NCBI GenBank assembly: GCA_032139905.1
Contig: JAQJDB010000006.1
Location: 1 to 64,000, forward strand
Direction: 5' to 3'
From: Nitrospira sp. MA-1
GTDB lineage: Bacteria > Nitrospirota > Nitrospiria > Nitrospirales > UBA8639
Length of the DNA stretch: 64,000 nucleotides
Shown: piece after piece, positions 1 through 64,000 of the stretch
Layout: each line of letters opens with the position of its first letter
Position numbering within the stretch: the first letter of the stretch is position 1
Made by a program: the position numbers and the translations under genes
The notes under the pieces: model-generated
Told to the model about the DNA's origin: nothing
The model's database searches: none
What the model saw: only the letters and a program-made list of their open reading frames with translations

Positions 1-16
1 ATGAAAAGCAGAAATT

Positions 17-421
17 TCACTTATCAAGCTGTCCAGAAATCGGGGTCCACTTCTCCGAATCTAAAATATTCAGTGCGGAATGTTGGTCGCTGCCCACATA
101 CCGAAACGTTATGCCGGTAATGTTTCCTCCAGAGACTCGCTGAAGGTAGCAAGGGCCGCTTCGTCGATTGAATATCGTGACCAGGTCCCGGCCGGCGCCG
201 ACAAGATGGATGGTTCGCTCAGTCATTACCAACCGATCTTCATATACCCCCGGTCGAATGAATATTTGATCATCTTCTTGGGCTTGAGCGAGAGCTTCGC
301 TGGGTAAAGTGAAGCTACCTGGGCGCTTCGCGTCCACAAGTAACGTTTTTCCCCCGAATGGATTGGGCGGTGGTTCGTGAAAGGATGATGGTTCGGCGGA
401 CAAGGCTTTCTCCTCTTTCAA
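17..421 (-). CDS. Short beta-helix (pectin-lyase-like) protein, possibly truncated
   Basis: The 134-residue product contains a parallel beta-helix signature: a segment reading FIRPGVYEDRLVM followed by IHLVGAGRD, which is the usual first coil of DUF1565 or right-handed beta-helix proteins. Such proteins normally run to several hundred residues with many coils, but this one stops after about three coils at a TGA ending at position 17. The N-terminus has no obvious signal peptide. Either the gene is a short cytoplasmic relative or it is cut by a frameshift whose continuation lies left of the window. No function is assigned. Confidence 0.55.
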   Translation of the reverse strand: MKEEKALSAEPSSFHEPPPNPFGGKTLLVDAKRPGSFTLPSEALAQAQEDDQIFIRPGVYEDRLVMTERTIHLVGAGRDLVTIFNRRSGPCYLQRVSGGNITGITFRYVGSDQHSALNILDSEKWTPISGQLDK

Positions 422-822
422 AAGAATTCTGGCAAATGGCGACCCTGATATCTACGGGACCAAAAATGTATCGACCGTTCATCAAGTATGCGAATGGAAA
501 CCGAAGGGTGAACCATACGGAATTTCGAAGAATGACATTTCACAATCTTAAATCCAATCCAATTCACCGACGTAAAGTTCTGTAATGTTGATATTTTATA
601 TCCTGGTATTGAATTTGCTTCCGATCTTTTCCGTTGTACAAAAAATAAACAGTAAAGTCTTTTTTGTCTAATTTATTTTTTAAGTGGTGAAAATTTTTTT
701 CCACATGTTAGGGAGCAGTCCGCTGCCGCCCTGATTAACTTTAATTGTGTCTGTCAGAGAAGTCCGCCTCCCCCTCCCCCGCATTAATTTCAACAGTTTC
801 CCCCAGGAAAGAGAGTTTCGTT
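422..822. other. Intergenic, AT-rich, no gene seen
   Basis: This 400-base stretch separates the divergent beta-helix gene and the di-haem cytochrome gene. It becomes strongly AT-rich at 590-705 with poly-T tracts, which is compatible with promoters for one or both genes, but I could not fix a convincing -35/-10 pair. A GGAAAGAG ribosome-binding site lies just before the cytochrome start at 823. Confidence 0.5.
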
Positions 823-2421
823 ATGTCAAAGAATGGGAGAAGTGGTATGTCTCTGTTCTTTTTGTTCCTAGTGTTGGGCACAATGTCGTTTGTAAAAGTT
901 TTATCTGGAGCGCAGGCACAGGAAACCGACATCTTTCAACATCCTAATTCTGAGCAGGCAGGGATTAAGAAATCTTTGGAGCAGCAAATTGGGGCTGGCC
1001 GGGGAGATATCAACACTCCTGATTCCTCGCTATATATTATTAACAGGGATCCGTTCCGCTCGATTCGTCGTGGTCGAAATCTTTTTCAACGCAAATTCAC
1101 CATATCCCAAGGGATGGGCCCACGCAATGGGGACGGGTTTGGAGATATAAGCGCCGATGCCTCGCTGGGCGCAGGTTTAGCGGATAGTTGTGCAGCCTGC
1201 CACGGACGTCCACGTAGCTCGGCAGGATTTGGTGGGGACGTGTTTACCCGCCCGGATAGTCGGGATGCCCCGCATTTATTCGGGTTAGGGCTTATCGAAA
1301 TGCTTGCAGATGAAATTACCCAAGATCTTCGGAAAATCCGGGATCAGGCCATTGCCAGAGCCAAGGGTGGACGAGGCGTGGAGGTGTCGTTGAAGAGTAA
1401 AGGCATTTCCTATGGAAAAATCAGAGTCAATCCTGACGGTTCGGTCGATCCCTCACACCTGGAAGGTGTCGATCCGGATTTGCGGGTACGGCCATTTTTT
1501 CATCACGGTGGCACCATTTCCATCAGGGAATTTGTGGTGGGGGCATTGAATGGGGAAATGGGGATGGAGGCATTTGATCCCGATCTGGCAAAGGCTGCTG
1601 ACGGTGAGGAAGTGGTCACACCATCGGGAATGGTGTTAAACGGAAAGACCGATACCATCGAAACGCCTCCGGCTTTCAGTGAAAGTGATGATTCGGATCG
1701 AGATGGGGTTGCCAATGAAGTGCCCGTGAGCCTGGTGGACCATCTTGAGTTCTATTTATTGAATTATTTTAAGCCCGCCATTGGGCGTGAGACGAAAGAT
1801 AGCAAGAGGGGGCAGAGGCTCTTTCAAGACATTCAATGCACCAGCTGTCATATCCAAAATTTAGTCATTGAGAAAGATCGTCGTGTGGCTGATGTGGAAA
1901 CCACTTATGACCGTCGACGAGGGATTTTCAATGATCTTTTCGCCGTGGCCACTCCTTTGTTCCAAGAAGTCCAGGGTTCGGGTTCTCCTTCGGTGAAAAA
2001 ACCCAAAGGTAAGCGCTTTGTCGTCAAAAATATCTATGCGGATTTCAAACGCCATGACTTAGGCTCAACCTATTGGGAGCGCAATTTTGATGGTTCTTTG
2101 ACTAAGGAGTTTATGACCGAACCACTATGGGGAGTAGGTACAACTGCTCCTTACGGTCATGACGGGCGGAGTATCGATCTATGGTCGGTCATTATGCGGC
2201 ATGGAGGAGAGGCGAAAGATGCACGGGATCGCTTTGCCCGATTATCGGAGGAGCAGCAAGGGCAGATTATCGATTTTCTACAGACTCTGGTTTTGTTTCC
2301 ACCGGACGATACGGCTTCCAATTTAAATCCTGGCGATTCTCAAGCCCAGAATTTTCCGCAATATGGACATGGAAATATAGCCTTGCCCGCGTTATTCAAC
2401 AATCCTAGCGATTTGGAATAA
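823..2421 (+). CDS. Di-haem cytochrome c / thiol-oxidoreductase-like protein (DUF1111 or di-haem peroxidase family)
   Basis: The product is about 532 residues. It opens with a signal peptide (MSKNGRSGMSLFFLFLVLG... cut near AQAQ), so it is exported to the periplasm. Two c-type haem motifs are present, CAACH near residues 123-127 and CTSCH near 339-343, spaced as in di-haem oxidoreductases. A late motif with APYGHDGR is typical of the DUF1111/MauG-related families and supplies a likely distal haem ligand. I chose ATG 823 over upstream TTG 745 because AGGAAAGAG sits about 10 bases before it and the signal peptide follows directly. A hairpin terminator lies 36 bases after the stop, so it is probably monocistronic. 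The substrate is unknown. Confidence 0.85.
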   Translation: MSKNGRSGMSLFFLFLVLGTMSFVKVLSGAQAQETDIFQHPNSEQAGIKKSLEQQIGAGRGDINTPDSSLYIINRDPFRSIRRGRNLFQRKFTISQGMGPRNGDGFGDISADASLGAGLADSCAACHGRPRSSAGFGGDVFTRPDSRDAPHLFGLGLIEMLADEITQDLRKIRDQAIARAKGGRGVEVSLKSKGISYGKIRVNPDGSVDPSHLEGVDPDLRVRPFFHHGGTISIREFVVGALNGEMGMEAFDPDLAKAADGEEVVTPSGMVLNGKTDTIETPPAFSESDDSDRDGVANEVPVSLVDHLEFYLLNYFKPAIGRETKDSKRGQRLFQDIQCTSCHIQNLVIEKDRRVADVETTYDRRRGIFNDLFAVATPLFQEVQGSGSPSVKKPKGKRFVVKNIYADFKRHDLGSTYWERNFDGSLTKEFMTEPLWGVGTTAPYGHDGRSIDLWSVIMRHGGEAKDARDRFARLSEEQQGQIIDFLQTLVLFPPDDTASNLNPGDSQAQNFPQYGHGNIALPALFNNPSDLE

Positions 2422-2456
2422 AGGAAGTTTTCTATATTCTTATCTGCCTAATGGAA

Positions 2457-2489
2457 TCAAGCCCGTGATCCGTAAGGTCACGGGCTTGA
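2457..2489 (+). terminator. Hairpin terminator after cytochrome gene
   Basis: A perfect 12-bp stem TCAAGCCCGTGA / TCACGGGCTTGA encloses a 9-base loop, beginning 36 bases after the cytochrome stop. The downstream run is only moderately T-rich (CCCTCTTTCG), so termination may be partial or assisted. Confidence 0.6.
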
Positions 2490-2767
2490 ACCCTCTTTCG
2501 CAATTTGGGATGTTTCCCATTGTCTTTCTCTTTTTTGTGCGATCCAACATCGAACGGGATAAGAAAACCATCTGGATTTCAACCAGGTGGCTTCTCACGC
2601 CTCCCTTGTCTCTCGCCGCATCTCTCGTTGCTGTGTGTTCTAGCCCTATCCTGATGGACTATTTTTAGAATTATCGGGTGGCGAAAATCACGTCACGTAT
2701 CGATTTGAAATTAAAAGAAGACATTTCTTGTCTTCAAGAATGTTCAGAGACCTGGGAGGAAAATGGG

Positions 2768-3436
2768 TTAATTATTCTCAAATGCTTGGCGGGTTGCGAA
2801 GACCTCGCCTGGATGAATCAGGAGCAGGCAATCGCCATCAACCGGATCCTTATGAAAGAGTGCGAAGGTGAGGCAGAGCTGAGGGGTCGGTTCAGGAGAA
2901 AACTGTAACAAGATGGGAACATCCACCAGGGGAGTTGGTGTTTTCAGGATGGCCAACCGGAGGCGGACAGCCACCAGCGTATCGCGTAGGCGTGTTTGAA
3001 TAAGTTCTTCAGGATAATCTGGAGAAGGTGTAATGTATTTGTCCCAGAGCGGATTGGTCATGCCCACACAGAAATCCAGCCCTACGCTTTGCGCAATAGT
3101 CGTAACATCTTTGAGTATCCCAGATTCAATGGCTTCTTTGCGGGATCCAATAGGGAGTGATTCAAATTCTGAAGGGATATCTCCTGAGCCCAGGGAAAGA
3201 GCTAACTGGGATGATTCAGAGAGGTCTGAAGGTAAAAGGTTAGATCTATTCTGGGAGTCGGTGTCGTCTTTTTCTAAAGGAGCGAGATCGCTCAAAGGTG
3301 TCTTCCCTAATGCTTGAAGAAGACCTTCATAGACGGCTTTGGCGGAATCCGTCCATGAATCATTCATCGGCAATCCGCGAAAGGCCGCCTCGGAGGCTTT
3401 TTTCTCATCATGGGTTAACATGCGTTCTGGATTCAT
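2768..3436 (-). CDS. Hypothetical protein, 222 residues
   Basis: I do not recognise a domain. The protein is soluble and acidic in its middle part (about residues 50-100, rich in S, D and E). Its C-terminal half has regular secondary structure, with a segment TRLRDTLVAVRLRLAI predicted as helix. There are no membrane segments and only isolated cysteines. A competing plus-strand frame at 2678-2908 overlaps its 3' end and looks like a shadow. The neighbouring minus-strand gene upstream encodes a DUF2294 protein, about 170 bases away. Confidence 0.65.
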   Translation of the reverse strand: MNPERMLTHDEKKASEAAFRGLPMNDSWTDSAKAVYEGLLQALGKTPLSDLAPLEKDDTDSQNRSNLLPSDLSESSQLALSLGSGDIPSEFESLPIGSRKEAIESGILKDVTTIAQSVGLDFCVGMTNPLWDKYITPSPDYPEELIQTRLRDTLVAVRLRLAILKTPTPLVDVPILLQFSPEPTPQLCLTFALFHKDPVDGDCLLLIHPGEVFATRQAFENN

Positions 3437-3605
3437 ACCTTCAAAGATAAGCTAAATTTCTGAGAAGTCAAGAGTAAAACATTTCTGTCTCCAAATGGGC
3501 CAGGAATGGAAACGCAGAAAGAGTCGTGAATTCAGTCAAGAAAGCGGTCCAATTAGCCCAGCCATTTACAGATAGCAAGGTGGTTGATCTCTCAATCGAT
3601 GGTTT

Positions 3606-3977
3606 TCAGCGAAAGGTTGCCTCCAAATCCCGATCTAAAGTAAGGACGATGATGCGTTCTTCGATTCGGGTATCGATATCTGTAAATAAAGCAGTCGTTT
3701 CCGCTCCGGTGATTTCCAACATTTCCCGACACAGTTGCTCTCTTCCTTGGGAAATGAGATTTTGGCGCATCTGCTTGACCATTCCAATGCCTTCTTCACT
3801 CTTGGCCAGCTGGCGTTCAGCTGGCGTAAGAACGCCCTTGAGCCGAATGAGAATGGTGTCACGGAGTATAGAAGCTCGAACATCGGTGGGGCCGCGGCCC
3901 ATGAATTCCTGCTCAAATTTAATAATGGCATTTCGAATTGCCGATTCCATTTCCCCTCGTGTGACAGTGTGTTTCAT
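3606..3977 (-). CDS. DUF2294 family protein
   Basis: The roughly 123-residue product contains the characteristic DUF2294 opening, in which AIIKFEQEFMGRGP is followed by a helix-strand core with ILIRLKGVLTPAE and a conserved C-terminal ALFTDIDT segment. The family is widespread in bacteria and has no firmly established function. The longest frame begins at 4034, but I prefer the ATG at 3977 because family members normally begin shortly before the E-x-x-AI helix and an AGAAAG sequence lies 9 bases upstream. It is a single small cytoplasmic protein. Confidence 0.75.
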   Translation of the reverse strand: MKHTVTRGEMESAIRNAIIKFEQEFMGRGPTDVRASILRDTILIRLKGVLTPAERQLAKSEEGIGMVKQMRQNLISQGREQLCREMLEITGAETTALFTDIDTRIEERIIVLTLDRDLEATFR

Positions 3978-4495
3978 GCGGTCATGCTTTCTGGTAAGAG
4001 CGATCTTCCCCTTCAAAATCGGGTGTTTGCGCATTCCCGAAGAAAATCACGGAAACTTGAGGAACAACCTGTCCCCCTGATATAAGCGTAAAACTGATGT
4101 GAGGTCAAGAAGAGGAAGGGCTTCTTCTCGAATGTTCAAGCAGAGTGGTCTCTGTGCTGTTTTTGAATTTGACCGTAGAACGGGTTTGTCGGATCGCCTG
4201 CATCATTCACCATGTGATAGTGAAAAGCGATAGAATAAGCCAATCGGGTGAACTCCTGAAGACAGTAAAAGGGGGCGTCCTTCGGTTGGCTTTTTTATTG
4301 TCAATTGAGTTAATCGAGTACTGCACAATTGACTGACATCTCTCATGAGTTGGGTGTATGGTCCTGTCAGGTTTTCCCCTCTGCCAATTCACCCTGATTC
4401 CCGTTATCTTATCCGGTGAGAGCACAAATGGTTTCTCTATGACTTGATTTGAGGATGGTAGGCATCCGTGCTCTAAAAAAAGTGGAAATGGGGCA
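3978..4495. other. Intergenic leader region upstream of dabA
   Basis: About 500 bases lie between the divergent DUF2294 gene and dabA. Apart from the terminator-like hairpin at 4237-4296 (listed separately), I see no gene. The reading frames here have no recognisable content. Because the only plus-strand gene downstream is dabA, the hairpin may belong to a dabA leader transcript. Confidence 0.45.
4237..4296 (+). terminator. Terminator-like hairpin or attenuator upstream of dabA
   Basis: GCCAATCGGG (4239-4248) pairs with TTCGGTTGGC (4281-4290) to give a 10-bp stem with wobble pairs, followed immediately by TTTTTT. The 32-base loop holds an inner CTCCT/AGGGG stem. It lies 200 bases before dabA and no plus-strand gene precedes it, so it could act as an attenuator within a leader. 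Its closing stem resembles the hairpin at 7896-7951 after dabA. Confidence 0.5.
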
Positions 4496-7400
4496 ATGAA
4501 CAAGGTTGAGCAAGATCCTTTATCCGTGAAGAGTTGGAAATGGCTTCGAGACATCGTTGATGAGGCGTGTCAGCCCATCGGTCCATATTGGCCGATGAAA
4601 TCATTTGCCTATTATAATCCCATTCGAGACCTCGAGCATTTACCATTTGCCCGTGCGATCGAGGCCGCAAATCAGTTGTTGGGTGCCAAGGGGTTTCTGC
4701 CTGTTGGAGAGTATCGCCAACTTTTTCATCAAGGTCGAATCACTCTTTCGGCCATTGACCAGGCTCTTCGGCGCGTAGGACCTCCCCTGCCGTCTCGAAC
4801 CACTGTGCAGGTTGGTGACCGTAGCATCCATGTCCAAGATGTCTGGCGCATTCATGCTATATACGGGATTGAAATTTTACCTGCTGTGCTGCTGACGTGG
4901 ACACTGGAACTAGAAGGTCTGAACACACGATTTCGATCTGATCTTCCGGAGAATTCTCGAACATCCATTATTAACCGAACTATTCGAGAGTGCGAGAAGT
5001 GCCGACATGATCCGGAATCGGCCTATCTGCACAACCTCTGGAAAAGTTCGTTGGCGGCCTGCCAATTGTTCGACCCTGTGTCGGGTGAGGGTTCTTTCCA
5101 TGCATCGGACCTTGGTCGGAGCTCCCATCTATCAGGAAAAGAGGCCCATTCTGTCACAGTTGACTTACCTAAAGACCGAACGCTGAGTGATTGGCTGGAC
5201 AGTGAGACGGGGAGCGCGCTGGTTGAGACCATTAATACGCACATGATCAAATGGATTGCGGCATTTGTAGACGAAGGTGTTGCGGGATGGAGTATGCCTT
5301 CAAGAGATAAGGGGTTTTTTGCTGCATGGCGAGAATTGGCCGAAGGGGACCTCTCAGGCAAATTTCTCGGGATTCCCGATCTTCGACAAAAGTTTCGCGA
5401 ATTATCCGACGTACCGGAAGAGATGTTGTGCAAACATCTGCAGAATCTCAATATCCCGAAGGAACGTTGGCAAGAGTATCTCTGCCGTCATCTGGCTCAA
5501 TTGCCAGGTTGGGCAGGGTTTATTCGCTGGCGTGGAGACCATCCTGGGTATCCCGCCCAGCAACATTACCCCATTGATCCTCTGCAATATCTGGCCGTCC
5601 GGCTCTTTTATGAATCGGGAATGGTGGAGGGACTTTGCCAACGGGAATGGGGCATCAAGGGGACGTTACCTGGACTCCTTGCCTATTGGAACAAACAGGG
5701 TACGCATGAACAGGCGTTGAGTCTCTCTTCTTCTCACGCCACTGTTGCTAATGATCAGGCGGTGTGCCATCAAGCTTGGCGTCTTTTTCACCTGGCTCAG
5801 TTTTTGGAACTGACCCCAATTGAGGTACACGAATTGTCTTATAGCGACACGTCAACCTTATTGGAATGGTTGGATCTCTTTCCCCAATCTTCACATGGAC
5901 CGGTATGGCTTGAAGCGTATGAGGACGTCTATCGTGAGTCATTGCTGAGGAACATCAGCGGACATCAGGCTGTGGCTCCCGTTAGCAATCAACGGCCTCG
6001 GGCGCAAGGGATTTTTTGTATTGATGCCCGCTCAGAATCGTTTCGTCGTCATCTTGAAGCTCAGGGACCGTATGAAACATTTGGGTATGCGGGATTTTTT
6101 GGGGTGCCCATGAGTCATGTGGCATTTGATAGCCACGACCACTTAGCATTGTGTCCAATTCTGTTGACACCGAAAGCGGAAGTGATCGAAGTTCCCCGAA
6201 TGGGGCAGCATGAAAGGGTGAAGAGCTATCTTTCCGGAACCAGATGGCATCAATTCAGTCATCACCTCTTTCACGATCTGAAACACAATCCATTTGCCTC
6301 CTTTATGCTGATTGATGTGTTAGGAATCTTTTTTAGTGTTGGATTGGTCGGAAAAACACTCTTTCGAACCTCCTTCGATGCCATCAAACAGTGGTTGCAC
6401 CAGTGGTTGGGGAGCACCGTTGTCACGCACATTCCTGTTGAGCCTTCAGGTGATGACGAACATAAAAATCCCCCTGTGGGAGAACTGGCACAAGGTTTTA
6501 CCACATTGGAGCAAGCGGCCTTTGTGGAGGGTGGATTGCGTGTGATCGGGCTCACGAAAAATTTTGGACGGTTTGTGATGGTTTGCGGTCATGGAAGCCA
6601 ATCCGATAATAATCCCTATTACGCGGCCCTGGACTGTGGGGCATGTGGGGGCAGTCATGGTGACCCGAATGCTCGTGCCTTTTCGGCCATGGCCAATAAT
6701 CCAGAGGTCCGACAGATTCTGAACGATCATGGGCTGGTTATTCCGGAGGACACCTGGTTTCTTCCCGCCAAACATAACACCACCACAGATCAAGTGATGT
6801 TGTATGACCTTGTCGATGTTCCTGCTATCCATTTAGAGGAATTAGGACTGTTGGTGAGAGACTTGGAGCAGGCTGGCACACATCAGGCATTGGAACGATG
6901 TGGACGAATTCCCGGCGCTCCGACAGCCGTGTCTCCCAATGAAGCGTTTAAACATGTCAGGCAACGGAGCATGGATTGGGCGAATTCTCGTCCTGAATGG
7001 GGATTGTCAGGGAACGCTGCCTTTTTGATTGGAAGGCGGGCCCTTACCAAGGGGCTGGATTTGGGAGGGAGAGTTTTTTTGCATTCCTACGATCCCGGAT
7101 CCGATCTTGATGGAAGCCTTCTTGAAAAAATCATGACCGCACCCCTCATCGTGGGTGAATTGATTAGCTTAACGTATTACTTTTCCGGGGTGGATCCTTG
7201 GGCCTATGGGAGTGGAAGCAAAGTCATTCACAATATGGTTGGCGGAGTTGGGGTGATGTTGGGGAGTCAAAGTGATCTGCAAAAAGGCCTTCCCCTTCAA
7301 TCGGTAAACGATGGGGCGCGGCATTATCATGAACCCATGCGCTTGCTCGCCATCATTGAGGCACCGCCGGATCGAATCCGGTCTATCATTCAGAAGCATA

Positions 7401-7522
7401 CATTGCTTCAACATGTCTTCCATAACCAATGGATGAATGTCATAGCGTTTGATCCAGATTCCAAAGGATTTTCACGTTATCTCTCGGATTCAACGTGGGA
7501 ACCCGTCACGACTACAATATAA
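4496..7522 (+). CDS. dabA: DabA-like inorganic carbon transporter subunit (DUF2309)
   Basis: The 1008-residue protein belongs to the DUF2309/UPF0753 family, whose characterised member DabA is a beta-carbonic-anhydrase-like, membrane-associated protein that takes up CO2/bicarbonate with a NuoL-like partner. The four predicted zinc ligands are present: C508 and D510 in FCIDARSE, H699 in VCGHGSQSDNNPY and C714 in DCGACGG; the 15-residue H-to-C spacing equals that reported for Halothiobacillus DabA. It is longer than the typical 800-870 residues, with extra N-terminal sequence. No signal peptide or clear multi-pass topology is seen. It heads a same-strand series of Mrp/complex I-like subunits, although a 478-base gap with a strong hairpin intervenes. 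Confidence 0.93.
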   Translation: MNKVEQDPLSVKSWKWLRDIVDEACQPIGPYWPMKSFAYYNPIRDLEHLPFARAIEAANQLLGAKGFLPVGEYRQLFHQGRITLSAIDQALRRVGPPLPSRTTVQVGDRSIHVQDVWRIHAIYGIEILPAVLLTWTLELEGLNTRFRSDLPENSRTSIINRTIRECEKCRHDPESAYLHNLWKSSLAACQLFDPVSGEGSFHASDLGRSSHLSGKEAHSVTVDLPKDRTLSDWLDSETGSALVETINTHMIKWIAAFVDEGVAGWSMPSRDKGFFAAWRELAEGDLSGKFLGIPDLRQKFRELSDVPEEMLCKHLQNLNIPKERWQEYLCRHLAQLPGWAGFIRWRGDHPGYPAQQHYPIDPLQYLAVRLFYESGMVEGLCQREWGIKGTLPGLLAYWNKQGTHEQALSLSSSHATVANDQAVCHQAWRLFHLAQFLELTPIEVHELSYSDTSTLLEWLDLFPQSSHGPVWLEAYEDVYRESLLRNISGHQAVAPVSNQRPRAQGIFCIDARSESFRRHLEAQGPYETFGYAGFFGVPMSHVAFDSHDHLALCPILLTPKAEVIEVPRMGQHERVKSYLSGTRWHQFSHHLFHDLKHNPFASFMLIDVLGIFFSVGLVGKTLFRTSFDAIKQWLHQWLGSTVVTHIPVEPSGDDEHKNPPVGELAQGFTTLEQAAFVEGGLRVIGLTKNFGRFVMVCGHGSQSDNNPYYAALDCGACGGSHGDPNARAFSAMANNPEVRQILNDHGLVIPEDTWFLPAKHNTTTDQVMLYDLVDVPAIHLEELGLLVRDLEQAGTHQALERCGRIPGAPTAVSPNEAFKHVRQRSMDWANSRPEWGLSGNAAFLIGRRALTKGLDLGGRVFLHSYDPGSDLDGSLLEKIMTAPLIVGELISLTYYFSGVDPWAYGSGSKVIHNMVGGVGVMLGSQSDLQKGLPLQSVNDGARHYHEPMRLLAIIEAPPDRIRSIIQKHTLLQHVFHNQWMNVIAFDPDSKGFSRYLSDSTWEPVTTTI

Positions 7523-8000
7523 TTTTGCGATGGGAAGGGAAGTCTTTTGGACGTTTGCCGTGCTTGGAATGGCAGAGCGAATCCCGCATCATCTCTGATG
7601 AGAGATGTTTGTTTCCCAGGGATTTCGGTTCCACCTACAGGATCCAGTTGTCCTAAGAAGGCTGGCTAAAAGACTCCGATCGAACCCTTCCCTTGATTCG
7701 CAGTTGTGGATGGAAGAGGGTGCCTGGTATAAGGTCAGAGGCTTGTGGGTTGTTGAAAAGGATGAGGCTCCTCTTTGTATTTGGCGCAGACCAAGTAGGG
7801 AGAGTGGGAGCATCCGGTTTTCCGAAATGTCATTTGCATCATGGCCGTAGGGTTCCCAGCATTTTGTTTGTTCCGATAGGCTGGAGACAGTACATGCCAA
7901 CCAGGTTTTTTGAATACCTCATTCGAAAAACATATGGTTGGCTTTTTTTTTACCGAATCGGATTCATTGAGTTTAGATTTTGGTCTGAGAATAGCGCAGG
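7523..8000. other. Intergenic between dabA and mrpE
   Basis: This 478-base gap has no recognisable gene. An 81-codon plus-strand frame (7605-7850) has no family resemblance and no convincing ribosome-binding site, so I do not call it. The final part carries the strong hairpin at 7896-7951, so the gap may contain the dabA terminator and a separate promoter for the antiporter genes. Confidence 0.5.
7896..7951 (+). terminator. Strong intrinsic terminator or attenuator between dabA and mrpE
   Basis: GCCAACCA (7896-7903) pairs perfectly with TGGTTGGC (7935-7942), with an inner stem TTTTTTGAAT / ATTCGAAAAA, and nine T residues follow (7943-7951). This is a textbook intrinsic terminator on the plus strand. 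It ends only about 50 bases before the mrpE start, so it may set the ratio of dabA to antiporter transcripts rather than simply end dabA. Confidence 0.8.
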
Positions 8001-8492
8001 ATGAAGTCTTCTTATCCGAAACAGTTTATCGCTAACACCTTGGCCCTTTTTAGTGTCTGGCTTGTGTTATCGGGGAAGTACGACAATTTTCACCTCGTAC
8101 TTGGATTCATGGCATCTTGTGGAGTGGCGTGGTTAAACACGGGATTCCCTCATTCTCCCTTCCATAATTTCCCATGGGCTCGTGTGGTTCTGTACAGCCC
8201 CTGGCTCTTTCTTCGTATTGTTGAGAGTAGTCTGCACTTGACGAAACTCATTCTCAATCCCTCATTACCCATTAGTCCCAGACTCATTACCTATCAGTCT
8301 CATTTAAAGCATAAGGGTGCCATTGTCCTGCTTGGAAATTCTGTGACCTTGACGCCTGGCACCATTACCGTTGAAGCCAACGGCAATACGCTTCTGGTGC
8401 ATGCGATAGATGGGACAGCAGCAAAGGACCTCACGACAGGCCGGATGGAGCGTAAACTCGCCTGGGTCTTTCAGGAAGATACGAATCACTGA
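8001..8492 (+). CDS. mrpE: Mrp-type Na+/H+ antiporter subunit E
   Basis: The 163-residue protein is an MrpE/MnhE subunit: short N-terminal hydrophobic helices (NTLALFSVWLVLSG and following) and a C-terminal cytoplasmic part with the family pattern SVTLTPGTITVE and VHAIDG. It is an inner-membrane subunit of Mrp antiporters. Its stop overlaps the start of the next gene by one base (TGATG), indicating tight coupling. It opens the run E-F-G-(A C-term)-B-C-D-NuoL-NuoM. Confidence 0.93.
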   Translation: MKSSYPKQFIANTLALFSVWLVLSGKYDNFHLVLGFMASCGVAWLNTGFPHSPFHNFPWARVVLYSPWLFLRIVESSLHLTKLILNPSLPISPRLITYQSHLKHKGAIVLLGNSVTLTPGTITVEANGNTLLVHAIDGTAAKDLTTGRMERKLAWVFQEDTNH

Positions 8493-8758
8493 TGCGTGAT
8501 TTTTTTCTGTTTTTATTAATCACTTTGTCTTTTCTGATTCTCGTGTATCTATACCGGGTGATTCAGGGTCCCACCGTGTTTGATCGGGTATTAGGGTTAG
8601 CGGGAATTTCGACCAAAGCCATCATTCTGGGTGTTGTGATGGGAACAGTCTATGACCGGGTAGAAATGTTCGTGGATATCTCCACGGGGTATGCGCTTCT
8701 CAATTTAGTTGGAGCATTTGCCATTGCCAAATTTCTTGAGCAACGAGGGACACCCTAA
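8492..8758 (+). CDS. mrpF: Mrp-type antiporter subunit F
   Basis: The 88-residue product has three membrane helices and the MrpF signature YRVIQGPTVFDRVLGL in its first loop, plus a conserved acidic residue in the MFVDISTGYALLN segment. In Mrp complexes MrpF packs with E and G in the small-subunit part. It is placed between mrpE (1-base overlap) and mrpG (start immediately after the stop). Confidence 0.93.
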   Translation: MRDFFLFLLITLSFLILVYLYRVIQGPTVFDRVLGLAGISTKAIILGVVMGTVYDRVEMFVDISTGYALLNLVGAFAIAKFLEQRGTP

Positions 8759-9058
8759 ATGGTCGTTCTTGCCATCGGGTTAATTCTAGTAGGGGTGTTT
8801 TTTTTAGTTGTAGCTGCAATTGGCACACTACGCCTTCCCGACGTGTTTACGCGATCCCATGCGGTCTCTCTGACTGATTCCCTTGGTGCCATTTGCGTCC
8901 TTGCGGGCCTTGCTTTGTACCAGGGATTCGGGATCAATATGCTGAAGATCCTGGTCGTCCTGGTCTTGCTCATCCTGTTAAATCCCGTCATTGCTCATGC
9001 CACCATTCGAGCGGCCAATCGGGCAGGCCTCAAACCTCAGACGAAGGAAGACCCATGA
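8759..9058 (+). CDS. mrpG: Mrp-type antiporter subunit G
   Basis: The 99-residue protein has three membrane helices and the MrpG/MnhG core GTLRLPDVFTRSHA, the most diagnostic motif of this subunit. It is one of the small hydrophobic subunits of the Mrp complex. Its TGA overlaps the ATGATG start of the next gene, so translation is probably coupled. Confidence 0.93.
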   Translation: MVVLAIGLILVGVFFLVVAAIGTLRLPDVFTRSHAVSLTDSLGAICVLAGLALYQGFGINMLKILVVLVLLILLNPVIAHATIRAANRAGLKPQTKEDP

Positions 9059-9588
9059 TGTATTCAGTGAATATTGCTTTGCTGTTACTCCTGGTCCTGA
9101 CGGCCGCCAGCGCAACATTTTTGGTCAAGGAATTGATGAGTTCAGTGTTTATTCTCGGGTCGTATAGTTTTTTCCTATCTCTAGTTTGGGCTTGGCTGGG
9201 TGCGGTGGATGTGGCATTTGTGGAAGCGGTTATTGGGGCTGGATTGGGCACGGTGTTGTTCCTCATCACCCTGTTTGATACCGCTCCAAAAGATAGCCGC
9301 CTTCGTCGTCCCCCTCCTCCTCTGGCAGGAGTGCTGGGCTTGCCCTTGTTGGGCCTGCTGTTGTTACTCGCGGCTAATGATCTTCCTCAGTTTGGCGACC
9401 CGACCTCACCGCCCAACGTGCATATTTCTCCTGTGTACTTACAGAATAGCTATGCGGACACGCTCACGCCGAATGTGGTCACCTCGGTGCTGATGGACTA
9501 TCGGGCATTTGATACGTTGATTGAGACCGTGGTGATTTTTACGGCTGGCATTGCCTGTGCGTTGTTATTAAGGGAGCCAGGCTCATGA
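9055..9588 (+). CDS. Detached MrpA C-terminal-like subunit (DUF4040/MbhD-MbhE-like)
   Basis: The 177-residue membrane protein matches the part that in MrpA is fused behind the NuoL-like domain. Its first half (LVKELMSSVFILGSYSFFLS, then EAVIGAGLGTVLFLITLF) is the DUF4040/MbhD-like domain. The end, with NVVTSVLMDYRAFDTLIETV, is the MbhE/MrpA C-terminal segment. The start is the ATGATG at 9055 overlapping the mrpG stop; the longer upstream frame merely reads through mrpG. Having it as a separate gene resembles Mbh hydrogenase and split-Mrp arrangements. Confidence 0.85.
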   Translation: MMYSVNIALLLLLVLTAASATFLVKELMSSVFILGSYSFFLSLVWAWLGAVDVAFVEAVIGAGLGTVLFLITLFDTAPKDSRLRRPPPPLAGVLGLPLLGLLLLLAANDLPQFGDPTSPPNVHISPVYLQNSYADTLTPNVVTSVLMDYRAFDTLIETVVIFTAGIACALLLREPGS

Positions 9589-10034
9589 AACAGATCCATG
9601 ACAGCATCATTGTTCAGAGCATGAGTCGATTGCTCATTCCTCTGGCACAGTTATTTGCCTTTTATGTCTTGTTCTTCGGCCAGTACGGCCCGGGAGGAGG
9701 ATTTGTAGCTGGCGTCATTTGGACGACCAGTATGATCCTGGCCTTTTTGGTGTTTGGGCTGAAGTCCCCTCAGGGGCGTCTGGTAGAAAAGGTGTTGCAT
9801 GGCGATGGGATCGGATTGATTATTTTTGTGGGAGTGGGTGGTTTATGTCTCATCGGAGGTGGGGAATTTCTAAACTATGCCAATTTGGAAATTCCGGGTT
9901 TGGATGCTCCGGCACGTCGGTACATGGGGATTCTATTAGCACAAATCGGGGTGGCCGTGGACGTGGCGGTGACCGGAATCTCTATTGTTCTCAGCTTGGC
10001 CTATCACGATACTGAGCAGGAGTATGATGTTTGA
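9585..10034 (+). CDS. mrpB: Mrp-type antiporter subunit B
   Basis: The 149-residue protein carries the MnhB domain: an N-terminal helix ending in FYVLFFGQYGPGGGF, the diagnostic G-rich loop of MrpB, then three more membrane helices with DVAVTGISIVLSL at the end. It overlaps the preceding gene by four bases (ATGA) and the next gene starts inside its last codons. Confidence 0.93.
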   Translation: MKQIHDSIIVQSMSRLLIPLAQLFAFYVLFFGQYGPGGGFVAGVIWTTSMILAFLVFGLKSPQGRLVEKVLHGDGIGLIIFVGVGGLCLIGGGEFLNYANLEIPGLDAPARRYMGILLAQIGVAVDVAVTGISIVLSLAYHDTEQEYDV

Positions 10035-10404
10035 GTTGATTGGGGGGTGGCTCCAGCGCCCCAACTATATTGCCTTTGTTCTTCTGTTTCTGTGGGGCAT
10101 CTATATTATGGTGACCCGGTACAATCTGGTGAAAAAACTCATCGGGATGTATCTCATGCAAACAAGTGTGATTTTTTTTCTCGTCACGACAAGTGCCAAG
10201 CGAGACGCTACGGTGCCTATTTTGCTCTCCACTACGGAGATTATTCAGCCGGAAGTCTACGCCAATCCTCTCCCTCATGTTCTGACATTGACGGCGATTG
10301 TCGTGGGCGTTGCCACCCTGGGAGTATCTTTGGCCCTGGCCGATGCCATTTATAAAAAATACGGCAGCCTGGACGAAGAAGAAATTCTCAAAAGGATGGA
10401 ATGA
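10024..10404 (+). CDS. mrpC: Mrp-type antiporter subunit C (NuoK-like)
   Basis: The product is about 126 residues with three membrane helices, homologous to NuoK. Typical features are the first-helix loop NLVKKLIGMYLMQTSVIFFL and the last helix PHVLTLTAIVVGVATLGVSL. The start is ATGATG at 10024/10027, inside the end of mrpB, in place of the longer frame starting at 9985. MrpC sits next to MrpD in the complex and belongs to the proton-path core shared with respiratory complex I. Confidence 0.92.
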   Translation: MMFELIGGWLQRPNYIAFVLLFLWGIYIMVTRYNLVKKLIGMYLMQTSVIFFLVTTSAKRDATVPILLSTTEIIQPEVYANPLPHVLTLTAIVVGVATLGVSLALADAIYKKYGSLDEEEILKRME

Positions 10405-11870
10405 CGCGACACCTTCCCGTAATCCTTTTCCTCTTACCTCTCGGTTTGGCCATTTGTCTACCATTAATCGGTGTCAGGCGTCGGGAGTGGTGCCGGCCAT
10501 TAGCGATTGGTGTGCTGGCTGCCATGGTCCCGGTCTCATTCGCCAGTCTGGCAGGAGTTCTTCAAAACGGGACCATTCATTATGACTTTGGGGGATGGGC
10601 GGCCCCGGTTGGGATTGAGTGGGTGGCGGACGGATTGGCCAGCATCATGACTGTGGCTTTAAGTCTCGTCGGGTTGGTATGTATCACCTTCCTCAGCTCG
10701 GTATTATTTCCCTATCTCGGCAGTCGGATTGTCCCTTTTTATACCCTGGTCCTGTTATTGATCGCCAGTCTGATCGGCATGGTGTTTGCCGGAGATCTGT
10801 TCAATCTTTTCGTTTTTTTAGAAGTATCCGCCTTGTGTGCCTATGCCTTGGTTGGATTGGCTGGTGGGAAAGCTCTTGTCGCAGGATTCCGGTATTTAAT
10901 TCTAGGCACGTTCGGAGCTTCCCTGTATCTCCTGGGGGTAGGGTACTTATATGCTGAAACGGGCACGCTCAATATGGCGGATCTGGCGCAGCGGGTGCCA
11001 CCCTTGGTGGGCTCTAAGGCCATCGCTGTCGGAGTGTTATTTATGTTTATCGGTCTGGGGATCAAGATGGCGTTGGTACCGCTCCACGGGTGGTTGCCGG
11101 ATGCCTACACATATGCTCCGGACCGCGTATCACCCATGCTGGCTTCGCTAGTGACCAAGGTCGCCCTCTATGGATGGATCCGTATCATGTTTTGGGTGCT
11201 CGGAGCCCATGCGGTAGTCTACCGGATTCCCGTTCTGTTTTTAGTGGGAGTGTTGGGCGCTCTTGCTGCTTTGGTTGGCGCATTCCTGGCTTTGTCCCAG
11301 ACAGAAATTAAACGCATGTTTGCCTATGGAGGGCTTTCGCATATCGGATTGATTCTGGTGGGCATTAGTCTTGGGAATCAAACCGGTTTTGTCGGAGGAG
11401 TGTTTTATCTCTTGAATGATGCTGTGATGCAGGCGGGTTTGTTTTTCTGGGCAGGGGCGATTATTCACCTGTATGGGGTTCGCACAATTGAGGATCTTGG
11501 GCGATTGCAAGGAGGAGCGGGATGGATGTCGGTTGCTCTGGTGGTCATAGCCCTGTCGATGATCGGAATTCCTCCAACAGGGGGATTTTTTGGAAAATGG
11601 TATATTATTCTTGGCGCCGTGGAAGCGCAGAACTACCTAGCCATTGTCGCGGTGCTGATTGCGACTCTGTTAACTCTTGCCTACTTCGCTAAATTGTTTG
11701 AACGGCTGTTTCGGGACCGGTCCGCCCAGCAGCCTCTTCCCATACGTGAGATTCCGTTGGCGGTGCGAATTGGTCTCGGCGCAACCTCAGTAGGGGTCAT
11801 TGTGTTGGGAGTGATGAGCGATCACATTGTCAGCTTTCTCCTCAAGAATGCGCTTCCGCCTGGGCTTTAG
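10401..11870 (+). CDS. mrpD: Mrp-type antiporter subunit D (NuoN/NuoM-like)
   Basis: The 489-residue protein is an antiporter-type subunit with about 14 membrane helices. Family landmarks include FLEVSALCAYALVGLAGG, carrying the conserved glutamate of helix 5, then GIKMALVPLHGWLPDAYTYA with the conserved lysine and the HGWLPDAY loop, then ALSQTEIKRMFAYGGLSHIG with the helix-8 lysine. These charged residues form the proton channel in complex I-like antiporters. It overlaps mrpC by four bases. Confidence 0.93.
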   Translation: MTRHLPVILFLLPLGLAICLPLIGVRRREWCRPLAIGVLAAMVPVSFASLAGVLQNGTIHYDFGGWAAPVGIEWVADGLASIMTVALSLVGLVCITFLSSVLFPYLGSRIVPFYTLVLLLIASLIGMVFAGDLFNLFVFLEVSALCAYALVGLAGGKALVAGFRYLILGTFGASLYLLGVGYLYAETGTLNMADLAQRVPPLVGSKAIAVGVLFMFIGLGIKMALVPLHGWLPDAYTYAPDRVSPMLASLVTKVALYGWIRIMFWVLGAHAVVYRIPVLFLVGVLGALAALVGAFLALSQTEIKRMFAYGGLSHIGLILVGISLGNQTGFVGGVFYLLNDAVMQAGLFFWAGAIIHLYGVRTIEDLGRLQGGAGWMSVALVVIALSMIGIPPTGGFFGKWYIILGAVEAQNYLAIVAVLIATLLTLAYFAKLFERLFRDRSAQQPLPIREIPLAVRIGLGATSVGVIVLGVMSDHIVSFLLKNALPPGL

Positions 11871-11899
11871 GAGAATTGGGCATATGGTGTATTTCTGAT

Positions 11900-14077
11900 A
11901 TGGCATTCCTCATCCTTATTCCCCTCCTTCCTCTGATGGCCGTTCTGATTCTCGTGCTGGGGAAACTCTGGCTAGGCGAGCAAGGTCATAAAATCGGGAT
12001 CCCGGCGATGGCCCTCTCCTTCGCTTGTTCCATCATCGCGTTTGCTCAAGTGGCAACCGACGGGGCCTTTTCCATCCCTCTCTATCGCCTGATCCATTCT
12101 GGCGACCTGGTTGTCGATTTGGGGTTGTATGTCGACCAACTCACCGTGTTGCTTCTGCTCTTGGTGACCGGTGTGAGCAGCGTGGTGCATGTATACGCGT
12201 CCCGCTATATGATCGGCGATCCCCGGTATAACCGATTCTTTGCCGTCATCGCGTTGTTTACGTTTTCGATGATCATGCTGGTCATGAGCAATAACCTGCT
12301 CATGATGTTTGTGTTCTGGGAAATCATGGGTATCTGTTCCTATTTGTTGATTTCTCATTGGGGTGAGCGGCAGCCATCTGCTCAGGCGGCAACCAAGGCC
12401 TTTCTCGTGAATTCGGTTGCGGATGTGGGGTTTGGTTTCGGGGTCATTCTGAGCTATTCCACTTTTGGAACATTGGATATCCAGACGATTTTAGCGGAAG
12501 CCCCATCCATACAGGGAAACACCATCAACCTGTTCGGCTGGATCGGGTTGGACTTCCCGATTCATATCATCACGCTCATTACACTCTTTTTATTCTTGGG
12601 TGCCATGGGAAAATCCGCACAAATGCCATTTCACGTCTGGCTACCCTTTGCCATGGAAGCGCCTACGCCAGTTTCGGCTTTGATTCACGCCGCGACCATG
12701 GTGAATGCGGGGCCCTTCTTGTTGGTTCGCATGAGTCCCCTCGTGATACTTTCGCCTGATGCCATGACTGTCATTGCGGTAATTGGGGGCCTCACGGCCA
12801 TTTTTGCGACTCTGGTCTCCCTGACTCAGGTGGACATTAAACGCATGCTGGCGTTTTCCACGATTGGTCAAATCGGTTTTATGATCATGACCTGTGGAGT
12901 CGGGGCTTTTGTGTTATCTATTTTCCATATGCTGGCCCATGGCTGTTTGAAGGGATTTTTATTTTTATCGACGGGAAATGCGCTTCGTGTGGTTGGTTCT
13001 CATGGACATGAACCAACTTCATTTTCCCCACATGTGTCCTCGAACCATTCCTTGTGGCCAATCGTATCAGGGGCATTGGTGTTAGCCTGTTTCCCCCCCT
13101 TCCTTATTTTTTTCGGACCATATGAGCAATTGTGGATGATTCAACCGGGGTCCTCAGGCCAATGGACCTTTTGGATACTGGGGCTTTTGACGGTATTTTT
13201 TTCCGCCATGTATGTCATGCGCGGTGCTCTGTTGTTGTTTAATCAACCTCTATCCACCGCACGTGAAGATGGAATGGGAAGCCAGGCCATGAAGCCTCGT
13301 TTCTTTTCCCCCATTCATCTTCTGGGAATCTTGGCGATCATTGGAATTGTCGGGAGCCTATTACTGATCTTATGGAGTTGGTTTGCCGAATTTCTATCCC
13401 CGGTCGTGGGACATCGGATGCCGTATATACCAGAAAAATCTTCGAGTGGGCCTGGCTTGCAAGGTATTCTAGCTTTTGCCGTTGCTGTATGCGGTATCGT
13501 GGTTGGGTTCTTTTCCATGACAAAATTTTCCGGATCCTGGTTTCAACAATCAGAAATGGGCAAGCGCTGGTATGTCCATTTCCTGAATAAATTGTATTTT
13601 GACGAAATGTATGAAGCCTTTGTTGTGGCGCCCACTATCTGGTTTGCCCGATGGCTATGGCGGGTTGTCGACCGGAAAGTGTTTGACGCCCTGATCATGG
13701 GAATCGCGAATGTGTCGGTGTTGGCGGCGAAGTGGATGTGGCGGGTGGTGGACCTTCGCGGAATTGACGGGCTGGTGGTGGGTTTAGGTCGAAACAGCGT
13801 AGGAATTGCCGGGTGGCTCTGGCGGGTGGTGGATCTTCGAGGTGTCGATCGGGTCGTGGTAGGTATCGGTCAACGTAGCCTTGGTATCGCCGACTGGCTA
13901 TGGAAAAGTATCGAGATCAAAGTTCTCGACAAGAATGTAAATCGTGCCGGGAATCAAGCAGAGACTACCGGGAATTTGATGCGGGAATTGGAACCCCGCA
14001 CATTACAGCACCACTTACTGGTCATGATTTTCTGGCTCATTTTAGGCATTGGGCTATTATTTTGGCTTGTTGTGTGA
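11900..14077 (+). CDS. NuoL-like (MrpA N-terminal / DabB-like) membrane subunit with four 27-residue C-terminal repeats
   Basis: The roughly 725-residue protein is a NuoL/MrpA-type antiporter subunit. It contains MFVFWEIMGICSYLLI with the conserved glutamate, MGKSAQMPFHVWLPFAMEAP, and SLTQVDIKRMLAFSTIGQIG. It is the best candidate partner of DabA, since DabB proteins are NuoL relatives. From residue 585 (13652) four consecutive 27-residue units begin with W-x-W (WLWRVVD, WMWRVVDLRG, WLWRVVDLRG, WLWKSIE), before the last membrane helix. Such a motif normally occurs once in the NuoL lateral-helix region. I prefer ATG 11900; a TTG at 11876 is possible. Confidence 0.88.
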   Translation: MAFLILIPLLPLMAVLILVLGKLWLGEQGHKIGIPAMALSFACSIIAFAQVATDGAFSIPLYRLIHSGDLVVDLGLYVDQLTVLLLLLVTGVSSVVHVYASRYMIGDPRYNRFFAVIALFTFSMIMLVMSNNLLMMFVFWEIMGICSYLLISHWGERQPSAQAATKAFLVNSVADVGFGFGVILSYSTFGTLDIQTILAEAPSIQGNTINLFGWIGLDFPIHIITLITLFLFLGAMGKSAQMPFHVWLPFAMEAPTPVSALIHAATMVNAGPFLLVRMSPLVILSPDAMTVIAVIGGLTAIFATLVSLTQVDIKRMLAFSTIGQIGFMIMTCGVGAFVLSIFHMLAHGCLKGFLFLSTGNALRVVGSHGHEPTSFSPHVSSNHSLWPIVSGALVLACFPPFLIFFGPYEQLWMIQPGSSGQWTFWILGLLTVFFSAMYVMRGALLLFNQPLSTAREDGMGSQAMKPRFFSPIHLLGILAIIGIVGSLLLILWSWFAEFLSPVVGHRMPYIPEKSSSGPGLQGILAFAVAVCGIVVGFFSMTKFSGSWFQQSEMGKRWYVHFLNKLYFDEMYEAFVVAPTIWFARWLWRVVDRKVFDALIMGIANVSVLAAKWMWRVVDLRGIDGLVVGLGRNSVGIAGWLWRVVDLRGVDRVVVGIGQRSLGIADWLWKSIEIKVLDKNVNRAGNQAETTGNLMRELEPRTLQHHLLVMIFWLILGIGLLFWLVV

Positions 14078-14214
14078 TTCAACAGGGGGTTTTTCAGCAA
14101 TGTGGGGAAGACGCGTTCGGCATGAACAAACAAGGACTCTGGGTTTAAAAAAAGCGATAGGACGTCTTTCATGTTTTGGTGGTGTCATGATCGGCATTTC
14201 ATGAAGGGGAGACT

Positions 14215-15723
14215 ATGAACACAATCTTTATTGAACATCTTTTGAGTGTCATGATTGCCGTCCCGTTTGTGGGCATTGCGATTATCGCCTGTATTCAGAA
14301 TCAGGAATGGATTCGGCGCGTGGCTCTCGGGTGTACCATGGGGGATGGTGCTCTCTCATTGGTGCTATTAAAAGAGTTCGATTTTTCCATTCAAGGCATG
14401 CAATTCGTGGAGCGGATGGCATGGATGCCGACCTTTAATATTCAATATGCTGTCGGTGTGGATGGGATTAGTCTTCTCCTGGTTTTACTCACGACTTTGC
14501 TCTGCCCGTTTTGCGTGCTCTGTTCCTGGCAATCGATCACTACCCGTGTACGCTCCTTTATGGCGATGATTCTGTTGGTCGAAGGGGCCATGATCGTCGT
14601 CTTTACCGCTCTGGATCTGTTTTTGTTCTTCATGTTGTGGGAAGTCACCATGATTCCCATGTATTTCATGATCATTCTATGGGGTGGCCCCCAGCGCATA
14701 GCCGCCGGCATCAAATTCGTCTTGTACAGTTTGTCGGGAAGCCTGATTTTACTCTTGGCGATACTCGGGTTGTATGTGGAAGGAGGGCGGACATTCGATA
14801 TTTTAGCGTTGGCGGAGAAGACCTATTCCCCCGACGCCCAGTTTTGGATATTTTTGGCGTTCTTCCTGGCCTTTGCCATTAAATTACCCATGCTGCCTTT
14901 TCACACATGGCTACCGGATGCCCATTCCGAAGCTCCCACCGCCGGAAGCGTCCTGCTGGCTGGGGTGCTCTTGAAAATGGGTGGATATGGCTTTTTACGA
15001 TTTTGTCTCCCTATGTTTCCTGAAGCCTCAGTGACCTTTGCCCCGTTTATCCTGTGGTTATCCGTGGCGGCTATTGTGTATGGGGGGTATATGGCCTTGG
15101 CCCAATCGGACCTGAAAAAGCTGGTGGCGTATTCGTCCATTTCGCATATGGGATTCGTGACATTGGGAATTTTCGTGTTCAATAACCATGGTATTCAAGG
15201 AGCCATCTTGCAGATGGTGAACCATGGAATAACCACAGGAGCCCTCTTTTTGGCTGTCGGTCAATTGTATGATCGGACCCATAGCCGTTCGATTCAGGAT
15301 TACGGAGGATTGCAAAAATCGATGCCTAGATTTGTGGCACTTTTTTGCCTGTTTTCAGTGGCATCTTTCGGACTGCCTGGCACATGTAATTTTATTGGTG
15401 AATTTTTGGTCTTGGTCGGAACGTCTTTTGAAAGCTATGTCATGGTGTTGTTGTCCATGGGGGGCATTGTCCTCGCGGCGGCGTATATGCTCTGGATGCT
15501 CCAGCGGGTGGTGTTGGGACAACCAAAAAATTCCACCATCGCACAACTACCGGATCTCAGTATGCGTGAGCTGGCCACGGTGATCCCTCTTGCGGTATTA
15601 ATCTTGGGGATCGGTTTGTACCCGTCACCACTTATGGAAATGATGGATTCGAGCGTCACGCACTTGGCTCAGCATATGGCACAGTATCAGGTGGGGATGA
15701 TCCATGAGGTGGCCATTCGGTAA
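14215..15723 (+). CDS. NuoM-like antiporter subunit
   Basis: The 502-residue protein is a chain-M type complex I subunit with about 14 membrane helices. Diagnostic stretches are YAVGVDGISLLLVLLTTLL near residue 80, FFMLWEVTMIPMYFMIILWGG with the conserved glutamate, KLPMLPFHTWLPDAHSEAPT with lysine and the HTWLPDAH loop, and AQSDLKKLVAYSSISHMGF. It begins with a GGGGAG ribosome-binding site 5 bases before the ATG. As no other complex I subunits lie nearby, it belongs with the DabA/Mrp set rather than a NADH dehydrogenase. It follows the NuoL-like gene after 137 bases. Confidence 0.9.
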   Translation: MNTIFIEHLLSVMIAVPFVGIAIIACIQNQEWIRRVALGCTMGDGALSLVLLKEFDFSIQGMQFVERMAWMPTFNIQYAVGVDGISLLLVLLTTLLCPFCVLCSWQSITTRVRSFMAMILLVEGAMIVVFTALDLFLFFMLWEVTMIPMYFMIILWGGPQRIAAGIKFVLYSLSGSLILLLAILGLYVEGGRTFDILALAEKTYSPDAQFWIFLAFFLAFAIKLPMLPFHTWLPDAHSEAPTAGSVLLAGVLLKMGGYGFLRFCLPMFPEASVTFAPFILWLSVAAIVYGGYMALAQSDLKKLVAYSSISHMGFVTLGIFVFNNHGIQGAILQMVNHGITTGALFLAVGQLYDRTHSRSIQDYGGLQKSMPRFVALFCLFSVASFGLPGTCNFIGEFLVLVGTSFESYVMVLLSMGGIVLAAAYMLWMLQRVVLGQPKNSTIAQLPDLSMRELATVIPLAVLILGIGLYPSPLMEMMDSSVTHLAQHMAQYQVGMIHEVAIR

Positions 15724-16192
15724 AAGACTTAACTGGCAGCAGGCGCGACAAAGATTAATCCTCCGAAAAGCTCCTGTTGGTAGATTTCTCGGTTGGTGAC
15801 CCCGAGGGATGACCATCAGACTTCTTTTATCCCCGAATCCCTTCTTGCCAATATTTTTCCCCTTCATCTTTCCTCCTAAATCCCCTGGGAATTGACGCAG
15901 ACTCAGTTGTGGACCTTGATGTTGACAGGCCATTCTGACGTTTTTGCCAAAATTTCACAGTGTTCTTGCCGTTTTCTCAAGTGGCCTGTCAAAAATGCCG
16001 AGAATAATCTTCTCTGCTCTCTTGGGGGGTGGAGGCACCTTCCAGTCACTAGAGGAAGGATGAGTGTCGTACCCAGAAAAGTAGATCGAATCAATTTAGA
16101 CCAATGCGTACCAATCAGTCTTGAATCCTCAGGTTTCATTGATTGCAGAGAAATTGAGGTGAGGAGGGGCGGTAAACGTGGAGGAGCAGACC
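15724..16192. other. Intergenic with an 11-bp inverted repeat
   Basis: No gene is recognisable in this 470-base stretch. It contains a perfect inverted repeat, TTGACAGGCCA at 15922-15932 and TGGCCTGTCAA at 15982-15992, with 49 bases between. The pattern TGGCCTGTCAAAAATGCC resembles repeats I associate with ends of IS21-like elements, but no transposase remains, so this is only a weak hint of an old insertion scar. Confidence 0.35.
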
Positions 16193-17272
16193 ATGAAACT
16201 GATCAATGTTTTACTTGTGGCAGTGGCGTGTACGGGTGTGGTCGGGTGTGTGAGTCAGCAATCACATGAACGTGCTCTTCAAGAATACGAAAAGAGCCAA
16301 GAGTCCACCGCCGTGGAACTTGAACGGTTGCAGCAGGCTGTTGAAGAGAAGCAAACTGAAGTCATGCAGCTTCAAGAAACCAAGATGGCCCTCGAGCATA
16401 CCGTTGAGGTGCAAGATCAAATAAAAGAAGAACAACTAGCCGCGGTTCAACAAGAAGTCGAAGCGCTGTATACCCAAATCCGGAAACTCGGAAACACGGA
16501 AGGAGTCGGTTCTCTCCCGGATCATTTTTTCGGGGGAGAGCCGGTGGATTTCCAAGATTTGAGGGCAGCACTTTCAAGGATCAGGTCGGGTTTGGATGGG
16601 CAAATTGGCCAGGTGTCTCACCTTCGTGAAGAGAATAGTCTGTTGGAGAAGGAGCTTTCGGCTTTGGAAGCTAGGCTCAAGGAAGTGGAACGGTTAAAAC
16701 ATGAGTTGGAATTGGTCAAAAAAGCTCGAGAGGCTCAGGAAGCGCAACTGGCGAAGGTCAAGTATGAAGTGCTCACAGTCGGAGAAGAGATCGATCGCAT
16801 TACCAAAGCGCTTGAGGACAAATTTGGCAAAAGTCTTGTGGTGACTCAACACCATGATCGATTGGTGTTGACCATGCTGGGTCAAGTCCTCTTTGAATCC
16901 GGTGAGGCGGATTTGACTCCTCTGGGGCTTACAATCATGAAACAGGTGGGCCAGGTGTTAGCGACCTTGCCAGGGAAAAACATCCAAGTTGAAGGCCACA
17001 CGGACAACCACCGCATTTATGGACAGCTGCAAAAACAATATCCCACGAATTGGGAACTTTCAACCGCCCGGGCTACCACGGTATTGCGGTATCTGATTGA
17101 GCAAACCGGCATGGATCCCAACCAATTCTCAGCGACGGGCTATGCGGATAGGCGACCGGTGATGACCAATGAGACCGAGGAGGGGAGAGCGCAAAATCGT
17201 CGTGTGGAAATTGTTCTGTACCCGGAACGGGTCGTTCAGGGTAATGAAACTGTTGCAACGCTGGCCCGGTAA
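16193..17272 (+). CDS. OmpA-family peptidoglycan-associated lipoprotein with coiled coil
   Basis: The 359-residue product begins with a lipoprotein signal (MKLINVLLVAVACTGVVGC, lipobox VVGC, acylation at C19). Residues about 25-220 are coiled coil, rich in E, Q, K and L. The C-terminal 110 residues are an OmpA peptidoglycan-binding domain: VLFESGEADLTPLG, IQVEGHTDNHRI, then LSTARATTVLRYL and a terminal NRRVEIVL. It is probably anchored in the outer membrane and bound to peptidoglycan. The start at 16193 is supported by GAGGAG six bases upstream; the GTG at 16178 would add only five residues before the signal. Confidence 0.88.
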   Translation: MKLINVLLVAVACTGVVGCVSQQSHERALQEYEKSQESTAVELERLQQAVEEKQTEVMQLQETKMALEHTVEVQDQIKEEQLAAVQQEVEALYTQIRKLGNTEGVGSLPDHFFGGEPVDFQDLRAALSRIRSGLDGQIGQVSHLREENSLLEKELSALEARLKEVERLKHELELVKKAREAQEAQLAKVKYEVLTVGEEIDRITKALEDKFGKSLVVTQHHDRLVLTMLGQVLFESGEADLTPLGLTIMKQVGQVLATLPGKNIQVEGHTDNHRIYGQLQKQYPTNWELSTARATTVLRYLIEQTGMDPNQFSATGYADRRPVMTNETEEGRAQNRRVEIVLYPERVVQGNETVATLAR

Positions 17273-17423
17273 TACAAGCCGGGAACCACAATAGTCGATA
17301 TGGCTTCAGAAGTGGTGCTTCTGAGCCTTCACATCCCTTTTCTCCTCCCTGCGGAGTCGTTGGTCAGCCTTGCAGCAGAGATGGAGTTTCTTCTCCCCTG
17401 CCACTATCGGATCTTTCCAACAA

Positions 17424-19067
17424 CTAATGGACTGCCGGTTCTGTGGGATTGCCGGAGCTACTCGGGCTATGATGTTGGAGGAGTCCGGTGTCGTAGAGAT
17501 ATGCTGTCGCCGGATCTAATAAAAAATACACGGCAAACAGACCGACGCTCGCCATGGTCAACGTATAGGGAAGCGCCATCCAGACCATTTTCCCATATGA
17601 TAAACGGATAACCGGAGCGAGTGAAGAGGTGAGTAAAAATAAAAATGCGGCCTGTCCGTTTGGCGTCGCCACACTGGGAATATTCGTGCCGGTATTGATG
17701 GCAACGGCCAAAAGGTCAAATTGGTCACGGGTAATGGTGCCCGCCTGGTAGGCGCGGAGCACTTCCTGGACATAAACCGTCGCAACAAAGACATTGTCGC
17801 TGATGGCCGAAAGAATGCCATTGGCCAGATAAAACATGCCGATTTGATGCGATCCCTCCAAGCTTAATCCATAGCCGATAATGCCCGAAAACAGGTTCTG
17901 GTCCTGGATCACGGCCACAATGGCGAAAAAAACCACGAGGAGCGCCGTGAAGGGAAGCGCTTCCTTGAACGCTTCTCCAAGTTGATGCTCATCGATAATC
18001 CCGTTAAAGGCGGTAATGAACACGATCACCGTGAGTCCGATAATTCCGACCTCCGCCAGGTGAAAGGCTAAGGCAAAAATCAACCAAATGCCCGCAATGG
18101 CTTGAATGATAAGCTTCGCCGTGTCCGCGGAATCTCGTCGTTTCTGTTGCTCGGTCTCGAATTCCACCAAGATGAGGCGAACGGGATCTGGGAGTTGAAA
18201 GCCATAATCAAACCATCGTAATTTCTCAACGATGATGCAGGTGAACAATCCTGTGGCCAGAACAGGAAGCGTCACGGGGGCCATGCGCAAAAAGAACTCC
18301 AGAAATTCCCAGCCCGCTTTGTCCGCGATTAATAAATTTTGGGGTTCACCTACAAGAGTACAGACTCCGCCCAAGGCTGTTCCAACCGCTCCGTGCATTA
18401 ATAAATTGCGAAGGAAGCCTCGGAAATTGTCTAAATTTTCACGGTGGAGAGAGTCGATCTCATGATCGCTTGTCGAATCATAAGAGGTCTGCGACGATTT
18501 GCCGGAGGCCACCCTGTGGTAAATGTTATAGAAACCCAACGCGACGGCAATGATGACTGCTGTGACCGTCAAGGCATCGAGGAATGCCGAAAGAAAGGCA
18601 CCCATAATGGAAAACAAGAGTCCCAATAAAACTTTTGAACGGACGCCCAATAAAATTTTGGTAAACAGAAACAGGAGTAAATCTTTCATGAAGTAGATCC
18701 CGGCCACCATGAAAATCAATAGCAGGATCACTTGGAAATTATTGAGTGCTTCATGATAGACCGTTGCCGGAGTGGTCATCCCCAATAGGACAGCTTCAAG
18801 TGCGAGCAAGCCACCGGGTTGTAGCGGATAACTTTTGAGAGCCAGGGCTAAGGTAAAGATAAATTCCAGGATGAGCACCCACCCGGTGAAAAAGGAACCA
18901 ATGCTCATTAATAAAATGGGATTGAGGATTAAAAATCCCAGGATAGTCAGCTTGTACCAGGTTGGAGTGTGGTTCAAGAAATTCTGTATGAGCGCCTGAG
19001 GGACTGTCGTTTTCATTTCAGTTAGGTGACCTTTCGGACCGGTGGTCCCAGATGGAGTCTGACTCAT
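17424..19067 (-). CDS. nhaB: Na+/H+ antiporter NhaB
   Basis: The 547-residue polytopic protein matches NhaB, an electrogenic sodium/proton antiporter of the inner membrane. It has the N-terminal [18 protein letters not shown] segment and a core with [19 protein letters not shown]. The segments [20 protein letters not shown] and [19 protein letters not shown] contain the buried acidic and polar residues of the ion-transporter superfamily. A hydrophilic insert at about residues 185-215 ([18 protein letters not shown]) separates helices. It lies 146 bases downstream of a SulP transporter on the same strand; by extruding Na+ it could support sodium-coupled anion uptake. Confidence 0.88.
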
Positions 19068-19213
19068 TAATCCAATATCACTATGGTCAATTCGTTGGGT
19101 AGTGATCTCTTTCGTATCCAGGCCTTTAATAGGGCGGATGGAGTGAGGAGTTCAGCATATACAATGAAGGCTTTTTCAGAAACAGGGAAGGCGACATTGT
19201 TAAAAAACCTACA

Positions 19214-20923
19214 TTAGGAGGGTTCCGGATTTTTAGACAGAACTTTCGTGGGAGGGGTATCGAACGGATGGGTGGATCCGCCGATATGAGCTGCGTGGCG
19301 TAATGCATCCAACCGAAGAGGGTATCGATGCTCGGGTGGGACCTGATCCAGCACCCCGAGTCCTTTGAGGACTCGAGCCACTCCCGGACGCATACCCACG
19401 AAAAAAACATGCTGCTGATGAGTTTTCACCATCAGGAGCATGTCTTCGATGGCTAATGCAGCGGTTCCGTCAATAGACGGCACCGATGTGAGATCAAGAA
19501 CCACGCTGGAAAAAGAATTGAACCCTTTCACAGATTCTAACCGACGAACCATGTCCTTAGCCGATCCGAAACTCATCGGCCCATTCACATGAATCATGAT
19601 AATGCGCTCGCAGTTTCGATCGAGGATGCGTTGCTCCTCTTTTAACAGTGGTGTTTCGTTCGAGGCACCAGTGATCACACTGAGATTTTCAAGTTCCAGG
19701 TCGGCCATGCGCTTCACGAACATTACACTGGCCAAGACCACGCCAATTCCCACAGCCGTGATGAGGTCTACTAAAACAGTAACCAACAAGACCACGATCA
19801 TCACCAGAACTTCGGTTCGTGGAGCCTGCACCATATGTTTCAGAAATCGCCAATCGATAATATCGAATCCGACTTTGATAAGCAGGCCGGCGAGGACTGC
19901 AAGTGGAATTTTTTCGGCCAGAGGACCCAAGCCAAGCAATGTACCTAGGAGGACGACCGCCATAAACATGCCAGAGATAGGCGTACGGCCTCCAGTGCGA
20001 ATGTTCGCCACAGATCTCATGGTGGCGCCGGCTCCAGGAAGGCCTCCGAAAAATCCCGCAGCCATATTCCCAATGCCTTGGCCGATCAATTCCCGATTGG
20101 AGTCATGTTGGGTCCGCGTCATGTTGTCACAGACGAGAGAAGTCAGAAGGCTATCAATTGTTCCCAATAATGCCAGGACAAGGGCTTCCTCAACCATGAG
20201 TAAGAGTGTACTGGTATGCATGGTTGGCCAAATTAGCGTGGGAAATCCTGAAGGAATGTCTCCGATTACCGGAAGGGTCGGGAAGAACATCTCACCGACA
20301 GTCGTTCCAACGATGAGAGCCAGCAACACCGGAGGAAGACGTTTGCCGATAGAGGCAGGAGTGAGATACACAATGGCTAGTGTGAGAGAACCCACCAACA
20401 TGGCGGGAAGAGAAAAAGATGCGAGGTACTCGGGCATCGCCATGAGGTTGGCCACGACTTTGGACTTCGCTTCCAGTCCGAGAAAGGGTGCAACCTGAAG
20501 AATGAGAATAATTCCTCCGATGCCGCTCATGAATCCTGAAATAACAGGATAAGGGACCAAGGTGATATAACGACCAAACCCCATCAATCCAAATAAGACT
20601 TGAAATCCACCTCCGAGAATGACGGCCGTAAATGCCACTGCCGGTTCATCGGCAAAGTTCAAGATGATGCCGGCCATTACCACGGTCATCGGACCGGTCG
20701 GTCCTGAGGCCTGTGCAGGCGTCCCGCCGAAGAGCGCTGCGAAAAACCCCACAAAGATAGCCCCATAGAGGCCGGCTATGGCACCGAGTCCGGATGTCAC
20801 TCCAAAGGCTAGGGCTAGGGGTAGAGCCACGACCGCTGCCACTAATCCACCATACAGGTCTCCCCGTATGTTATTGAAATGAAGGCCGTGAACCCAGGAA
20901 AGTATTGGAAAGGTAGCTGCCAT
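19214..20923 (-). CDS. SulP family inorganic anion transporter with STAS domain
   Basis: The 569-residue protein has the SulP transmembrane domain (residues about 15-400, with GLVAAVVALPLALAFGVTSG and GGTPAQASGPTGPMTVV) and a C-terminal STAS domain (about 435-545, with VVLDLTSVPSIDGTAALAIE). SulP members carry sulfate, bicarbonate or other anions; the bicarbonate transporter BicA belongs here. Substrate cannot be read from the sequence. Its location beside NhaB and across from the DabA/Mrp cluster makes bicarbonate a reasonable guess, sulfate the main alternative. Confidence 0.88.
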   Translation of the reverse strand: MAATFPILSWVHGLHFNNIRGDLYGGLVAAVVALPLALAFGVTSGLGAIAGLYGAIFVGFFAALFGGTPAQASGPTGPMTVVMAGIILNFADEPAVAFTAVILGGGFQVLFGLMGFGRYITLVPYPVISGFMSGIGGIILILQVAPFLGLEAKSKVVANLMAMPEYLASFSLPAMLVGSLTLAIVYLTPASIGKRLPPVLLALIVGTTVGEMFFPTLPVIGDIPSGFPTLIWPTMHTSTLLLMVEEALVLALLGTIDSLLTSLVCDNMTRTQHDSNRELIGQGIGNMAAGFFGGLPGAGATMRSVANIRTGGRTPISGMFMAVVLLGTLLGLGPLAEKIPLAVLAGLLIKVGFDIIDWRFLKHMVQAPRTEVLVMIVVLLVTVLVDLITAVGIGVVLASVMFVKRMADLELENLSVITGASNETPLLKEEQRILDRNCERIIMIHVNGPMSFGSAKDMVRRLESVKGFNSFSSVVLDLTSVPSIDGTAALAIEDMLLMVKTHQQHVFFVGMRPGVARVLKGLGVLDQVPPEHRYPLRLDALRHAAHIGGSTHPFDTPPTKVLSKNPEPS

Positions 20924-21046
20924 TTTTTAGGAGGGAGGCCGTAGGGTTCGATGATGGGTCACAAATGCTACCAGGAAAAGAAATGTTACGTGTATGTCGT
21001 TGGGTATCAAGGAATCAGGCCGAAAAGTGATTCTTGTGAACCTCGA

Positions 21047-22768
21047 TTATCCATTGAGACCTGGCTTGGTGGTCCGTTGGATGAATTGGCCAATTTGAAG
21101 ACCAATGGATGCAAACATGGCCAACAGTTCTTTGTCGGGCTTTTGGATATCCCGGTGAAAAAATTCGATGACTCCAAGAATTTCGTTTCCCGATTTAATG
21201 GGAAAGGCGAATCCGGAATGGAGACCTTCATGTGCGGCAGCGTCAGCGCGCGGAAAATTCGGGTCGGACACTACATCGGTGACCCAGGATGGTTCGCCGC
21301 CTTTCCAAACCCGGCCGGGTAATCCCACCCCTCGTGCAAGCGTGATTGCATGGGATGCCTGCCGAAAGGCATCCAGATTTAAGTGAGGGGAATGCCAGAC
21401 ATTGAGGCAACGTAAGACCTGTTGTGAGGAATCGAGTATCCAAATAGCTCCGAGATCCCATCCTAAATTTTCACCAATGGCTTCCAGAATAAGGGAAGCA
21501 GCCTGAGTCATTCCAGCCGATTCGGCGAGAACATTGGTTAAGCCGTGATGGGTGGCCAGTCGACGTTCTTTATGCTCCCGTTCGATACCCTGGCCAATTT
21601 GAAATCCGATATTCGCAAGTCTTTGAAGCAACATATCATCTGCTTCCTCAGGGAATGGCGAGAAAAATTCGAGAACCGCTCTCGTATTCCCAGCTAGGCA
21701 AATGGGAATGGCGAATCCGGCGTGAAGTCCCACTGCCAGCGCTGCCTGGTTTCTAGGGTCTTTGGGATAGTCGGCAAGGTCCTTGATCCACAGGGGGCTT
21801 CGATTGTCCCACACCTGCCCAGCCAATCCTACAGCTGGCGTGAGCGCCCAACCGGAGTTTGATGATGACATCGCTTGGGCTTGAGGAGAGTCCTGTGGCC
21901 AAATGACGGCGGCTCCCAGAGCCTGCCGTTGATAGTCCATTCGCCAGAGGATGCCCACCCTCCAATCCAGCGTGTGGCAAATGGCTTTGAGAATTTGAGG
22001 ATATGTCTCTGAAATGCTGGACGCGGTCGTCAAGATGTCTGCGATGGCATCGTGCAAGGCCAAGCGTCGCTCCGCACGCTTACGGTCAGTGATATCAATG
22101 CCAAATCCAATGAGGCCAGGTTGGTCGCCTTCCAATTTGCACAGACAATTTAAAAACCACCAGGGCTTCCCCTGCAAAATGCCATTGCTCTCATAAAATA
22201 CCGAATTGGCAAGAGTTCCTTCCTTGATTTCGCTTTTTATCCGATCAGGTGGTTCTAATGGAATTCGTCCAATGGCGGTAAGTTCCTTTAATCCGAAACG
22301 AGTCAGGCCGCGACCGAAGGAATCATGCATGACCCCTTCCTGATCGATTCGAAATGCCACGGCCGGCATATTTGATAAAATGCCTGTTAGCATGGAACTT
22401 TGATCGCGAGTTGCCGCATCAGCCTCTCTTACCTGCATGGCTAATAGAGCGGTGGACCAAATGGCAAACAAGGCTATGGAGCGATTGATCATGCCAATCC
22501 AAGGTTCTGTCCCGGCTGGGGATAAACCGTAACCCACGATTGTTAAGACCGTACACAAGCCGGCAAGACGCAAAGAGTCATTTTTTTCTGGTGACCGAAG
22601 GCCAATTAATACCACGGCAACATAGGGGACACCTTCCGCAATTCCAGTAGGAAGGAAAAAGTCCACGACGAAAACTACACTGGCCACCATGAGGGCAAGC
22701 GATAAGATTTGTCCCCGATTATTTTGAGGACGTTCCCCCGAGCTTTGAAGAGTCAGCGGACTTGGCAT
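21047..22768 (-). CDS. Membrane sensor protein with PAS and two GAF domains, no output domain
   Basis: The roughly 573-residue product has a short hydrophobic N-terminal region (SLALMVASVVFVVDFFLP, and further helices to about residue 110). It then has a PAS domain (MLTGILSNMPAVAFRIDQEG to IGFGIDITDRKRAERR) and two consecutive GAF domains, each with a W-P...G.AG..W motif (GLAGQVWDNRSPLWIKD and GLPGRVWKGGEPSWVTD). No histidine kinase, GGDEF or phosphatase domain follows, and it ends shortly after the second GAF. It may signal through a partner. I prefer ATG 22768; the reading frame extends to TTG 22876. It lies 123 bases upstream of the SulP gene on the same strand. Confidence 0.75.
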   Translation of the reverse strand: MPSPLTLQSSGERPQNNRGQILSLALMVASVVFVVDFFLPTGIAEGVPYVAVVLIGLRSPEKNDSLRLAGLCTVLTIVGYGLSPAGTEPWIGMINRSIALFAIWSTALLAMQVREADAATRDQSSMLTGILSNMPAVAFRIDQEGVMHDSFGRGLTRFGLKELTAIGRIPLEPPDRIKSEIKEGTLANSVFYESNGILQGKPWWFLNCLCKLEGDQPGLIGFGIDITDRKRAERRLALHDAIADILTTASSISETYPQILKAICHTLDWRVGILWRMDYQRQALGAAVIWPQDSPQAQAMSSSNSGWALTPAVGLAGQVWDNRSPLWIKDLADYPKDPRNQAALAVGLHAGFAIPICLAGNTRAVLEFFSPFPEEADDMLLQRLANIGFQIGQGIEREHKERRLATHHGLTNVLAESAGMTQAASLILEAIGENLGWDLGAIWILDSSQQVLRCLNVWHSPHLNLDAFRQASHAITLARGVGLPGRVWKGGEPSWVTDVVSDPNFPRADAAAHEGLHSGFAFPIKSGNEILGVIEFFHRDIQKPDKELLAMFASIGLQIGQFIQRTTKPGLNG

Positions 22769-23063
22769 AGAGTAATGGTAGTATTCATGAAAATACGGAA
22801 AATTAGAGAAATTATCCCCAGCATTCAGTCTCAATACCTCGACCCTACGATACGAAAAGGACGCCACAGAGTGCAAGAGGAATCAGCGGGAATTGATTGC
22901 CCGGGCCGTCCGTGGGGAGAGCATCCTATTGATTGGAGGCATTCTCTGATCTGCAGAGGATCTGTTCGGGAATAGGCAAAGTCTAGAAGTGGATCCCAAG
23001 GCTCGACGGCTTTTTTCCTCTTATGCGAAGAGGACAAACTGAGGTAGGATAATTTTTACGCGT

Positions 23064-23435
23064 ATGAGTTCCACATCTCCTCAGGTCCATATCTATCACG
23101 TTGCCGGGTTGGATGACCGTGATCGCGGGTTTAGTCGACAAATCCAGGTTCTTCCCCGTGAAGGAGGATTTCAGGCCAGACTCCGCTATGAATCGCTTCA
23201 GATAGATGTCGACCCCGTGCCTACCGAAGACCAGGTCCTGCTAGGTCTCATTCACCTGTTGCATGATAGAGGCTATCGGCAATTACGAACCCAACGTATC
23301 TTTATTGGTGAACAGTATCTTGGGAATCAGGAGATGTGGGTGGAATATCCCGATCCCGAAGCTCCTCCTGAAACGAGGAACACCTGGGTGGCCTGGCTTC
23401 GCCGAATCCTTGGTCGTTCTTCTTCACCATCGTAG
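23064..23435 (+). CDS. Hypothetical protein, 123 residues
   Basis: I do not recognise a family. The protein is soluble, with alternating strands and helices and a C-terminal basic tail (WVAWLRRILGRSSSPS). It starts at an ATG without a strong ribosome-binding site, preceded by TAGGATAATTTT, which could be a -10 region. It sits alone between two minus-strand signalling genes and has no overlapping credible gene. Confidence 0.55.
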   Translation: MSSTSPQVHIYHVAGLDDRDRGFSRQIQVLPREGGFQARLRYESLQIDVDPVPTEDQVLLGLIHLLHDRGYRQLRTQRIFIGEQYLGNQEMWVEYPDPEAPPETRNTWVAWLRRILGRSSSPS

Positions 23436-23515
23436 GGCTCCTTGAATCACATAATATCGCAAGATCAGGTTTTGTGAGTGAGGACGGGATCGCGAGACAT
23501 ACCTTGGAGTGATTA

Positions 23516-24892
23516 TCAGGATCCGGCCAGAGAGTTCAGGGCTCCGACTCGGGATTCTGCGGGAGAAGCTGAGGGAAAGTAGCTGATAATTCGACGAGGA
23601 TTGAGGCATTCCCTAATTCTGGGAGAAAGGTCAACCGGTCGAATGGCACTGACAATAGAGAGGGATTCATCCTCTTCGGACAGATTCAGAATAATCGGTT
23701 CATTTGAAGAGTTTGATTCATCATAGACGAGGATGACGGGCCTTAGCCGATTCGCGAGATTCACGCTGGTGACAATCCCAATCTTCTGATTACTCAAGTT
23801 GACCAGTGAGCCTGGAGGGTAGACACCCAGTTGGCTGATTAATGAGACGACCGCGTCTTGCCATAGTGTGTGTCGACATTTCACGTATAAATAGGAGAGG
23901 GCCTCTGAGGGAACGAGGGATTTGGTTGGATCCGGGTGATGACATAGTTCATCGTATTCATCCACCACCATGACAATTTTGGCGAACATGCTGATTTGCG
24001 GGTCTTTTTTCCCTGCTGGGAATCCAGACCCATTGAGGCGTTCATGGTGCCGGCAAATCACGTCAATTGCTTCATAGGGGAAATTAGGCAATTTCTCGAC
24101 CATCTCTACCCCGAATTTCGGATGAGTACTCAAAAAGTTTTTCCGTTCGAAAGAAGACATCGACCCTTTTCGTAATAATTGCTCTGCAGAAAACCTGAGT
24201 TCGCCTATATCATGAAACAGAGCCCCAAGCGCCAGTTTTTCAGCGTCTTCACGCGAAAATCCTAAGTCCTGCCCGACCATGAGAGACAATGAACACACGT
24301 TGAGGGCATGAAGAAAAAATTCCTCGTTCGGTTCGTTGGAACCGATCAGATTCAGTAGCGCTCTTGAGTTGTCAGCTATATCAAGAATCTCATAAAGCTC
24401 CCCCACAATTTTCTCTGCTGTCCGGAGTCCGCGAGGTCGGCCGGAGATCACGTCCTGCATGACCTGTTTGGCTTCTTGCACCACCTCCTGGAATTGTCCA
24501 CCAACTGCTTGCAGATGTTCCTGGTAAACTTGGAAAGCTTCATGTTGTGCAATCTTCCGTTGAATAGGATTTTCAGGAACCGCATCTTCTTCTGAGGAAT
24601 TGGTAGTGAGGTCGGCCTCAGATTCGTCCGAGGATTCTTCCCCCGGTTTCCTTATGTTGTTGACCTGAACCCGGTCTGGTTTTTCCGTGCAATTGGAATG
24701 AGCCATTTCCGGGTCTGAGCGGTCCGGATCGAAATACAATTTGACATTTGTGAGTTCACGAATGGTTTCAAGATCTTTCGTCAATTCGATTTTAAATGAA
24801 TTGGTTGGGAATGGATGACTGAACCAGGATCCCTCGATCTTGATGTACAATCCCAGTCGAAGAGCGGTTGTATGAAGTGGAACGAAGGCCAT
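23516..24892 (-). CDS. HD-GYP domain protein (probable cyclic-di-GMP phosphodiesterase)
   Basis: The 458-residue cytoplasmic protein has an N-terminal DUF3391-like region (MAFVPLHTTALRLGLYIKI, then a strand rich in FDP), an acidic linker at about 75-105, and an HD-GYP domain. The metal-binding HD pair is present in LFHDIGELRF and the second site in CRHHERLNGSGFPAG. Canonical HD-GYP reads HDIGK and HHERxDGxGYP, so K to E, D to N and Y to F changes occur. The metal ligands themselves (H, HD, HH) remain, so activity is plausible but not assured. The C-terminal part (about 355-458) is a small beta-rich extension of the kind found after some HD-GYP domains. Confidence 0.85.
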   Translation of the reverse strand: MAFVPLHTTALRLGLYIKIEGSWFSHPFPTNSFKIELTKDLETIRELTNVKLYFDPDRSDPEMAHSNCTEKPDRVQVNNIRKPGEESSDESEADLTTNSSEEDAVPENPIQRKIAQHEAFQVYQEHLQAVGGQFQEVVQEAKQVMQDVISGRPRGLRTAEKIVGELYEILDIADNSRALLNLIGSNEPNEEFFLHALNVCSLSLMVGQDLGFSREDAEKLALGALFHDIGELRFSAEQLLRKGSMSSFERKNFLSTHPKFGVEMVEKLPNFPYEAIDVICRHHERLNGSGFPAGKKDPQISMFAKIVMVVDEYDELCHHPDPTKSLVPSEALSYLYVKCRHTLWQDAVVSLISQLGVYPPGSLVNLSNQKIGIVTSVNLANRLRPVILVYDESNSSNEPIILNLSEEDESLSIVSAIRPVDLSPRIRECLNPRRIISYFPSASPAESRVGALNSLAGS

Positions 24893-25360
24893 GGTAGCTC
24901 CTTATTTCAGTCATTTGTCATGACTGGGCTGGTCTCACAGTTGATCCCCGGTTTTGTCCGTGGGCATGAGAAATCGCATGTGCGGGTTATTTGCGCCGTT
25001 GTAGGCCGTTTCCCTATTGAAATTGTGGCCACTGATATTTGTCGGAAGGAATGAGCCAGGAATTAAGGGGAAGTTCGGAAAATGTGTGGGAAATAGAGGA
25101 AAGGGGAGTGCAATCGAAGATGTTGGGTGAGTCAGTATGGGTGTCCCCTCTATGAGGCGGTAGTGCCGATCAATCACTCTGGGCTGCTAGAGAATTTTGA
25201 GCGATGCCCTGATTGCTTTATTCCTGTTCCCGACCACGTTACAACGGAATCCCATTCGCTCCGGTATAAAAACCTCAAAATGTAAAGAAAGTCTGGAAAA
25301 AACTCATTGCCAGTCCCGTGGATGAAAACGTCATCACGCGCTTCACAATGATGAGGGGTA
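24893..25360. other. Intergenic, nothing recognisable
   Basis: The 468 bases between the HD-GYP gene start and the end of the pilus operon contain no gene I can support. The stretch probably holds the promoter of the HD-GYP gene and the terminator of the pilus operon, but neither is clear from sequence alone. Confidence 0.4.
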
Positions 25361-26746
25361 TTATCGTTCTCCCCGAAGACTTAAAGGTTTGTCCGGGGTG
25401 GAGATCTGCGTTTTGGTCATGGACGTTAAGCTGGCAAATAATTTTTTTCTGATAGGAAAGAACTCCGGCTGGCCTTCTGTTAATTGTAAGAATCTACCAA
25501 AATATTTATTCGCTAACCGATTATTCCCCATTCGCTCATAGACATAGCCCATGTTCAAATGGATATGGGGCAAATCCGGTTGGAGTGCCTCGGCTTGCCG
25601 AAGTTCATGTACCGCAAGTTGGAAGCTTCCCTGTTGTTGTGCCACCAGAGCTCGTTGAATCCATAATTGTGGGACTTTGTCGTTTCGTGCGAGGCCGCTC
25701 AAAAAATACTGATCGGCCTGATCGAGCTGACCTGTTCCCAAATACGCCGTTCCCATCCAAAACCATGGTTCCCAAGTGACGGGGGGATCATGGAAGAGTG
25801 GGGAGAGTATCGCCTGTGCCTCTTCGTATTTCCCGGTTTGAATGAGTTCTTGGGCGTGATGAAGCCTATTGGCTGGAGATCGCTGAGCCGGGTCTGTGAC
25901 CTGACCATTCTCCTGAGTCCCCTCATTTTTCAGAGGAAGGGCTATCGTATTACTAGGGATAGAAGGCTCGTCGTTAACAAGAGCTGTGGTGTTTGCAAGC
26001 TCATCTATGATGATTTTTTCTTCTTCTACATCGACTTCCAATGGAATGGCAATATCTGTCTCATTGACGGATGTGGATTCGTCCAGGTCCAAATCTGATT
26101 GTTCTGTCTGGGCAACGATTGTGACAGGAGAGCTGGTCCCGATTTTCTTCGGATCGGTGCTCTGGTGTTTCGGTGATGGATCTGGTGTTTGTGGTGACAT
26201 TGAGAGGGACGTGGGCACGGTTTTCTGCTGTGGGTCATTGAATGTGGGGGTGACTACTGGTGTTTCAGGTGTGAGGAGAGCATGTTTGACATTCAATGGA
26301 GAGGGCAGTTGCGATGAAATACTCTCTTGAGATGTGGGCGATTCCCCATCCGGTTCCTGGGTAGCTGATATTGGAAGGCTCTCAACTGGGTCAGCAGTTG
26401 GTATCTGCGAGGTTTCAAAAGAAACTGAATCAGCAGGCGGAGTCTCCGCTAGTGGAGAGAAGTTCGAAAGAGCCACATGCTGACTGGGAAAAGGGGAGGC
26501 CTCCGTTGGCATTCCAAAGTCCAAATGCAAGCCGATCCAGTAGGCACCCAGACCTAGACTGCTCAATCCGATTGCCATGCCGATCCCGATCAACCAAAAC
26601 TTTAATGGAGAGGGCCGGCGGTGCCAACCCGGCTCTCTTCTCACTCTAGCTGGAAGGACAAGGGGGGCGGCCTGTTGGGTCGTCTCAGTCCCTTCCCTTT
26701 TGGTCTGGGTCTGAAGTCGCTGGAGGGTGTCTGCAATGATACTCAT
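25361..26746 (-). CDS. MshN-like membrane-anchored TPR protein
   Basis: The 461-residue protein has a cytoplasmic N-terminus of about 45 residues, one membrane helix (FWLIGIGMAIGLSSLGLGAY), a long proline/serine/threonine-rich periplasmic linker (about 75-285), and C-terminal TPR repeats (about 290-440: RLHHAQELIQTGKYEEAQAI, WFWMGTAYLGTGQLDQADQY, HIHLNMGYVYERMGNNRLAN). This layout is that of MshN in MSHA pilus loci. It is the last gene of the pilus operon, directly behind the MshM/ExeA-type ATPase, and probably serves as an assembly scaffold. Confidence 0.8.
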   Translation of the reverse strand: MSIIADTLQRLQTQTKREGTETTQQAAPLVLPARVRREPGWHRRPSPLKFWLIGIGMAIGLSSLGLGAYWIGLHLDFGMPTEASPFPSQHVALSNFSPLAETPPADSVSFETSQIPTADPVESLPISATQEPDGESPTSQESISSQLPSPLNVKHALLTPETPVVTPTFNDPQQKTVPTSLSMSPQTPDPSPKHQSTDPKKIGTSSPVTIVAQTEQSDLDLDESTSVNETDIAIPLEVDVEEEKIIIDELANTTALVNDEPSIPSNTIALPLKNEGTQENGQVTDPAQRSPANRLHHAQELIQTGKYEEAQAILSPLFHDPPVTWEPWFWMGTAYLGTGQLDQADQYFLSGLARNDKVPQLWIQRALVAQQQGSFQLAVHELRQAEALQPDLPHIHLNMGYVYERMGNNRLANKYFGRFLQLTEGQPEFFPIRKKLFASLTSMTKTQISTPDKPLSLRGER

Positions 26747-26774
26747 GGTCCGTTGGTTTTCCGTGATCCTCTCA

Positions 26775-27599
26775 CTAAGGGAGAAATTCCTTGGTTGCGC
26801 GCCAGATCATCATGGGAGTCACCGTATGTCGGCCTTGAGCATAAGCAGCTAACAAGGCCCGGTCGCACAGTTGATTGATGCGGCGTGGGACTCCACGACT
26901 CCAAGCATAAATGAGCCAGAGAACTCCCACACCAAGATGAAATCGGTGTCCGGAATCGGCGATGTGCAGTCGGTGTCGGATGTACGCACGAGTCTCCTGC
27001 CAGGTAAATGACTCCAGGCGATAGCGTACGCTAATGCGCTGCCGCAATGGTCGAAAGGCCCGAGTCGCCAACTTTTGTTCCAGCTCCGGTTGTCCAACCA
27101 GCAGGAGACACATCAATTTATCTTTTTCGGTATCCAGATTGGAGAGAAGCCGAAGTCCTTCCAGGACTTTTCCACTGAGCCGGTGCGCTTCGTCCACCAA
27201 CACGACGACCCGTTCTCCTTCCACGGCCAAACGGAGCAACAGCTTAGGCAGTTCCCGTTGTAAGGCCCCAAGGGACTGATCCTCAGGCAGTGTTCCGGTC
27301 AAATCTTCATAAATGGATACAAGTAAATCAGAATAGGACTGATCCGGATTCATGAGGTATGCAAACCGGACCCCGGTCGGCGGATGGCGAAGCAGGTGCC
27401 GGCACAACAGGGTTTTGCCGAGACCAACTTCTCCAGTCAGCATGGTGAGTCCACCACTGGCGATACCAAATCTGAGGTGGTCCAGCGCTTCCAGATGGTG
27501 GCTGCCGGGGAAAAAGTAATCGGTATCCGGTGTCAGGCGAAATGGGGGTTCAGAAAACCCCAATTCCTGATAGCACATGCTGAGATCTAACGTCGTCAT
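26775..27599 (-). CDS. mshM: ExeA/GspA/MshM-type AAA ATPase
   Basis: The 274-residue protein is an ExeA-like AAA+ ATPase: Walker A in TGEVGLGKTLLCRHLL (about residues 55-70), Walker B in RVVVLVDEAHRL, and a sensor region with LLVGQPELEQKL. The N-terminal box YQELGFSEPPFRLTPDTDYFF is typical of the family. In type II secretion and MSHA systems these ATPases help place the secretin through the cell wall. It lacks the periplasmic peptidoglycan-binding part of ExeA, as does MshM. It follows the secretin gene directly, overlapping by one base. Confidence 0.88.
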   Translation of the reverse strand: MTTLDLSMCYQELGFSEPPFRLTPDTDYFFPGSHHLEALDHLRFGIASGGLTMLTGEVGLGKTLLCRHLLRHPPTGVRFAYLMNPDQSYSDLLVSIYEDLTGTLPEDQSLGALQRELPKLLLRLAVEGERVVVLVDEAHRLSGKVLEGLRLLSNLDTEKDKLMCLLLVGQPELEQKLATRAFRPLRQRISVRYRLESFTWQETRAYIRHRLHIADSGHRFHLGVGVLWLIYAWSRGVPRRINQLCDRALLAAYAQGRHTVTPMMIWRATKEFLP

Positions 27600-29224
27600 T
27601 ATGAGGCTCGAATAATTTTAGGGGAGAGAAAGATGACCAGCTCACTTTTCTTTTTAGCTGTGTACGTTCCCTTAAATAAGCGACCAAGATAGGGAATGTC
27701 ACCTAAGAGAGGAACCTTGCGCTCGGTTTCTGAGCTTTCTTCTTGGATGAGTCCACCGATGATGACCATTTCTCCATCTTTCAATCGAACCAAACCGGAG
27801 GATTGCTTGACATCCAAAACCGGAGCAGTGGCTCCTCCGCCATCCCCCCTTTTAGCACCTGGCGATTCCCTAATTTCACGGAGACGGGAAAGAATAGGAG
27901 TCACATCCAGCATAATCCATCCATCTTCGGAGATTTGGGGTGTAACGGAAAGGACCAAGCCTACCGTCACGGATCGCACCTGCTCAGTGACAATATTGCC
28001 ACTCCCGGCAGTTCCTTGAGCAACGGTTGAGGAAAAAAAAGGTTCATCGGTGGCGACTTTAATTAAGGCCGGTTGGTTATTCATGGTAACCACGCGAGGT
28101 TGAGAGATCACACGAATGTCGCCCTGTTCTTGCAGGGCTTCGAGAACACCATCAAAACTCCCATCCTCGAAGGAGATAGTGGTCGTGGCTGCTTTCGCCA
28201 TGAATCCTCCGAAGGGCGCAGTAATTATATTTGCGAGAGCAATGGCCCCATTTGTGCCATCAAAATTAATCCTGCTCCAATCAATGCCCAGACTGTACTG
28301 ATCATCCAGGGCGACTTCATAAATCCGCACCTCGATCTCTACCTGTCGGTATAGGGCCTGGTGAACGCTTTTAAGGAAATCGTCAATTTCATCGACCCGT
28401 TTATACCGATCGGATATCTGAATAGTGCCTGAAAGACGATTGACCACGAGTCGTCCTTCTTCGGACATTAGAGTTTTAATTTGCATTTCCAATTCTTCCC
28501 AGAATTTTATTTCGTCCTCCTGGTTCACCGTGATTTGTCCGGTGTCTTGTGATGCGCCGCCTCCGCTCCCCCCGCTGGAACCGGAGCTGAGCTGCGCGCG
28601 GTTTTGTCCTGTTCCACTCCGAACGAGACGGATGTAATCGACGTTCAATGTTTTCGTTTTGAATTGCCTGACCTGGATCAGGTTCTGGTGGTGTTCCCAG
28701 TAATAGCCATGGGCTTCCAAAATGGCTGACATCGCCTGTTCCAAAGGCAGATGATGAAAATCCACCGTAATGGTGCCGGTGATGTCTGGCCCGGTCACAA
28801 TATTTAAATGGTTGCTCCGAGCAAACAACGCCAACGCGTCGATGACAGGAAGATCTTGTGCGCGAAACGAATACAAGGGGCCCAAAGAAGGGGCAGGTGG
28901 GGGTGTCGGAGGCTTGGGGAGATCGCTGGTGAGCAACATACGATCCTCCAGGGAAAATGTGGCCCGAAGGTTGTTCACGGATGATGCCGCCAAATCTGAA
29001 CTCAGGGAAAGGCTCTGTGAAGTCTGTGTGGTGTTGGCATCTGAGATTGACCGGTCTGCATCTGGATTGGCGATGGTGCATCCCCACAGGCTGAGCATGC
29101 CCAAAAGAGCCAGACTTTGAAAAACTCGTACGCCATAGGTGATGGATGCTCCGTTGGACGGTCGATTGGAAATAATGATCGTCTGAGGATTCACTATGGT
29201 GTTGTGTCGCATGTCGTCTTTCAT
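27599..29224 (-). CDS. mshL: MshL/PilQ-type secretin
   Basis: The 541-residue outer-membrane secretin has an N-terminal lipoprotein-like segment (VFQSLALLGMLSLWGC), an N-domain region (FRAQDLPVIDALALFARSNH), a glycine/serine-rich linker at about residues 222-232, and the C-terminal secretin domain. The last part shows VTPQISEDGWIMLDVTPILS, LKDGEMVIIGGLIQEESSET and VPLLGDIPYLGRLFKG, diagnostic of the GspD/PilQ family. It would form the outer-membrane channel for the pilus. The lipobox cysteine lies about 49 residues from the annotated start, so translation may begin later. Confidence 0.9.
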   Translation of the reverse strand: MKDDMRHNTIVNPQTIIISNRPSNGASITYGVRVFQSLALLGMLSLWGCTIANPDADRSISDANTTQTSQSLSLSSDLAASSVNNLRATFSLEDRMLLTSDLPKPPTPPPAPSLGPLYSFRAQDLPVIDALALFARSNHLNIVTGPDITGTITVDFHHLPLEQAMSAILEAHGYYWEHHQNLIQVRQFKTKTLNVDYIRLVRSGTGQNRAQLSSGSSGGSGGGASQDTGQITVNQEDEIKFWEELEMQIKTLMSEEGRLVVNRLSGTIQISDRYKRVDEIDDFLKSVHQALYRQVEIEVRIYEVALDDQYSLGIDWSRINFDGTNGAIALANIITAPFGGFMAKAATTTISFEDGSFDGVLEALQEQGDIRVISQPRVVTMNNQPALIKVATDEPFFSSTVAQGTAGSGNIVTEQVRSVTVGLVLSVTPQISEDGWIMLDVTPILSRLREIRESPGAKRGDGGGATAPVLDVKQSSGLVRLKDGEMVIIGGLIQEESSETERKVPLLGDIPYLGRLFKGTYTAKKKSELVIFLSPKIIRAS

Positions 29225-29240
29225 AGAGTGATGAGGAAAA

Positions 29241-29756
29241 TTATGACGTGGCTTTTTTTGGAAATGTTAACCATTGGTTTTTGCCACCATGTTTGAGCCA
29301 CACGCCTTTGGGCAGAATGGACAGGACTTGATACCCGTTAATCATTTCTCCTTCATACACCACGGTCCGGTTGATCACTGCACTTCGTTGTTCACCTTCG
29401 ACGGCAATGGCTTTAAGAGTGAACGTATTCGTCACCTGCTTCTCCTCTGTTTGGTTCGCTCCCATCGAAGCTGGGGCCGATTGCACCTGAGAGGCCGCCA
29501 CGATGGGGGCAAAAGGATCACGACTGGAGTATTCGATCCATTGACCAGCTTCATCGTCATGGGGTTGCCCCGTAGGGGTAAGGGGAGGGAGTGTCGGGGC
29601 AGAAAGCAGTCGATTCAGTCCCACGGAGAGGATGCCCGGTGCATCGGATGCCGTGTCCACGAAATTGGTATAGACCGCGAATCCTGCAAGAAGGCACAGA
29701 CCAATCGCGACAAACGGATTTTTTAAAGCTCGACGGAATCGTTGGTTTTCATCCAT
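29241..29756 (-). CDS. Small bitopic membrane protein of the pilus operon (PilP/MshK-like)
   Basis: The 171-residue protein has one N-terminal membrane helix (FVAIGLCLLAGFAVYTNFV) and a periplasmic C-terminal domain with strands (NTFTLKAIAVEGEQRSAVI, YEGEMINGYQVLSILPKG), the pattern of PilP/MshK/GspC homology regions that contact the secretin. It overlaps the upstream PilO-like gene by 34 bases and is followed 17 bases later by the secretin gene. The family assignment rests on position and fold pattern and not on a strong motif. Confidence 0.65.
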   Translation of the reverse strand: MDENQRFRRALKNPFVAIGLCLLAGFAVYTNFVDTASDAPGILSVGLNRLLSAPTLPPLTPTGQPHDDEAGQWIEYSSRDPFAPIVAASQVQSAPASMGANQTEEKQVTNTFTLKAIAVEGEQRSAVINRTVVYEGEMINGYQVLSILPKGVWLKHGGKNQWLTFPKKATS

Positions 29757-30310
29757 ACCGACAATCCAATGGTTAAATGAGTGGCTTGTTGACCATCACC
29801 CATGACCGTCACATTCTGAATGTCGACTCTTGGTCCGGATCGTGTCAGGGCTTTTAGGAACTGAAGATAGGAATGATACGCATGGGCGGTTCCCTGCGAG
29901 TTGACTTGAATTTCCAACGGAACCAATGTAACTCCCTGGATTGGAGTGGTGTTTCGGTCTGTGCTCAGAATCCGATATTGAATGAGGAGATTCCGCTGTT
30001 TGCCGTCGAATTGAAGCGTTTGCGCCCATTGCGCCAAATGGGTGAAGTTGTGGAGTAAGCGTTGCTCAGCCAGTTGAAGATGGGTGTCAAGCGCATCCGG
30101 ACGAGCCTGAAGGTATTGAGAGCGAAGCTCCGACACCTGTTGTTCCAGGCCGATCGTATCTTGAGTTAACGATTGACGCTCTTGAATGGTGAAAAGTTTA
30201 TCCAGACTCACCCAGCCCACAATGGATAACGTTCCAAACAGTAGCACCACGAGTGCCGTGCTTTTGAGCTGTTGGGGCTTGGGCCACTCAAAGCGGGGAA
30301 GCCACTTCAT
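29723..30310 (-). CDS. PilO/MshJ-like inner-membrane protein
   Basis: The 195-residue protein has a short cytoplasmic N-terminus, one membrane helix (STALVVLLFGTLSIVGWVSL), a coiled-coil segment (about residues 40-75) and a ferredoxin-like periplasmic domain. This is the architecture of PilO, GspM and MshJ. It overlaps the MshI-like gene by four bases (ATGA) and the next gene by 34. It would pair with the PilN-like end of the preceding protein in the inner-membrane alignment complex. Confidence 0.75.
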   Translation of the reverse strand: MKWLPRFEWPKPQQLKSTALVVLLFGTLSIVGWVSLDKLFTIQERQSLTQDTIGLEQQVSELRSQYLQARPDALDTHLQLAEQRLLHNFTHLAQWAQTLQFDGKQRNLLIQYRILSTDRNTTPIQGVTLVPLEIQVNSQGTAHAYHSYLQFLKALTRSGPRVDIQNVTVMGDGQQATHLTIGLSVWMKTNDSVEL

Positions 30311-31803
30311 GATATGGTTCCCTTCAAAGTGAATCGATAGAGTGGGCGTTCATTGGTTGGGGTGGCGGTTTGTGTCAAGAGTTGATCTCGCCAATCCTTA
30401 TGAAGGGACACATGAAATGGTCCATCCGCCAGCTGTTGCACGAATTGATCCACCACAAGCAATGTGGCAGCAAGATTGGTAGAAGTGCTGCCGTCCAACT
30501 CCACGTTCCATCCGTCCGGGGTTCGCTCCACAAAGGCTTTGCGCAAAATGACCTGGGTGGGAATAATGGATCCCAAATAGCTGAGAAACGGGCCTTCTAA
30601 TTCCGGCGTGGTTGTTTCGCTGACGGAATGAGCCCATTGCCGTTTCGTGTCTAACGACATGAGACGACTTTCCCATTGCGCGTAATCCTGCTGGAGGGAG
30701 GTGACCTGGTCGGTCATGGTCTGCATCGCTGTGCGATGTCTGGCTAAATACCCTTCGATGACGCTGGTTGTTCCGACTCCAAAAAGAATAAAAACCGCAA
30801 GCATGGAGACGAAAGCCTTGGTGAGGGTCTTTCGTAGCGGGGCTTGGAGAACCTGCGTGGGCGTGAAATTGCTGGACAGATTGACCGGAAGCATCGCGCC
30901 GACCCACAGCCAGTAATTCCAGTCGGGTTTAATGGGGAATGGCACAAGGGGAGTGCTCAAATGTGGCTGAATTTCACCAGCCGTCAATCGTTCTTCATCG
31001 TCCCAAAACCAGATGCAGGGAAATTTTAAATTGGTTTGTTGTGTGATAAACATTATCGTTCGATTGGCCTCGGTTCCGACCCGCTCCCCAAGTGGAACCC
31101 AGTCTTGGGCCGGGAACAGATGTCGAGTCCAGATCAGGGTTCCATCATCATTTCCTGCGACGATCATGATTTTGCCTTCGATCATGGTTATCAGCATCGA
31201 ACCTTTTCCCGGTTCGACGGGCAAGGCGCTGAGTTGACTCTCAGAAAGAGTGGAAAGAGGAGCCAACTGACGAAGAGACAAATTCAACTCTTGGCAGATG
31301 TGCACGATCTTGTCGATATAGTCCTGTGGCCATATATCAAGGTGAATATGTAATTTCCCTCGCGCTTCCAGGCCAACCCGATATCGCCAAGCCGCCGGTC
31401 CTTCCCAAGGTTTTTCCTGTTGGACCTTTCGTTCCAGAAAGGAAAGGAGGTCGGTGGGGAGCATCGGAGGGATTTGAATGGTCCGCGTGGCAAGCCGCGG
31501 ATGGTCCACGAGCATGGCGAGGTGCGTACCTGGAAATTGGGTGTGATGGATCGCTTCTTCCAATGCGTCGCGAAGAGTGTGTAGGGACACGAGCCGTCCC
31601 GGTTGTTCCCAACTCTGTCCAATCGTGTTTTTCACGATCGATAAGGCTTTCAATCGCCCATTGGAAAGGCTAACGCTTAAAATCGTCTGTTTTTTCCTCT
31701 GCAGAGTCTTTCGGAGGTTTGGTGGGATCTCCAGAATGGGTGTCTGAACCTCTGAATACGATGTGGGATGTTGAAGAGTGTCGATCATGGTCTTAGGGGC
31801 CAT
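30307..31803 (-). CDS. MshI-like fused PilM/PilN protein
   Basis: The 498-residue protein combines a cytoplasmic actin-like (PilM/GspL-type) region (residues about 40-300), one membrane helix near 335-355 (FVSMLAVFILFGVGTTSVIE), a coiled coil, and a periplasmic PilN-like domain ending at the C-terminus. The order matches MshI and GspL. It would link the cytoplasmic ATPase to the PilO-like subunit. Its start overlaps the last codons of the upstream pseudopilin, implying coupled translation. An alternative ATG exists at 31788. Confidence 0.75.
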   Translation of the reverse strand: MAPKTMIDTLQHPTSYSEVQTPILEIPPNLRKTLQRKKQTILSVSLSNGRLKALSIVKNTIGQSWEQPGRLVSLHTLRDALEEAIHHTQFPGTHLAMLVDHPRLATRTIQIPPMLPTDLLSFLERKVQQEKPWEGPAAWRYRVGLEARGKLHIHLDIWPQDYIDKIVHICQELNLSLRQLAPLSTLSESQLSALPVEPGKGSMLITMIEGKIMIVAGNDDGTLIWTRHLFPAQDWVPLGERVGTEANRTIMFITQQTNLKFPCIWFWDDEERLTAGEIQPHLSTPLVPFPIKPDWNYWLWVGAMLPVNLSSNFTPTQVLQAPLRKTLTKAFVSMLAVFILFGVGTTSVIEGYLARHRTAMQTMTDQVTSLQQDYAQWESRLMSLDTKRQWAHSVSETTTPELEGPFLSYLGSIIPTQVILRKAFVERTPDGWNVELDGSTSTNLAATLLVVDQFVQQLADGPFHVSLHKDWRDQLLTQTATPTNERPLYRFTLKGTIS

Positions 31804-32713
31804 AACACCCGCTACTGTTGAGTCGCCATTGGGATCCTGCCGGGCAGTCGGGGTCGAATTGAAATCCGGCTTCGGCGGTCAGGGTGAATTGCGTTTTTTG
31901 ACCAGTAAATGAATTCGTTTCATCCAAACTGATTGGGGTTCCAGTGAGATGATAGCGAATATGCGGCACAAGCGTGCCGACACCGGCTACGGTTTGGCTC
32001 CCATCGATTGCGTAGCTGCCTCCGGCGCCATTGGCAGAAAGACTGAGGAGATGAAACAAATGGCTAACGTGTCCACGGTGAATTTTAAGATCGGGCGTAC
32101 CGGTTTCATCGGTGCTCCACCAGGTCTCAAAATTTGCATCGGTCGTAATGGAGGGGTTCACATTTTGTGCGAGATGGGTGATGACCATAAACCGCGCATC
32201 CGCCAAAGCCGTCGTTGGGAGACCGGTGGAGTTGGTGAATCCACTGATGTTGGGTTGCACGAAATAATAGCGGAGGAATCCATTGGGATTCGTCGTCAGT
32301 TGCCCTGAAGCCATTGCGACATAATCCGGACTCAGCGCTGTAAGGGTTGTTGGAAAGGAATGGGTTTGCCGCACGTAGAGTTCAACTGCTTGGGCAATGG
32401 TCGTCAATTGTCCATCCTCCGAATCCCGCCTCACCGTCGCCAGTTGATTGATCACATTTGGTGCGATGAAGCTGGCAAGAATGGCGATAATGGCCATGAC
32501 GCCAATCATTTCCACAAGCGTAAATCCGCTTGTGGCTAGGCATCGTGAGGTGCGAATGAATGCGGACAAACTCCGGCCAATAATTTTAACTGCGTTCCGG
32601 TTATTGCATTGACTGGACCGGAGCGTTGTGCCGGGACGCCAGTCTGTTTCGAAGGAGATTGAGTCCGTATGGAGTCCTATGGCCTGAGTAAAAAAGTGAT
32701 CGCGTCTTTTCAT
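31793..32713 (-). CDS. Type IV pilin-like / pseudopilin protein
   Basis: The roughly 306-residue product carries a class III pilin signal, TSGFTLVEMIGVMAIIAILA, with the conserved G-F-T-L-V-E and the glutamate at +5. It sits about 60 residues inside the protein, so the leader is unusually long even from the ATG at 32713 (preceded by AGGAT). The body has LTALSPDYV, a FETWW motif and a segment on fixed periplasmic folding with two late cysteines. It is a paralog of the adjacent 268-residue gene (shared ALSPDYV, RYY-V-P-I-GF-NSTGL and FETWW). It probably is a minor pilin or tip component. Confidence 0.8.
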   Translation of the reverse strand: MKRRDHFFTQAIGLHTDSISFETDWRPGTTLRSSQCNNRNAVKIIGRSLSAFIRTSRCLATSGFTLVEMIGVMAIIAILASFIAPNVINQLATVRRDSEDGQLTTIAQAVELYVRQTHSFPTTLTALSPDYVAMASGQLTTNPNGFLRYYFVQPNISGFTNSTGLPTTALADARFMVITHLAQNVNPSITTDANFETWWSTDETGTPDLKIHRGHVSHLFHLLSLSANGAGGSYAIDGSQTVAGVGTLVPHIRYHLTGTPISLDETNSFTGQKTQFTLTAEAGFQFDPDCPAGSQWRLNSSGCYGP

Positions 32714-32991
32714 GAATCCGATCCTGTCTTGCTCCTTCTTAGAGAGGCTCCTGCCTGGGGGGGCGTGTGAGTATTCTTCCCTCCATCGGGCATATCCAGC
32801 CTGGTGGTCCACCAACCCTTCTTTCGGTGTTTGAAAAGCCAATCTTAATTTTCTTAAACTTTTCAAATGGTCATGGTGGGTTTGCCTGAATCACAGGGGG
32901 CAGGAGGATCGCACGGAAGTCAGTTTATGGAGATGGGAAATGCCGTCATTTTTTCCCGGTCATGGGGCGGGGGTCCCGACGATGTTTCGAC

Positions 32992-33798
32992 TTAACAGGG
33001 CGGTGACAGAGGATTCCATCGTTTGGTGAAGACGCACAAGGGGTGGAACCAATAGCTGGTATTGGTGGTGAGAGCGAACCGCACGTCAGGGGGGGGGGTG
33101 TAGCTATCGTCCTCGTCCATACCGATTTCGGTGCCTATAAGGTGAAATCTGCTATGCGTGGGAAGAAGGTCGCCGTTGGAATGCGTTGGTTGGTGGTCAA
33201 TAGAAAAACTTCCCCCATTGCCTTTGGGAATCAGGCTCACGGTATAAAAAAGATGGCTAATCGTCCCACGATGAATAGTGAGGGCGGGAATTATGCTGTC
33301 ATTCGTGTTCCACCAGGTTTCAAAAGAGACGGGAGTCGTGATGGATGGGGCGGCATCTTGTGAGAGATTGGAAAGGAGAAGAAAACGAGCATTGATGATT
33401 TCCGCGCCAGTCAGTCCAGTCGAGTTCTGAAATCCGGCTATCGAGGGGTGCACCGAATAATAGCGTGGGAACCCCCGTGCATTTCGCGTTAGTTGGGCTA
33501 GAGGCAATGGCACATAGTCAGGGGAAAGGGCGAGTAACGAAGGGGGGAACGTGTGGTGCTGTCGAAGATAGGCGATCACACCGGTTGCGATCATCTGAAG
33601 ATCACGGGTCTCACGGTCTTCACTATTCTGATCCCAGACCCTGACCATAGAGGGCGACACCACAGCCAGCCCTATAGATATCATGGCCAACAAGCCGATG
33701 AGGACAATGAGGGTCATTCCGGCTTCCGGGTCAGAGGGAACCTGGTGGGCGGCTGGGGACCTTACTGAGACGCCACGGAAGTCCATGAGGCTTGTCAA
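32992..33798 (-). CDS. Divergent pseudopilin paralog lacking Glu+5
   Basis: The 268-residue protein aligns along its length with the adjacent pseudopilin (LLALSPDYVPLPLAQLT, PSIAGFQNSTGL, SFETWWNT). Its N-terminal helix, however, reads AGMTLIVLIGLLAMISIGLA: phenylalanine is replaced by methionine and the glutamate at +5 by valine, as in GspK-like minor pseudopilins that cap the filament. It overlaps the GspF-like gene start region by four bases. It would function as a tip subunit if the analogy holds. Confidence 0.75.
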   Translation of the reverse strand: MTSLMDFRGVSVRSPAAHQVPSDPEAGMTLIVLIGLLAMISIGLAVVSPSMVRVWDQNSEDRETRDLQMIATGVIAYLRQHHTFPPSLLALSPDYVPLPLAQLTRNARGFPRYYSVHPSIAGFQNSTGLTGAEIINARFLLLSNLSQDAAPSITTPVSFETWWNTNDSIIPALTIHRGTISHLFYTVSLIPKGNGGSFSIDHQPTHSNGDLLPTHSRFHLIGTEIGMDEDDSYTPPPDVRFALTTNTSYWFHPLCVFTKRWNPLSPPC

Positions 33799-35006
33799 TG
33801 AATTCCACCCATTAAACTCATCATGGGCAAAAAGAGGGCTAGGGCGACGATTCCCACGATCCCGATTAATCCCAGGGTGATCATGGGCTCAAGAATGCCA
33901 AAGACTTTTTTGATTCGGCGCGGGATTTCACGATTATAATAATTCGCCACGTTCATCAGTGTGTTGGGTAATGTCCCGGTGGCTTCCCCGACCGAAATCA
34001 TTTGAATCACCATTGGCGGAAAGACCGGATGACGGTTTAAGGATTCATTGATGGTGGAGCCTTCGGACACAGCGCGTTGCGTGTCCTGTAGCGCCCGTTC
34101 CATCACGGAATTGCCAACCAGGCCCTGGCACAGTTGCAGGCTTTGCAGGACAGGGATGCCGGCTCGATACAAGACCGCAAAGTTTTGAACAAACTTCGAT
34201 ATCGTGAGCATCCGGATGAGTTCGCCCAGGACGGGGAGTTGTAAGATCATGCGGTCGCGCCAGTGAGCAAATTCTGGGAGGTATTTTTGTCCCAAAACCC
34301 ACACCATTGGGCCGAGCAGGAGGAATGAACTCCAGAGCCACCAACTCCCGACGAAGAGTTCGCTGAGGGTGATGATGATAAGGGTGATAGTAGGAAGGGG
34401 CACATGCAGACCTTCCAGGATAGGGACAAATCGCGGAATGACGAAGGTAAAGAGCAAGACCACTAATCCGATCACGGCTATGATGACGATACTCGGATAA
34501 ATGGTGGCCTGACGCACATCTCCACGAATTTGATCAAGCCAATCCAGATATCGTTCTAATTCTTTGAAGGTATCGGTCAAGGTGCCACTGTCTTCTCCCG
34601 CATGCACCAGATTGGTGATTTGCGGAGGAAAAATCCTGGGGTGTTGCTTCATGGCATCATGCAATGTATTCCCGGCTTCGACTTGTTGGAAAATGGCTTG
34701 TAAGGTTGCGCGTAAATGAAGATTGGGTGTCTCGATCGACAAACTTTTTAACGCCTGAGTTAGGGGAATGCCGGCCTCGAGGAGTGTAAACATGTGTGTG
34801 GAAAATTCCATGAGATCACGGGGTTTGACTCTCCCTCTTTTTTGAGTGGTTCGTGCGAGGGATTTCGGTTTGGATTCGAATGTCCGCACCAGCCAGAGCC
34901 CCATGTCCTGGAGCTGGCGTTCCAGGTGGAAAAGATCCGGGGCTGTCATCTCTCCCTCAACCGGCTTCCCATGGTCGTCGATGGCGCGGTATTGAAAATT
35001 AGCCAC
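33795..35006 (-). CDS. mshG: GspF/PilC/MshG inner-membrane platform protein
   Basis: The 403-residue protein has the two GspF domains (about residues 65-190 and 270-395), each with a membrane-helix pair. Family marks are FSTHMFTLLEAGIPLTQAL, LVHAGEDSGTLTDTF and MISVGEATGTLPNTL, repeated once per domain. It is the platform protein of type II/type IV pilus machines. The gene overlaps the ATPase gene by eight bases at its 5' end and the pseudopilin by four at its 3' end. Confidence 0.93.
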   Translation of the reverse strand: MANFQYRAIDDHGKPVEGEMTAPDLFHLERQLQDMGLWLVRTFESKPKSLARTTQKRGRVKPRDLMEFSTHMFTLLEAGIPLTQALKSLSIETPNLHLRATLQAIFQQVEAGNTLHDAMKQHPRIFPPQITNLVHAGEDSGTLTDTFKELERYLDWLDQIRGDVRQATIYPSIVIIAVIGLVVLLFTFVIPRFVPILEGLHVPLPTITLIIITLSELFVGSWWLWSSFLLLGPMVWVLGQKYLPEFAHWRDRMILQLPVLGELIRMLTISKFVQNFAVLYRAGIPVLQSLQLCQGLVGNSVMERALQDTQRAVSEGSTINESLNRHPVFPPMVIQMISVGEATGTLPNTLMNVANYYNREIPRRIKKVFGILEPMITLGLIGIVGIVALALFLPMMSLMGGIH

Positions 35007-36681
35007 CGGTGACCCTCAACACTTCCTCAATGGTGGTAATTCCTTGAAGGGCTTTCAGAAGTCCGTCATCAAACATGGTTGGCATCTGATCTCTCCGGAT
35101 GATGGCCCGAATCCCTGCCATATCCGGTCCGTGCACGATAGGCGCATGGAGTTCCTCTGAAATCGGGATAATTTCGTAAATACCTGCTCGGCCTTTATAC
35201 CCTGTCTGGCTACATGCGTGGCATCCTCTTCCTGTCCAAAGGCTAGGGAGTGGACCTTCCGGTAATTCTACTCGAAGATCCGCAAGGATGGCGGAGGCAT
35301 CTGTCCGTTCAACCTTGCATTCCGGACAAATACACCGAACGAGGCGTTGTCCAATAATGGCCGTCAGGGCGGAGGCGAGGAGGAAGGCTTCCACACCCAT
35401 GTCGATTAAACGAGGAATGGCTCCCAGTGCATCGTTGGTGTGAAGAGTGGAAAAAACCAAATGTCCGGTTAAGGCCGCACGCATGGCCAGATCGGCCGTT
35501 TCCTGGTCACGAATTTCACCAACAAGTATGACGTCGGGATCTTGCCGAAGGAGTGCACGAAGCCCGGCCGCAAAGGTCATCCCGATGTCCGGATTGACCT
35601 GCGTTTGGCGAATCAGAGGCATCTGATATTCGATCGGATCTTCCAACGTAAACACACTTTTTTCTTTCGCATCGACATGGCGGAGCGCCGTATACAATGT
35701 CGTGGTCTTTCCACTCCCTGTGGGACCGGTCACGAGGATAATGCCATGGGGACGTTGGATCAGTGCTTGGACGCGCGATTGGTCGTTGGGTGTAAATCCT
35801 AACGCCAGGAATTCTAGCTTTAATGCCCCTTTATCCAGAATTCGGAGGACAATGCTTTCTCCAAAATTTGTTGGAAGGGTCGACACGCGAAGGTCAATCC
35901 GGCGGGTGCCTAAGGTAAAGGGGATACGGCCGTCCTGAGGAGTTCGCTTTTCCGTCAGATCGAGATTGGCCATAAGTTTAAACCGGGCGGTAATAGGCGC
36001 TTGAAGGGGTTTCGGAATGAGAATTTCTTGTGTGAGTATGCCGTCAATGCGCATCCGAACCCGTAAATAGTACTCATCCGGCTCGACATGGATGTCGGTC
36101 ACCCGGGATTGAATGGCGGCGGTAATGAGTTGATTGCACAAGCGAATCATTGGGGCCACCCGGCTTCCATCTTCTCCAAGATCGGAGATGCCTTTAGCCA
36201 TTAATTCATCAAGCAGTTGCTTGATGGACTCCCGGTGCGCATAGTGCCGCTCGATCGCTTCGATCAGTTCCTGGGCAGGGGCGGTGTGAGTATGTACATT
36301 GAGCCCGATGCGACTTTCGATGCTATCCACCGCGACAATATTCAATGGATCTGCCATGGCCAGGTTCAACACATTCCCCTGTTTGCTAAGAGGGAGGACT
36401 TGAAACTGGGTGGCGATATCGTAGGGGATGAGATTGATAATTTCCGGTGGGATGAAAATAGTGGAGAGGTCGACTACGCCGGTTTGGGTGCCCTCGGCCA
36501 GATAATGGGCCAGGATTTTTTCGGTAATGAATCCCAGGCCAATGAGCGTTTGGCCTAACATCACGCCTTTTCTCTTAGTCTCTCGGACCGCCAGGTCCAA
36601 TTGCTCTTGAGTGATCCAGCCGTCTTGAAGGAGAGACGTTCCGAGGAGAGGCCGTGCGGCTGTGGTAGGTGTGGTTGGCAT
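34999..36681 (-). CDS. mshE: GspE/PilB/MshE assembly ATPase
   Basis: The 560-residue hexameric ATPase has an N-terminal MshEN-type domain (LLQDGWITQEQLDLAV, VLPLSKQGNVLNLAMADP), known to bind cyclic-di-GMP in MshE. The C-terminal ATPase domain has Walker A in VTGPTGSGKTTTLYTALR, an Asp box, and Walker B in VILVGEIRDQETADLA. A zinc finger with two cysteine pairs (CICPEC and CHAC) follows. It powers pilus extension or secretion. Together with the HD-GYP protein a few kilobases away this suggests cyclic-di-GMP control, an inference. Confidence 0.93.
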   Translation of the reverse strand: MPTTPTTAARPLLGTSLLQDGWITQEQLDLAVRETKRKGVMLGQTLIGLGFITEKILAHYLAEGTQTGVVDLSTIFIPPEIINLIPYDIATQFQVLPLSKQGNVLNLAMADPLNIVAVDSIESRIGLNVHTHTAPAQELIEAIERHYAHRESIKQLLDELMAKGISDLGEDGSRVAPMIRLCNQLITAAIQSRVTDIHVEPDEYYLRVRMRIDGILTQEILIPKPLQAPITARFKLMANLDLTEKRTPQDGRIPFTLGTRRIDLRVSTLPTNFGESIVLRILDKGALKLEFLALGFTPNDQSRVQALIQRPHGIILVTGPTGSGKTTTLYTALRHVDAKEKSVFTLEDPIEYQMPLIRQTQVNPDIGMTFAAGLRALLRQDPDVILVGEIRDQETADLAMRAALTGHLVFSTLHTNDALGAIPRLIDMGVEAFLLASALTAIIGQRLVRCICPECKVERTDASAILADLRVELPEGPLPSLWTGRGCHACSQTGYKGRAGIYEIIPISEELHAPIVHGPDMAGIRAIIRRDQMPTMFDDGLLKALQGITTIEEVLRVTGG

Positions 36682-36811
36682 AGACCAGGCTGTCAGGAGA
36701 AATTTATGGGCGCAAGGAAATGGGTGTTGTCCTGTGAGGGATACCTTGGAGGGAGGAGCACAGCCATCGTTGTAATTTCCTCACTCTTTCCTCATTGAGG
36801 GAGGACACGAC

Positions 36812-37495
36812 TTATTGGTGCGTCAGGTAAATATACAGGCGATCATTGGCCGCCGCATACTTCACGCGTCCGCGGAGTTGGCGTTCGGCCAAGCTTGATC
36901 CTATACCCGCATCAATGATGCCATCGATTTCATTGAATTCAGTATCAGACACTCCATCGACCCTGAGATAGGCGACTCGGGCTCCGGTAGGGAGATCGCT
37001 GTTTCCGTCATCGCCCTTCAAGTCCCATCCCACATTTGTTGCGGTGGTCGCTGTTCCGAGTGCGATTGCCGCTTGTGCTGGAATGTACATGGTTGTTCCT
37101 AATCCCGGAGGCGTATTCGTATTAAATTTTTCCAGATAGGGTCCTCGGAATCGGCTCCATTGATTGGTGCCGGTATTCAATGGGTCCGAGGCGTCGAGCG
37201 TTAACCGGGCGGCAAGGGAAGTGACAGTGGCACTGTTTCCTCCGGTCTCTTGTGCTGGAGTTCCAGCCGCATTGAGAGGCCAGATGGTTCCGATGTCTCC
37301 ATAATATTTGGCGACGGCGGTCTCGTACGTTCTTACTGCGGCAGCCAGGGAACTTGCCTTAGACGACGCAATCAGGGTGAAAATCTTTGGCAATAACAGG
37401 GCAATCAGTATGGCAATGATGGCCAAGACCCCGATCATTTCCACCAAGGTAAACCCCTGGGAATGATGAAGTGGCCGAAAAATTTTTCTTGGCAT
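36812..37495 (-). CDS. Major type IV pilin-like protein (MshA-like)
   Basis: The 227-residue protein has a short leader and a canonical cleavage site in SQGFTLVEMIGVLAIIAILI, with F+1 and E+5. The hydrophobic helix is followed by a segment with ALAAAVRTYETAVAKYYGD-type residues and a globular C-terminal domain without cysteine pairs. Proximity to MshE and a short leader of 17 residues make it the likely main pilin. It lies 130 bases upstream of the ATPase gene. Confidence 0.85.
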   Translation of the reverse strand: MPRKIFRPLHHSQGFTLVEMIGVLAIIAILIALLLPKIFTLIASSKASSLAAAVRTYETAVAKYYGDIGTIWPLNAAGTPAQETGGNSATVTSLAARLTLDASDPLNTGTNQWSRFRGPYLEKFNTNTPPGLGTTMYIPAQAAIALGTATTATNVGWDLKGDDGNSDLPTGARVAYLRVDGVSDTEFNEIDGIIDAGIGSSLAERQLRGRVKYAAANDRLYIYLTHQ

Positions 37496-37633
37496 CTGTT
37501 AGTTCTCCTTTACGAAGGGTGCTTCATTTGGCCGTGTTTCAGGTGAAATAGGGAAAATGGTATGGATGACACGTCCATAAAAAATCCATCGGCATATGGT
37601 ATGGCCTTCTTAAGGGCAGGCGTTCCCCGGAAA

Positions 37634-38413
37634 TTAGGATTGCGGTCGTGAGCGGGATTGCAGGTCTAGAAGTGCGATGGAGGCAAATGGATCACCGAGT
37701 TGGGATGCTTGATGGAAAAGCCGGTGGGCGGCCTTGGGATCCGAAGGTCCGATCTGGCCATCCGCATAGAGGTATCCCAGATGAACGAGTGCGGAAGAGA
37801 GTTGAGGGTTGATGGCAAGAGCGTGGTGTATGGCGTCTTTGGCATCTTCAATAAAGCCCAGACTTTTAAGTGCGATGCCCATTCCGATATAGGCATCGGC
37901 TGATTTGGGATGGGTTTTGAGGGATTCTCGATACGCAGTTATCGCGTCTTCCGGCCGACCATTAAGCAATGACCGCCATCCCGAATTTGAAAGGTCTTGT
38001 GTGGCATTGTTGTGAAATAGGACTGTTGTGTGAATGGGTTTCTTTGTGGGAGTGAAATGGGATTGCTGAGATCCTACAGCTTTGAGTTCGGTGGCTGACG
38101 GGTGAAGGGGATTGGTGGGAAGGGCGGAATGTTCAATTTTTGATGAGGTGGTGTTTTCGAGATCAGCCTGAGCGTGGGGGGGAATATAGTTGTTGATCTT
38201 TTCTAGTTGCCGGATGAAAGGTTGAGGGTCAGATTCATCTCCATGACTCAAGTCTTGGGAGCCCGGTAGGGTCAAATGATTTCCCAAGGCGGAAGACCAG
38301 GTCAACATTCCCAGACCAATGATCATACTGAGAATGAAGGTGCCTGAGGATGCTTTTGGCGCTCTTGATGTTCCTTTGGCTTTTGCCCTTGGTTTTGAGA
38401 TGGGACGTCTCAT
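37634..38413 (-). CDS. Membrane-anchored TPR/Sel1 protein, first gene of the pilus operon
   Basis: The 259-residue protein has a basic N-terminus, one membrane helix (ILSMIIGLGMLTWSSALG), a low-complexity linker, and C-terminal TPR repeats (WRSLLNGRPEDAITAYRESL, YIGMGIALKSLGFIEDAKDA, LSSALVHLGYLYADGQIG), ending in a Sel1-like unit. It is laid out like the other TPR protein at the far end of the operon. It may act as a pilotin or assembly factor. It lies 139 bases upstream of the pilin gene and is probably co-transcribed. Confidence 0.7.
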   Translation of the reverse strand: MRRPISKPRAKAKGTSRAPKASSGTFILSMIIGLGMLTWSSALGNHLTLPGSQDLSHGDESDPQPFIRQLEKINNYIPPHAQADLENTTSSKIEHSALPTNPLHPSATELKAVGSQQSHFTPTKKPIHTTVLFHNNATQDLSNSGWRSLLNGRPEDAITAYRESLKTHPKSADAYIGMGIALKSLGFIEDAKDAIHHALAINPQLSSALVHLGYLYADGQIGPSDPKAAHRLFHQASQLGDPFASIALLDLQSRSRPQS

Positions 38414-38958
38414 GGTTGCTCATTGCCTCAGTGGTTCCAGATTGAACATATCGGACAATAGGCAACATGCTTAAGGAATTACGCGTGAAGTGTTGAACCA
38501 ATTCAAAAAAACACAGATCAAAAGGTTCGCAACGGCCAACAAGAGAACATATGTGCCTGAGAGTTGATGGAGAGCTTAGAGATGAATGAAACCCATGCGA
38601 TGGTTCAACCTCTGCGTCAGGCAGAAGTAACAATGGGTCTGTTGAAAAAAGCCGCCAGCGGCGTTCTCGTCATTTTGCCGTGCTCACGTACTGGAGGTAT
38701 GCTCTGCGCGCAAAAATGACTGCGGCCTTGCTGGACGAACCCTTCGAAAGGCTCAGGGCATGCTTTTTTGAACCGCCCCCGAAACCTCTAATATGCAACA
38801 TGCCATTGGAAATTATTATTCGACACTCCCTCAATGTCCTAAGGCATAAATGTACTGAGGAGTCTGGGCTATGTATGTGAAGGTGCGTGATCGACAATGG
38901 GAAAAGTCTAGGCTTGGTGGCAGAGTGTGCCGACGCAGGTAAGGTCTAAAACAAGCAA
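38414..38958. other. Intergenic with a repeat-like block
   Basis: These 545 bases contain no supported gene. Position 38414-38635 is the likely promoter region of the pilus operon. Position 38636-38805 holds a repeat-like block listed separately. Confidence 0.4.
38636..38805 (+). repeat. Candidate intergenic repeat (REP-like)
   Basis: This block has several palindromes: GCCGC-CA-GCGGC, the pair CATTTTGC / GCAAAAATG, and CCTTCGAAAGG. Phrases such as GCCAGCGGCGTTCTCG and GCGGCCTTGCTGGACGA look like intergenic repeats I recall from Nitrospira genomes, but I cannot compare copies here and there is no second copy in this window. Any short frames inside are unlikely to be genes. Confidence 0.4.
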
Positions 38959-38989
38959 CAAGACCCACCCTTTATTGAGGTGGGCCTTG
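38949..38989 (-). terminator. Intrinsic terminator after grx gene
   Basis: On the minus strand CAAGGCCCACC pairs with GGTGGGTCTTG (11 bp with one wobble), then TTGCTTGTTTT follows. It lies about 30 bases after the glutaredoxin stop and ends the bolA-grx unit. Confidence 0.75.
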
Positions 38990-39017
38990 CAGGACCGAAG
39001 GCCTTTTGGCTCAATGC

Positions 39018-39350
39018 CTATTTGGCTTGATCGGGAAAGGCGGCCTTTAACAGTGGCTGCAATTCCCCTTTTTCTTCCATCGGACCCAAGACATCCGTAT
39101 CACCATAAAACTGGCCATTGATGAAGACTTTTGGCAAAGTCGGCCAGTTGGTCATTTTTGAAAGGGCCTCCCGTTTTTCAGGGTTTGGCAAGGCGTTGAT
39201 CAATTCATAGGGGTAGCCGAATTTGTTAAAAAATTCCATGGTCTCCACCGTAAATCCGCATTGAGGGGCAGTCTTCGTGCCTTTCCCGTAAATGAGAATT
39301 TTGTGTTGGGCGATTTCCTTGTTAATTTCGTCTTCAATGGGTGTACTCAT
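39018..39350 (-). CDS. grxD: Monothiol glutaredoxin (Grx4/GrxD family)
   Basis: The 110-residue protein is a CGFS-type monothiol glutaredoxin: KGTKTAPQCGFT holds the active-site cysteine (here CGFT, a known variant). The segment NWPTLPKVFINGQFYGDTDV follows, with the cis-proline loop and the GG-type glutathione site near GPMEEKGEL. Such proteins bind Fe-S clusters and transfer them. It is directly downstream of a bolA gene, its usual partner. ATG 39350 has AAGGAGG 8 bases upstream, so I prefer it to ATG 39374. Confidence 0.93.
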   Translation of the reverse strand: MSTPIEDEINKEIAQHKILIYGKGTKTAPQCGFTVETMEFFNKFGYPYELINALPNPEKREALSKMTNWPTLPKVFINGQFYGDTDVLGPMEEKGELQPLLKAAFPDQAK

Positions 39351-39354
39351 TGGC

Positions 39355-39603
39355 TTATCCTCCTTGGGCTTCATTGCGGGTTTTGGCCTGAATTTCTAGG
39401 GCATGAATGCGTCCGTCTTTCATGGGCGCGTCGAGGGCTTGGTAGATCATTCGATGACGGTCTAATAAATTCTTTCCTTCAAAGGCATTGGAAATGACTT
39501 TGACCGTAAAATGGTCCATGGTACCTGTTCGATCGAGAACCGAGACTTCGGCATCGCCTAAGGCTTGCTGAAGTTGAGTGCTGAGATCCTCAAATGTCAT
39601 CAT
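39355..39603 (-). CDS. bolA: BolA family protein
   Basis: The 82-residue protein has the BolA fold pattern, with DHFTVKVISNAFEGKNLLDR and HRMIYQALDAPMKDG. A conserved histidine (MDHF) and the helix HRMIYQAL are characteristic. BolA proteins form a 2Fe-2S-bridged heterodimer with monothiol glutaredoxins; this gene lies four bases upstream of grxD in the same direction. I take the ATGATG at 39600-39603, since the upstream frame begins with an unrelated stretch. Confidence 0.92.
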   Translation of the reverse strand: MMTFEDLSTQLQQALGDAEVSVLDRTGTMDHFTVKVISNAFEGKNLLDRHRMIYQALDAPMKDGRIHALEIQAKTRNEAQGG

Positions 39604-39900
39604 AGAAAATTTTGATCCTGGTGAAAAATGATGGAATATTCTGTCCCCACTATACCGGAGAAAGAATTTTCTACGCAATGTGGTTCTGGGGCCTTCCCAG
39701 AATAAATGGTTCCTTGTGGGGTTCCGATGTTTTGACTTGTTTATTCTGGGCGACGAGTGTTCCTGGTCCGAATTGGGGTAAGGCGTGAAACGTCAGGGAG
39801 AAAAATGGCGGAAGTAAGAGGATAGATGAGAAGAGAAGCGGGAGGAGGGAACCCTGATTTTGCCTTCTGTCCTAACTGTTTACCGAATTTATTTTTTTTA

Positions 39901-40626
39901 TTAATGCGGAGGAGGGTAGAGACTTGCTTGCAGAAAGGCCTCGAGGCCCTTCAACACTTGAATGGGAATTTCATGACCCCCACGGAACTCTACCCAACTG
40001 ACAGGTAATCCGGCTGTTTGGATATGTTCACGAAGTTGCTCTGCCATGGAAAACGATAAAATGGGGTCGTCAGTGCCATGGCTTTGAAATACCCGAAGAC
40101 CTTGGCGAGTGGGCAGGCGGGTAAGCCATTCTTGCTTGGCAATGAGTGTACCGGATAGCAGTGCCAAGCCTGCCAAAGGTAAATCGGTATGAAGGGCCAG
40201 GTCAGTCGCCAGCATGGCCCCTTGGGAAAACCCTCCAAGGATTAGTGATCGAGTCGGTACCGACAAGGTTTCTAGGGCGAGAGAGAGGACGTCCTGCATT
40301 TGTGTGCGGGCCGGGGGCAGGCCACGAGGAATTTCTAGTGACAACGCATCCCACTGCCCTTGGGCTCTGGCCTGTGTGAGGCGTTCCATGTCAAGCATCC
40401 ACCAGGCTCGAGCGTTACCAAAGCCCATGCCCAGTTCGAGTGGAGCAGCAGGAAAAAGGAAGCGGACTTCATCCGGGACATTGAGATAGCGCCATAATGC
40501 GACTAAATCATCCCCTGGGGCACCGAATCCATGCAAGAGAACCACAAGTGGTCCGTCGCCGCTTCCCTGGCGATCCACTCCACCTGTAATACATACATCT
40601 AAACCGGCCAAATGTTCGTGTCGCAT
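39901..40626 (-). CDS. Carboxylesterase/phospholipase of the alpha/beta hydrolase family
   Basis: The 241-residue protein is a carboxylesterase of the Abhydrolase_2 type. It has the oxyanion motif LVVLLHGFGAPGDDLVALW, the nucleophile elbow GGFSQGAM with the catalytic serine, an aspartate in HGTDDPILSF and a histidine in FRGGHEIPIQVL. It is cytoplasmic, without a signal peptide. Substrates of the family are short-chain esters or thioesters on proteins; the real one cannot be told. Confidence 0.85.
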   Translation of the reverse strand: MRHEHLAGLDVCITGGVDRQGSGDGPLVVLLHGFGAPGDDLVALWRYLNVPDEVRFLFPAAPLELGMGFGNARAWWMLDMERLTQARAQGQWDALSLEIPRGLPPARTQMQDVLSLALETLSVPTRSLILGGFSQGAMLATDLALHTDLPLAGLALLSGTLIAKQEWLTRLPTRQGLRVFQSHGTDDPILSFSMAEQLREHIQTAGLPVSWVEFRGGHEIPIQVLKGLEAFLQASLYPPPH

Positions 40627-40732
40627 ACAGTCAGAAGTCTAGTGGAATAGACGAGAGAAGGAGGAAATTTTTGATTGGTTGTGTATTGGTAAATCCGTGA
40701 CTGCGATACTGGAAGGCGAAATTTTTAAAATC

Positions 40733-40912
40733 CTAATGGCCCATTTTCGGGGCGCCGGCATTGGCGCCTTCTGTGATGAGCGGTATCCGCAAGACCTGGT
40801 GGCAGTGATTGCAGACGACTTTCAAGGTATTCTCGTCGGCATATTGGATCTCTTCTTCTTTTTTCCAAAATAGCTTACTGCATTTTGGGCATTTTCTGAC
40901 TAACATCGACAT
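40733..40912 (-). CDS. Small zinc-ribbon protein
   Basis: The 59-residue protein has two Cys pairs, CPKC near the N-terminus and CNHC about 27 residues later, forming a single zinc ribbon (VRKCPKCSKLFWKK and VVCNHCHQVLRI). It may bind nucleic acid or a protein. ATG 40912 has GGAG 8 bases upstream, which decides it over GTG 40918. It lies divergent from the acetyltransferase gene and no partner is evident. Confidence 0.7.
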   Translation of the reverse strand: MSMLVRKCPKCSKLFWKKEEEIQYADENTLKVVCNHCHQVLRIPLITEGANAGAPKMGH

Positions 40913-40986
40913 CGGCACGACTCCGGTTTTTGTCAGCTAATTCTAGTAGACTTAGTGTAATACATCTTGCCACAATCTGCCAACGC

Positions 40987-41418
40987 ATGATCAATTTTTT
41001 GGATTCCAACGATATTCAGGCGCAAGAGCTTTTGGCATTGTTCTGCCAAACGGATTGGGCTTGTGCTCGTTCATTGGATGATACTCAACGGATGCTGGCA
41101 CATACGGATGTGGCAATTTCCGCCTGGGATGGCCCCAGACTCGTCGGATTTGGGAGGGTGTTGACGGATTTCATCTATCGCGCCTCGATTTGGGATGTGA
41201 TCGTGGATCGTGCCTATCAGGATCGGGATATCGGTAAAGGCATTATCCAACGAATATTAAGGCATCCCAAGCTGGAACGGGTGGAGTTGTTTTGGCTTTG
41301 CACCAGGCGCTATCAGGGATTTTACGCCTCTTTGGGATTTTCTGATAAAGAGCAGACTGGTATGGTCTGGGACCGGGGCAAGCATATCGTTCCTCCCACG
41401 GAACCATTCAATAGGTAG
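40987..41418 (+). CDS. GNAT family N-acetyltransferase
   Basis: The 143-residue protein shows the GNAT core: DVAISAWDGPRLVGFGRVLT (strands 2-4), WDVIVDRAYQDRDIGKGIIQ with the acetyl-CoA-binding R/Q-x-x-G-x-G/A motif altered to RDIGKG, and FYASLGFSDKEQTGMVW at the end. The frame extends up to TTG 40930, but ATG 40987 starts at the beginning of the family fold. The acetylated substrate is unknown. Confidence 0.75.
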   Translation: MINFLDSNDIQAQELLALFCQTDWACARSLDDTQRMLAHTDVAISAWDGPRLVGFGRVLTDFIYRASIWDVIVDRAYQDRDIGKGIIQRILRHPKLERVELFWLCTRRYQGFYASLGFSDKEQTGMVWDRGKHIVPPTEPFNR

Positions 41419-41494
41419 AGATGAGGTCTGGAGAAATTGGAACCTGTCCATGGTTATGCTATTGCGGTATCCAGATCGAGAAACGAGGTGACCA

Positions 41495-42655
41495 GTGATT
41501 GTTGTGGGATTAATGTCAGGGACGTCGGCGGATGGGGTCGACGCAGCGGTCGTGGATATTCGAGGAAGCGGACATCGTCTCAAGAGTTCACTACTCAAAC
41601 ATGTTGGCCGTTCTTATTCTCCCAGGCTTCGTCAACTCATTTTACAAGCGTGTGAGCATGGGACCGTAGGGCAAATCTGTCACCTCAATGTGGTCCTGGG
41701 CGAAGTGTTTGCCAAAACCGCGTTGTTAGCCATCAAACATTCCGGCATTTCTCCTCAACGAGTGGCGTTGATTGGTTCGCATGGTCAAACGATTCATCAT
41801 CGGCCCGCCGCAATTTATGAGCCTGGTATCGGGCAGATCCGTTCGACCCTGCAAATTGGAGATCCCAATGTGATTGCGGAACGTACCGGAGTCACGACTG
41901 TATCGGATTTTCGAGCTAGAGATCTGGCTGTGGGGGGGGAGGGGGCTCCATTGGCGCCTTATGTCCATGCTCTTCTTTTTGCTCAGAAACGTGCGACACG
42001 AATGGTGGTCAATCTCGGAGGGATTGCCAATGTGACCGTACTACCCGGCGGGGGAAACTTTGCAGCGGTTCGGGCGTTTGATACAGGACCCTGCAATATG
42101 TTGTTGGATGGATTGGTGGCTATGGAGACACAGGGGCAAGCCAGATTTGACCGGGGTGGTCGTCTTGCCCTGAAGGGTCAGGTGGATAAGGGCCTGCTTC
42201 GATGGCTGCTTGCGCATCCCTATGTGTCTCGACGTCCCCCAAAATCCACCGGGCGTGAGATGTTTGGGGAAGGCTATATCCAGCGAGTGTGGGCTCAGGC
42301 GCAGCGTCGCCATTTGGCCTTTTCCGACCTTTTAGCGACGAGCTGTCGGTTTATTGCTCAGGTAATTCACGATTCGCAAAAATGGACGAAGGAGATCCCT
42401 GATGAGTTGGTGTTTGGCGGGGGTGGAGTGCGGAATACTCGACTCTGGTCAGAACTGTCCGGTGTGTTCGATCCAATTCCCGTGAGATGTATGGACGAAT
42501 GCGGTGCCTCCAGCCAAGCCTTTGAAGCGCAGGCCTTTGCGGTGCTGGCGTATCAAACCATTCACGGTGTCTGTGCCAATCTTCCTAAGGTCACGGGGGC
42601 TCGTCAACCGGTTATTCTGGGGACCGTCACTCCCGGCAATCACGGACTTCCTTAG
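41495..42655 (+). CDS. anmK: Anhydro-N-acetylmuramic acid kinase
   Basis: The 386-residue protein is AnmK, which phosphorylates and opens 1,6-anhydro-MurNAc during peptidoglycan recycling. Motifs in order: GLMSGTSADGVDAAVVDI near the N-terminus, GSHGQTIHH, GDPNVIAERTG, VVNLGGIANVT, FDTGPCNMLLD and a late FGGGGVRN. It starts with GTG 41495; a GAGGTG lies just upstream. It stands 76 bases after the acetyltransferase gene and may be co-transcribed with the next gene. Confidence 0.93.
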   Translation: MIVVGLMSGTSADGVDAAVVDIRGSGHRLKSSLLKHVGRSYSPRLRQLILQACEHGTVGQICHLNVVLGEVFAKTALLAIKHSGISPQRVALIGSHGQTIHHRPAAIYEPGIGQIRSTLQIGDPNVIAERTGVTTVSDFRARDLAVGGEGAPLAPYVHALLFAQKRATRMVVNLGGIANVTVLPGGGNFAAVRAFDTGPCNMLLDGLVAMETQGQARFDRGGRLALKGQVDKGLLRWLLAHPYVSRRPPKSTGREMFGEGYIQRVWAQAQRRHLAFSDLLATSCRFIAQVIHDSQKWTKEIPDELVFGGGGVRNTRLWSELSGVFDPIPVRCMDECGASSQAFEAQAFAVLAYQTIHGVCANLPKVTGARQPVILGTVTPGNHGLP

Positions 42656-42694
42656 AATGCTTCTCATTGGTAAAGGATTGTTCCTGTTGGCGAA

Positions 42695-43240
42695 ATGACT
42701 GACGAATTGATGTCTCAGAACAGCTTCTCACTAATTCTCCTGGCTGGCTTCGTACTCGGAGCCGTGTTTTTGTTGCGATGGATCTGGCGCCGTCCCCTTC
42801 CAGCGGGGGCTCTTCCACCTTTGAATCCTGAATCTGCTGAGAGCGTGGTGACCGCTCGACCCCTCATGTCGCCGGAAGAAGCGACACTGTACAATCTGAT
42901 TACCCTAGCGGCCCGTGACCATATGTTGATTTTGGCTAAAATCCCCCTCCTCAGTGTCCTGTCTGTTGTCGATAAAGATGAAGAAGCTCGAAAAGCGGTT
43001 ATGCGAACGATTCAGCCTGTTCGCTGCGATGTCGTTCTTGCGCATCCTGGCACCCTAAAAACTATGACGGTGGTTACCTTGGAGAAGGAGGTTCCTTCTG
43101 CGGCAGGACGCGAGGACCGGGATCGATTTGTGGAGACCCTGTTGAAGGCAGCGGGAATTCAATCGATTACTCTTCAGGTCACACAGACCTATTCCGTGGA
43201 TCAACTGACCGAATTGCTTGGCCTGGCTGAAGAAGAATAA
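42695..43240 (+). CDS. DUF2726-family membrane-anchored protein
   Basis: The 181-residue protein has one N-terminal membrane helix (FSLILLAGFVLGAVFLLRWI) followed by a soluble domain like DUF2726: the phrase SPEEATLYNLITLAARDHMLILAKIPLLSVLSV, then VRCDVVLAHPGTLKTMTVV. The family is nuclease-like in fold but function is not known. It begins 40 bases after anmK on the same strand. Confidence 0.7.
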   Translation: MTDELMSQNSFSLILLAGFVLGAVFLLRWIWRRPLPAGALPPLNPESAESVVTARPLMSPEEATLYNLITLAARDHMLILAKIPLLSVLSVVDKDEEARKAVMRTIQPVRCDVVLAHPGTLKTMTVVTLEKEVPSAAGREDRDRFVETLLKAAGIQSITLQVTQTYSVDQLTELLGLAEEE

Positions 43241-43297
43241 AAATAGGACCAGGAGTCATGTTGTGGGAATGACCATTGGGGGAAATGGCGTCTGAGA

Positions 43298-43918
43298 TTA
43301 TGGCCTTATGACCGGGAGGATGGCCTTAAAGGCTTTTAACCCTTCATCAACGATGGTGCCGGTTTCCACTGCCGAATCATCGATTGGAAGAAACCGCGCA
43401 ATTTTAAAGAACGTGCGATGGTCGAGTGTTGCGGCGATTTCTGATCGTCGACTGCGTGTGATGGGAAGAGTGAGGCCTGGTCCGTATTTCCACTCCCAGA
43501 GAGACGGGCTGAGACAGAGGCAGAGATCCCGGTCTGCTACCTCTAAGTATCGATTAAACAGGTTGCGTCGATATTGTTTGATCAACGGGCCTTCAATCAT
43601 GAGGGCGAAGACGATGTGGTGCCCCCACCAGATCAAGGATCGGAAAGCAAACTTGGTTTCACGTGTATACAATCTGGGGAAATCCACATATTGATAGGGG
43701 AAATCTTCAAGATGCTCGCCTTTGACAAATTGCCTGGCTTGAGAATCGAATCCTTCTGGAGCGAGAAGGGGCTGTAACGCGATTTCAGCCTCAAGGCGCT
43801 CCTGGAGTTCCTCCAGGATCTGTTTGATTTTAAGCGAAACCTTGGCTTTCTTACGGAAAAACTCGCGATCGGCCAAGAGGGTTAATTCATCAGGAGTGAA
43901 GGAATGACTAGTGGTCAT
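43298..43918 (-). CDS. Conserved-looking hypothetical protein, 206 residues
   Basis: I do not recognise the family. The protein is soluble, starts with helices (EFFRKKAKVSLKIKQILEEL, a possible coiled coil), has a middle strand region (FAFRSLIWWGHHIVFALMIE) and ends LKAFKAILPVIRP. Two cysteines sit close together (CLCLSPSLWEW). It is convergent with the DUF2726 gene and divergent from the exonuclease gene. Confidence 0.6.
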   Translation of the reverse strand: MTTSHSFTPDELTLLADREFFRKKAKVSLKIKQILEELQERLEAEIALQPLLAPEGFDSQARQFVKGEHLEDFPYQYVDFPRLYTRETKFAFRSLIWWGHHIVFALMIEGPLIKQYRRNLFNRYLEVADRDLCLCLSPSLWEWKYGPGLTLPITRSRRSEIAATLDHRTFFKIARFLPIDDSAVETGTIVDEGLKAFKAILPVIRP

Positions 43919-44029
43919 AAGTTTATATACCTCACATACTTAGGGATGGTTTGTGGAAGAGAATCGGCCTTTATCTTTTTTGAGGAATGTCTGCGGCGTG
44001 AATGGTGAATGGGGGGAGAATCGGGACGA

Positions 44030-44806
44030 ATGAAAATTGCGACCTACAATGTCAATTCTATACGAAAACGGATCGGTATTCTTCACAAGTGGTTATGGCA
44101 ACACAATCCGGATGTCATGTGTCTTCAAGAGACCAAAGTGCAAGATCATGAATTTCCCCTGCAAGCGTTTGCCGATTTACCCTATCACATCAATTTTTGT
44201 GGTGAGAAATCCTACAATGGGGTCGCCATTTTTACCCGCACACCACCGGAACTGGTGTCATTCGGTTTAGATGACGGGGAGCCACAAGAAGATCCCGCAC
44301 GCCTGGCTCGGGTGGTGATCAACGGCATCACCATTATTAACACTTACATTCCGCAGGGCTTTTTGATTGATTCCCCGAAATATGCCTATAAATTAGAGTG
44401 GTTCCAGAGGTTGAGAAGGTATTTTTCGCGTGTGGGCTCAACAGGTCAACCTGTGATTTGGTGTGGAGATATGAATGTCGCTCCTGAGCCGATTGACGTG
44501 CATAGCCCCGAAAAACATCTTAAGCATGTGTGTTTCCATGAAGATGTGCGTCGGGCATATCAGGAGACGGTGTCCTGGGGATTCGTTGATGTGTTTCGAC
44601 ATCATTTTCCGCATCAACAGCAATTTACGTTTTGGGATTATCGACGACCAGAAGCTCTGGAGGCGAACCGTGGATGGCGAATCGACCATATTCTGGTCAC
44701 TCCTCCACTCCTTTCCCATTCCCATACGGTGAAGGTGGATGTTCAGCCTCGACGGGAGGAGTCACCATCTGACCATACGGTTTTATGGGCGGAATTTTCA
44801 CTGTAA
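44030..44806 (+). CDS. xth: Exodeoxyribonuclease III
   Basis: The 258-residue protein is an ExoIII/AP endonuclease of the EEP superfamily acting in base-excision repair. Motifs: KIATYNVNSIRKRI, CLQETKVQ (metal-binding Glu), TYIPQG, WCGDMNVAPEPIDVH (the Asp-Asn pair), WRIDHILVT and a terminal SDHTVLW (catalytic Asp-His). ATG 44030 follows a GGGGGGAG; seven extra codons upstream are unlikely to be used. Confidence 0.93.
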   Translation: MKIATYNVNSIRKRIGILHKWLWQHNPDVMCLQETKVQDHEFPLQAFADLPYHINFCGEKSYNGVAIFTRTPPELVSFGLDDGEPQEDPARLARVVINGITIINTYIPQGFLIDSPKYAYKLEWFQRLRRYFSRVGSTGQPVIWCGDMNVAPEPIDVHSPEKHLKHVCFHEDVRRAYQETVSWGFVDVFRHHFPHQQQFTFWDYRRPEALEANRGWRIDHILVTPPLLSHSHTVKVDVQPRREESPSDHTVLWAEFSL

Positions 44807-44810
44807 GAGA

Positions 44811-44838
44811 AAAAGGTCGGTTCTTGTTCAGAACCGAC
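44811..44838. terminator. Convergent terminator hairpin
   Basis: GGTCGGTTCT (44814-44823) pairs perfectly with AGAACCGACC (44829-44838), with a TGTTC loop. On the minus strand the hairpin is followed by TTTTTCTCTT, so it fits best as the terminator of the arginine decarboxylase gene; it could also stop the xth transcript, whose side is less T-rich. Confidence 0.75.
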
Positions 44839-44960
44839 CCTTGGTAAATAAGGCCTAAGCCTATTGCGTGGAAATGATGTTCGAATTGGATCTTGTTTTG
44901 TGGCTAAAGACCTAAGGGCAGAAGTAAGCATTCACCCGAATGGTTACCCTATCAACGAAC

Positions 44961-45551
44961 CTATTTCGATTTTTTGTGTCGAGGCTTTGGATCTTCAGTA
45001 ATGTTTTCAAGAGGAATGAAGACCGCACAGGCAACCACCGTAGTCCAGAGGTTCGGTTTTCCGATGGCGGATTGGGTAATGTTCTGAGTTCGAACAATAT
45101 CCTTTCCCATTTTAAACACCTGCTCACGTTCCTTCCAGGCCACATTTGGATCGAATTTGATGCCAAGAGTGGTTGCGAGCATTTGGGCTGCGAGGTCCTC
45201 GGTATATTCTCCAGCCTCTTCGTCCGTTTCCCCATAGCCATGATGTTCCGACAGGTAGCCGTAATTGACTTTCCTGCCAGAGGGAATGGCTAGGCCGATT
45301 GAGGCCGAAATCAAGCGATTCCGCTCATCCGTGTCCGATCTGGCCATGACGCAAAAGGTAATTTCGCCTGGATTGAGTAACTGTTCCCCGCGTTTTCTCG
45401 GGATGATTTTACAATCTGGAGGAAAAATGGATGAGACGGTCACCAGGTTGCAATACGCAATTCCTGCGCTCCGGAGGGCTTCTTCGAAAGAGGTCAGTTT
45501 TTCCTTGTGGACGCCCACACCTCTGGTAAGAAACATTTGCGTTGGGACCAT
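44961..45551 (-). CDS. Pyruvoyl-dependent arginine decarboxylase
   Basis: The 196-residue protein belongs to the pyruvoyl-dependent arginine decarboxylase (PvlArgDC) family, which forms agmatine and CO2 from arginine. The proenzyme cleavage motif [16 protein letters not shown] is present; family knowledge places self-cleavage at the SS pair, creating the pyruvoyl group. Downstream motifs include [20 protein letters not shown] and [20 protein letters not shown]. The C-terminal tail ends in basic residues (KPRHKKSK). Agmatine is the first step of a polyamine route; see also the deoxyhypusine-synthase-like gene at 48417-49511. Confidence 0.9.
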
Positions 45552-45790
45552 CTCTACTCCTTCATTAATCAGTTAGTGGTGGAATGGGTTAGGCAGTACA
45601 TGCCTGTTTGATCGTCGAATCTGATTCCCGACCTCGCTTTCCAATTTGTGTATGAAAATGCGAAATCCTGGACGATTCGGACGGCCACGGGAAAGAACAA
45701 CCTTGTCACCTAGCCGGATATTTTTACCAAGAGTGATTGGCAAGGTGCAAGATCGTGAGGACTCAACGTTCAAGAAAAAACAAGAAGGCC

Positions 45791-47224
45791 TCAAGAAGAT
45801 CTTTTGATCAGCAACAATTTAGGCTCGGTCAATTCCTGAATAGCATATCGAACACCTTCTCGCCCTAATCCTGACTGTTTGATTCCTCCATAGGGCATGT
45901 GATCGGCTCGAAAAGTCGGAATTTCATTCACCAGAAGCGCACCGACTTCTAATCGTGAGTATGCCTGATACATCGCATCGATGTTGCTGGTGAATATTCC
46001 TGTTTGGAGGCCGAAATCAGAATCATTGTGAAGGGCAAATGCTTCTTCGAGGTTTGCATAGGGCGTGACAGTGACCACTGGACCGAAAATTTCTTCGCAA
46101 CAGACCTTCATGTTGTTGCTGACGTGAGTCAGAACTGCAGGTTCAATGAATGAATCCTTTCGCGTTCCGCCGGTCATGACTCTTGCCCCTTGCGAAACGG
46201 CTTCTTGGATCCATGCCTCCACTCGGCGTGCGGCTTGTTCGCTAATGAGGGGACCGACGACAATGTTCTCGAGCGAGGGATCGCCCATCGGCAATAATCG
46301 AACGCGGTCGACAAAGGCCTTAAGAAAGTCGTCGTACCGCGATTCATGAACGAAAATTCGTTGCACAGAAATGCAGGTTTGTCCGGCATATCCGTACCCT
46401 CCCGCCACGCAACGGTCTATGGCTACATCGAGATTGGCGTCCGGTTCTATGATCACCCCGGCATTGCCTCCGAGTTCCAGTAGAACCCGTTTGTATCCGG
46501 CTTTTCCTTTCAGCATCCATCCAATCGTCATAGAGCCGGTAAAACTCAAGGCTTGAAAGTTGGGATGGATCACCATCTGTTCTGCCAGGGTATTGGAACA
46601 GGGGATGATCGTCAGCATTTCCGGAGGCAGTTCCGTCGTCAAAAAAACTTCTCCCAACATGAGCGAAGTTAATGGGGTTTGCGGGGCTGGTTTCAATACC
46701 ATCGCGTTCCCCGCCGCTAGGCAAGGGGCCACTTTGTGGGCTACCAGATTGAGAGGGAAATTAAATGGGGTAATGCCAAGAACCGTTCCGATCGGGAAGC
46801 GTGTGACAGATCCTGAGTATGCCTCCCCTCCTGGGGTGAGATCCATCGGCAGGATTTCTCCCGGGATGCGAGTACTTTCCTCTGCGGCCAGGCGAAAAGT
46901 CTGAATGGCTCGGTCGACTTCACGCCGTGCGTCGGAAATTGGCTTGCCAGCCTCCTGACAAATTGTGGACGCAAATTCTTCCCGTCTAGTGGATAGGCCG
47001 GTCGCGATGTGCAGGAGCGCCTTTGCTCTGGCATGTGCCGGTATTCTGGCACATTCGGATGAGACCTGTTTGGCGGAGTTGGTGACCTGGTGTATATGCT
47101 CAGGCTCAGCCTGGCAGACCATGGCTAACACCTCATTGGAGTAGGGATTACGTACCGGCTCCGCAGATGGGGTCTTGACCCATTGACCGCCTATAAGGAT
47201 TGGCTTTGCCGTGGCCACAGTCAT
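45791..47224 (-). CDS. Aldehyde dehydrogenase family protein
   Basis: The 477-residue NAD(P)-dependent aldehyde dehydrogenase has the cofactor motifs GITPFNFPLNLVAHKVAPCL and FTGSMTIGWML, the general-base glutamate in VLLELGGNAGV, and the catalytic cysteine in YAGQTCISVQR. The fold and size match the ALDH superfamily. It resembles the lactaldehyde/NADP-GAPDH-like clade (YSGSVTRFPIGTVLG is one such trait), but substrate cannot be set. A zinc-ribbon gene lies upstream in the same direction after only 32 bases. Confidence 0.88.
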   Translation of the reverse strand: MTVATAKPILIGGQWVKTPSAEPVRNPYSNEVLAMVCQAEPEHIHQVTNSAKQVSSECARIPAHARAKALLHIATGLSTRREEFASTICQEAGKPISDARREVDRAIQTFRLAAEESTRIPGEILPMDLTPGGEAYSGSVTRFPIGTVLGITPFNFPLNLVAHKVAPCLAAGNAMVLKPAPQTPLTSLMLGEVFLTTELPPEMLTIIPCSNTLAEQMVIHPNFQALSFTGSMTIGWMLKGKAGYKRVLLELGGNAGVIIEPDANLDVAIDRCVAGGYGYAGQTCISVQRIFVHESRYDDFLKAFVDRVRLLPMGDPSLENIVVGPLISEQAARRVEAWIQEAVSQGARVMTGGTRKDSFIEPAVLTHVSNNMKVCCEEIFGPVVTVTPYANLEEAFALHNDSDFGLQTGIFTSNIDAMYQAYSRLEVGALLVNEIPTFRADHMPYGGIKQSGLGREGVRYAIQELTEPKLLLIKRSS

Positions 47225-47256
47225 GAGTAGGTGAGAACCTCGTGAAATAGAGGTGA

Positions 47257-47517
47257 TTAGATTGATGAAGGTGGCTGGTCAGAACCGGGATCAGACGAGG
47301 AAGGCAAATGTTCGGCTTTCTGAATGAGATTTTCCGTTCCCCATTCCTTGATCGCGTCTAAACTAAACGGTTCGAATGCGGCAATGGCTCCGCAACTCGG
47401 ACACCCGTCGACCGGCATCTTGGCTTTGAATACTTCATCAAAACAGGTTAAGCACACAAATAAGTCCGGTTCACCTTGTGCGCATTCAACAGGCCAGAAA
47501 GATTGGGATTCAGTCAT
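47257..47517 (-). CDS. Small zinc-ribbon protein, 86 residues
   Basis: The protein has two CxxC pairs, CLTC and CPSC, 17 residues apart, so it very likely binds one zinc ion. The rest is short and acidic with a disordered C-terminus (PSSSDPGSDQPPSSI). I do not recognise a family. It is encoded upstream of the aldehyde dehydrogenase gene on the same strand, so the two may be co-transcribed. Confidence 0.65.
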   Translation of the reverse strand: MTESQSFWPVECAQGEPDLFVCLTCFDEVFKAKMPVDGCPSCGAIAAFEPFSLDAIKEWGTENLIQKAEHLPSSSDPGSDQPPSSI

Positions 47518-47689
47518 GACATCAAACCCGTCCTCTGAGTTAAAACATGAATGTCAAAATTACCTGTGCAAATGTACACCTAATCACGCTGTCAGATCAA
47601 TGAGGAATTGCGTGGAGAGCGAATGAATGAAGGATTTATGTCTCTTCGATGTGAGTAGAGGACGGTACCGGTAAAAAAATCGAGGAGGT

Positions 47690-48337
47690 TCAGGCTCCAT
47701 GAAGCGTGAGCAACTTATCAATTTCTTCCTTGAATGTCTCATAGGGAAAGGCCCCTGGAATTAAAATGAGATGAGGATCTTCCGGAAGGGTTGTGGGAAA
47801 GAGGACGAATGCCGGCGTGCCACGAATTCCTAAGGATCCGGCATCCTGTAAATCCTTCTCAATATCTTTCAAATAGCGATGGGAAGCCAGGCATTCAGAA
47901 AATTGCTCGACGTGGAGGTTGAGGTCCTTGGCATATTGCTTGAGATTATCCGGAGCCAACTGGCCATCACTGTTAAAAAGACGATCATGCATTGGCCAAT
48001 AGGCATTCTGCTCTCCTGCGCATCGGGCCGCATCGGCTGCCCGGAGTGGGCTTCCCATGCCTCGAGGGAAGTCCCGATAGACAAACCGCACTTTTCCGGT
48101 CTCAATATACTCTGAAAGCAATTTGGGAAAGGTCTCATGAAAAAACTTTTCGCAAAACCCACAAGTAAAATCCGAGTATTCCAGCAGGGTGATCGGAGCC
48201 TTAGGATCCCCTCGCACCACATCATCATCCTGGATTAAAAAATCCGGAGTTTTCCCATGAGTCATGGGACTGATGAGCAGGGTGCCGAGAAGGATCGCGA
48301 AGGCTATGGTGGATTTGAGGGACTGGCCAATATTCAT
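47690..48337 (-). CDS. DsbA-like thioredoxin-fold protein
   Basis: The roughly 215-residue exported protein has a signal peptide (KSTIAFAILLGTLLISPM, cut near THG) and a thioredoxin fold with a CGFC active site in YSDFTCGFCEKFFHETFP. The domain matches the DsbA/DSBA-like and protein-disulfide isomerase families, with cis-Pro loop in SLGIRGTPAFVLF. It acts in the periplasm. The start at 48337 has GGGAG 5 bases upstream; the reading frame extends to 48433 but without a sensible signal. Confidence 0.85.
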   Translation of the reverse strand: MNIGQSLKSTIAFAILLGTLLISPMTHGKTPDFLIQDDDVVRGDPKAPITLLEYSDFTCGFCEKFFHETFPKLLSEYIETGKVRFVYRDFPRGMGSPLRAADAARCAGEQNAYWPMHDRLFNSDGQLAPDNLKQYAKDLNLHVEQFSECLASHRYLKDIEKDLQDAGSLGIRGTPAFVLFPTTLPEDPHLILIPGAFPYETFKEEIDKLLTLHGA

Positions 48338-48416
48338 CATCACTCCCTTACCAATATTGTTGCATTCCTGACGGACCATGTCGAGATAAGAAGTTGGTCG
48401 TCTGCCAGGTGTTGAA

Positions 48417-49511
48417 TTACCTGCGACGGGCACTTTCCAGAAGTCCCATCATCAGAAGTGGCCAGACCACTGTGGCATCACTCAAAACCTCAGCAAACAT
48501 CCCGCCCTCTTTTCTTGGCACAAATTTTCCCCATGATACACCCTCCTCATACGTGCATCCGCTGAGGCCACCCCAGTAGTCGGGCTCCGGGCAAATGCGA
48601 ACACCATACTGGTATCGCGGAGGGGTTAATTGTGTACCCATCCGGAGATTGAGAATCTCGATGTAGGGGGGCGTTTGTTGCGCCCAATTCCGGGGAACGC
48701 CGCCACCAATGGTGAAAATCCCTAGCCGTTTGGCAGACAGCAGCTTTTCCGTATAACTATTGAGGTCCAAGAATGGATTAAACGCCGGACGAGATTGCTG
48801 TAAAAGCTGCCAGGTTTCCTGATCGGAGAGATCGGGTGGAGGTTGGGCTTGAGATTGTCGTTTTTCCCTCATCGCCCAAATGGAGACATCCAGCCCCATT
48901 TCAGAATCGGTAAATGCAGGGATATAGACCGGGACACCCTGCTCATAGGCACTTTTTAAAATACCTGGGCCTTCGTAATCGTCGTGGAGGGTTTTCCCGA
49001 TTTCTCGAGTCAGGATTTCCGAGGAGATGGGGGTTTCCGGAGTCATCCGCTTTAAGGTTTGACTGACGACCCGTTCGACGTGGTTGAGATTTGTTTCCAT
49101 CTCCAGCGTGTCGTAGACCCGGTTATACCCTTTTTCATAGAGCTCGGTATCCGTCATGGATGGGTGATACTTATAGTGCGTTTTACCTACGGCTTCGCTC
49201 AGGCCATGAGCAATCAATGCCCCTGTGGATACAACGGCCTGCACCATGTTTCGGTCGATCATGCTGCAGATAATCTTTCCCATTTTTGCAATGGTCATGG
49301 CCCCGGACAAGGTCAAGATCACAGTACAATCAGGATCCTCGACCATTTTTTTTAAAATCTCAAAGGCATCGCCAAGACGGCGCCCGCCAAAGGCCGTTTT
49401 TTTCATGGCCGCCAGAAGATCGGAAAAAGATTCAATCGCTTCCGGATCCAGAGCCTCCAGGGCTTCCAGCCCGTCGCTTTCGCCATCGTGAAAAGTTCTC
49501 GTCGTCATCAC
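48417..49511 (-). CDS. Deoxyhypusine synthase-like protein (bacterial DHS family)
   Basis: The 364-residue protein is of the deoxyhypusine synthase family. It shows LTLSGAMTIAKMGKIICSMI near the NAD site, LNLRMGTQ, and a late SWGKFVPRKEGG, in which the lysine aligns with the catalytic lysine of DHS (WGK). Bacteria generally lack the DHS substrate eIF5A; bacterial homologs act on polyamines such as spermidine or agmatine-derived ones. The exact reaction here is not known. A DsbA-like gene follows on the same strand; the reading frames overlap only if its longest start is used. Confidence 0.85.
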   Translation of the reverse strand: MMTTRTFHDGESDGLEALEALDPEAIESFSDLLAAMKKTAFGGRRLGDAFEILKKMVEDPDCTVILTLSGAMTIAKMGKIICSMIDRNMVQAVVSTGALIAHGLSEAVGKTHYKYHPSMTDTELYEKGYNRVYDTLEMETNLNHVERVVSQTLKRMTPETPISSEILTREIGKTLHDDYEGPGILKSAYEQGVPVYIPAFTDSEMGLDVSIWAMREKRQSQAQPPPDLSDQETWQLLQQSRPAFNPFLDLNSYTEKLLSAKRLGIFTIGGGVPRNWAQQTPPYIEILNLRMGTQLTPPRYQYGVRICPEPDYWGGLSGCTYEEGVSWGKFVPRKEGGMFAEVLSDATVVWPLLMMGLLESARRR

Positions 49512-49626
49512 AGATCCTTACGGCATAGATTAAAGAAATAACCAGACGGGAGTACGAGGAGTCTGATTCTAACGGGTGCGAATGCGAACAACCAGGAAGG
49601 GGGCGAACGTCCGTTCCTATAGAAAT

Positions 49627-49704
49627 TGGTGATCCCAACGGGATTTGAACCCGTGTCTGCACCTTGAGAGGGTGCCGTCCTAGACCAGCCTAGACGATGG
49701 GACC
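49627..49704 (-). tRNA. tRNA-Glu (anticodon CUC)
   Basis: The reverse complement folds as a tRNA: acceptor GGTCCCA pairs with TGGGATC, followed by ACCA, with the CCA encoded. The anticodon stem GCACC/GGTGC closes the loop CTCTCAA, giving anticodon CUC, which reads GAG (Glu). The T-arm carries GGTTCAAATCC, a standard T-loop. Confidence 0.95.
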
Positions 49705-49885
49705 AGTCTGAGTCTGTTCGTTACTTGATATTTGTTTTTTCTGCCCTTACCAGGGATGCCCGAAATGTACCATTAGGGACTTATTGCATGCAATGAAAAA
49801 ACGGCGGATGCATGGGCCAAGAATGTAAATCACCAGTGTTGACTAGGGAGAACACGGTCGCAAGAACAAAAAAATGTATCTTAAA

Positions 49886-50290
49886 TCAGATATCAGAGGA
49901 TGGAGAGGCCGTTGTCTGGACGGTTAATAGGCCTCGCATGAAGGGATGGAGTCCACAATGGTAAGGATAGCGACCAGGGGCTAACCGGGTTAAGACATAC
50001 TGATTTTCGGGACGAATGACTCCTGAGTCAAATGAGCATCGTGAACGGGACTGACAGTCGTCTGCGACAATGGAATGGGCTTCACCTGTGTTATTTTTCC
50101 ACGTGAGGGCGGTATCCAAGCGGATCATCAGGTGGTTGGGAGAAAAAAATGGGGGTGCTGATTGAATATCAATCTGTGGAGAAGAGGCCCACAACATTGG
50201 TTGCGTGGAAACGGGGAATAGCAGAAGGACCAGGAAGCAGAGCAGTTGACTCATTTGAAGGAATGTTCTGAATGAACAAAGTAATGTCAT
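49886..50290 (-). CDS. Exported cupredoxin (plastocyanin-like)
   Basis: The roughly 134-residue protein has an N-terminal signal helix (LLCFLVLLLFPVST) and a plastocyanin-like domain. Probable copper ligands are His in AHSIVADDC, Cys and His in YPYHCGLHPFM, and Met in the last. The residue pair YPYHCGLHPFMRG is the classical H-x-C-x4-H/M box of small blue copper proteins. It is likely a periplasmic electron carrier. The start at 50290 has GAGGG 12 bases upstream. It lies just downstream of the protease gene, same strand. Confidence 0.8.
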   Translation of the reverse strand: MTLLCSFRTFLQMSQLLCFLVLLLFPVSTQPMLWASSPQIDIQSAPPFFSPNHLMIRLDTALTWKNNTGEAHSIVADDCQSRSRCSFDSGVIRPENQYVLTRLAPGRYPYHCGLHPFMRGLLTVQTTASPSSDI

Positions 50291-50347
50291 GGTTTGTTCG
50301 GCCCTCAAGTGGTCAGGTCTGGCGAAGGAGAGCCTCCGGCCCTTTCG

Positions 50348-51904
50348 CTATGGTTTGATGGTCAGGAAAATGGCCCCTTTTCCGCGCTGCAAGAGCACTA
50401 AGACGGAGGTTCCAGTTTCCAATCGCTTCACAAGCTGTTCGAAATCCCTCACGGACCCAATGGGAGAGCGATTCAGTTCCAATATCACATCACCCGGTTG
50501 AACGCCGGCCCGTTCAGCCGGAGAGTTCGGGGCAATTTGGGTCACGACTACACCCTGACCATCTCGTGTTTGTCCGGGCTGGACGGGTTCTACAGAAAGC
50601 CCTGAAAGGGCGTGGTTACCTGAGACCGAACTAGGAGACTCTCCTGTCAATCCTGCAGTATCTTTAGGCATTTCAGTGATGGAAACCGAGAGATTGACAA
50701 TTTTTCCGTTTCGCCACACTTCAAGGGGAATGGAGCTCTCCGGTGTCGTCTCGGCTACAAGTGTGCGCAAATGGTTCGGATCTTTCACGGTGACACCATT
50801 GTAGGTGCGGATGATATCGCCACGTTTCAATCCGGCTTGTCCTGCAGGGCTTTCGCTAAACACATCACCCACCAATGCGCCCTGGGTATCAGGCACATCA
50901 AATTGGGTTGCGAGGTCTTGGGATAATTCCTGAATCGACACGCCCAGCCACCCACGAATGACTTTCCCATGCCCGATCAGGCTTTGCATCACACTTTTTA
51001 CCATTTGGCTGGGGATGGCAAAGCCAATGCCCATGTAGCCGCCTGTTCTGGAAAAAATGGCGGTATTTATACCAATGAGTTGGCCCTGCAGATTGACGAG
51101 AGCACCTCCAGAATTGCCTGGATTAATGGCGGCATCGGTTTGAATGAAATTTTCATAGTCGACAATGCCGACATTGGCCCGGCCCACGGCGCTAATAATT
51201 CCCATCGTAACGGTTTGATTCAACCCAAAGGGGTTGCCGACCGCCAGGACCAATTCTCCAACTTCCAGTGCCACAGAGTTTCCCCAAGGTAAGGTAGATA
51301 ATCCGGTGGCTTCAATCTTGATCACCGCTAAATCGGTTTTGGGATCGGTGCCAATCAGTGTCGCCGGAAGTTTCCGTTTATCTCCTAAGAGGACCATTAA
51401 GTCATCGGCCTGTTCCACGACGTGATTATTGGTGACGATGTATCCGTCATCGCTGACAATCACTCCGGAGCCTAAGCCTTGCTCCTGCCGTTCGCGTGGT
51501 TGTTTAAACCGCCGCTCAAATTCCTCTCCAAAAAACCTCCGGAAAAATGGATCTTCAAGCAGGGGATTCGTGCCTTGAGATTGGACGGTGCGTTTGGTCG
51601 CGGAGATATTCACGACCGAGGCCATAGCCTCTTTGGCGATTTTAACAAAGGTTTCGTTGGAGGCTAGAAGAGGGGTGGATGCCTTAACCACGGGAGACGA
51701 ATCAGCTGCATGGACGACCGCAACAGGCACATCGGTTCCATTTGGGGCTGCGGTTATGGATGGGGGAGGCTCAGCAGGGGTGGAGGATGGAGCCTGGGAG
51801 CATTGAATCTGGGTGACTCCAAGGAGGCCCACCGCAATCGCGACCACCCAAATATGGTATCTGTTTCTCCCAGGGGATGTTTTCCCCGGATATTGTCCTC
51901 TCAT
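50348..51904 (-). CDS. degP: DegP/Do-type periplasmic serine protease
   Basis: The 518-residue protein begins with a hydrophobic anchor (IWVVAIAVGLLGVTQIQC) whose cysteine is not in a clean lipobox. The trypsin-like domain has the catalytic triad His161 in IVTNNHVVE, Asp191 in KTDLAVI, and Ser265 in INPGNSGGALV. Two PDZ domains follow (about residues 315-395 and 430-510; GWLGVSIQEL and PNSPAERAGVQPGDVIL). It is a typical DegP/DegQ/MucD protein for periplasmic protein quality control. ATG 51904 has AGGAAAAGGA upstream. Confidence 0.92.
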   Translation of the reverse strand: MRGQYPGKTSPGRNRYHIWVVAIAVGLLGVTQIQCSQAPSSTPAEPPPSITAAPNGTDVPVAVVHAADSSPVVKASTPLLASNETFVKIAKEAMASVVNISATKRTVQSQGTNPLLEDPFFRRFFGEEFERRFKQPRERQEQGLGSGVIVSDDGYIVTNNHVVEQADDLMVLLGDKRKLPATLIGTDPKTDLAVIKIEATGLSTLPWGNSVALEVGELVLAVGNPFGLNQTVTMGIISAVGRANVGIVDYENFIQTDAAINPGNSGGALVNLQGQLIGINTAIFSRTGGYMGIGFAIPSQMVKSVMQSLIGHGKVIRGWLGVSIQELSQDLATQFDVPDTQGALVGDVFSESPAGQAGLKRGDIIRTYNGVTVKDPNHLRTLVAETTPESSIPLEVWRNGKIVNLSVSITEMPKDTAGLTGESPSSVSGNHALSGLSVEPVQPGQTRDGQGVVVTQIAPNSPAERAGVQPGDVILELNRSPIGSVRDFEQLVKRLETGTSVLVLLQRGKGAIFLTIKP

Positions 51905-52051
51905 GCAGAATTCCTTTTCCTTATGTTGGTGAGGAGAGTCATCAAACGCAAATTGTTGATTTCGGGAGCCTTGTCCCTGCTCAGGATGCAAGGGTGCTGG
52001 CATTTAACGGCCACCAAAATTCTTTTTATTTTACCAAAAAAGCCCCCTGAC

Positions 52052-52753
52052 TCAAGATGCGCGATGGAGCATTGGACCACTATTCGTGCCTGTAATCACC
52101 AAGGATGTCATCATCAGGAAGAGCCCAGATTCAACTACCCCCGGAATTTGACTGATGGATGAATCGAGTGCGGAAGGGTCGTTAATTTCAGGAATTTGGA
52201 GATCCGCTATATAATGGCCATTGTCTGTGAGAAAAGGCTGGCCGTCTTTGTAACGCAAAGGTGAAGGCCATCCCAGATTCTCAAGATGCCGTTGAGTTGT
52301 TCGCCAGCCAAATGGCACAATCTCAACTGGTAAGGGAAAAGGAAGTCCAAGATGGGGCACCTGTTTAGCCTGATCCACAATAACAATGAATTGCCGAGCA
52401 GCGTTCGCCACAATTTTTTCCCGCATTAACGCCCCTCCTCCTCCTTTTATCAGATTCAGTTGAGGGTCGACCTGATCGGCGCCATCCACCGCCACATCAA
52501 TGTCCCAGGTTTCCTCATCGTTCAGTAAAGGAATACCCAATTGTTTGGCATAGACCGCTGTGGCTTCTGAGGTTGGCACGCCACGGACTCGTAATCCTTG
52601 TTGGACGCGCTGCCCTAAGGCCGCCAAAAAATGATGGACCGTGGAACCGGTGCCGAGTCCCAAGATCTGCCCATCATGTATAAATTCCAGGGCTTTCAGT
52701 GCGGCTTGGGCTTTTTGTTGATCGGGTGTCAATGGCGTCGATGAAGATGACAT
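52052..52753 (-). CDS. rpiA: Ribose-5-phosphate isomerase A
   Basis: The 233-residue protein is RpiA, which interconverts ribose-5-phosphate and ribulose-5-phosphate. Motifs: LGLGTGSTVHHFLAALG (substrate-phosphate loop), TSEATAVYAKQLGIPL, VDGADQVDPQLNLIKGGGGA (catalytic Asp and Lys) and MREKIVANAARQFIVIVD. It is cytoplasmic. It lies immediately downstream of the glucokinase gene, separated by about 155 bases. Confidence 0.93.
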   Translation of the reverse strand: MSSSSTPLTPDQQKAQAALKALEFIHDGQILGLGTGSTVHHFLAALGQRVQQGLRVRGVPTSEATAVYAKQLGIPLLNDEETWDIDVAVDGADQVDPQLNLIKGGGGALMREKIVANAARQFIVIVDQAKQVPHLGLPFPLPVEIVPFGWRTTQRHLENLGWPSPLRYKDGQPFLTDNGHYIADLQIPEINDPSALDSSISQIPGVVESGLFLMMTSLVITGTNSGPMLHRAS

Positions 52754-52908
52754 AGAGGGTCTTACTCACGAGAATTATTCAATGGCAAACGACCGAATAC
52801 GATTGGTTAGAAAAAAACAGATGAAGAGATCTGACATCATTGCATCGGATTGAGGAGGGAGGTTGTGAGTCCTGACGAATGCCCAGGAGAGGTTTTGAAT
52901 CCATGCTA

Positions 52909-53970
52909 TTAGCCGGCCATGCGGGCAGCGAGGGAGGCCGCTCCGAGCAACGCGGTATGGGGATTCAAAATCACCCGAACGGGTACCTTGGCCAGTAATC
53001 GTTTGTACCGGCCTTTTGCCAGAAAGGCTTTCATAAAAGTGTCTTCTCGTAAGGCTGATATGATTTTTGGGGCAATGCCCCCGCCAAGATAGACGCCGCC
53101 CATTGCCAGGGTTTTGAGTGCCATATTGCCGGCTTCGGCCCCGTAAATAGAGACGAAGAGCTGGAGGGCTTCTTTGCAAATATCCGGTTTACCCGTCAAT
53201 CCGGCTTCCGTAATCAATGCTGCGGGATCGCCGGTGGGAAGCTTTTCGGCAAACCAGGTGGGCTCGTTTTTCTTGGTGTCCCGGAAAAATTGATAAATGC
53301 TATGGAGCCCGGGCCCGGAAAGAACCCGTTCGTAACTCACATGTAAATAGCTGGTGCGCAAATACCGCAGCAGATCGATCTCCAGATCGTTATTGGGTGC
53401 GAAATCCGAATGTCCCCCCTCGGACGGACAGATGTGATAATCCTTCCCTGTCCACAGCAACAGCGATTCTCCCAGACCTGTTCCAGCGGCCAATAACACC
53501 TTTGTGCCGTCAGGTGGGGGAGAAGGAGCGTTCGGGTTGAGATCCTCGAGTTCATCCGGTCGAAGAAGCTGGAGTCCATAGCCGGTGGCTTCCAAATCAT
53601 TTAACAAACGGACATGTGGAATATTCAGGAACTCCGCGAGTTTGTCGCCTTCAATGATCCACGGAATATTTGTGGTTTTGCAGGTATTATTCAAGACCGG
53701 TCCCGGCACCCCAAAACAAGCGGCGGTTAGGGGTCCCAGTGGAGAAGGAGTAGTGGGTTCAGACGAAAGGGCATCGCTGTCGTCCGGGATTTCCTCCGAT
53801 TCGGTGTCGGTAGAAGTCGGTTCTTCCAGAAATTCGGTCAACACTTCCTCGAAAGACTCGTAATCAGCGGTCCAAACCGTATCTTCCCGAATAGGGTCGA
53901 CCCGTTCCTTATCCCAGTCAAACAGGGCCAGGTTGATTTTTGTCCCACCAACATCAGCTGCTAAAATCAT
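52909..53970 (-). CDS. glk: Glucokinase with an acidic insertion
   Basis: The 353-residue protein is a bacterial glucokinase of the ROK-unrelated GlcK (Pfam Glucokinase) family. It has an N-terminal ATP loop ILAADVGGTKINLALFD, a substrate region LLNDLEATGYGL, the glucose site with GTGLGESLLL, and VYLGGGIAPKII at the C-terminus. A stretch of about 30 residues at 52-82 (EEPTSTDTESEEIPDDSD...) is very acidic and not in the family norm. This insert is likely a disordered loop. It stands in the same direction as rpiA and may form a sugar-phosphate pair with it. Confidence 0.9.
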   Translation of the reverse strand: MILAADVGGTKINLALFDWDKERVDPIREDTVWTADYESFEEVLTEFLEEPTSTDTESEEIPDDSDALSSEPTTPSPLGPLTAACFGVPGPVLNNTCKTTNIPWIIEGDKLAEFLNIPHVRLLNDLEATGYGLQLLRPDELEDLNPNAPSPPPDGTKVLLAAGTGLGESLLLWTGKDYHICPSEGGHSDFAPNNDLEIDLLRYLRTSYLHVSYERVLSGPGLHSIYQFFRDTKKNEPTWFAEKLPTGDPAALITEAGLTGKPDICKEALQLFVSIYGAEAGNMALKTLAMGGVYLGGGIAPKIISALREDTFMKAFLAKGRYKRLLAKVPVRVILNPHTALLGAASLAARMAG

Positions 53971-54136
53971 GACTTGTTTCCCGTAAATATTACTTAAAGC
54001 ATCAATTATCAGTCTTGCGGCACCATAGCCCAGGTAAAATACTCAGGGCAAGCCAGAGTCTGGATAGCCTCTCCTGGCAGAGCGGTATGCCAAGGAAAAG
54101 GTCAGAAAATGAGGTGAGAAGGAGACGTTCGCCTAC

Positions 54137-54634
54137 CTAAAGGAACGTCCAGGTTGAAAAGGTGGCCGCCTGTCCGAGCGGGGTTCCATCGGGTTTGCGA
54201 ATGTTCCAAACCGTGGCGCGTTCCACTAAAAACCGTTTTCCGGATCGGGAGATCCGGACTCCACGATAATCAGCAATGAACCCCTTGGTTTTGGCCTGAT
54301 GCAGCATGTGGGCACGTTCTTCACGATTCACAGGCTCGGCCGTGTGCCGGGAGGGCGTATGGGTCAGTTGGTCCCAATCCATTTCCCACAAGGTTAACGC
54401 GGTCCGGTTTCCATAATTGAGGATAGGATCATCCTGCAGTCCATGAGAGACCACCACAAATGGGCAGGTAAACAGGCCTTCCGCCTGTTCCAGTAAAGTA
54501 CCTTCACGGGGAATCAGTTCTTTTTTCAGCCAATAGGCATAACTATCCAACAAGTATTGGGTCCATTCGATTACCCATGGTCTTCGCCAATGATCGGTTA
54601 ACGGATTCATTTGTTTGTCAGTGAGGGGATTCAT
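54137..54634 (-). CDS. MEKHLA-domain protein
   Basis: The 165-residue protein is a single MEKHLA (PAS-like) domain. It has WTQYLLDSYAYWLKKELI, then FTCPFVVVSHGLQDDPILNY, and NRTALTLWEMDWDQLTHTPS, all typical. The family may sense a ligand and is known from plant regulators and bacteria. No output domain is attached. The first residues read MNPLTDKQMNPLTDHW, a small duplication, so the second ATG (54610) could equally be the start. Confidence 0.82.
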   Translation of the reverse strand: MNPLTDKQMNPLTDHWRRPWVIEWTQYLLDSYAYWLKKELIPREGTLLEQAEGLFTCPFVVVSHGLQDDPILNYGNRTALTLWEMDWDQLTHTPSRHTAEPVNREERAHMLHQAKTKGFIADYRGVRISRSGKRFLVERATVWNIRKPDGTPLGQAATFSTWTFL

Positions 54635-54873
54635 ACAGGTGATGATGCGGAGCGTCGAATCAAAAGCAGTGTAATGCTCTTATTTATTCGTTGAAAAGGA
54701 CCAAGCATTACTAATTTTCCAAACCAGCGAAAAGCGCATTCGGGCACAGGGCTGGCAATCATGCATCTTTCAATTCGAAACCATCTGAGGTGGTCCGGTG
54801 GTGGCAATGCTGGGGTATGTTTCCCTGGGCCAGGATGACTTGAATCTAAAAAAGGAACCGGCGCCTTCTTGAT

Positions 54874-55388
54874 ATTTTTGGTGCGGGGGTTCGTCCCGCC
54901 AGCCGAGCCACTTTTGTTTCGGCAAAAGTGGCCAAAACCAGTGACGCCCAGACAGGCTTCATTGGATGGGACAGACGCGAGCCTCAGGAGAGCAGACCAA
55001 CTCGCTGCGCTCAGACAAGGTCTGCTGAATCATCAGAGCGTCCGTCCCTTGAGCCTGTCAGCAGGCGTCGGATGAGGCAAAGAAGGGTGAAGTGGGTATT
55101 CAATTCCCACGTTCCAAAGCAGCATGAGCGAATTTTGTGATGCCGAGATTCGTCACAGAAGGTCAGAGCATCATTGGAATCCCGTGGCCTTGTGGCGAGG
55201 CCAAGCCGTGTTGCCGACTTCGGAGGAAGGCGCGCATTGTTTGAGCGCAGCGAGTTTGCGCGCCGCCGGAGTCGGCGATACGGCGCAGGGCACTCGAAGG
55301 GCCACGCCACGGCCACGATGGTTTTGGGTCCTTTTGCCGAAACAAAAGGACCTCGTTCGCCGGGGCGAAACCCGGCATCTCCAAAAAT
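54874..55388. repeat. 515-bp inverted pair of structured repeats with covarying hairpins
   Basis: Two copies of one unit face each other. The ends are ATTTTTGG (54874-54881) and its complement CCAAAAAT (55381-55388). Left-copy hairpins: GCGGG/CCCGC at 54883-54899, GCCACTTTTG-TTTCGG-CAAAAGTGGC at 54907-54932, and nested stems at 54968-55048 closed by GCAGACC/GGTCTGC. Right-copy equivalents: GCCGGG/CCCGGC at 55359-55376, GGTCCTTTTG/CAAAAGGACC at 55327-55352, and nested stems at 55213-55276 closed by GGCGCGCA/TGCGCGCC. Loops are conserved (TTTCGG; a 20-base loop with one mismatch) while stems differ in compensating fashion. Frames within it (the FRQKDPKP-like words) are side effects, not genes. 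Confidence 0.8.
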
Positions 55389-55627
55389 GACATGGATACC
55401 ATAGTTGGTTAACTGCATTAGTTTGCTTTATTACCCAATTCTTAACTGTTTGGCTTCTCCTCTCCCCAATGGGGCGAGGATTGAAAGAGAACCTGGTCTG
55501 TGGCGTGGCGAAGCCGTACAGCCGACACCGTAGAAAAGGCGGACAAGTATGTAAGCTCAGCGCAGTTTCTTAAGCTCTTTTTTTTAGTACTGACCGATCC
55601 CTGCTGTCCAGTCCCCTGACTGAAATT

Positions 55628-56134
55628 CTAGATCGAAATGTGGGAAAGAATGGCATCAGCAATTTGTTCAGGGGAAATTTGGTCGGTTGGAATCACATGG
55701 TCGGCGGCGGCTTGGTAATGTGGTGTGCGAATTTCAAGAATTTCTTCTATTTCTTCCACGAAGGACTTAGTTCCTGACAGCGAGGGCCGCTGCGTATCGC
55801 CGGATATCCGGCTGGCAATCGTTGAAACTTCGGCAGTCAACCAGAAAATCTTTCCATTCTCTTTCAGCATTCTGACGTTTTCTTCCTTCAGGATGAGTCC
55901 CCCGCCCGTGTCGATGACCAGATTCTCCTGACCGGTAAGCTTTTGACATACTCCCGTTTCAAGATTGCGGAAATGATCCCACCCGAATTGCTCGATAAGC
56001 TGTGGAATGGATTGCTTCGCCTCCTTGACGATTTCCTCATCAGTGGAGATGACCGTTCGTCCGAGGCGTTGTCCCAAAATTGTTGCCACAGTGCTTTTTC
56101 CTGTTCCTCTGTAACCTATTAAGACAATATTCAT
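55628..56134 (-). CDS. aroK: Shikimate kinase
   Basis: The 168-residue protein is shikimate kinase, step five of the shikimate pathway. It begins MNIVLIGYRGTGKSTVA, with the Walker A at residues 7-17. Other landmarks are ISTDEEIVKEAKQSI (the DE pair of the family), the shikimate-binding FRNLETGVCQKLT and DTGGGLILKEENV, the lid arginine region SGDTQRPSLSG and the adenine-binding RTPHYQAAAD. Its ATG lies within the stop of a short upstream frame (GTATGA). Confidence 0.93.
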   Translation of the reverse strand: MNIVLIGYRGTGKSTVATILGQRLGRTVISTDEEIVKEAKQSIPQLIEQFGWDHFRNLETGVCQKLTGQENLVIDTGGGLILKEENVRMLKENGKIFWLTAEVSTIASRISGDTQRPSLSGTKSFVEEIEEILEIRTPHYQAAADHVIPTDQISPEQIADAILSHISI

Positions 56135-56343
56135 ACATCTCCTGCTTTGAAGTGTTGGTTGAAAAACATGTTCGGACAGATTGGCCCGTAACGGGAAAGT
56201 AATTTCTCTTTAAAGCGGTTGGCAATACCGGAGAGGGCACCAGGGAAATTTTTGTTCCAGCCTTCGGGCAGGGGACATCTTTGCGAGAATGTCGCCACGG
56301 CTATTCTTTCTCCTCTGAAAATCTCCCTGGAAAGGACTCTCAT
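56131..56343 (-). CDS. Possible 70-residue hypothetical protein coupled to aroK
   Basis: A 70-codon frame ends in a TGA overlapping the aroK start codon, which would suit translational coupling. The basic N-terminus (MRVLSREIFRGERIAVATF) and a helix SGIANRFKEKLLSRYG have no family that I recognise. It may be only a spurious frame in the aroE-aroK spacer; the case rests on its position. Confidence 0.25.
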   Translation of the reverse strand: MRVLSREIFRGERIAVATFSQRCPLPEGWNKNFPGALSGIANRFKEKLLSRYGPICPNMFFNQHFKAGDV

Positions 56344-56380
56344 TGACGCTGGGAGCCATATCCGGACTCGAATTCATTAT

Positions 56381-57235
56381 TCAAGTGAAGTGGGAGGTGA
56401 GCACGTTACGCATTACCTCGGTCGGTGCGGATTTGCCAGTCCAAAGTTCAAACTGCCCGACAGCCTGATAGAGAAACATGTTGATACCTTGGATGGTGCG
56501 GCATCCGGCGGCCTGCGCGTCTTGTAATAAACGCGTATTGAGCGGGTTGTAGACAATATCCATCACCGTCAGATCACGGTGTAACAGATGCTTGGGGACA
56601 CAGCTTTCATCAATCTTTGGGTGCATGCCAATGGGGGTGCAATGAATGAGTAGTTGGGCTTGCCCCAAGGCGGAATGCAAGGTTTCGGGTGTTAGGGAGG
56701 CGTCATGCAAAAGGATGGGAGTTTTGGCTTTGAGGTCTCTCGCCAAGGTTGTCCGTTCCTGATCATCAACACCAAGGAGGGTGAGATGTTCAATTTTGCC
56801 TTCCACGCAGAGACCGAAGGCAATGGCGCGAGCGGCTCCACCCGATCCTAGAATGACGACCCGTTGTCCGGTGCGTTCCACTCCACCTTGCGCTAAGGCT
56901 TGGAGGGCGCCGGATGCGTCAGTGTTGGAGCCCACTAACAGGCCACGGTCTTTGATGATGGTATTCACCGAGCCAATGTGCTTCGCGGTGGTTTCGACGG
57001 TATCCAACAAAGGTAGAATGGTGACTTTATGCGGAATGGTCACGCTGAGTCCCCGGACATGGCCTAATGCCTTGATGCCTAGAACGGCTCGTTCAAGATC
57101 CTGGACGGGAAAGGCCAGATAGACAAAATTTAATCCCAATTCACGAAAGGCTGCATTATGAATAGCGGGAGAAAGGGAGTGATCAACAGGATTGCCTAAC
57201 AGGCCGCAGAGTTGGGTTTGTGTATTAATGTCCAT
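56381..57235 (-). CDS. aroE: Shikimate dehydrogenase
   Basis: The roughly 284-residue protein is NADP-dependent shikimate dehydrogenase, which reduces 3-dehydroshikimate. Motifs: CGLLGNPVDHSLSPAIHN at the N-terminus, LSVTIPHKVTILPLL with the catalytic lysine, GSVNTI, VGSNTDASG, the nucleotide loop VVILGSGGAARAIAFGL, and GINMFLYQAVGQFELW at the end. I chose ATG 57235 (MDINTQ) in place of the longer frame to 57304, which lacks family residues. Shikimate kinase lies downstream on the same strand with a 250-base spacer. Confidence 0.93.
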   Translation of the reverse strand: MDINTQTQLCGLLGNPVDHSLSPAIHNAAFRELGLNFVYLAFPVQDLERAVLGIKALGHVRGLSVTIPHKVTILPLLDTVETTAKHIGSVNTIIKDRGLLVGSNTDASGALQALAQGGVERTGQRVVILGSGGAARAIAFGLCVEGKIEHLTLLGVDDQERTTLARDLKAKTPILLHDASLTPETLHSALGQAQLLIHCTPIGMHPKIDESCVPKHLLHRDLTVMDIVYNPLNTRLLQDAQAAGCRTIQGINMFLYQAVGQFELWTGKSAPTEVMRNVLTSHFT

Positions 57236-57378
57236 AACAGGTGCTCTCGAAATAGATGGGAAATAGTGATCGAGAGTTATCACATAACCTGGCTGGAAAC
57301 TCAACTTGTGTGAATGCGAACGTTGTCTGGGAGGTCGAGATGAATGAGGAAGTGAAATTAGGGTTGAGAGAAGGGAGC

Positions 57379-57418
57379 GTGTAATCCGGGGAGTAGATTC
57401 GACTCCCCGGATCTACAC
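57379..57418. terminator. Hairpin after the lysine-rich mini-gene
   Basis: ATCCGGGGAGT (57384-57394) pairs perfectly with ACTCCCCGGAT (57402-57412) over a 7-base loop, with outer GTGTA/TACAC pairs. It lies about 20 bases after the stop of the mini-gene on the minus strand and most likely ends that transcript, though no T-tract is clear. Confidence 0.6.
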
Positions 57419-57437
57419 AGTGTGATGTCCGGGGGCG

Positions 57438-57524
57438 TTATCGTGACGCCTTTTTTTTTGCCGGAGATTTTTTCATTCGCACGGCGGCTTTTTTTGCCGG
57501 TTTCTTTTTCGCGACTTTTTTCAT
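57438..57524 (-). CDS. 28-residue lysine-rich (histone-tail-like) mini-protein
   Basis: Read from the minus strand, a 28-codon frame starts at ATG 57524 and stops at TAA 57438. It reads MKKVAKKKPAKKAA, then VRMKKSPAKKKASR. Over half of its residues are K, A and P in AKK/PAK patterns like the tail of bacterial histone H1-like proteins. A near-perfect ribosome-binding site GGGAGGTGG lies just upstream of the ATG (57529-57537), which is the main reason to call it. The protein is likely nucleic-acid or ribosome binding; that is inference. An overlapping 66-codon frame in another register has no such features. Confidence 0.65.
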   Translation of the reverse strand: MKKVAKKKPAKKAAVRMKKSPAKKKASR

Positions 57525-57693
57525 GGTTCCACCTCCCTTCCAATAATGTCGTAAGCAATACTATCCACGTTTATCGGTAGGGCGATAAAAATCCTGAGGG
57601 ATTGGAAGGAATTTTCTGCCGACCTGTGATAGGTCGATTAGAGGAAAGGGTTCTGAGGGAATGGTATTGAGGTATGCAGTATTGAGAGCATTC

Positions 57694-60054
57694 TTAGATG
57701 GGAGGTTCATGGAAGGCTTGAGTGGAGGGTGAATGCGTTGAAGGGCAGACTCCTGGAAGGCGAAGGCGAAACGTGGCACCCTCTCCGGGCTGACTCTCCA
57801 CAGAGATCGTCCCACCGTGCAGTTCCACCAATTGTTTCACAATTGAGAGTCCCAACCCCAGGCCCTGTGTGCCGATTTCCGGTATCCGGTGAGCCTGGAA
57901 AAATGGTTGAAAGAGGCTGGCTTGAGCTTCCTGAGGAATCCCCGGGCCGGTATCGGAGATGGTAAGGAAGATGTGATCCGGAGGAGCGGGAGAGGCTCTT
58001 ACCAAGATGCGCCCATCTGGTGGCGAAAATTTATGGGCGTTGTGGACGAGATTGGTGACGATTTGGTGGAGGCGGTCCTGATCGCCCCAGGCGGTCAAAT
58101 TGTTTTCTGTGAGTTCGACCGTCAGGTGTTGAGCCTTGGTCTGGGTGAGCGGGAGTAATTCCTGCGTCACGTCCTCAAGGAGTTCGGACAGTGACACCGA
58201 TGCATGCGCTAACCGGACGGTTCCTGCCTCAATACGAGACAAGTCGAGAAGGTCGGCAATCATACGGGTAAGTCGATTGGCGTTCGCACTGATTCTGGTG
58301 AGGTAGAGGTGTTGGCGTTCGGCTAGAGGGCCCACCATTCCATGAAGCAGATTTTCCGTGAATCCTTTAATCGAGGTTAAGGGTGTGCGCAATTCATGAG
58401 AGCAATGCGAGAGGAATTGGGATTTCATCCGGTCAAGTTCCTTGAGCCGGTGGTTGGCGGATTCCAAGTCTGTGTTGGCCTGTTGTAATGCCAGTGTTCG
58501 CTCCTGCACTTTGCTTTCTAACCCGATATTCAAGGCTTCAATTTCGTCATAGGCTAATGCCGTATCAAGGGCAATCGCCATTTCGTGCGCGACCGTGGAT
58601 AATAAGTTTTGTTCGGTGATGGGTATGGGTTTCCGGTGGGTACTACCGATGATCAGCACACCAAGTGGTTGATTCTGACTAATCAGGGGAACCGAGAATC
58701 CGCTTTTCGTCCCGGCTTGCGCCAATATCTGTCGAGTGATGGGATGGCACTGACTCAGAATATCCGTGATGTCTTCAATGACGATGGGTTCTTTCGTGTG
58801 GAGGGTTCTGTGAAGGAGATCCTGTGGTGCTGAGGGAATGTGGGTGTTGTGAGTCAAGGTATTCCACTGTGCCGACATGCCTTCTGATTGAATCTTGTGA
58901 AAGAGTTGATGTGGTGCGTCCCATACGGCCGCCCAGGCATGCTCAAAGGAGAGGGAGCCTACAATGGCTTTAAGTCCTGATCCAATAATGGTTTCCCGGT
59001 CCAGGGTTGAGCCGATGTGGAGGGTGAGTTGATGCAGCATGGTTAATTCATCGACTCGTCGTCGGATCTCGATCAAGGTATGCTCTTGTGCGAGATAGGC
59101 CTCCCGTAATTCTTCGTGCCGTTGTTCAGCCGACTCCAATTGTTCTTGAATGATTTTCCCGCGCTCTTGAAGCTCGAGTCGGTCATCCCATAGCCGTTTT
59201 GCCAAGGGAAGGATGAGCAAGGGGAGCAGGGAGAGTCCGGCACTGATCCACCAGGACTGCTCGGGAGCAAACACCCTCAAGAGCGCGACCGTGGCAAGCC
59301 CCAATGCGAGGCCTCCCACAATCCATCCCCGCATGGTCCGGCGCTCGGGGTCCCAGGTAAAGGCCCATTCGCAATAGGGGGCACCCTCGGCGATACAGCT
59401 CCGATCCTGGATGGTGGCAGCCCGTTTTCCAAACATGCGGGCCGGGACTTCGGCAACAGTTGCCTTTGTGGTGTGGCATATTCGTTCAGCACAGCCCTGC
59501 AGATACGGTCCGAACTGTTTGATCGTGGATTCGGACAATTGTAGCCGCATCACGGCATGGCCATTGGTGACCGATACGACCTCCGGCTTGAGCGAACCTT
59601 TGGTGAATTTTTCCACAAAGTGGGGGAAGAGGCGGTAGATCTGGGCTATGGAAAAGGGTCGCCCGAGGATTTGAATAATGGGCGAGAGAAATTTTTCCCG
59701 TCCCAGATTAAAGTGGAAATTCTCTTCATGCGAGAGCTGAACAGAAAATTCGGCCAAAAACATGGCAAACTCATAGGAATAGCTGTTCCAGTGGTTCTTG
59801 AGGAAATCGACGGTCACATGATAGGTCCGGTCGGGAATTCGCTCGTTCAGCAAGGCGACAAGAGTGCCCAACGCCGCCTCTGCCGCCTCGGGTCCCTGAC
59901 GTTGCTTTATGGCCTCTTCAAGATATTCAAGATTGGCGCGAATAGCGATCCCGCTCACATCCTGAATGGTTGCGGCCTGAGTATCCTTCCCGAATGGACG
60001 AAACTCCATGAGTGGACGTTCCAGAATGCGATGGGATTTTGGCAAGAGCGGCAT
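57694..60054 (-). CDS. Sensor histidine kinase with V4R/HNOB-like, GAF and HATPase domains
   Basis: The 786-residue protein has an N-terminal sensory domain (residues about 25-230). The end of that domain, CIAEGAPYCEWAFTW, resembles 4-vinyl-reductase/haem-NO-binding-like folds. A hydrophobic pair follows (GWIVGGLALGLATVALLRVF and SAGLSLLPLLIL), then a coiled coil, a GAF domain, a second coiled coil, HisKA with the H-box HCSHELRTPLTSIKG, and HATPase with N-box LVHNAHKFSPPDG, G1 DTGPGIP and G2 GLGLGLSIVKQ. No response regulator is adjacent. I prefer ATG 60054 because AAGG lies seven bases upstream. Confidence 0.88.
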   Translation of the reverse strand: MPLLPKSHRILERPLMEFRPFGKDTQAATIQDVSGIAIRANLEYLEEAIKQRQGPEAAEAALGTLVALLNERIPDRTYHVTVDFLKNHWNSYSYEFAMFLAEFSVQLSHEENFHFNLGREKFLSPIIQILGRPFSIAQIYRLFPHFVEKFTKGSLKPEVVSVTNGHAVMRLQLSESTIKQFGPYLQGCAERICHTTKATVAEVPARMFGKRAATIQDRSCIAEGAPYCEWAFTWDPERRTMRGWIVGGLALGLATVALLRVFAPEQSWWISAGLSLLPLLILPLAKRLWDDRLELQERGKIIQEQLESAEQRHEELREAYLAQEHTLIEIRRRVDELTMLHQLTLHIGSTLDRETIIGSGLKAIVGSLSFEHAWAAVWDAPHQLFHKIQSEGMSAQWNTLTHNTHIPSAPQDLLHRTLHTKEPIVIEDITDILSQCHPITRQILAQAGTKSGFSVPLISQNQPLGVLIIGSTHRKPIPITEQNLLSTVAHEMAIALDTALAYDEIEALNIGLESKVQERTLALQQANTDLESANHRLKELDRMKSQFLSHCSHELRTPLTSIKGFTENLLHGMVGPLAERQHLYLTRISANANRLTRMIADLLDLSRIEAGTVRLAHASVSLSELLEDVTQELLPLTQTKAQHLTVELTENNLTAWGDQDRLHQIVTNLVHNAHKFSPPDGRILVRASPAPPDHIFLTISDTGPGIPQEAQASLFQPFFQAHRIPEIGTQGLGLGLSIVKQLVELHGGTISVESQPGEGATFRLRLPGVCPSTHSPSTQAFHEPPI

Positions 60055-60146
60055 AAGCATCCCTTATAAAGAAGGTAAACCGGTAGAGGGACTGTAATGG
60101 AATCGGAGAAAATGGTGAAGGGGGGACAAAAATCAGGGAAGAGGCA

Positions 60147-61523
60147 TTAGAAACTCATTCGCAGGGACACGGCTCCGACGTGGAGGGTGGTATCCCATTT
60201 ACCGTTTAACAAAGGTTGTTGGTTATTCTGAACATTCCGTTCATCATACAGTAACGCTTGATAGGCTAAATCCACCCCGATGGCTTTCGCCCCAAAAATG
60301 TCACAGGGGAGTATCCCCAAAAATTTCCCTGGACCATGGCAGAGAAATCCCATCCCGGCTGAAAAGGCATTGAAGTCGGAATCTGGAACCGCAGGCTCGA
60401 ATGTCCGGTCGGGAATAGGACTTTCCGATCTGACGTATCCCGTTCGAAAGGCCACATCCCAATGGGGGAGCGCAGAGGGGGAGAGGGCTTTGAATTCCGT
60501 TCCCACCATAAGGACCCAGGCATCTCCATAGTCGCGGGGATTTTGGATGGCAGCTCCATTAGAGAGTTGCAGATTGAGGTCTTTGAACCCTGACCAATCC
60601 GCATAGTCGAGATCGACTTCGACCTTCCACTCATGTTGCGCGTTCCGAATAGGCCATGCGGCGATGGCCCACGTGTAAATATCGGGGAGTTCAATGTTTG
60701 TGGCGGCACCGGCGAGTCGGGTTCCTCCGGCTAAAAAATCTCCTTTGAGGTCCAAATTGGGTCCGTTGCGATAGACAAATGCGAGATTGACGAGTGGATG
60801 ACCGTCCTGATTACGAAAAGGTGTCCAAAGAACACTGGCGTTAAATCCCAAGGCGGTGTCGGACCCGTTCGCTTCCAGGCCTGTTCCGGCGGGTATACCA
60901 AACGCATTGCCTGGTGCCGCATTTTGTTGGAGTTCTGCCTGACCTTCTCCAATAAAGCTGGCAAATGTATAAATATCCAGCCCGCCTCCAACAGCGATAT
61001 AGTCGTTGACCTTGTAGGCCAGAGTGGGCTTGATATCGATAAGGGGAAGGGACGCACTCGTGAGTATGGGAGAAATCAGGCTATCATCGGGATATTCGAC
61101 TTTCAGGGCATACGGGGTGGTCACCCCGATTCCTACGGTCCAATTCGGGAGATTGTCGAAGCCTAAGGCAGGGAGGTTCGCGGTGAGAAACAAGGTGCTG
61201 GGTGGGGGATTGGCGATGGTCCCACCAACTCCACCCTTCACGTTTGGTCCCAGATCACTTTTAAATCGAACCGTACCTCCGATCAAGAGGGTCCCCGCAT
61301 AAAATTGAATGCCTTTCAATTGGGTCATGCCCGCTGGGTTATAGTGAAGGGCAGACGCATCATCGGCTTGGGCGGTGAAGGCAGCCCCTTGGCCCGTAGC
61401 CGAAGCGCTATGATCGAGGATACGAAATCCTTCAGCATGTATTGTTTGGGGAATGATGAAAGTATTGAGGAGCCCAAGGAAGAGGCAAAAAACCACAAGC
61501 CGGCAATAGATCAATGTCGTCAC
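60147..61523 (-). CDS. OmpP1/FadL/TodX outer-membrane transporter
   Basis: The 458-residue outer-membrane protein has a signal peptide (RLVVFCLFLGLLNTFIIPQT, cut near IHAEG), then the FadL hallmark at the mature N-terminus: GFRILDHSASATGQGAAFTA and ALHYNPAGMTQL, which is the plug region. The rest is a 14-strand beta-barrel ending with a C-terminal F (VSLRMSF). It would carry hydrophobic molecules across the outer membrane. A GTG at 61523 with AAGGAGGAG just upstream is the start; the longer frame has no signal. Confidence 0.88.
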   Translation of the reverse strand: MTTLIYCRLVVFCLFLGLLNTFIIPQTIHAEGFRILDHSASATGQGAAFTAQADDASALHYNPAGMTQLKGIQFYAGTLLIGGTVRFKSDLGPNVKGGVGGTIANPPPSTLFLTANLPALGFDNLPNWTVGIGVTTPYALKVEYPDDSLISPILTSASLPLIDIKPTLAYKVNDYIAVGGGLDIYTFASFIGEGQAELQQNAAPGNAFGIPAGTGLEANGSDTALGFNASVLWTPFRNQDGHPLVNLAFVYRNGPNLDLKGDFLAGGTRLAGAATNIELPDIYTWAIAAWPIRNAQHEWKVEVDLDYADWSGFKDLNLQLSNGAAIQNPRDYGDAWVLMVGTEFKALSPSALPHWDVAFRTGYVRSESPIPDRTFEPAVPDSDFNAFSAGMGFLCHGPGKFLGILPCDIFGAKAIGVDLAYQALLYDERNVQNNQQPLLNGKWDTTLHVGAVSLRMSF

Positions 61524-61748
61524 GTCTCCTCCTTGAGAACGGAAACCGATCAGAAATTCCGGGAAGTCTATGAAAAACAAGAGAAGATAGCAATCTTGAT
61601 CAGGGATGAGCAACGAGTAAAATAGCGAAAAGTGTTGCCTCCTGACCGGTAATCATGGATTTCCTCTCTATTTTGAGAAGATGTTCGATGCATGCAGGGG
61701 GTTTTTGTTCACGAAGTCGGGTGGATAAATGTTGAAAAGGAGAATGGC

Positions 61749-62147
61749 ATGCGGGTAAAAAAACTGTTGCATACGCGAATGCGGGTGAGTGACATGGAGC
61801 AGACGCTGGGCTTTTATCGAGACGTCCTAGGACTGGAAGTTGTGGAGCAGAAGGTGTCGCCACGGGGATCGCATCTGGCATTTTTGGCTGTCCCCAATAG
61901 CGAGGAACTGATTGAGTTGTGCAGTTTTCCGAGTAGCGGGGCTGTTAAGGTTCAGGAGGATCTTGTGCATTTGGCCTTTGAGGTAGAGGATTTGGAACAG
62001 ACGATTCAGGAACTCCAAGTTAAGGGTGTCCCGATCACGGATGGCCCCACTCGATCCTCATCCGGCAGCCGGTTTATTTTTATCGATGCGCCGGATGGCT
62101 ATGAAATTGAGTTGATAGAACGACCAGCGGGAGTTGCCATCGTCTGA
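61749..62147 (+). CDS. gloA: VOC/glyoxalase family protein (lactoylglutathione lyase-like)
   Basis: The 132-residue protein is a single vicinal-oxygen-chelate domain. It starts KKLLHTRMRVSDMEQTLGFY and continues with DVLGLEVVEQK; His-7-like and Glu ligands are in LLHTRMRV, IELCSF, LVHLAFEV and GYEIELIE. This pattern is that of glyoxalase I, which isomerises the hemithioacetal of methylglyoxal. Start at ATG 61749 follows AAGGAG seven bases upstream. It is 27 bases before uvrC and likely co-transcribed with it. Confidence 0.85.
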   Translation: MRVKKLLHTRMRVSDMEQTLGFYRDVLGLEVVEQKVSPRGSHLAFLAVPNSEELIELCSFPSSGAVKVQEDLVHLAFEVEDLEQTIQELQVKGVPITDGPTRSSSGSRFIFIDAPDGYEIELIERPAGVAIV

Positions 62148-62174
62148 CCATCGGGGGGCAAGGTAAGATAAGTA

Positions 62175-63917
62175 ATGATGAATGCAGACACACATACTCC
62201 TCAGGTCCTCTCTGACCAACCAGGTCGCTTGAGCGGAATATTAAATAATCTTCCCAAGCAACCAGGGGTCTATCTCTTTAAGGATCGTCGGGGCGACATT
62301 ATCTATATTGGAAAAGCCGCCGTGTTATCGGACCGGGTGCGATCGTATTTTCAGCATGGGGCCGATCTGACACCTAAAAGCCGGGTGTTGTATTCGCAGA
62401 TCGCGGATTTGGAAACCATCATCACTCACTCGGAATTCGAAGCCCTTCTGTTAGAAAGCAATCTGATCAAGCGTCATCGTCCCCGGTTCAATGTGGTCCT
62501 TCGGGATGATAAACAATATCCCTATCTCCGGTTGCCGATTCTGGACGATTTCCCGAGGCTGTCTATCGTCCGCCGGGTCAAACAGGACAAGGCGTTATAT
62601 TTCGGCCCGTATGTTCCTACAGGGGCCATGCGTGACACGCTGAAAGTGATTCGCAAGGTGTTCCCCCTGGCCACCTGCAAAATCGACATAAATGGGACCG
62701 CTGAGCGGGCCTGCCTGGAATTTGAAATCAAGCGATGCATGGCCCCCTGCACGGGAAATCAGACGAAGGAGGACTATCATCAGATTGTGAAGCAGGTACG
62801 TTGGTTTTTAGAGGGACGGGACACCGAATTACTTGAGTCATTGCGGTCAGGCATGCAGGAAGCGGCAGAGCGGGAAGAGTATGAAGAAGCCGCGCGTCTA
62901 CGTGATCAGATAGGGAACATTGAACGGATGTTGGCCAAACAACGGGTGGCGCAAATCACTGCACGGGAGCAGGATATCATGGGGTTGGCTAGACTTGGTG
63001 GAGCAGCGGATGTGCAGATACTGTTTGTGCGAGGCGGCTTGTTAATCGGCCGTCGGGATTTCTTCTGGTCCGACGCTCACGGCGTCACTGATGAAGAACT
63101 GGTACGGTCGACGCTTGAACAGTTTTATGCCAAATCCGTCCTTCCCCCCAAAGAAATTTTACTTCCCGTGGGTTTTGATGATCTATCGCTAATCCAGCGC
63201 TGGTTGTCCGAGAAAAAAGAGAAAACCGTTCGCGTCCTAGTTCCGGAACGGGGAGCGAAATATGATTTGCTCCAACTCGCACAGGAAAATGCCGCAGTGG
63301 CTCTCAAGGAACATCTTCGGGTGCAATCCGAATCCAGTGAAGCGGTGGAAGAGCTTCAGACGATCCTGGGGGTACCACAGATTCCAGCTCGCATTGAATG
63401 TTTTGATATTTCCAATACCATGGGAACCCATTCAGTCGCCTCCATGGTGGTCTGGGATCAAGGCAGGATGAAGAAGTCCGACTATCGGCGATTTCGCATT
63501 AAAACGGTAGAAGGCGCCAACGACTTCGCCAGTATGCATGAAGTGGTGAAACGCCGATACGGCGGATCGTTGGCTACCAAGCCAGGAAAAACGTTGCCGG
63601 AGCCCAACCTGGTCGTGATTGATGGTGGAGCCGGACAATTGGCCGCGGCCATGGAAGCCATGGCGGAAGTTGGGCTTTCGCATGTCTCCATCTGCGGCCT
63701 CGCTAAAGCGAAGGGTGAAAAAGACGAACGGATTTTTTTGCCAGGTCACAAGACTCCCATTATCCTGCCCCTCAAATCCCCCGCCACGCGGCTGGTCCAA
63801 ACCATCCGGGATGAAGCGCATAGGTTTGCGATCACCTTTCACCGCAAATTGCGTGGCGACGCGATGATTCCCATTCAACCCCTGCATGCCACAAAAACTT
63901 CAAAAGTGAGATCCTAA
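62175..63917 (+). CDS. uvrC: UvrC-like excinuclease subunit, C-terminal HhH region missing
   Basis: The 580-residue protein has the GIY-YIG endonuclease (residues about 28-110; GVYLFKDRRGDIIYIGKA), the UVR motif (near residue 235; EEYEEAARLRDQIGNIERML), and the RNase H-like second nuclease domain (ECFDISNTMGTHSVASMVVW, VIDGGAGQLAAAM, and SPATRLVQTIRDEAHRFAIT). UvrC makes both cuts in nucleotide excision repair. Usually the protein continues with paired helix-hairpin-helix motifs for DNA binding, but here it ends about 20 residues after FHRKLRG. I see no HhH in any frame of the last 80 bases. The start is ATGATG 62175/62178. Confidence 0.9.
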   Translation: MMNADTHTPQVLSDQPGRLSGILNNLPKQPGVYLFKDRRGDIIYIGKAAVLSDRVRSYFQHGADLTPKSRVLYSQIADLETIITHSEFEALLLESNLIKRHRPRFNVVLRDDKQYPYLRLPILDDFPRLSIVRRVKQDKALYFGPYVPTGAMRDTLKVIRKVFPLATCKIDINGTAERACLEFEIKRCMAPCTGNQTKEDYHQIVKQVRWFLEGRDTELLESLRSGMQEAAEREEYEEAARLRDQIGNIERMLAKQRVAQITAREQDIMGLARLGGAADVQILFVRGGLLIGRRDFFWSDAHGVTDEELVRSTLEQFYAKSVLPPKEILLPVGFDDLSLIQRWLSEKKEKTVRVLVPERGAKYDLLQLAQENAAVALKEHLRVQSESSEAVEELQTILGVPQIPARIECFDISNTMGTHSVASMVVWDQGRMKKSDYRRFRIKTVEGANDFASMHEVVKRRYGGSLATKPGKTLPEPNLVVIDGGAGQLAAAMEAMAEVGLSHVSICGLAKAKGEKDERIFLPGHKTPIILPLKSPATRLVQTIRDEAHRFAITFHRKLRGDAMIPIQPLHATKTSKVRS

Positions 63918-64000
63918 GCATCCGCCAGACTGTTGTGTTGATCTCGGCCAGGGTTGTCCCTGTCCACAAATCCTCGCAAAAGGTGATCCGGGACCTCTTC
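63914..64000 (-). CDS. Partial gene: C-terminus of an unidentified protein
   Basis: The minus strand from 64000 to 63914 is open for 28 codons and ends with a TAG overlapping the uvrC stop. The residues are acidic and polar (PDHLLRGFVDRDNPGRDQ, then HNSLADA). It could be the tail of a convergent gene; no family can be told from so little. Confidence 0.4.
   Translation of the reverse strand, partial: EEVPDHLLRGFVDRDNPGRDQHNSLADA

Follow-up and report, generated by a model that had tools for sequence, protein, structure and literature searches.

The gene cluster and its genomic context

The window, a stretch of 64,000 nucleotides from Nitrospira sp. MA-1, carries between positions 4496 and 15723 ten genes that lead on the plus strand from dabA to a nuoM-like gene (Table 1). 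A DUF2309 protein of the DabA type followed on the same strand by nine membrane-subunit genes had been described here in the initial annotation; all ten are present at these positions, and gene-by-gene searches with Pfam and NCBIfam models, which were mutually consistent, confirmed the families. The PF10070 match of the window DabA spans the whole model. The genes downstream of dabA (8001-15723) comprise mrpE, mrpF, mrpG, a split-off C-terminal part of mrpA, mrpB, mrpC, mrpD, and the nuoL-like and nuoM-like genes, so that MrpB to MrpG are all encoded as judged by Pfam. The order E-F-G-A'-B-C-D, with the MbhD and MbhE domains within A', is that of the membrane block of Mrp- and MBH-type systems (MbhA-H; group 3 Mrp). 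The window set differs from such a block through the presence of NuoL, NuoM and DabA, through the absence from the cluster of a full-length MrpA with its N-terminal antiporter module, and through its lack of an adjacent redox part: NuoB, NuoC, NuoD, NuoH or hydrogenase genes were not found among the proteins examined between positions 745 and 24892.

Table 1. Features of the dabA-mrp-nuoLM cluster, with positions in the window.
Feature	Position	Strand	Evidence
dabA (Mrp-partnered type), zinc β-carbonic-anhydrase-like subunit, 1008 aa	4496..7522	+	PF10070, 845 bits; DabA2 (PDB 9rd0), E=3e-114
DabA active-site codons: C508, D510, R512 (6017-6031), H699 (6590-6592), C714 (6635-6637)	6017..6637	+	DabA2 alignment
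DabA "finger" helix in the membrane; buried Asp607 (codon 6314-6316) at the DabA2 Glu444 position	6290..6361	+	Alignment; modelled helix 599-622
mrpE	8001..8492	+	MNHE, PF01899
mrpF	8492..8758	+	PF04066
mrpG	8759..9058	+	PF03334; TIGR01300 above cut-off
mrpA C-terminal part, separate gene (MbhD and MbhE domains, DUF4040)	9058..9588	+	PF13244, PF20501; PRK12504 above cut-off
mrpB	9585..10034	+	PF04039 (MnhB)
mrpC (NuoK-like)	10027..10404	+	PF00420 (Oxidored_q2); MrpC models
mrpD, TM12 Lys retained	10401..11870	+	PF00361; MrpD models; Lys395 equivalent in 14/14
nuoL-like subunit, DabB sister, proposed docking partner of DabA	11900..14077	+	TIGR01974 above cut-off; tree; loss of TM12 Lys-Asp; top distance correlation with DabA
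nuoL-like codons Pro407-Tyr408 at the E. coli NuoL Lys399-Asp400 site (TM12)	13118..13123	+	Alignment
nuoL-like, four 27-residue repeats (residues 588-695), long lateral helix	13661..13984	+	
nuoM-like subunit, TM12 Glu407 retained	14215..15723	+	TIGR01972, 620 bits, above cut-off

From mrpE to mrpD the gene junctions abut or overlap, while nuoL and nuoM are separated by 137 bp and dabA and mrpE by 478 bp; the gap downstream of dabA amounts to 1.4-1.9 kb in two related loci (L029 and L189). The gap 3' of dabA leaves room for separate transcription. The mrpE gene of the window is the single MNHE gene of the source genome, and its other antiporter-like genes, those of complex I included, lie on contigs C1 and C7. 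Genes of the OmpA, NhaB and SulP types neighbour the cluster, the latter two on its downstream side. The window dabA represents a separate type within one genome, since an ordinary dab operon, consisting of dabB, a gene for a 391-aa membrane protein, a second dabA and a PII-like gene, is present on contig 3.

The active site and finger helix of DabA

Alignment of the window DabA with DabA2 places C508, D510, R512, H699 and C714 opposite C351, D353, R355, H524 and C539; the four residues C508, D510, H699 and C714 named in the initial annotation hence fall on positions of the zinc site and the Asp-Arg dyad. These zinc ligands and the dyad are invariant in the aligned relatives, and Leu658, a hydrophobic residue at a position where β-carbonic anhydrases have Gln or His, is a Leu in 36/36 Mrp-partnered DabA proteins. 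The structure model of the window DabA is of moderate quality (pLDDT 70), with the finger helix at residues 599-622, and its best match in a Foldseek search is a β-carbonic anhydrase, with an E-value of only 0.012.

In the DAB2 structure (PMC13144422), the finger helix of DabA2 inserts into DabB2, where Glu444 takes the place of Lys399/Asp400 of NuoL, and the E444A and E444Q substitutions each abolished activity; an E444D variant is not reported in the DAB2 text available. The position of Glu444 is occupied by Asp, also an acid, in all 36 Mrp-partnered DabA proteins and by Glu in all 78 DabB-partnered ones; a further eight DabA proteins with Asp for which the script assigned no partner (owing to contig ends, a displaced mrp cluster, or the special case of locus L147) are of the same type. 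The partner code is perfect: Asp or Glu in the finger tracks the type of partner, and the partner of a DabA protein thereby becomes predictable from its sequence. The code also points to the site of coupling between ion flow and the hydration of CO2, a question left open in the DAB2 paper (PMC13144422).

The NuoL-like subunit is a relative of DabB

At the site of Lys399-Asp400, the NuoL-like proteins mostly carry Pro-Tyr; DabB has lost the pair as well. In a wider set, neither Lys399 nor Asp400 is present in any of 37 NuoL-like sequences, an alignment in which the register shifts by one or two residues at both columns. The two complex I NuoL proteins of the source genome retain the motif SKDE at TM12. 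A non-conserved Glu adjoins the TM12 site in many of the NuoL-like sequences. Residues E144, K229, K305, H334 and H338 are all retained; Glu144 is found in 37/37 NuoL-like proteins, whereas DabB has lost it (Ile151 in DabB2). Since the TM12 pair is lost in the NuoL-like protein and the corresponding charge is intact in NuoM (Glu407) and MrpD (Lys395) in 14/14 cases, only the NuoL-like subunit among the three antiporter-like candidates looks, by its sequence, prepared to receive the DabA finger.

A quickly built tree with some long branches places the NuoL-like proteins as a sister clade of DabB (support 98), outside DabB itself; both groups stand beside complex I NuoL and at a distance from the MrpA clade. 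This position and the TM12 loss led us to reject an assignment as a plain complex I NuoL, to which TIGR01974 and matches in the PDB would have pointed. The model of the NuoL-like subunit is likewise moderate (pLDDT 68), and its top Foldseek matches are complex I ND5/NuoL proteins. It retains the lateral helix and the last TM helix, the elements that tie the modules of complex I together. The length of the lateral helix was considered as a ruler for the number of subunits and discarded, as the tail varies from 78 to 160 residues among loci of identical gene content.

Distribution, joint retention and joint loss

DabA is present in 127 of the 296 genomes of the phylum Nitrospirota. Among the loci fetched from this phylum, the Mrp type is found in the window's family and a few others, and in a second family (probably Nitrospiraceae) dabA is either of the DabB type or solitary, G167/L089 being the one exception, of the Mrp type. 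The order dabA-mrp-nuoLM recurs in over 30 other genomes and is thus not a product of chance; it occurs in Nitrospirota, Nitrospinota, Acidobacteriota, Myxococcota, and Alpha- and Gammaproteobacteria, with dabA at the head of the cluster in every phylum found. A scan of GTDB species genomes yielded 24 named loci with the gene order of the window, some of which duplicate genomes of the phylum set; they belong to Nitrospirota, Nitrospina/Nitrospinaceae, Acidobacteria (Bryobacterales, Terriglobia), Myxococcota, Rhodospirillaceae and, within the Gammaproteobacteria, Woeseiaceae, Arenicellaceae and the cultured Pseudohaliea rubra DSM 19751 (L128). The hosts are mainly nitrite oxidizers, apparently marine ones, and their neighbours. 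To judge from the titles of their records and from general knowledge, the hosts live in marine or haloalkaline habitats.

Within the window's family, 34 good genomes were compared. A full-length Mrp-type dabA together with mrpE is present in 25 of them, neither part is intact in seven (in G065 and G200 a shortened dabA and a remnant of mrpB persist, in the other five nothing), and in one (G227) both parts have decayed, leaving a shortened dabA, mrpEFG and a piece of nuoM; all losses lie within one genus and hence reflect few independent events. The remaining genome (G297) seemed to have dabA without mrp, an interpretation rejected because the contig ends 0.5 kb after dabA, which makes this 1/34 uninformative. 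One part intact with the other lost was not encountered among the informative good genomes of this family. Both parts have been kept in G081 at a distance of 263 kb from each other, and in three further genomes (G133, G137, G307) an ordinary dab operon has been inserted and separates dabA from mrpE. The genomes of this family either retain dabA, mrp and nuoLM as a set or lose them as a set, also where the parts are no longer linked. A lack of conservation of dabA beside these genes was looked for and, save for the few genomes with separated parts, not seen; the tie between dabA and mrp-nuoL-nuoM that the initial annotation had drawn is borne out by a gene order that several phyla share and by this joint retention and loss.

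In the DabA tree, the DabB-partnered proteins are split from the rest with a support of 98, and the basal loci (L061, L030, L089 and L147) occupy matching places in the DabA and NuoL-like trees. The distances between DabA proteins correlate best with those of NuoL (0.87; 0.91 in the core set), a pair that ranks highest in 954 of 1000 subsets, while the correlations with NuoM and the Mrp subunits range from 0.46 to 0.78. Because DabA distances correlate best with NuoL, the data point to DabA and NuoL as a core, with which Mrp and NuoM would be associated less tightly.

A proposed mechanism and its alternatives

The cluster is genuine and widely conserved, and its likely role is that of a variant DAB carbon pump. 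To judge from the sequences, it fairly probably encodes a multi-subunit DAB in which DabA sits on the NuoL-like subunit of one MBH/Mrp-type arm and ion flow drives the hydration of CO2. DabA, with its zinc β-carbonic anhydrase fold, would dock on the NuoL-like subunit from the cytoplasmic side; its finger helix would enter the TM11-14 region of that subunit, and the buried Asp607 would make good the charge missing there at Lys399/Asp400, the role that Glu444 of DabA2 plays in DabB2. The NuoL-like and NuoM subunits and MrpD-C-B-A'-G-F-E would make up a single membrane arm of MBH/Mrp type, held together by the long lateral helix of the NuoL-like subunit, with DabA and the NuoL-like protein at one end of the longer Mrp/NuoM arm. 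Downhill flow of ions through the arm (H+, perhaps Na+ via the Mrp block) would open the buried active site for a one-way hydration of CO2, and the resulting bicarbonate would be trapped inside the cell. The gene content, the conserved order, the residue code, the sister position to DabB and the joint retention and loss can be read from the sequences themselves; we infer a single physical complex, and along with it the direction, the ion and the stoichiometry. Since the NuoL-like protein is the counterpart of DabB (a sister clade that has likewise lost the charge pair of TM12), DabA and the NuoL-like subunit are, on the evidence of their sequences, the catalytic pair, and Mrp and NuoM an addition to it. 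The initial proposal of an antiporter set instead of a single DabB hence stands with regard to the added Mrp and NuoM subunits and falls with regard to the missing DabB.

Alternatively, a single operon might serve two machines: DabA and the NuoL-like protein, perhaps with NuoM, would form a complete DAB, and a separate Mrp Na+/H+ antiporter would remove the Na+ or H+ that the pump brings in. We regard such a division as rather unlikely, although DabB2 alone suffices in H. neapolitanus (PMC13144422), NuoL tracks DabA better than any Mrp subunit does, and the phylum contains Mrp blocks without dabA (L095, L096, L099, L101). Furthermore, L147, a locus outside the window's family, encodes DabA, NuoL and NuoM in a genome in which mrpE is undetected anywhere; by this example, Mrp is probably separable and not strictly required. 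However, unless NuoL or NuoM stands in for it, the N-terminal antiporter module of MrpA is missing from the Mrp block, the three parts decay jointly and stay jointly even when unlinked, and NuoL has kept the two helices that tie the modules of complex I together.

Three features suggest Na+ as the coupling ion: the Mrp block, hosts that seem to be marine or haloalkaline, and the NhaB and SulP neighbours. Many marine hosts and the downstream NhaB and SulP genes would also suit a transporter that moves HCO3- with Na+ (or by Na+/H+ exchange) without hydrating CO2, in the manner of MpsAB, for which Na+/HCO3- symport has been proposed (cited in PMC13144422); this is improbable, as the zinc ligands, the Asp-Arg dyad and Leu658 are all kept in the members examined. 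The same habitats and neighbours could be invoked for a cluster that is as a whole an Mrp antiporter for pH and salt homeostasis with dabA as a bystander, a proposal made barely credible by the position of dabA as the first gene in all phyla and by the match between the finger Asp and the TM12 loss that ties DabA to the NuoL-like subunit. At cellular concentrations the hydration of CO2 yields little energy, which counts against a reversed direction in which an exergonic carbon reaction would drive the export of ions. Such a reversal has been suggested for YbcC operons, where the presence of several antiporter modules might allow more than one ion to be moved in each turnover (PMC5700660); it is very improbable for the present cluster, given that DAB2 is proposed to be driven by the proton motive force (PMC13144422).

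With regard to the multi-subunit DAB, we tentatively entertain a still more specific form, a ten-subunit vectorial carbonic anhydrase driven by Na+ or H+ in which the zinc enzyme replaces the redox part found in the complex I/Mrp superfamily. If true, this would be a third architecture for energized CO2 capture beside DabAB and NDH-1MS. More generally, the proposed pump would give nitrite oxidizers (Nitrospira lineage IV, Nitrospina) a previously unrecognized means of carbon uptake, and it would link the complex I/Mrp and DAB families via a single residue swap, which is open to mutational tests.

Relation to known systems and to earlier reports

With DAB2 of Halothiobacillus neapolitanus (DabA2-DabB2; PDB 9rd0; PMC13144422), the window set shares the DabA family, the zinc site, Leu658, a buried acid in the finger helix, and a partner of the NuoL kind without the TM12 Lys-Asp pair. 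It differs through a NuoL-type partner that has a lateral helix, a C-terminal TM helix and E144, through Asp in place of Glu444, and through an operon that encodes eight additional membrane subunits. The proposed arm resembles the cyanobacterial NDH-1MS complex, with CupA on NdhF3/NdhD3 (PMC6981117), in which a zinc-containing, CO2-hydrating subunit sits on a terminal NuoL-type protein beside a NuoM-type one within a multi-subunit arm. The fold of CupA, however, is unlike that of β-carbonic anhydrases and DabA, and NDH-1MS draws its energy from ferredoxin/plastoquinone redox chemistry and has no Mrp subunits, in contrast to the window arm, which would operate without redox input. The YbcC (DabA) operons with NuoM and SulP that form "clade C" of COGNAT (PMC5700660) resemble the window in having dabA upstream of a nuoL-type gene, extra membrane genes and often a SulP gene nearby; Mrp genes are not named in the available part of that account, and clade C appears to be a third DabA class (His658), not the Mrp type.

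In the open-access papers searched, there was no published link between DabA and Mrp, and no Asp/Glu code. The mrp-nuoLM part itself has been described: in "Ca. Nitrospira alkalitolerans", a locus with mrp, nuoL/nuoM, nhaB, bicA and motB was read as an antiporter for pH homeostasis (PMC7784846), and the mrp-nuoLM part of lineage IV Nitrospirales was also read as an antiporter (PMC12342949); dabA is not mentioned in the available portions of these two accounts. Loci annotated in this way may now be re-read as a carbon pump. The "Ca. N. alkalitolerans" locus is probably an orthologue of that in the window, which has genes of the OmpA, NhaB and SulP types at the corresponding place (PMC7784846).

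Gene neighbourhoods of the Mrp-type and ordinary dab loci

The C-terminal tail of the NuoL-like subunit in relatives mostly comprises about 105, 132 or 160 residues, and 78 in one, so that the tail differs by whole repeats; in the window, the lateral helix of this subunit consists of four 27-residue repeats. In many Mrp-type loci beyond the window's nearest relatives, dabA is preceded at a short distance by a SulP-type transporter gene of the same orientation; in the window, a SulP gene is found downstream of dabA and adjoins an NhaB gene.

In the window's genome and its relatives, dabB and dabA of the ordinary operon are separated by the gene for a 391-aa membrane protein that has no Pfam match. 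In the loci L019/L090, L020/L091 and L195, the Mrp-type dabA is parted from mrpE by an insertion of this ordinary dabB-dabA-PII operon, which runs in the opposite direction.

Coordinates of features in the window and in related gene loci (L-numbers; L003 is from the window's own genome)
Feature	Position	Strand
Four 27-residue repeats, lateral helix of NuoL-like subunit	13661-13984	
NhaB gene	17424-19067	-
SulP gene	19214-20923	-
391-aa membrane protein, ordinary operon	L003:13573-14745	
SulP-type genes shortly upstream of Mrp-type dabA (examples)	L120:8251, L128:8206, L022:3497	same as dabA

Other DabA types and dabA-free Mrp clusters

Leu658 has been called strict among the 150 DabA homologues of one study (PMC13144422). 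A third DabA class (L130-L132, L134-L138, L141, L155, L156, L160, L162, L171, L173, L180) carries His at this site, as in ordinary beta-CAs, and D, A, P or S at the Glu444 site. NuoL/NuoM-type genes adjoin most of these dabA genes, and several have SulP-like genes (by appearance) close by; in L132, a beta-CA-like gene (by appearance) is also nearby.

Mrp clusters without dabA (L095, L096, L099, L101) have the order E-F-G-A'-B-C-D plus additional MrpD-like gene(s), and most also contain a NuoM-like gene; in genome G157, a cluster of this kind and the one with dabA are arranged divergently. Three genomes (L086, L087, L190) have lost the catalytic half of the Mrp-type dabA and retain an open N-terminal half of about 505-550 aa. 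Genomes of family f2 (Nitrospirota) possess an additional solitary dabA of the Glu444 type without dabB (L036, L039, L042, L043), near which an isocitrate dehydrogenase-like gene (by appearance) is located in three of the four cases.
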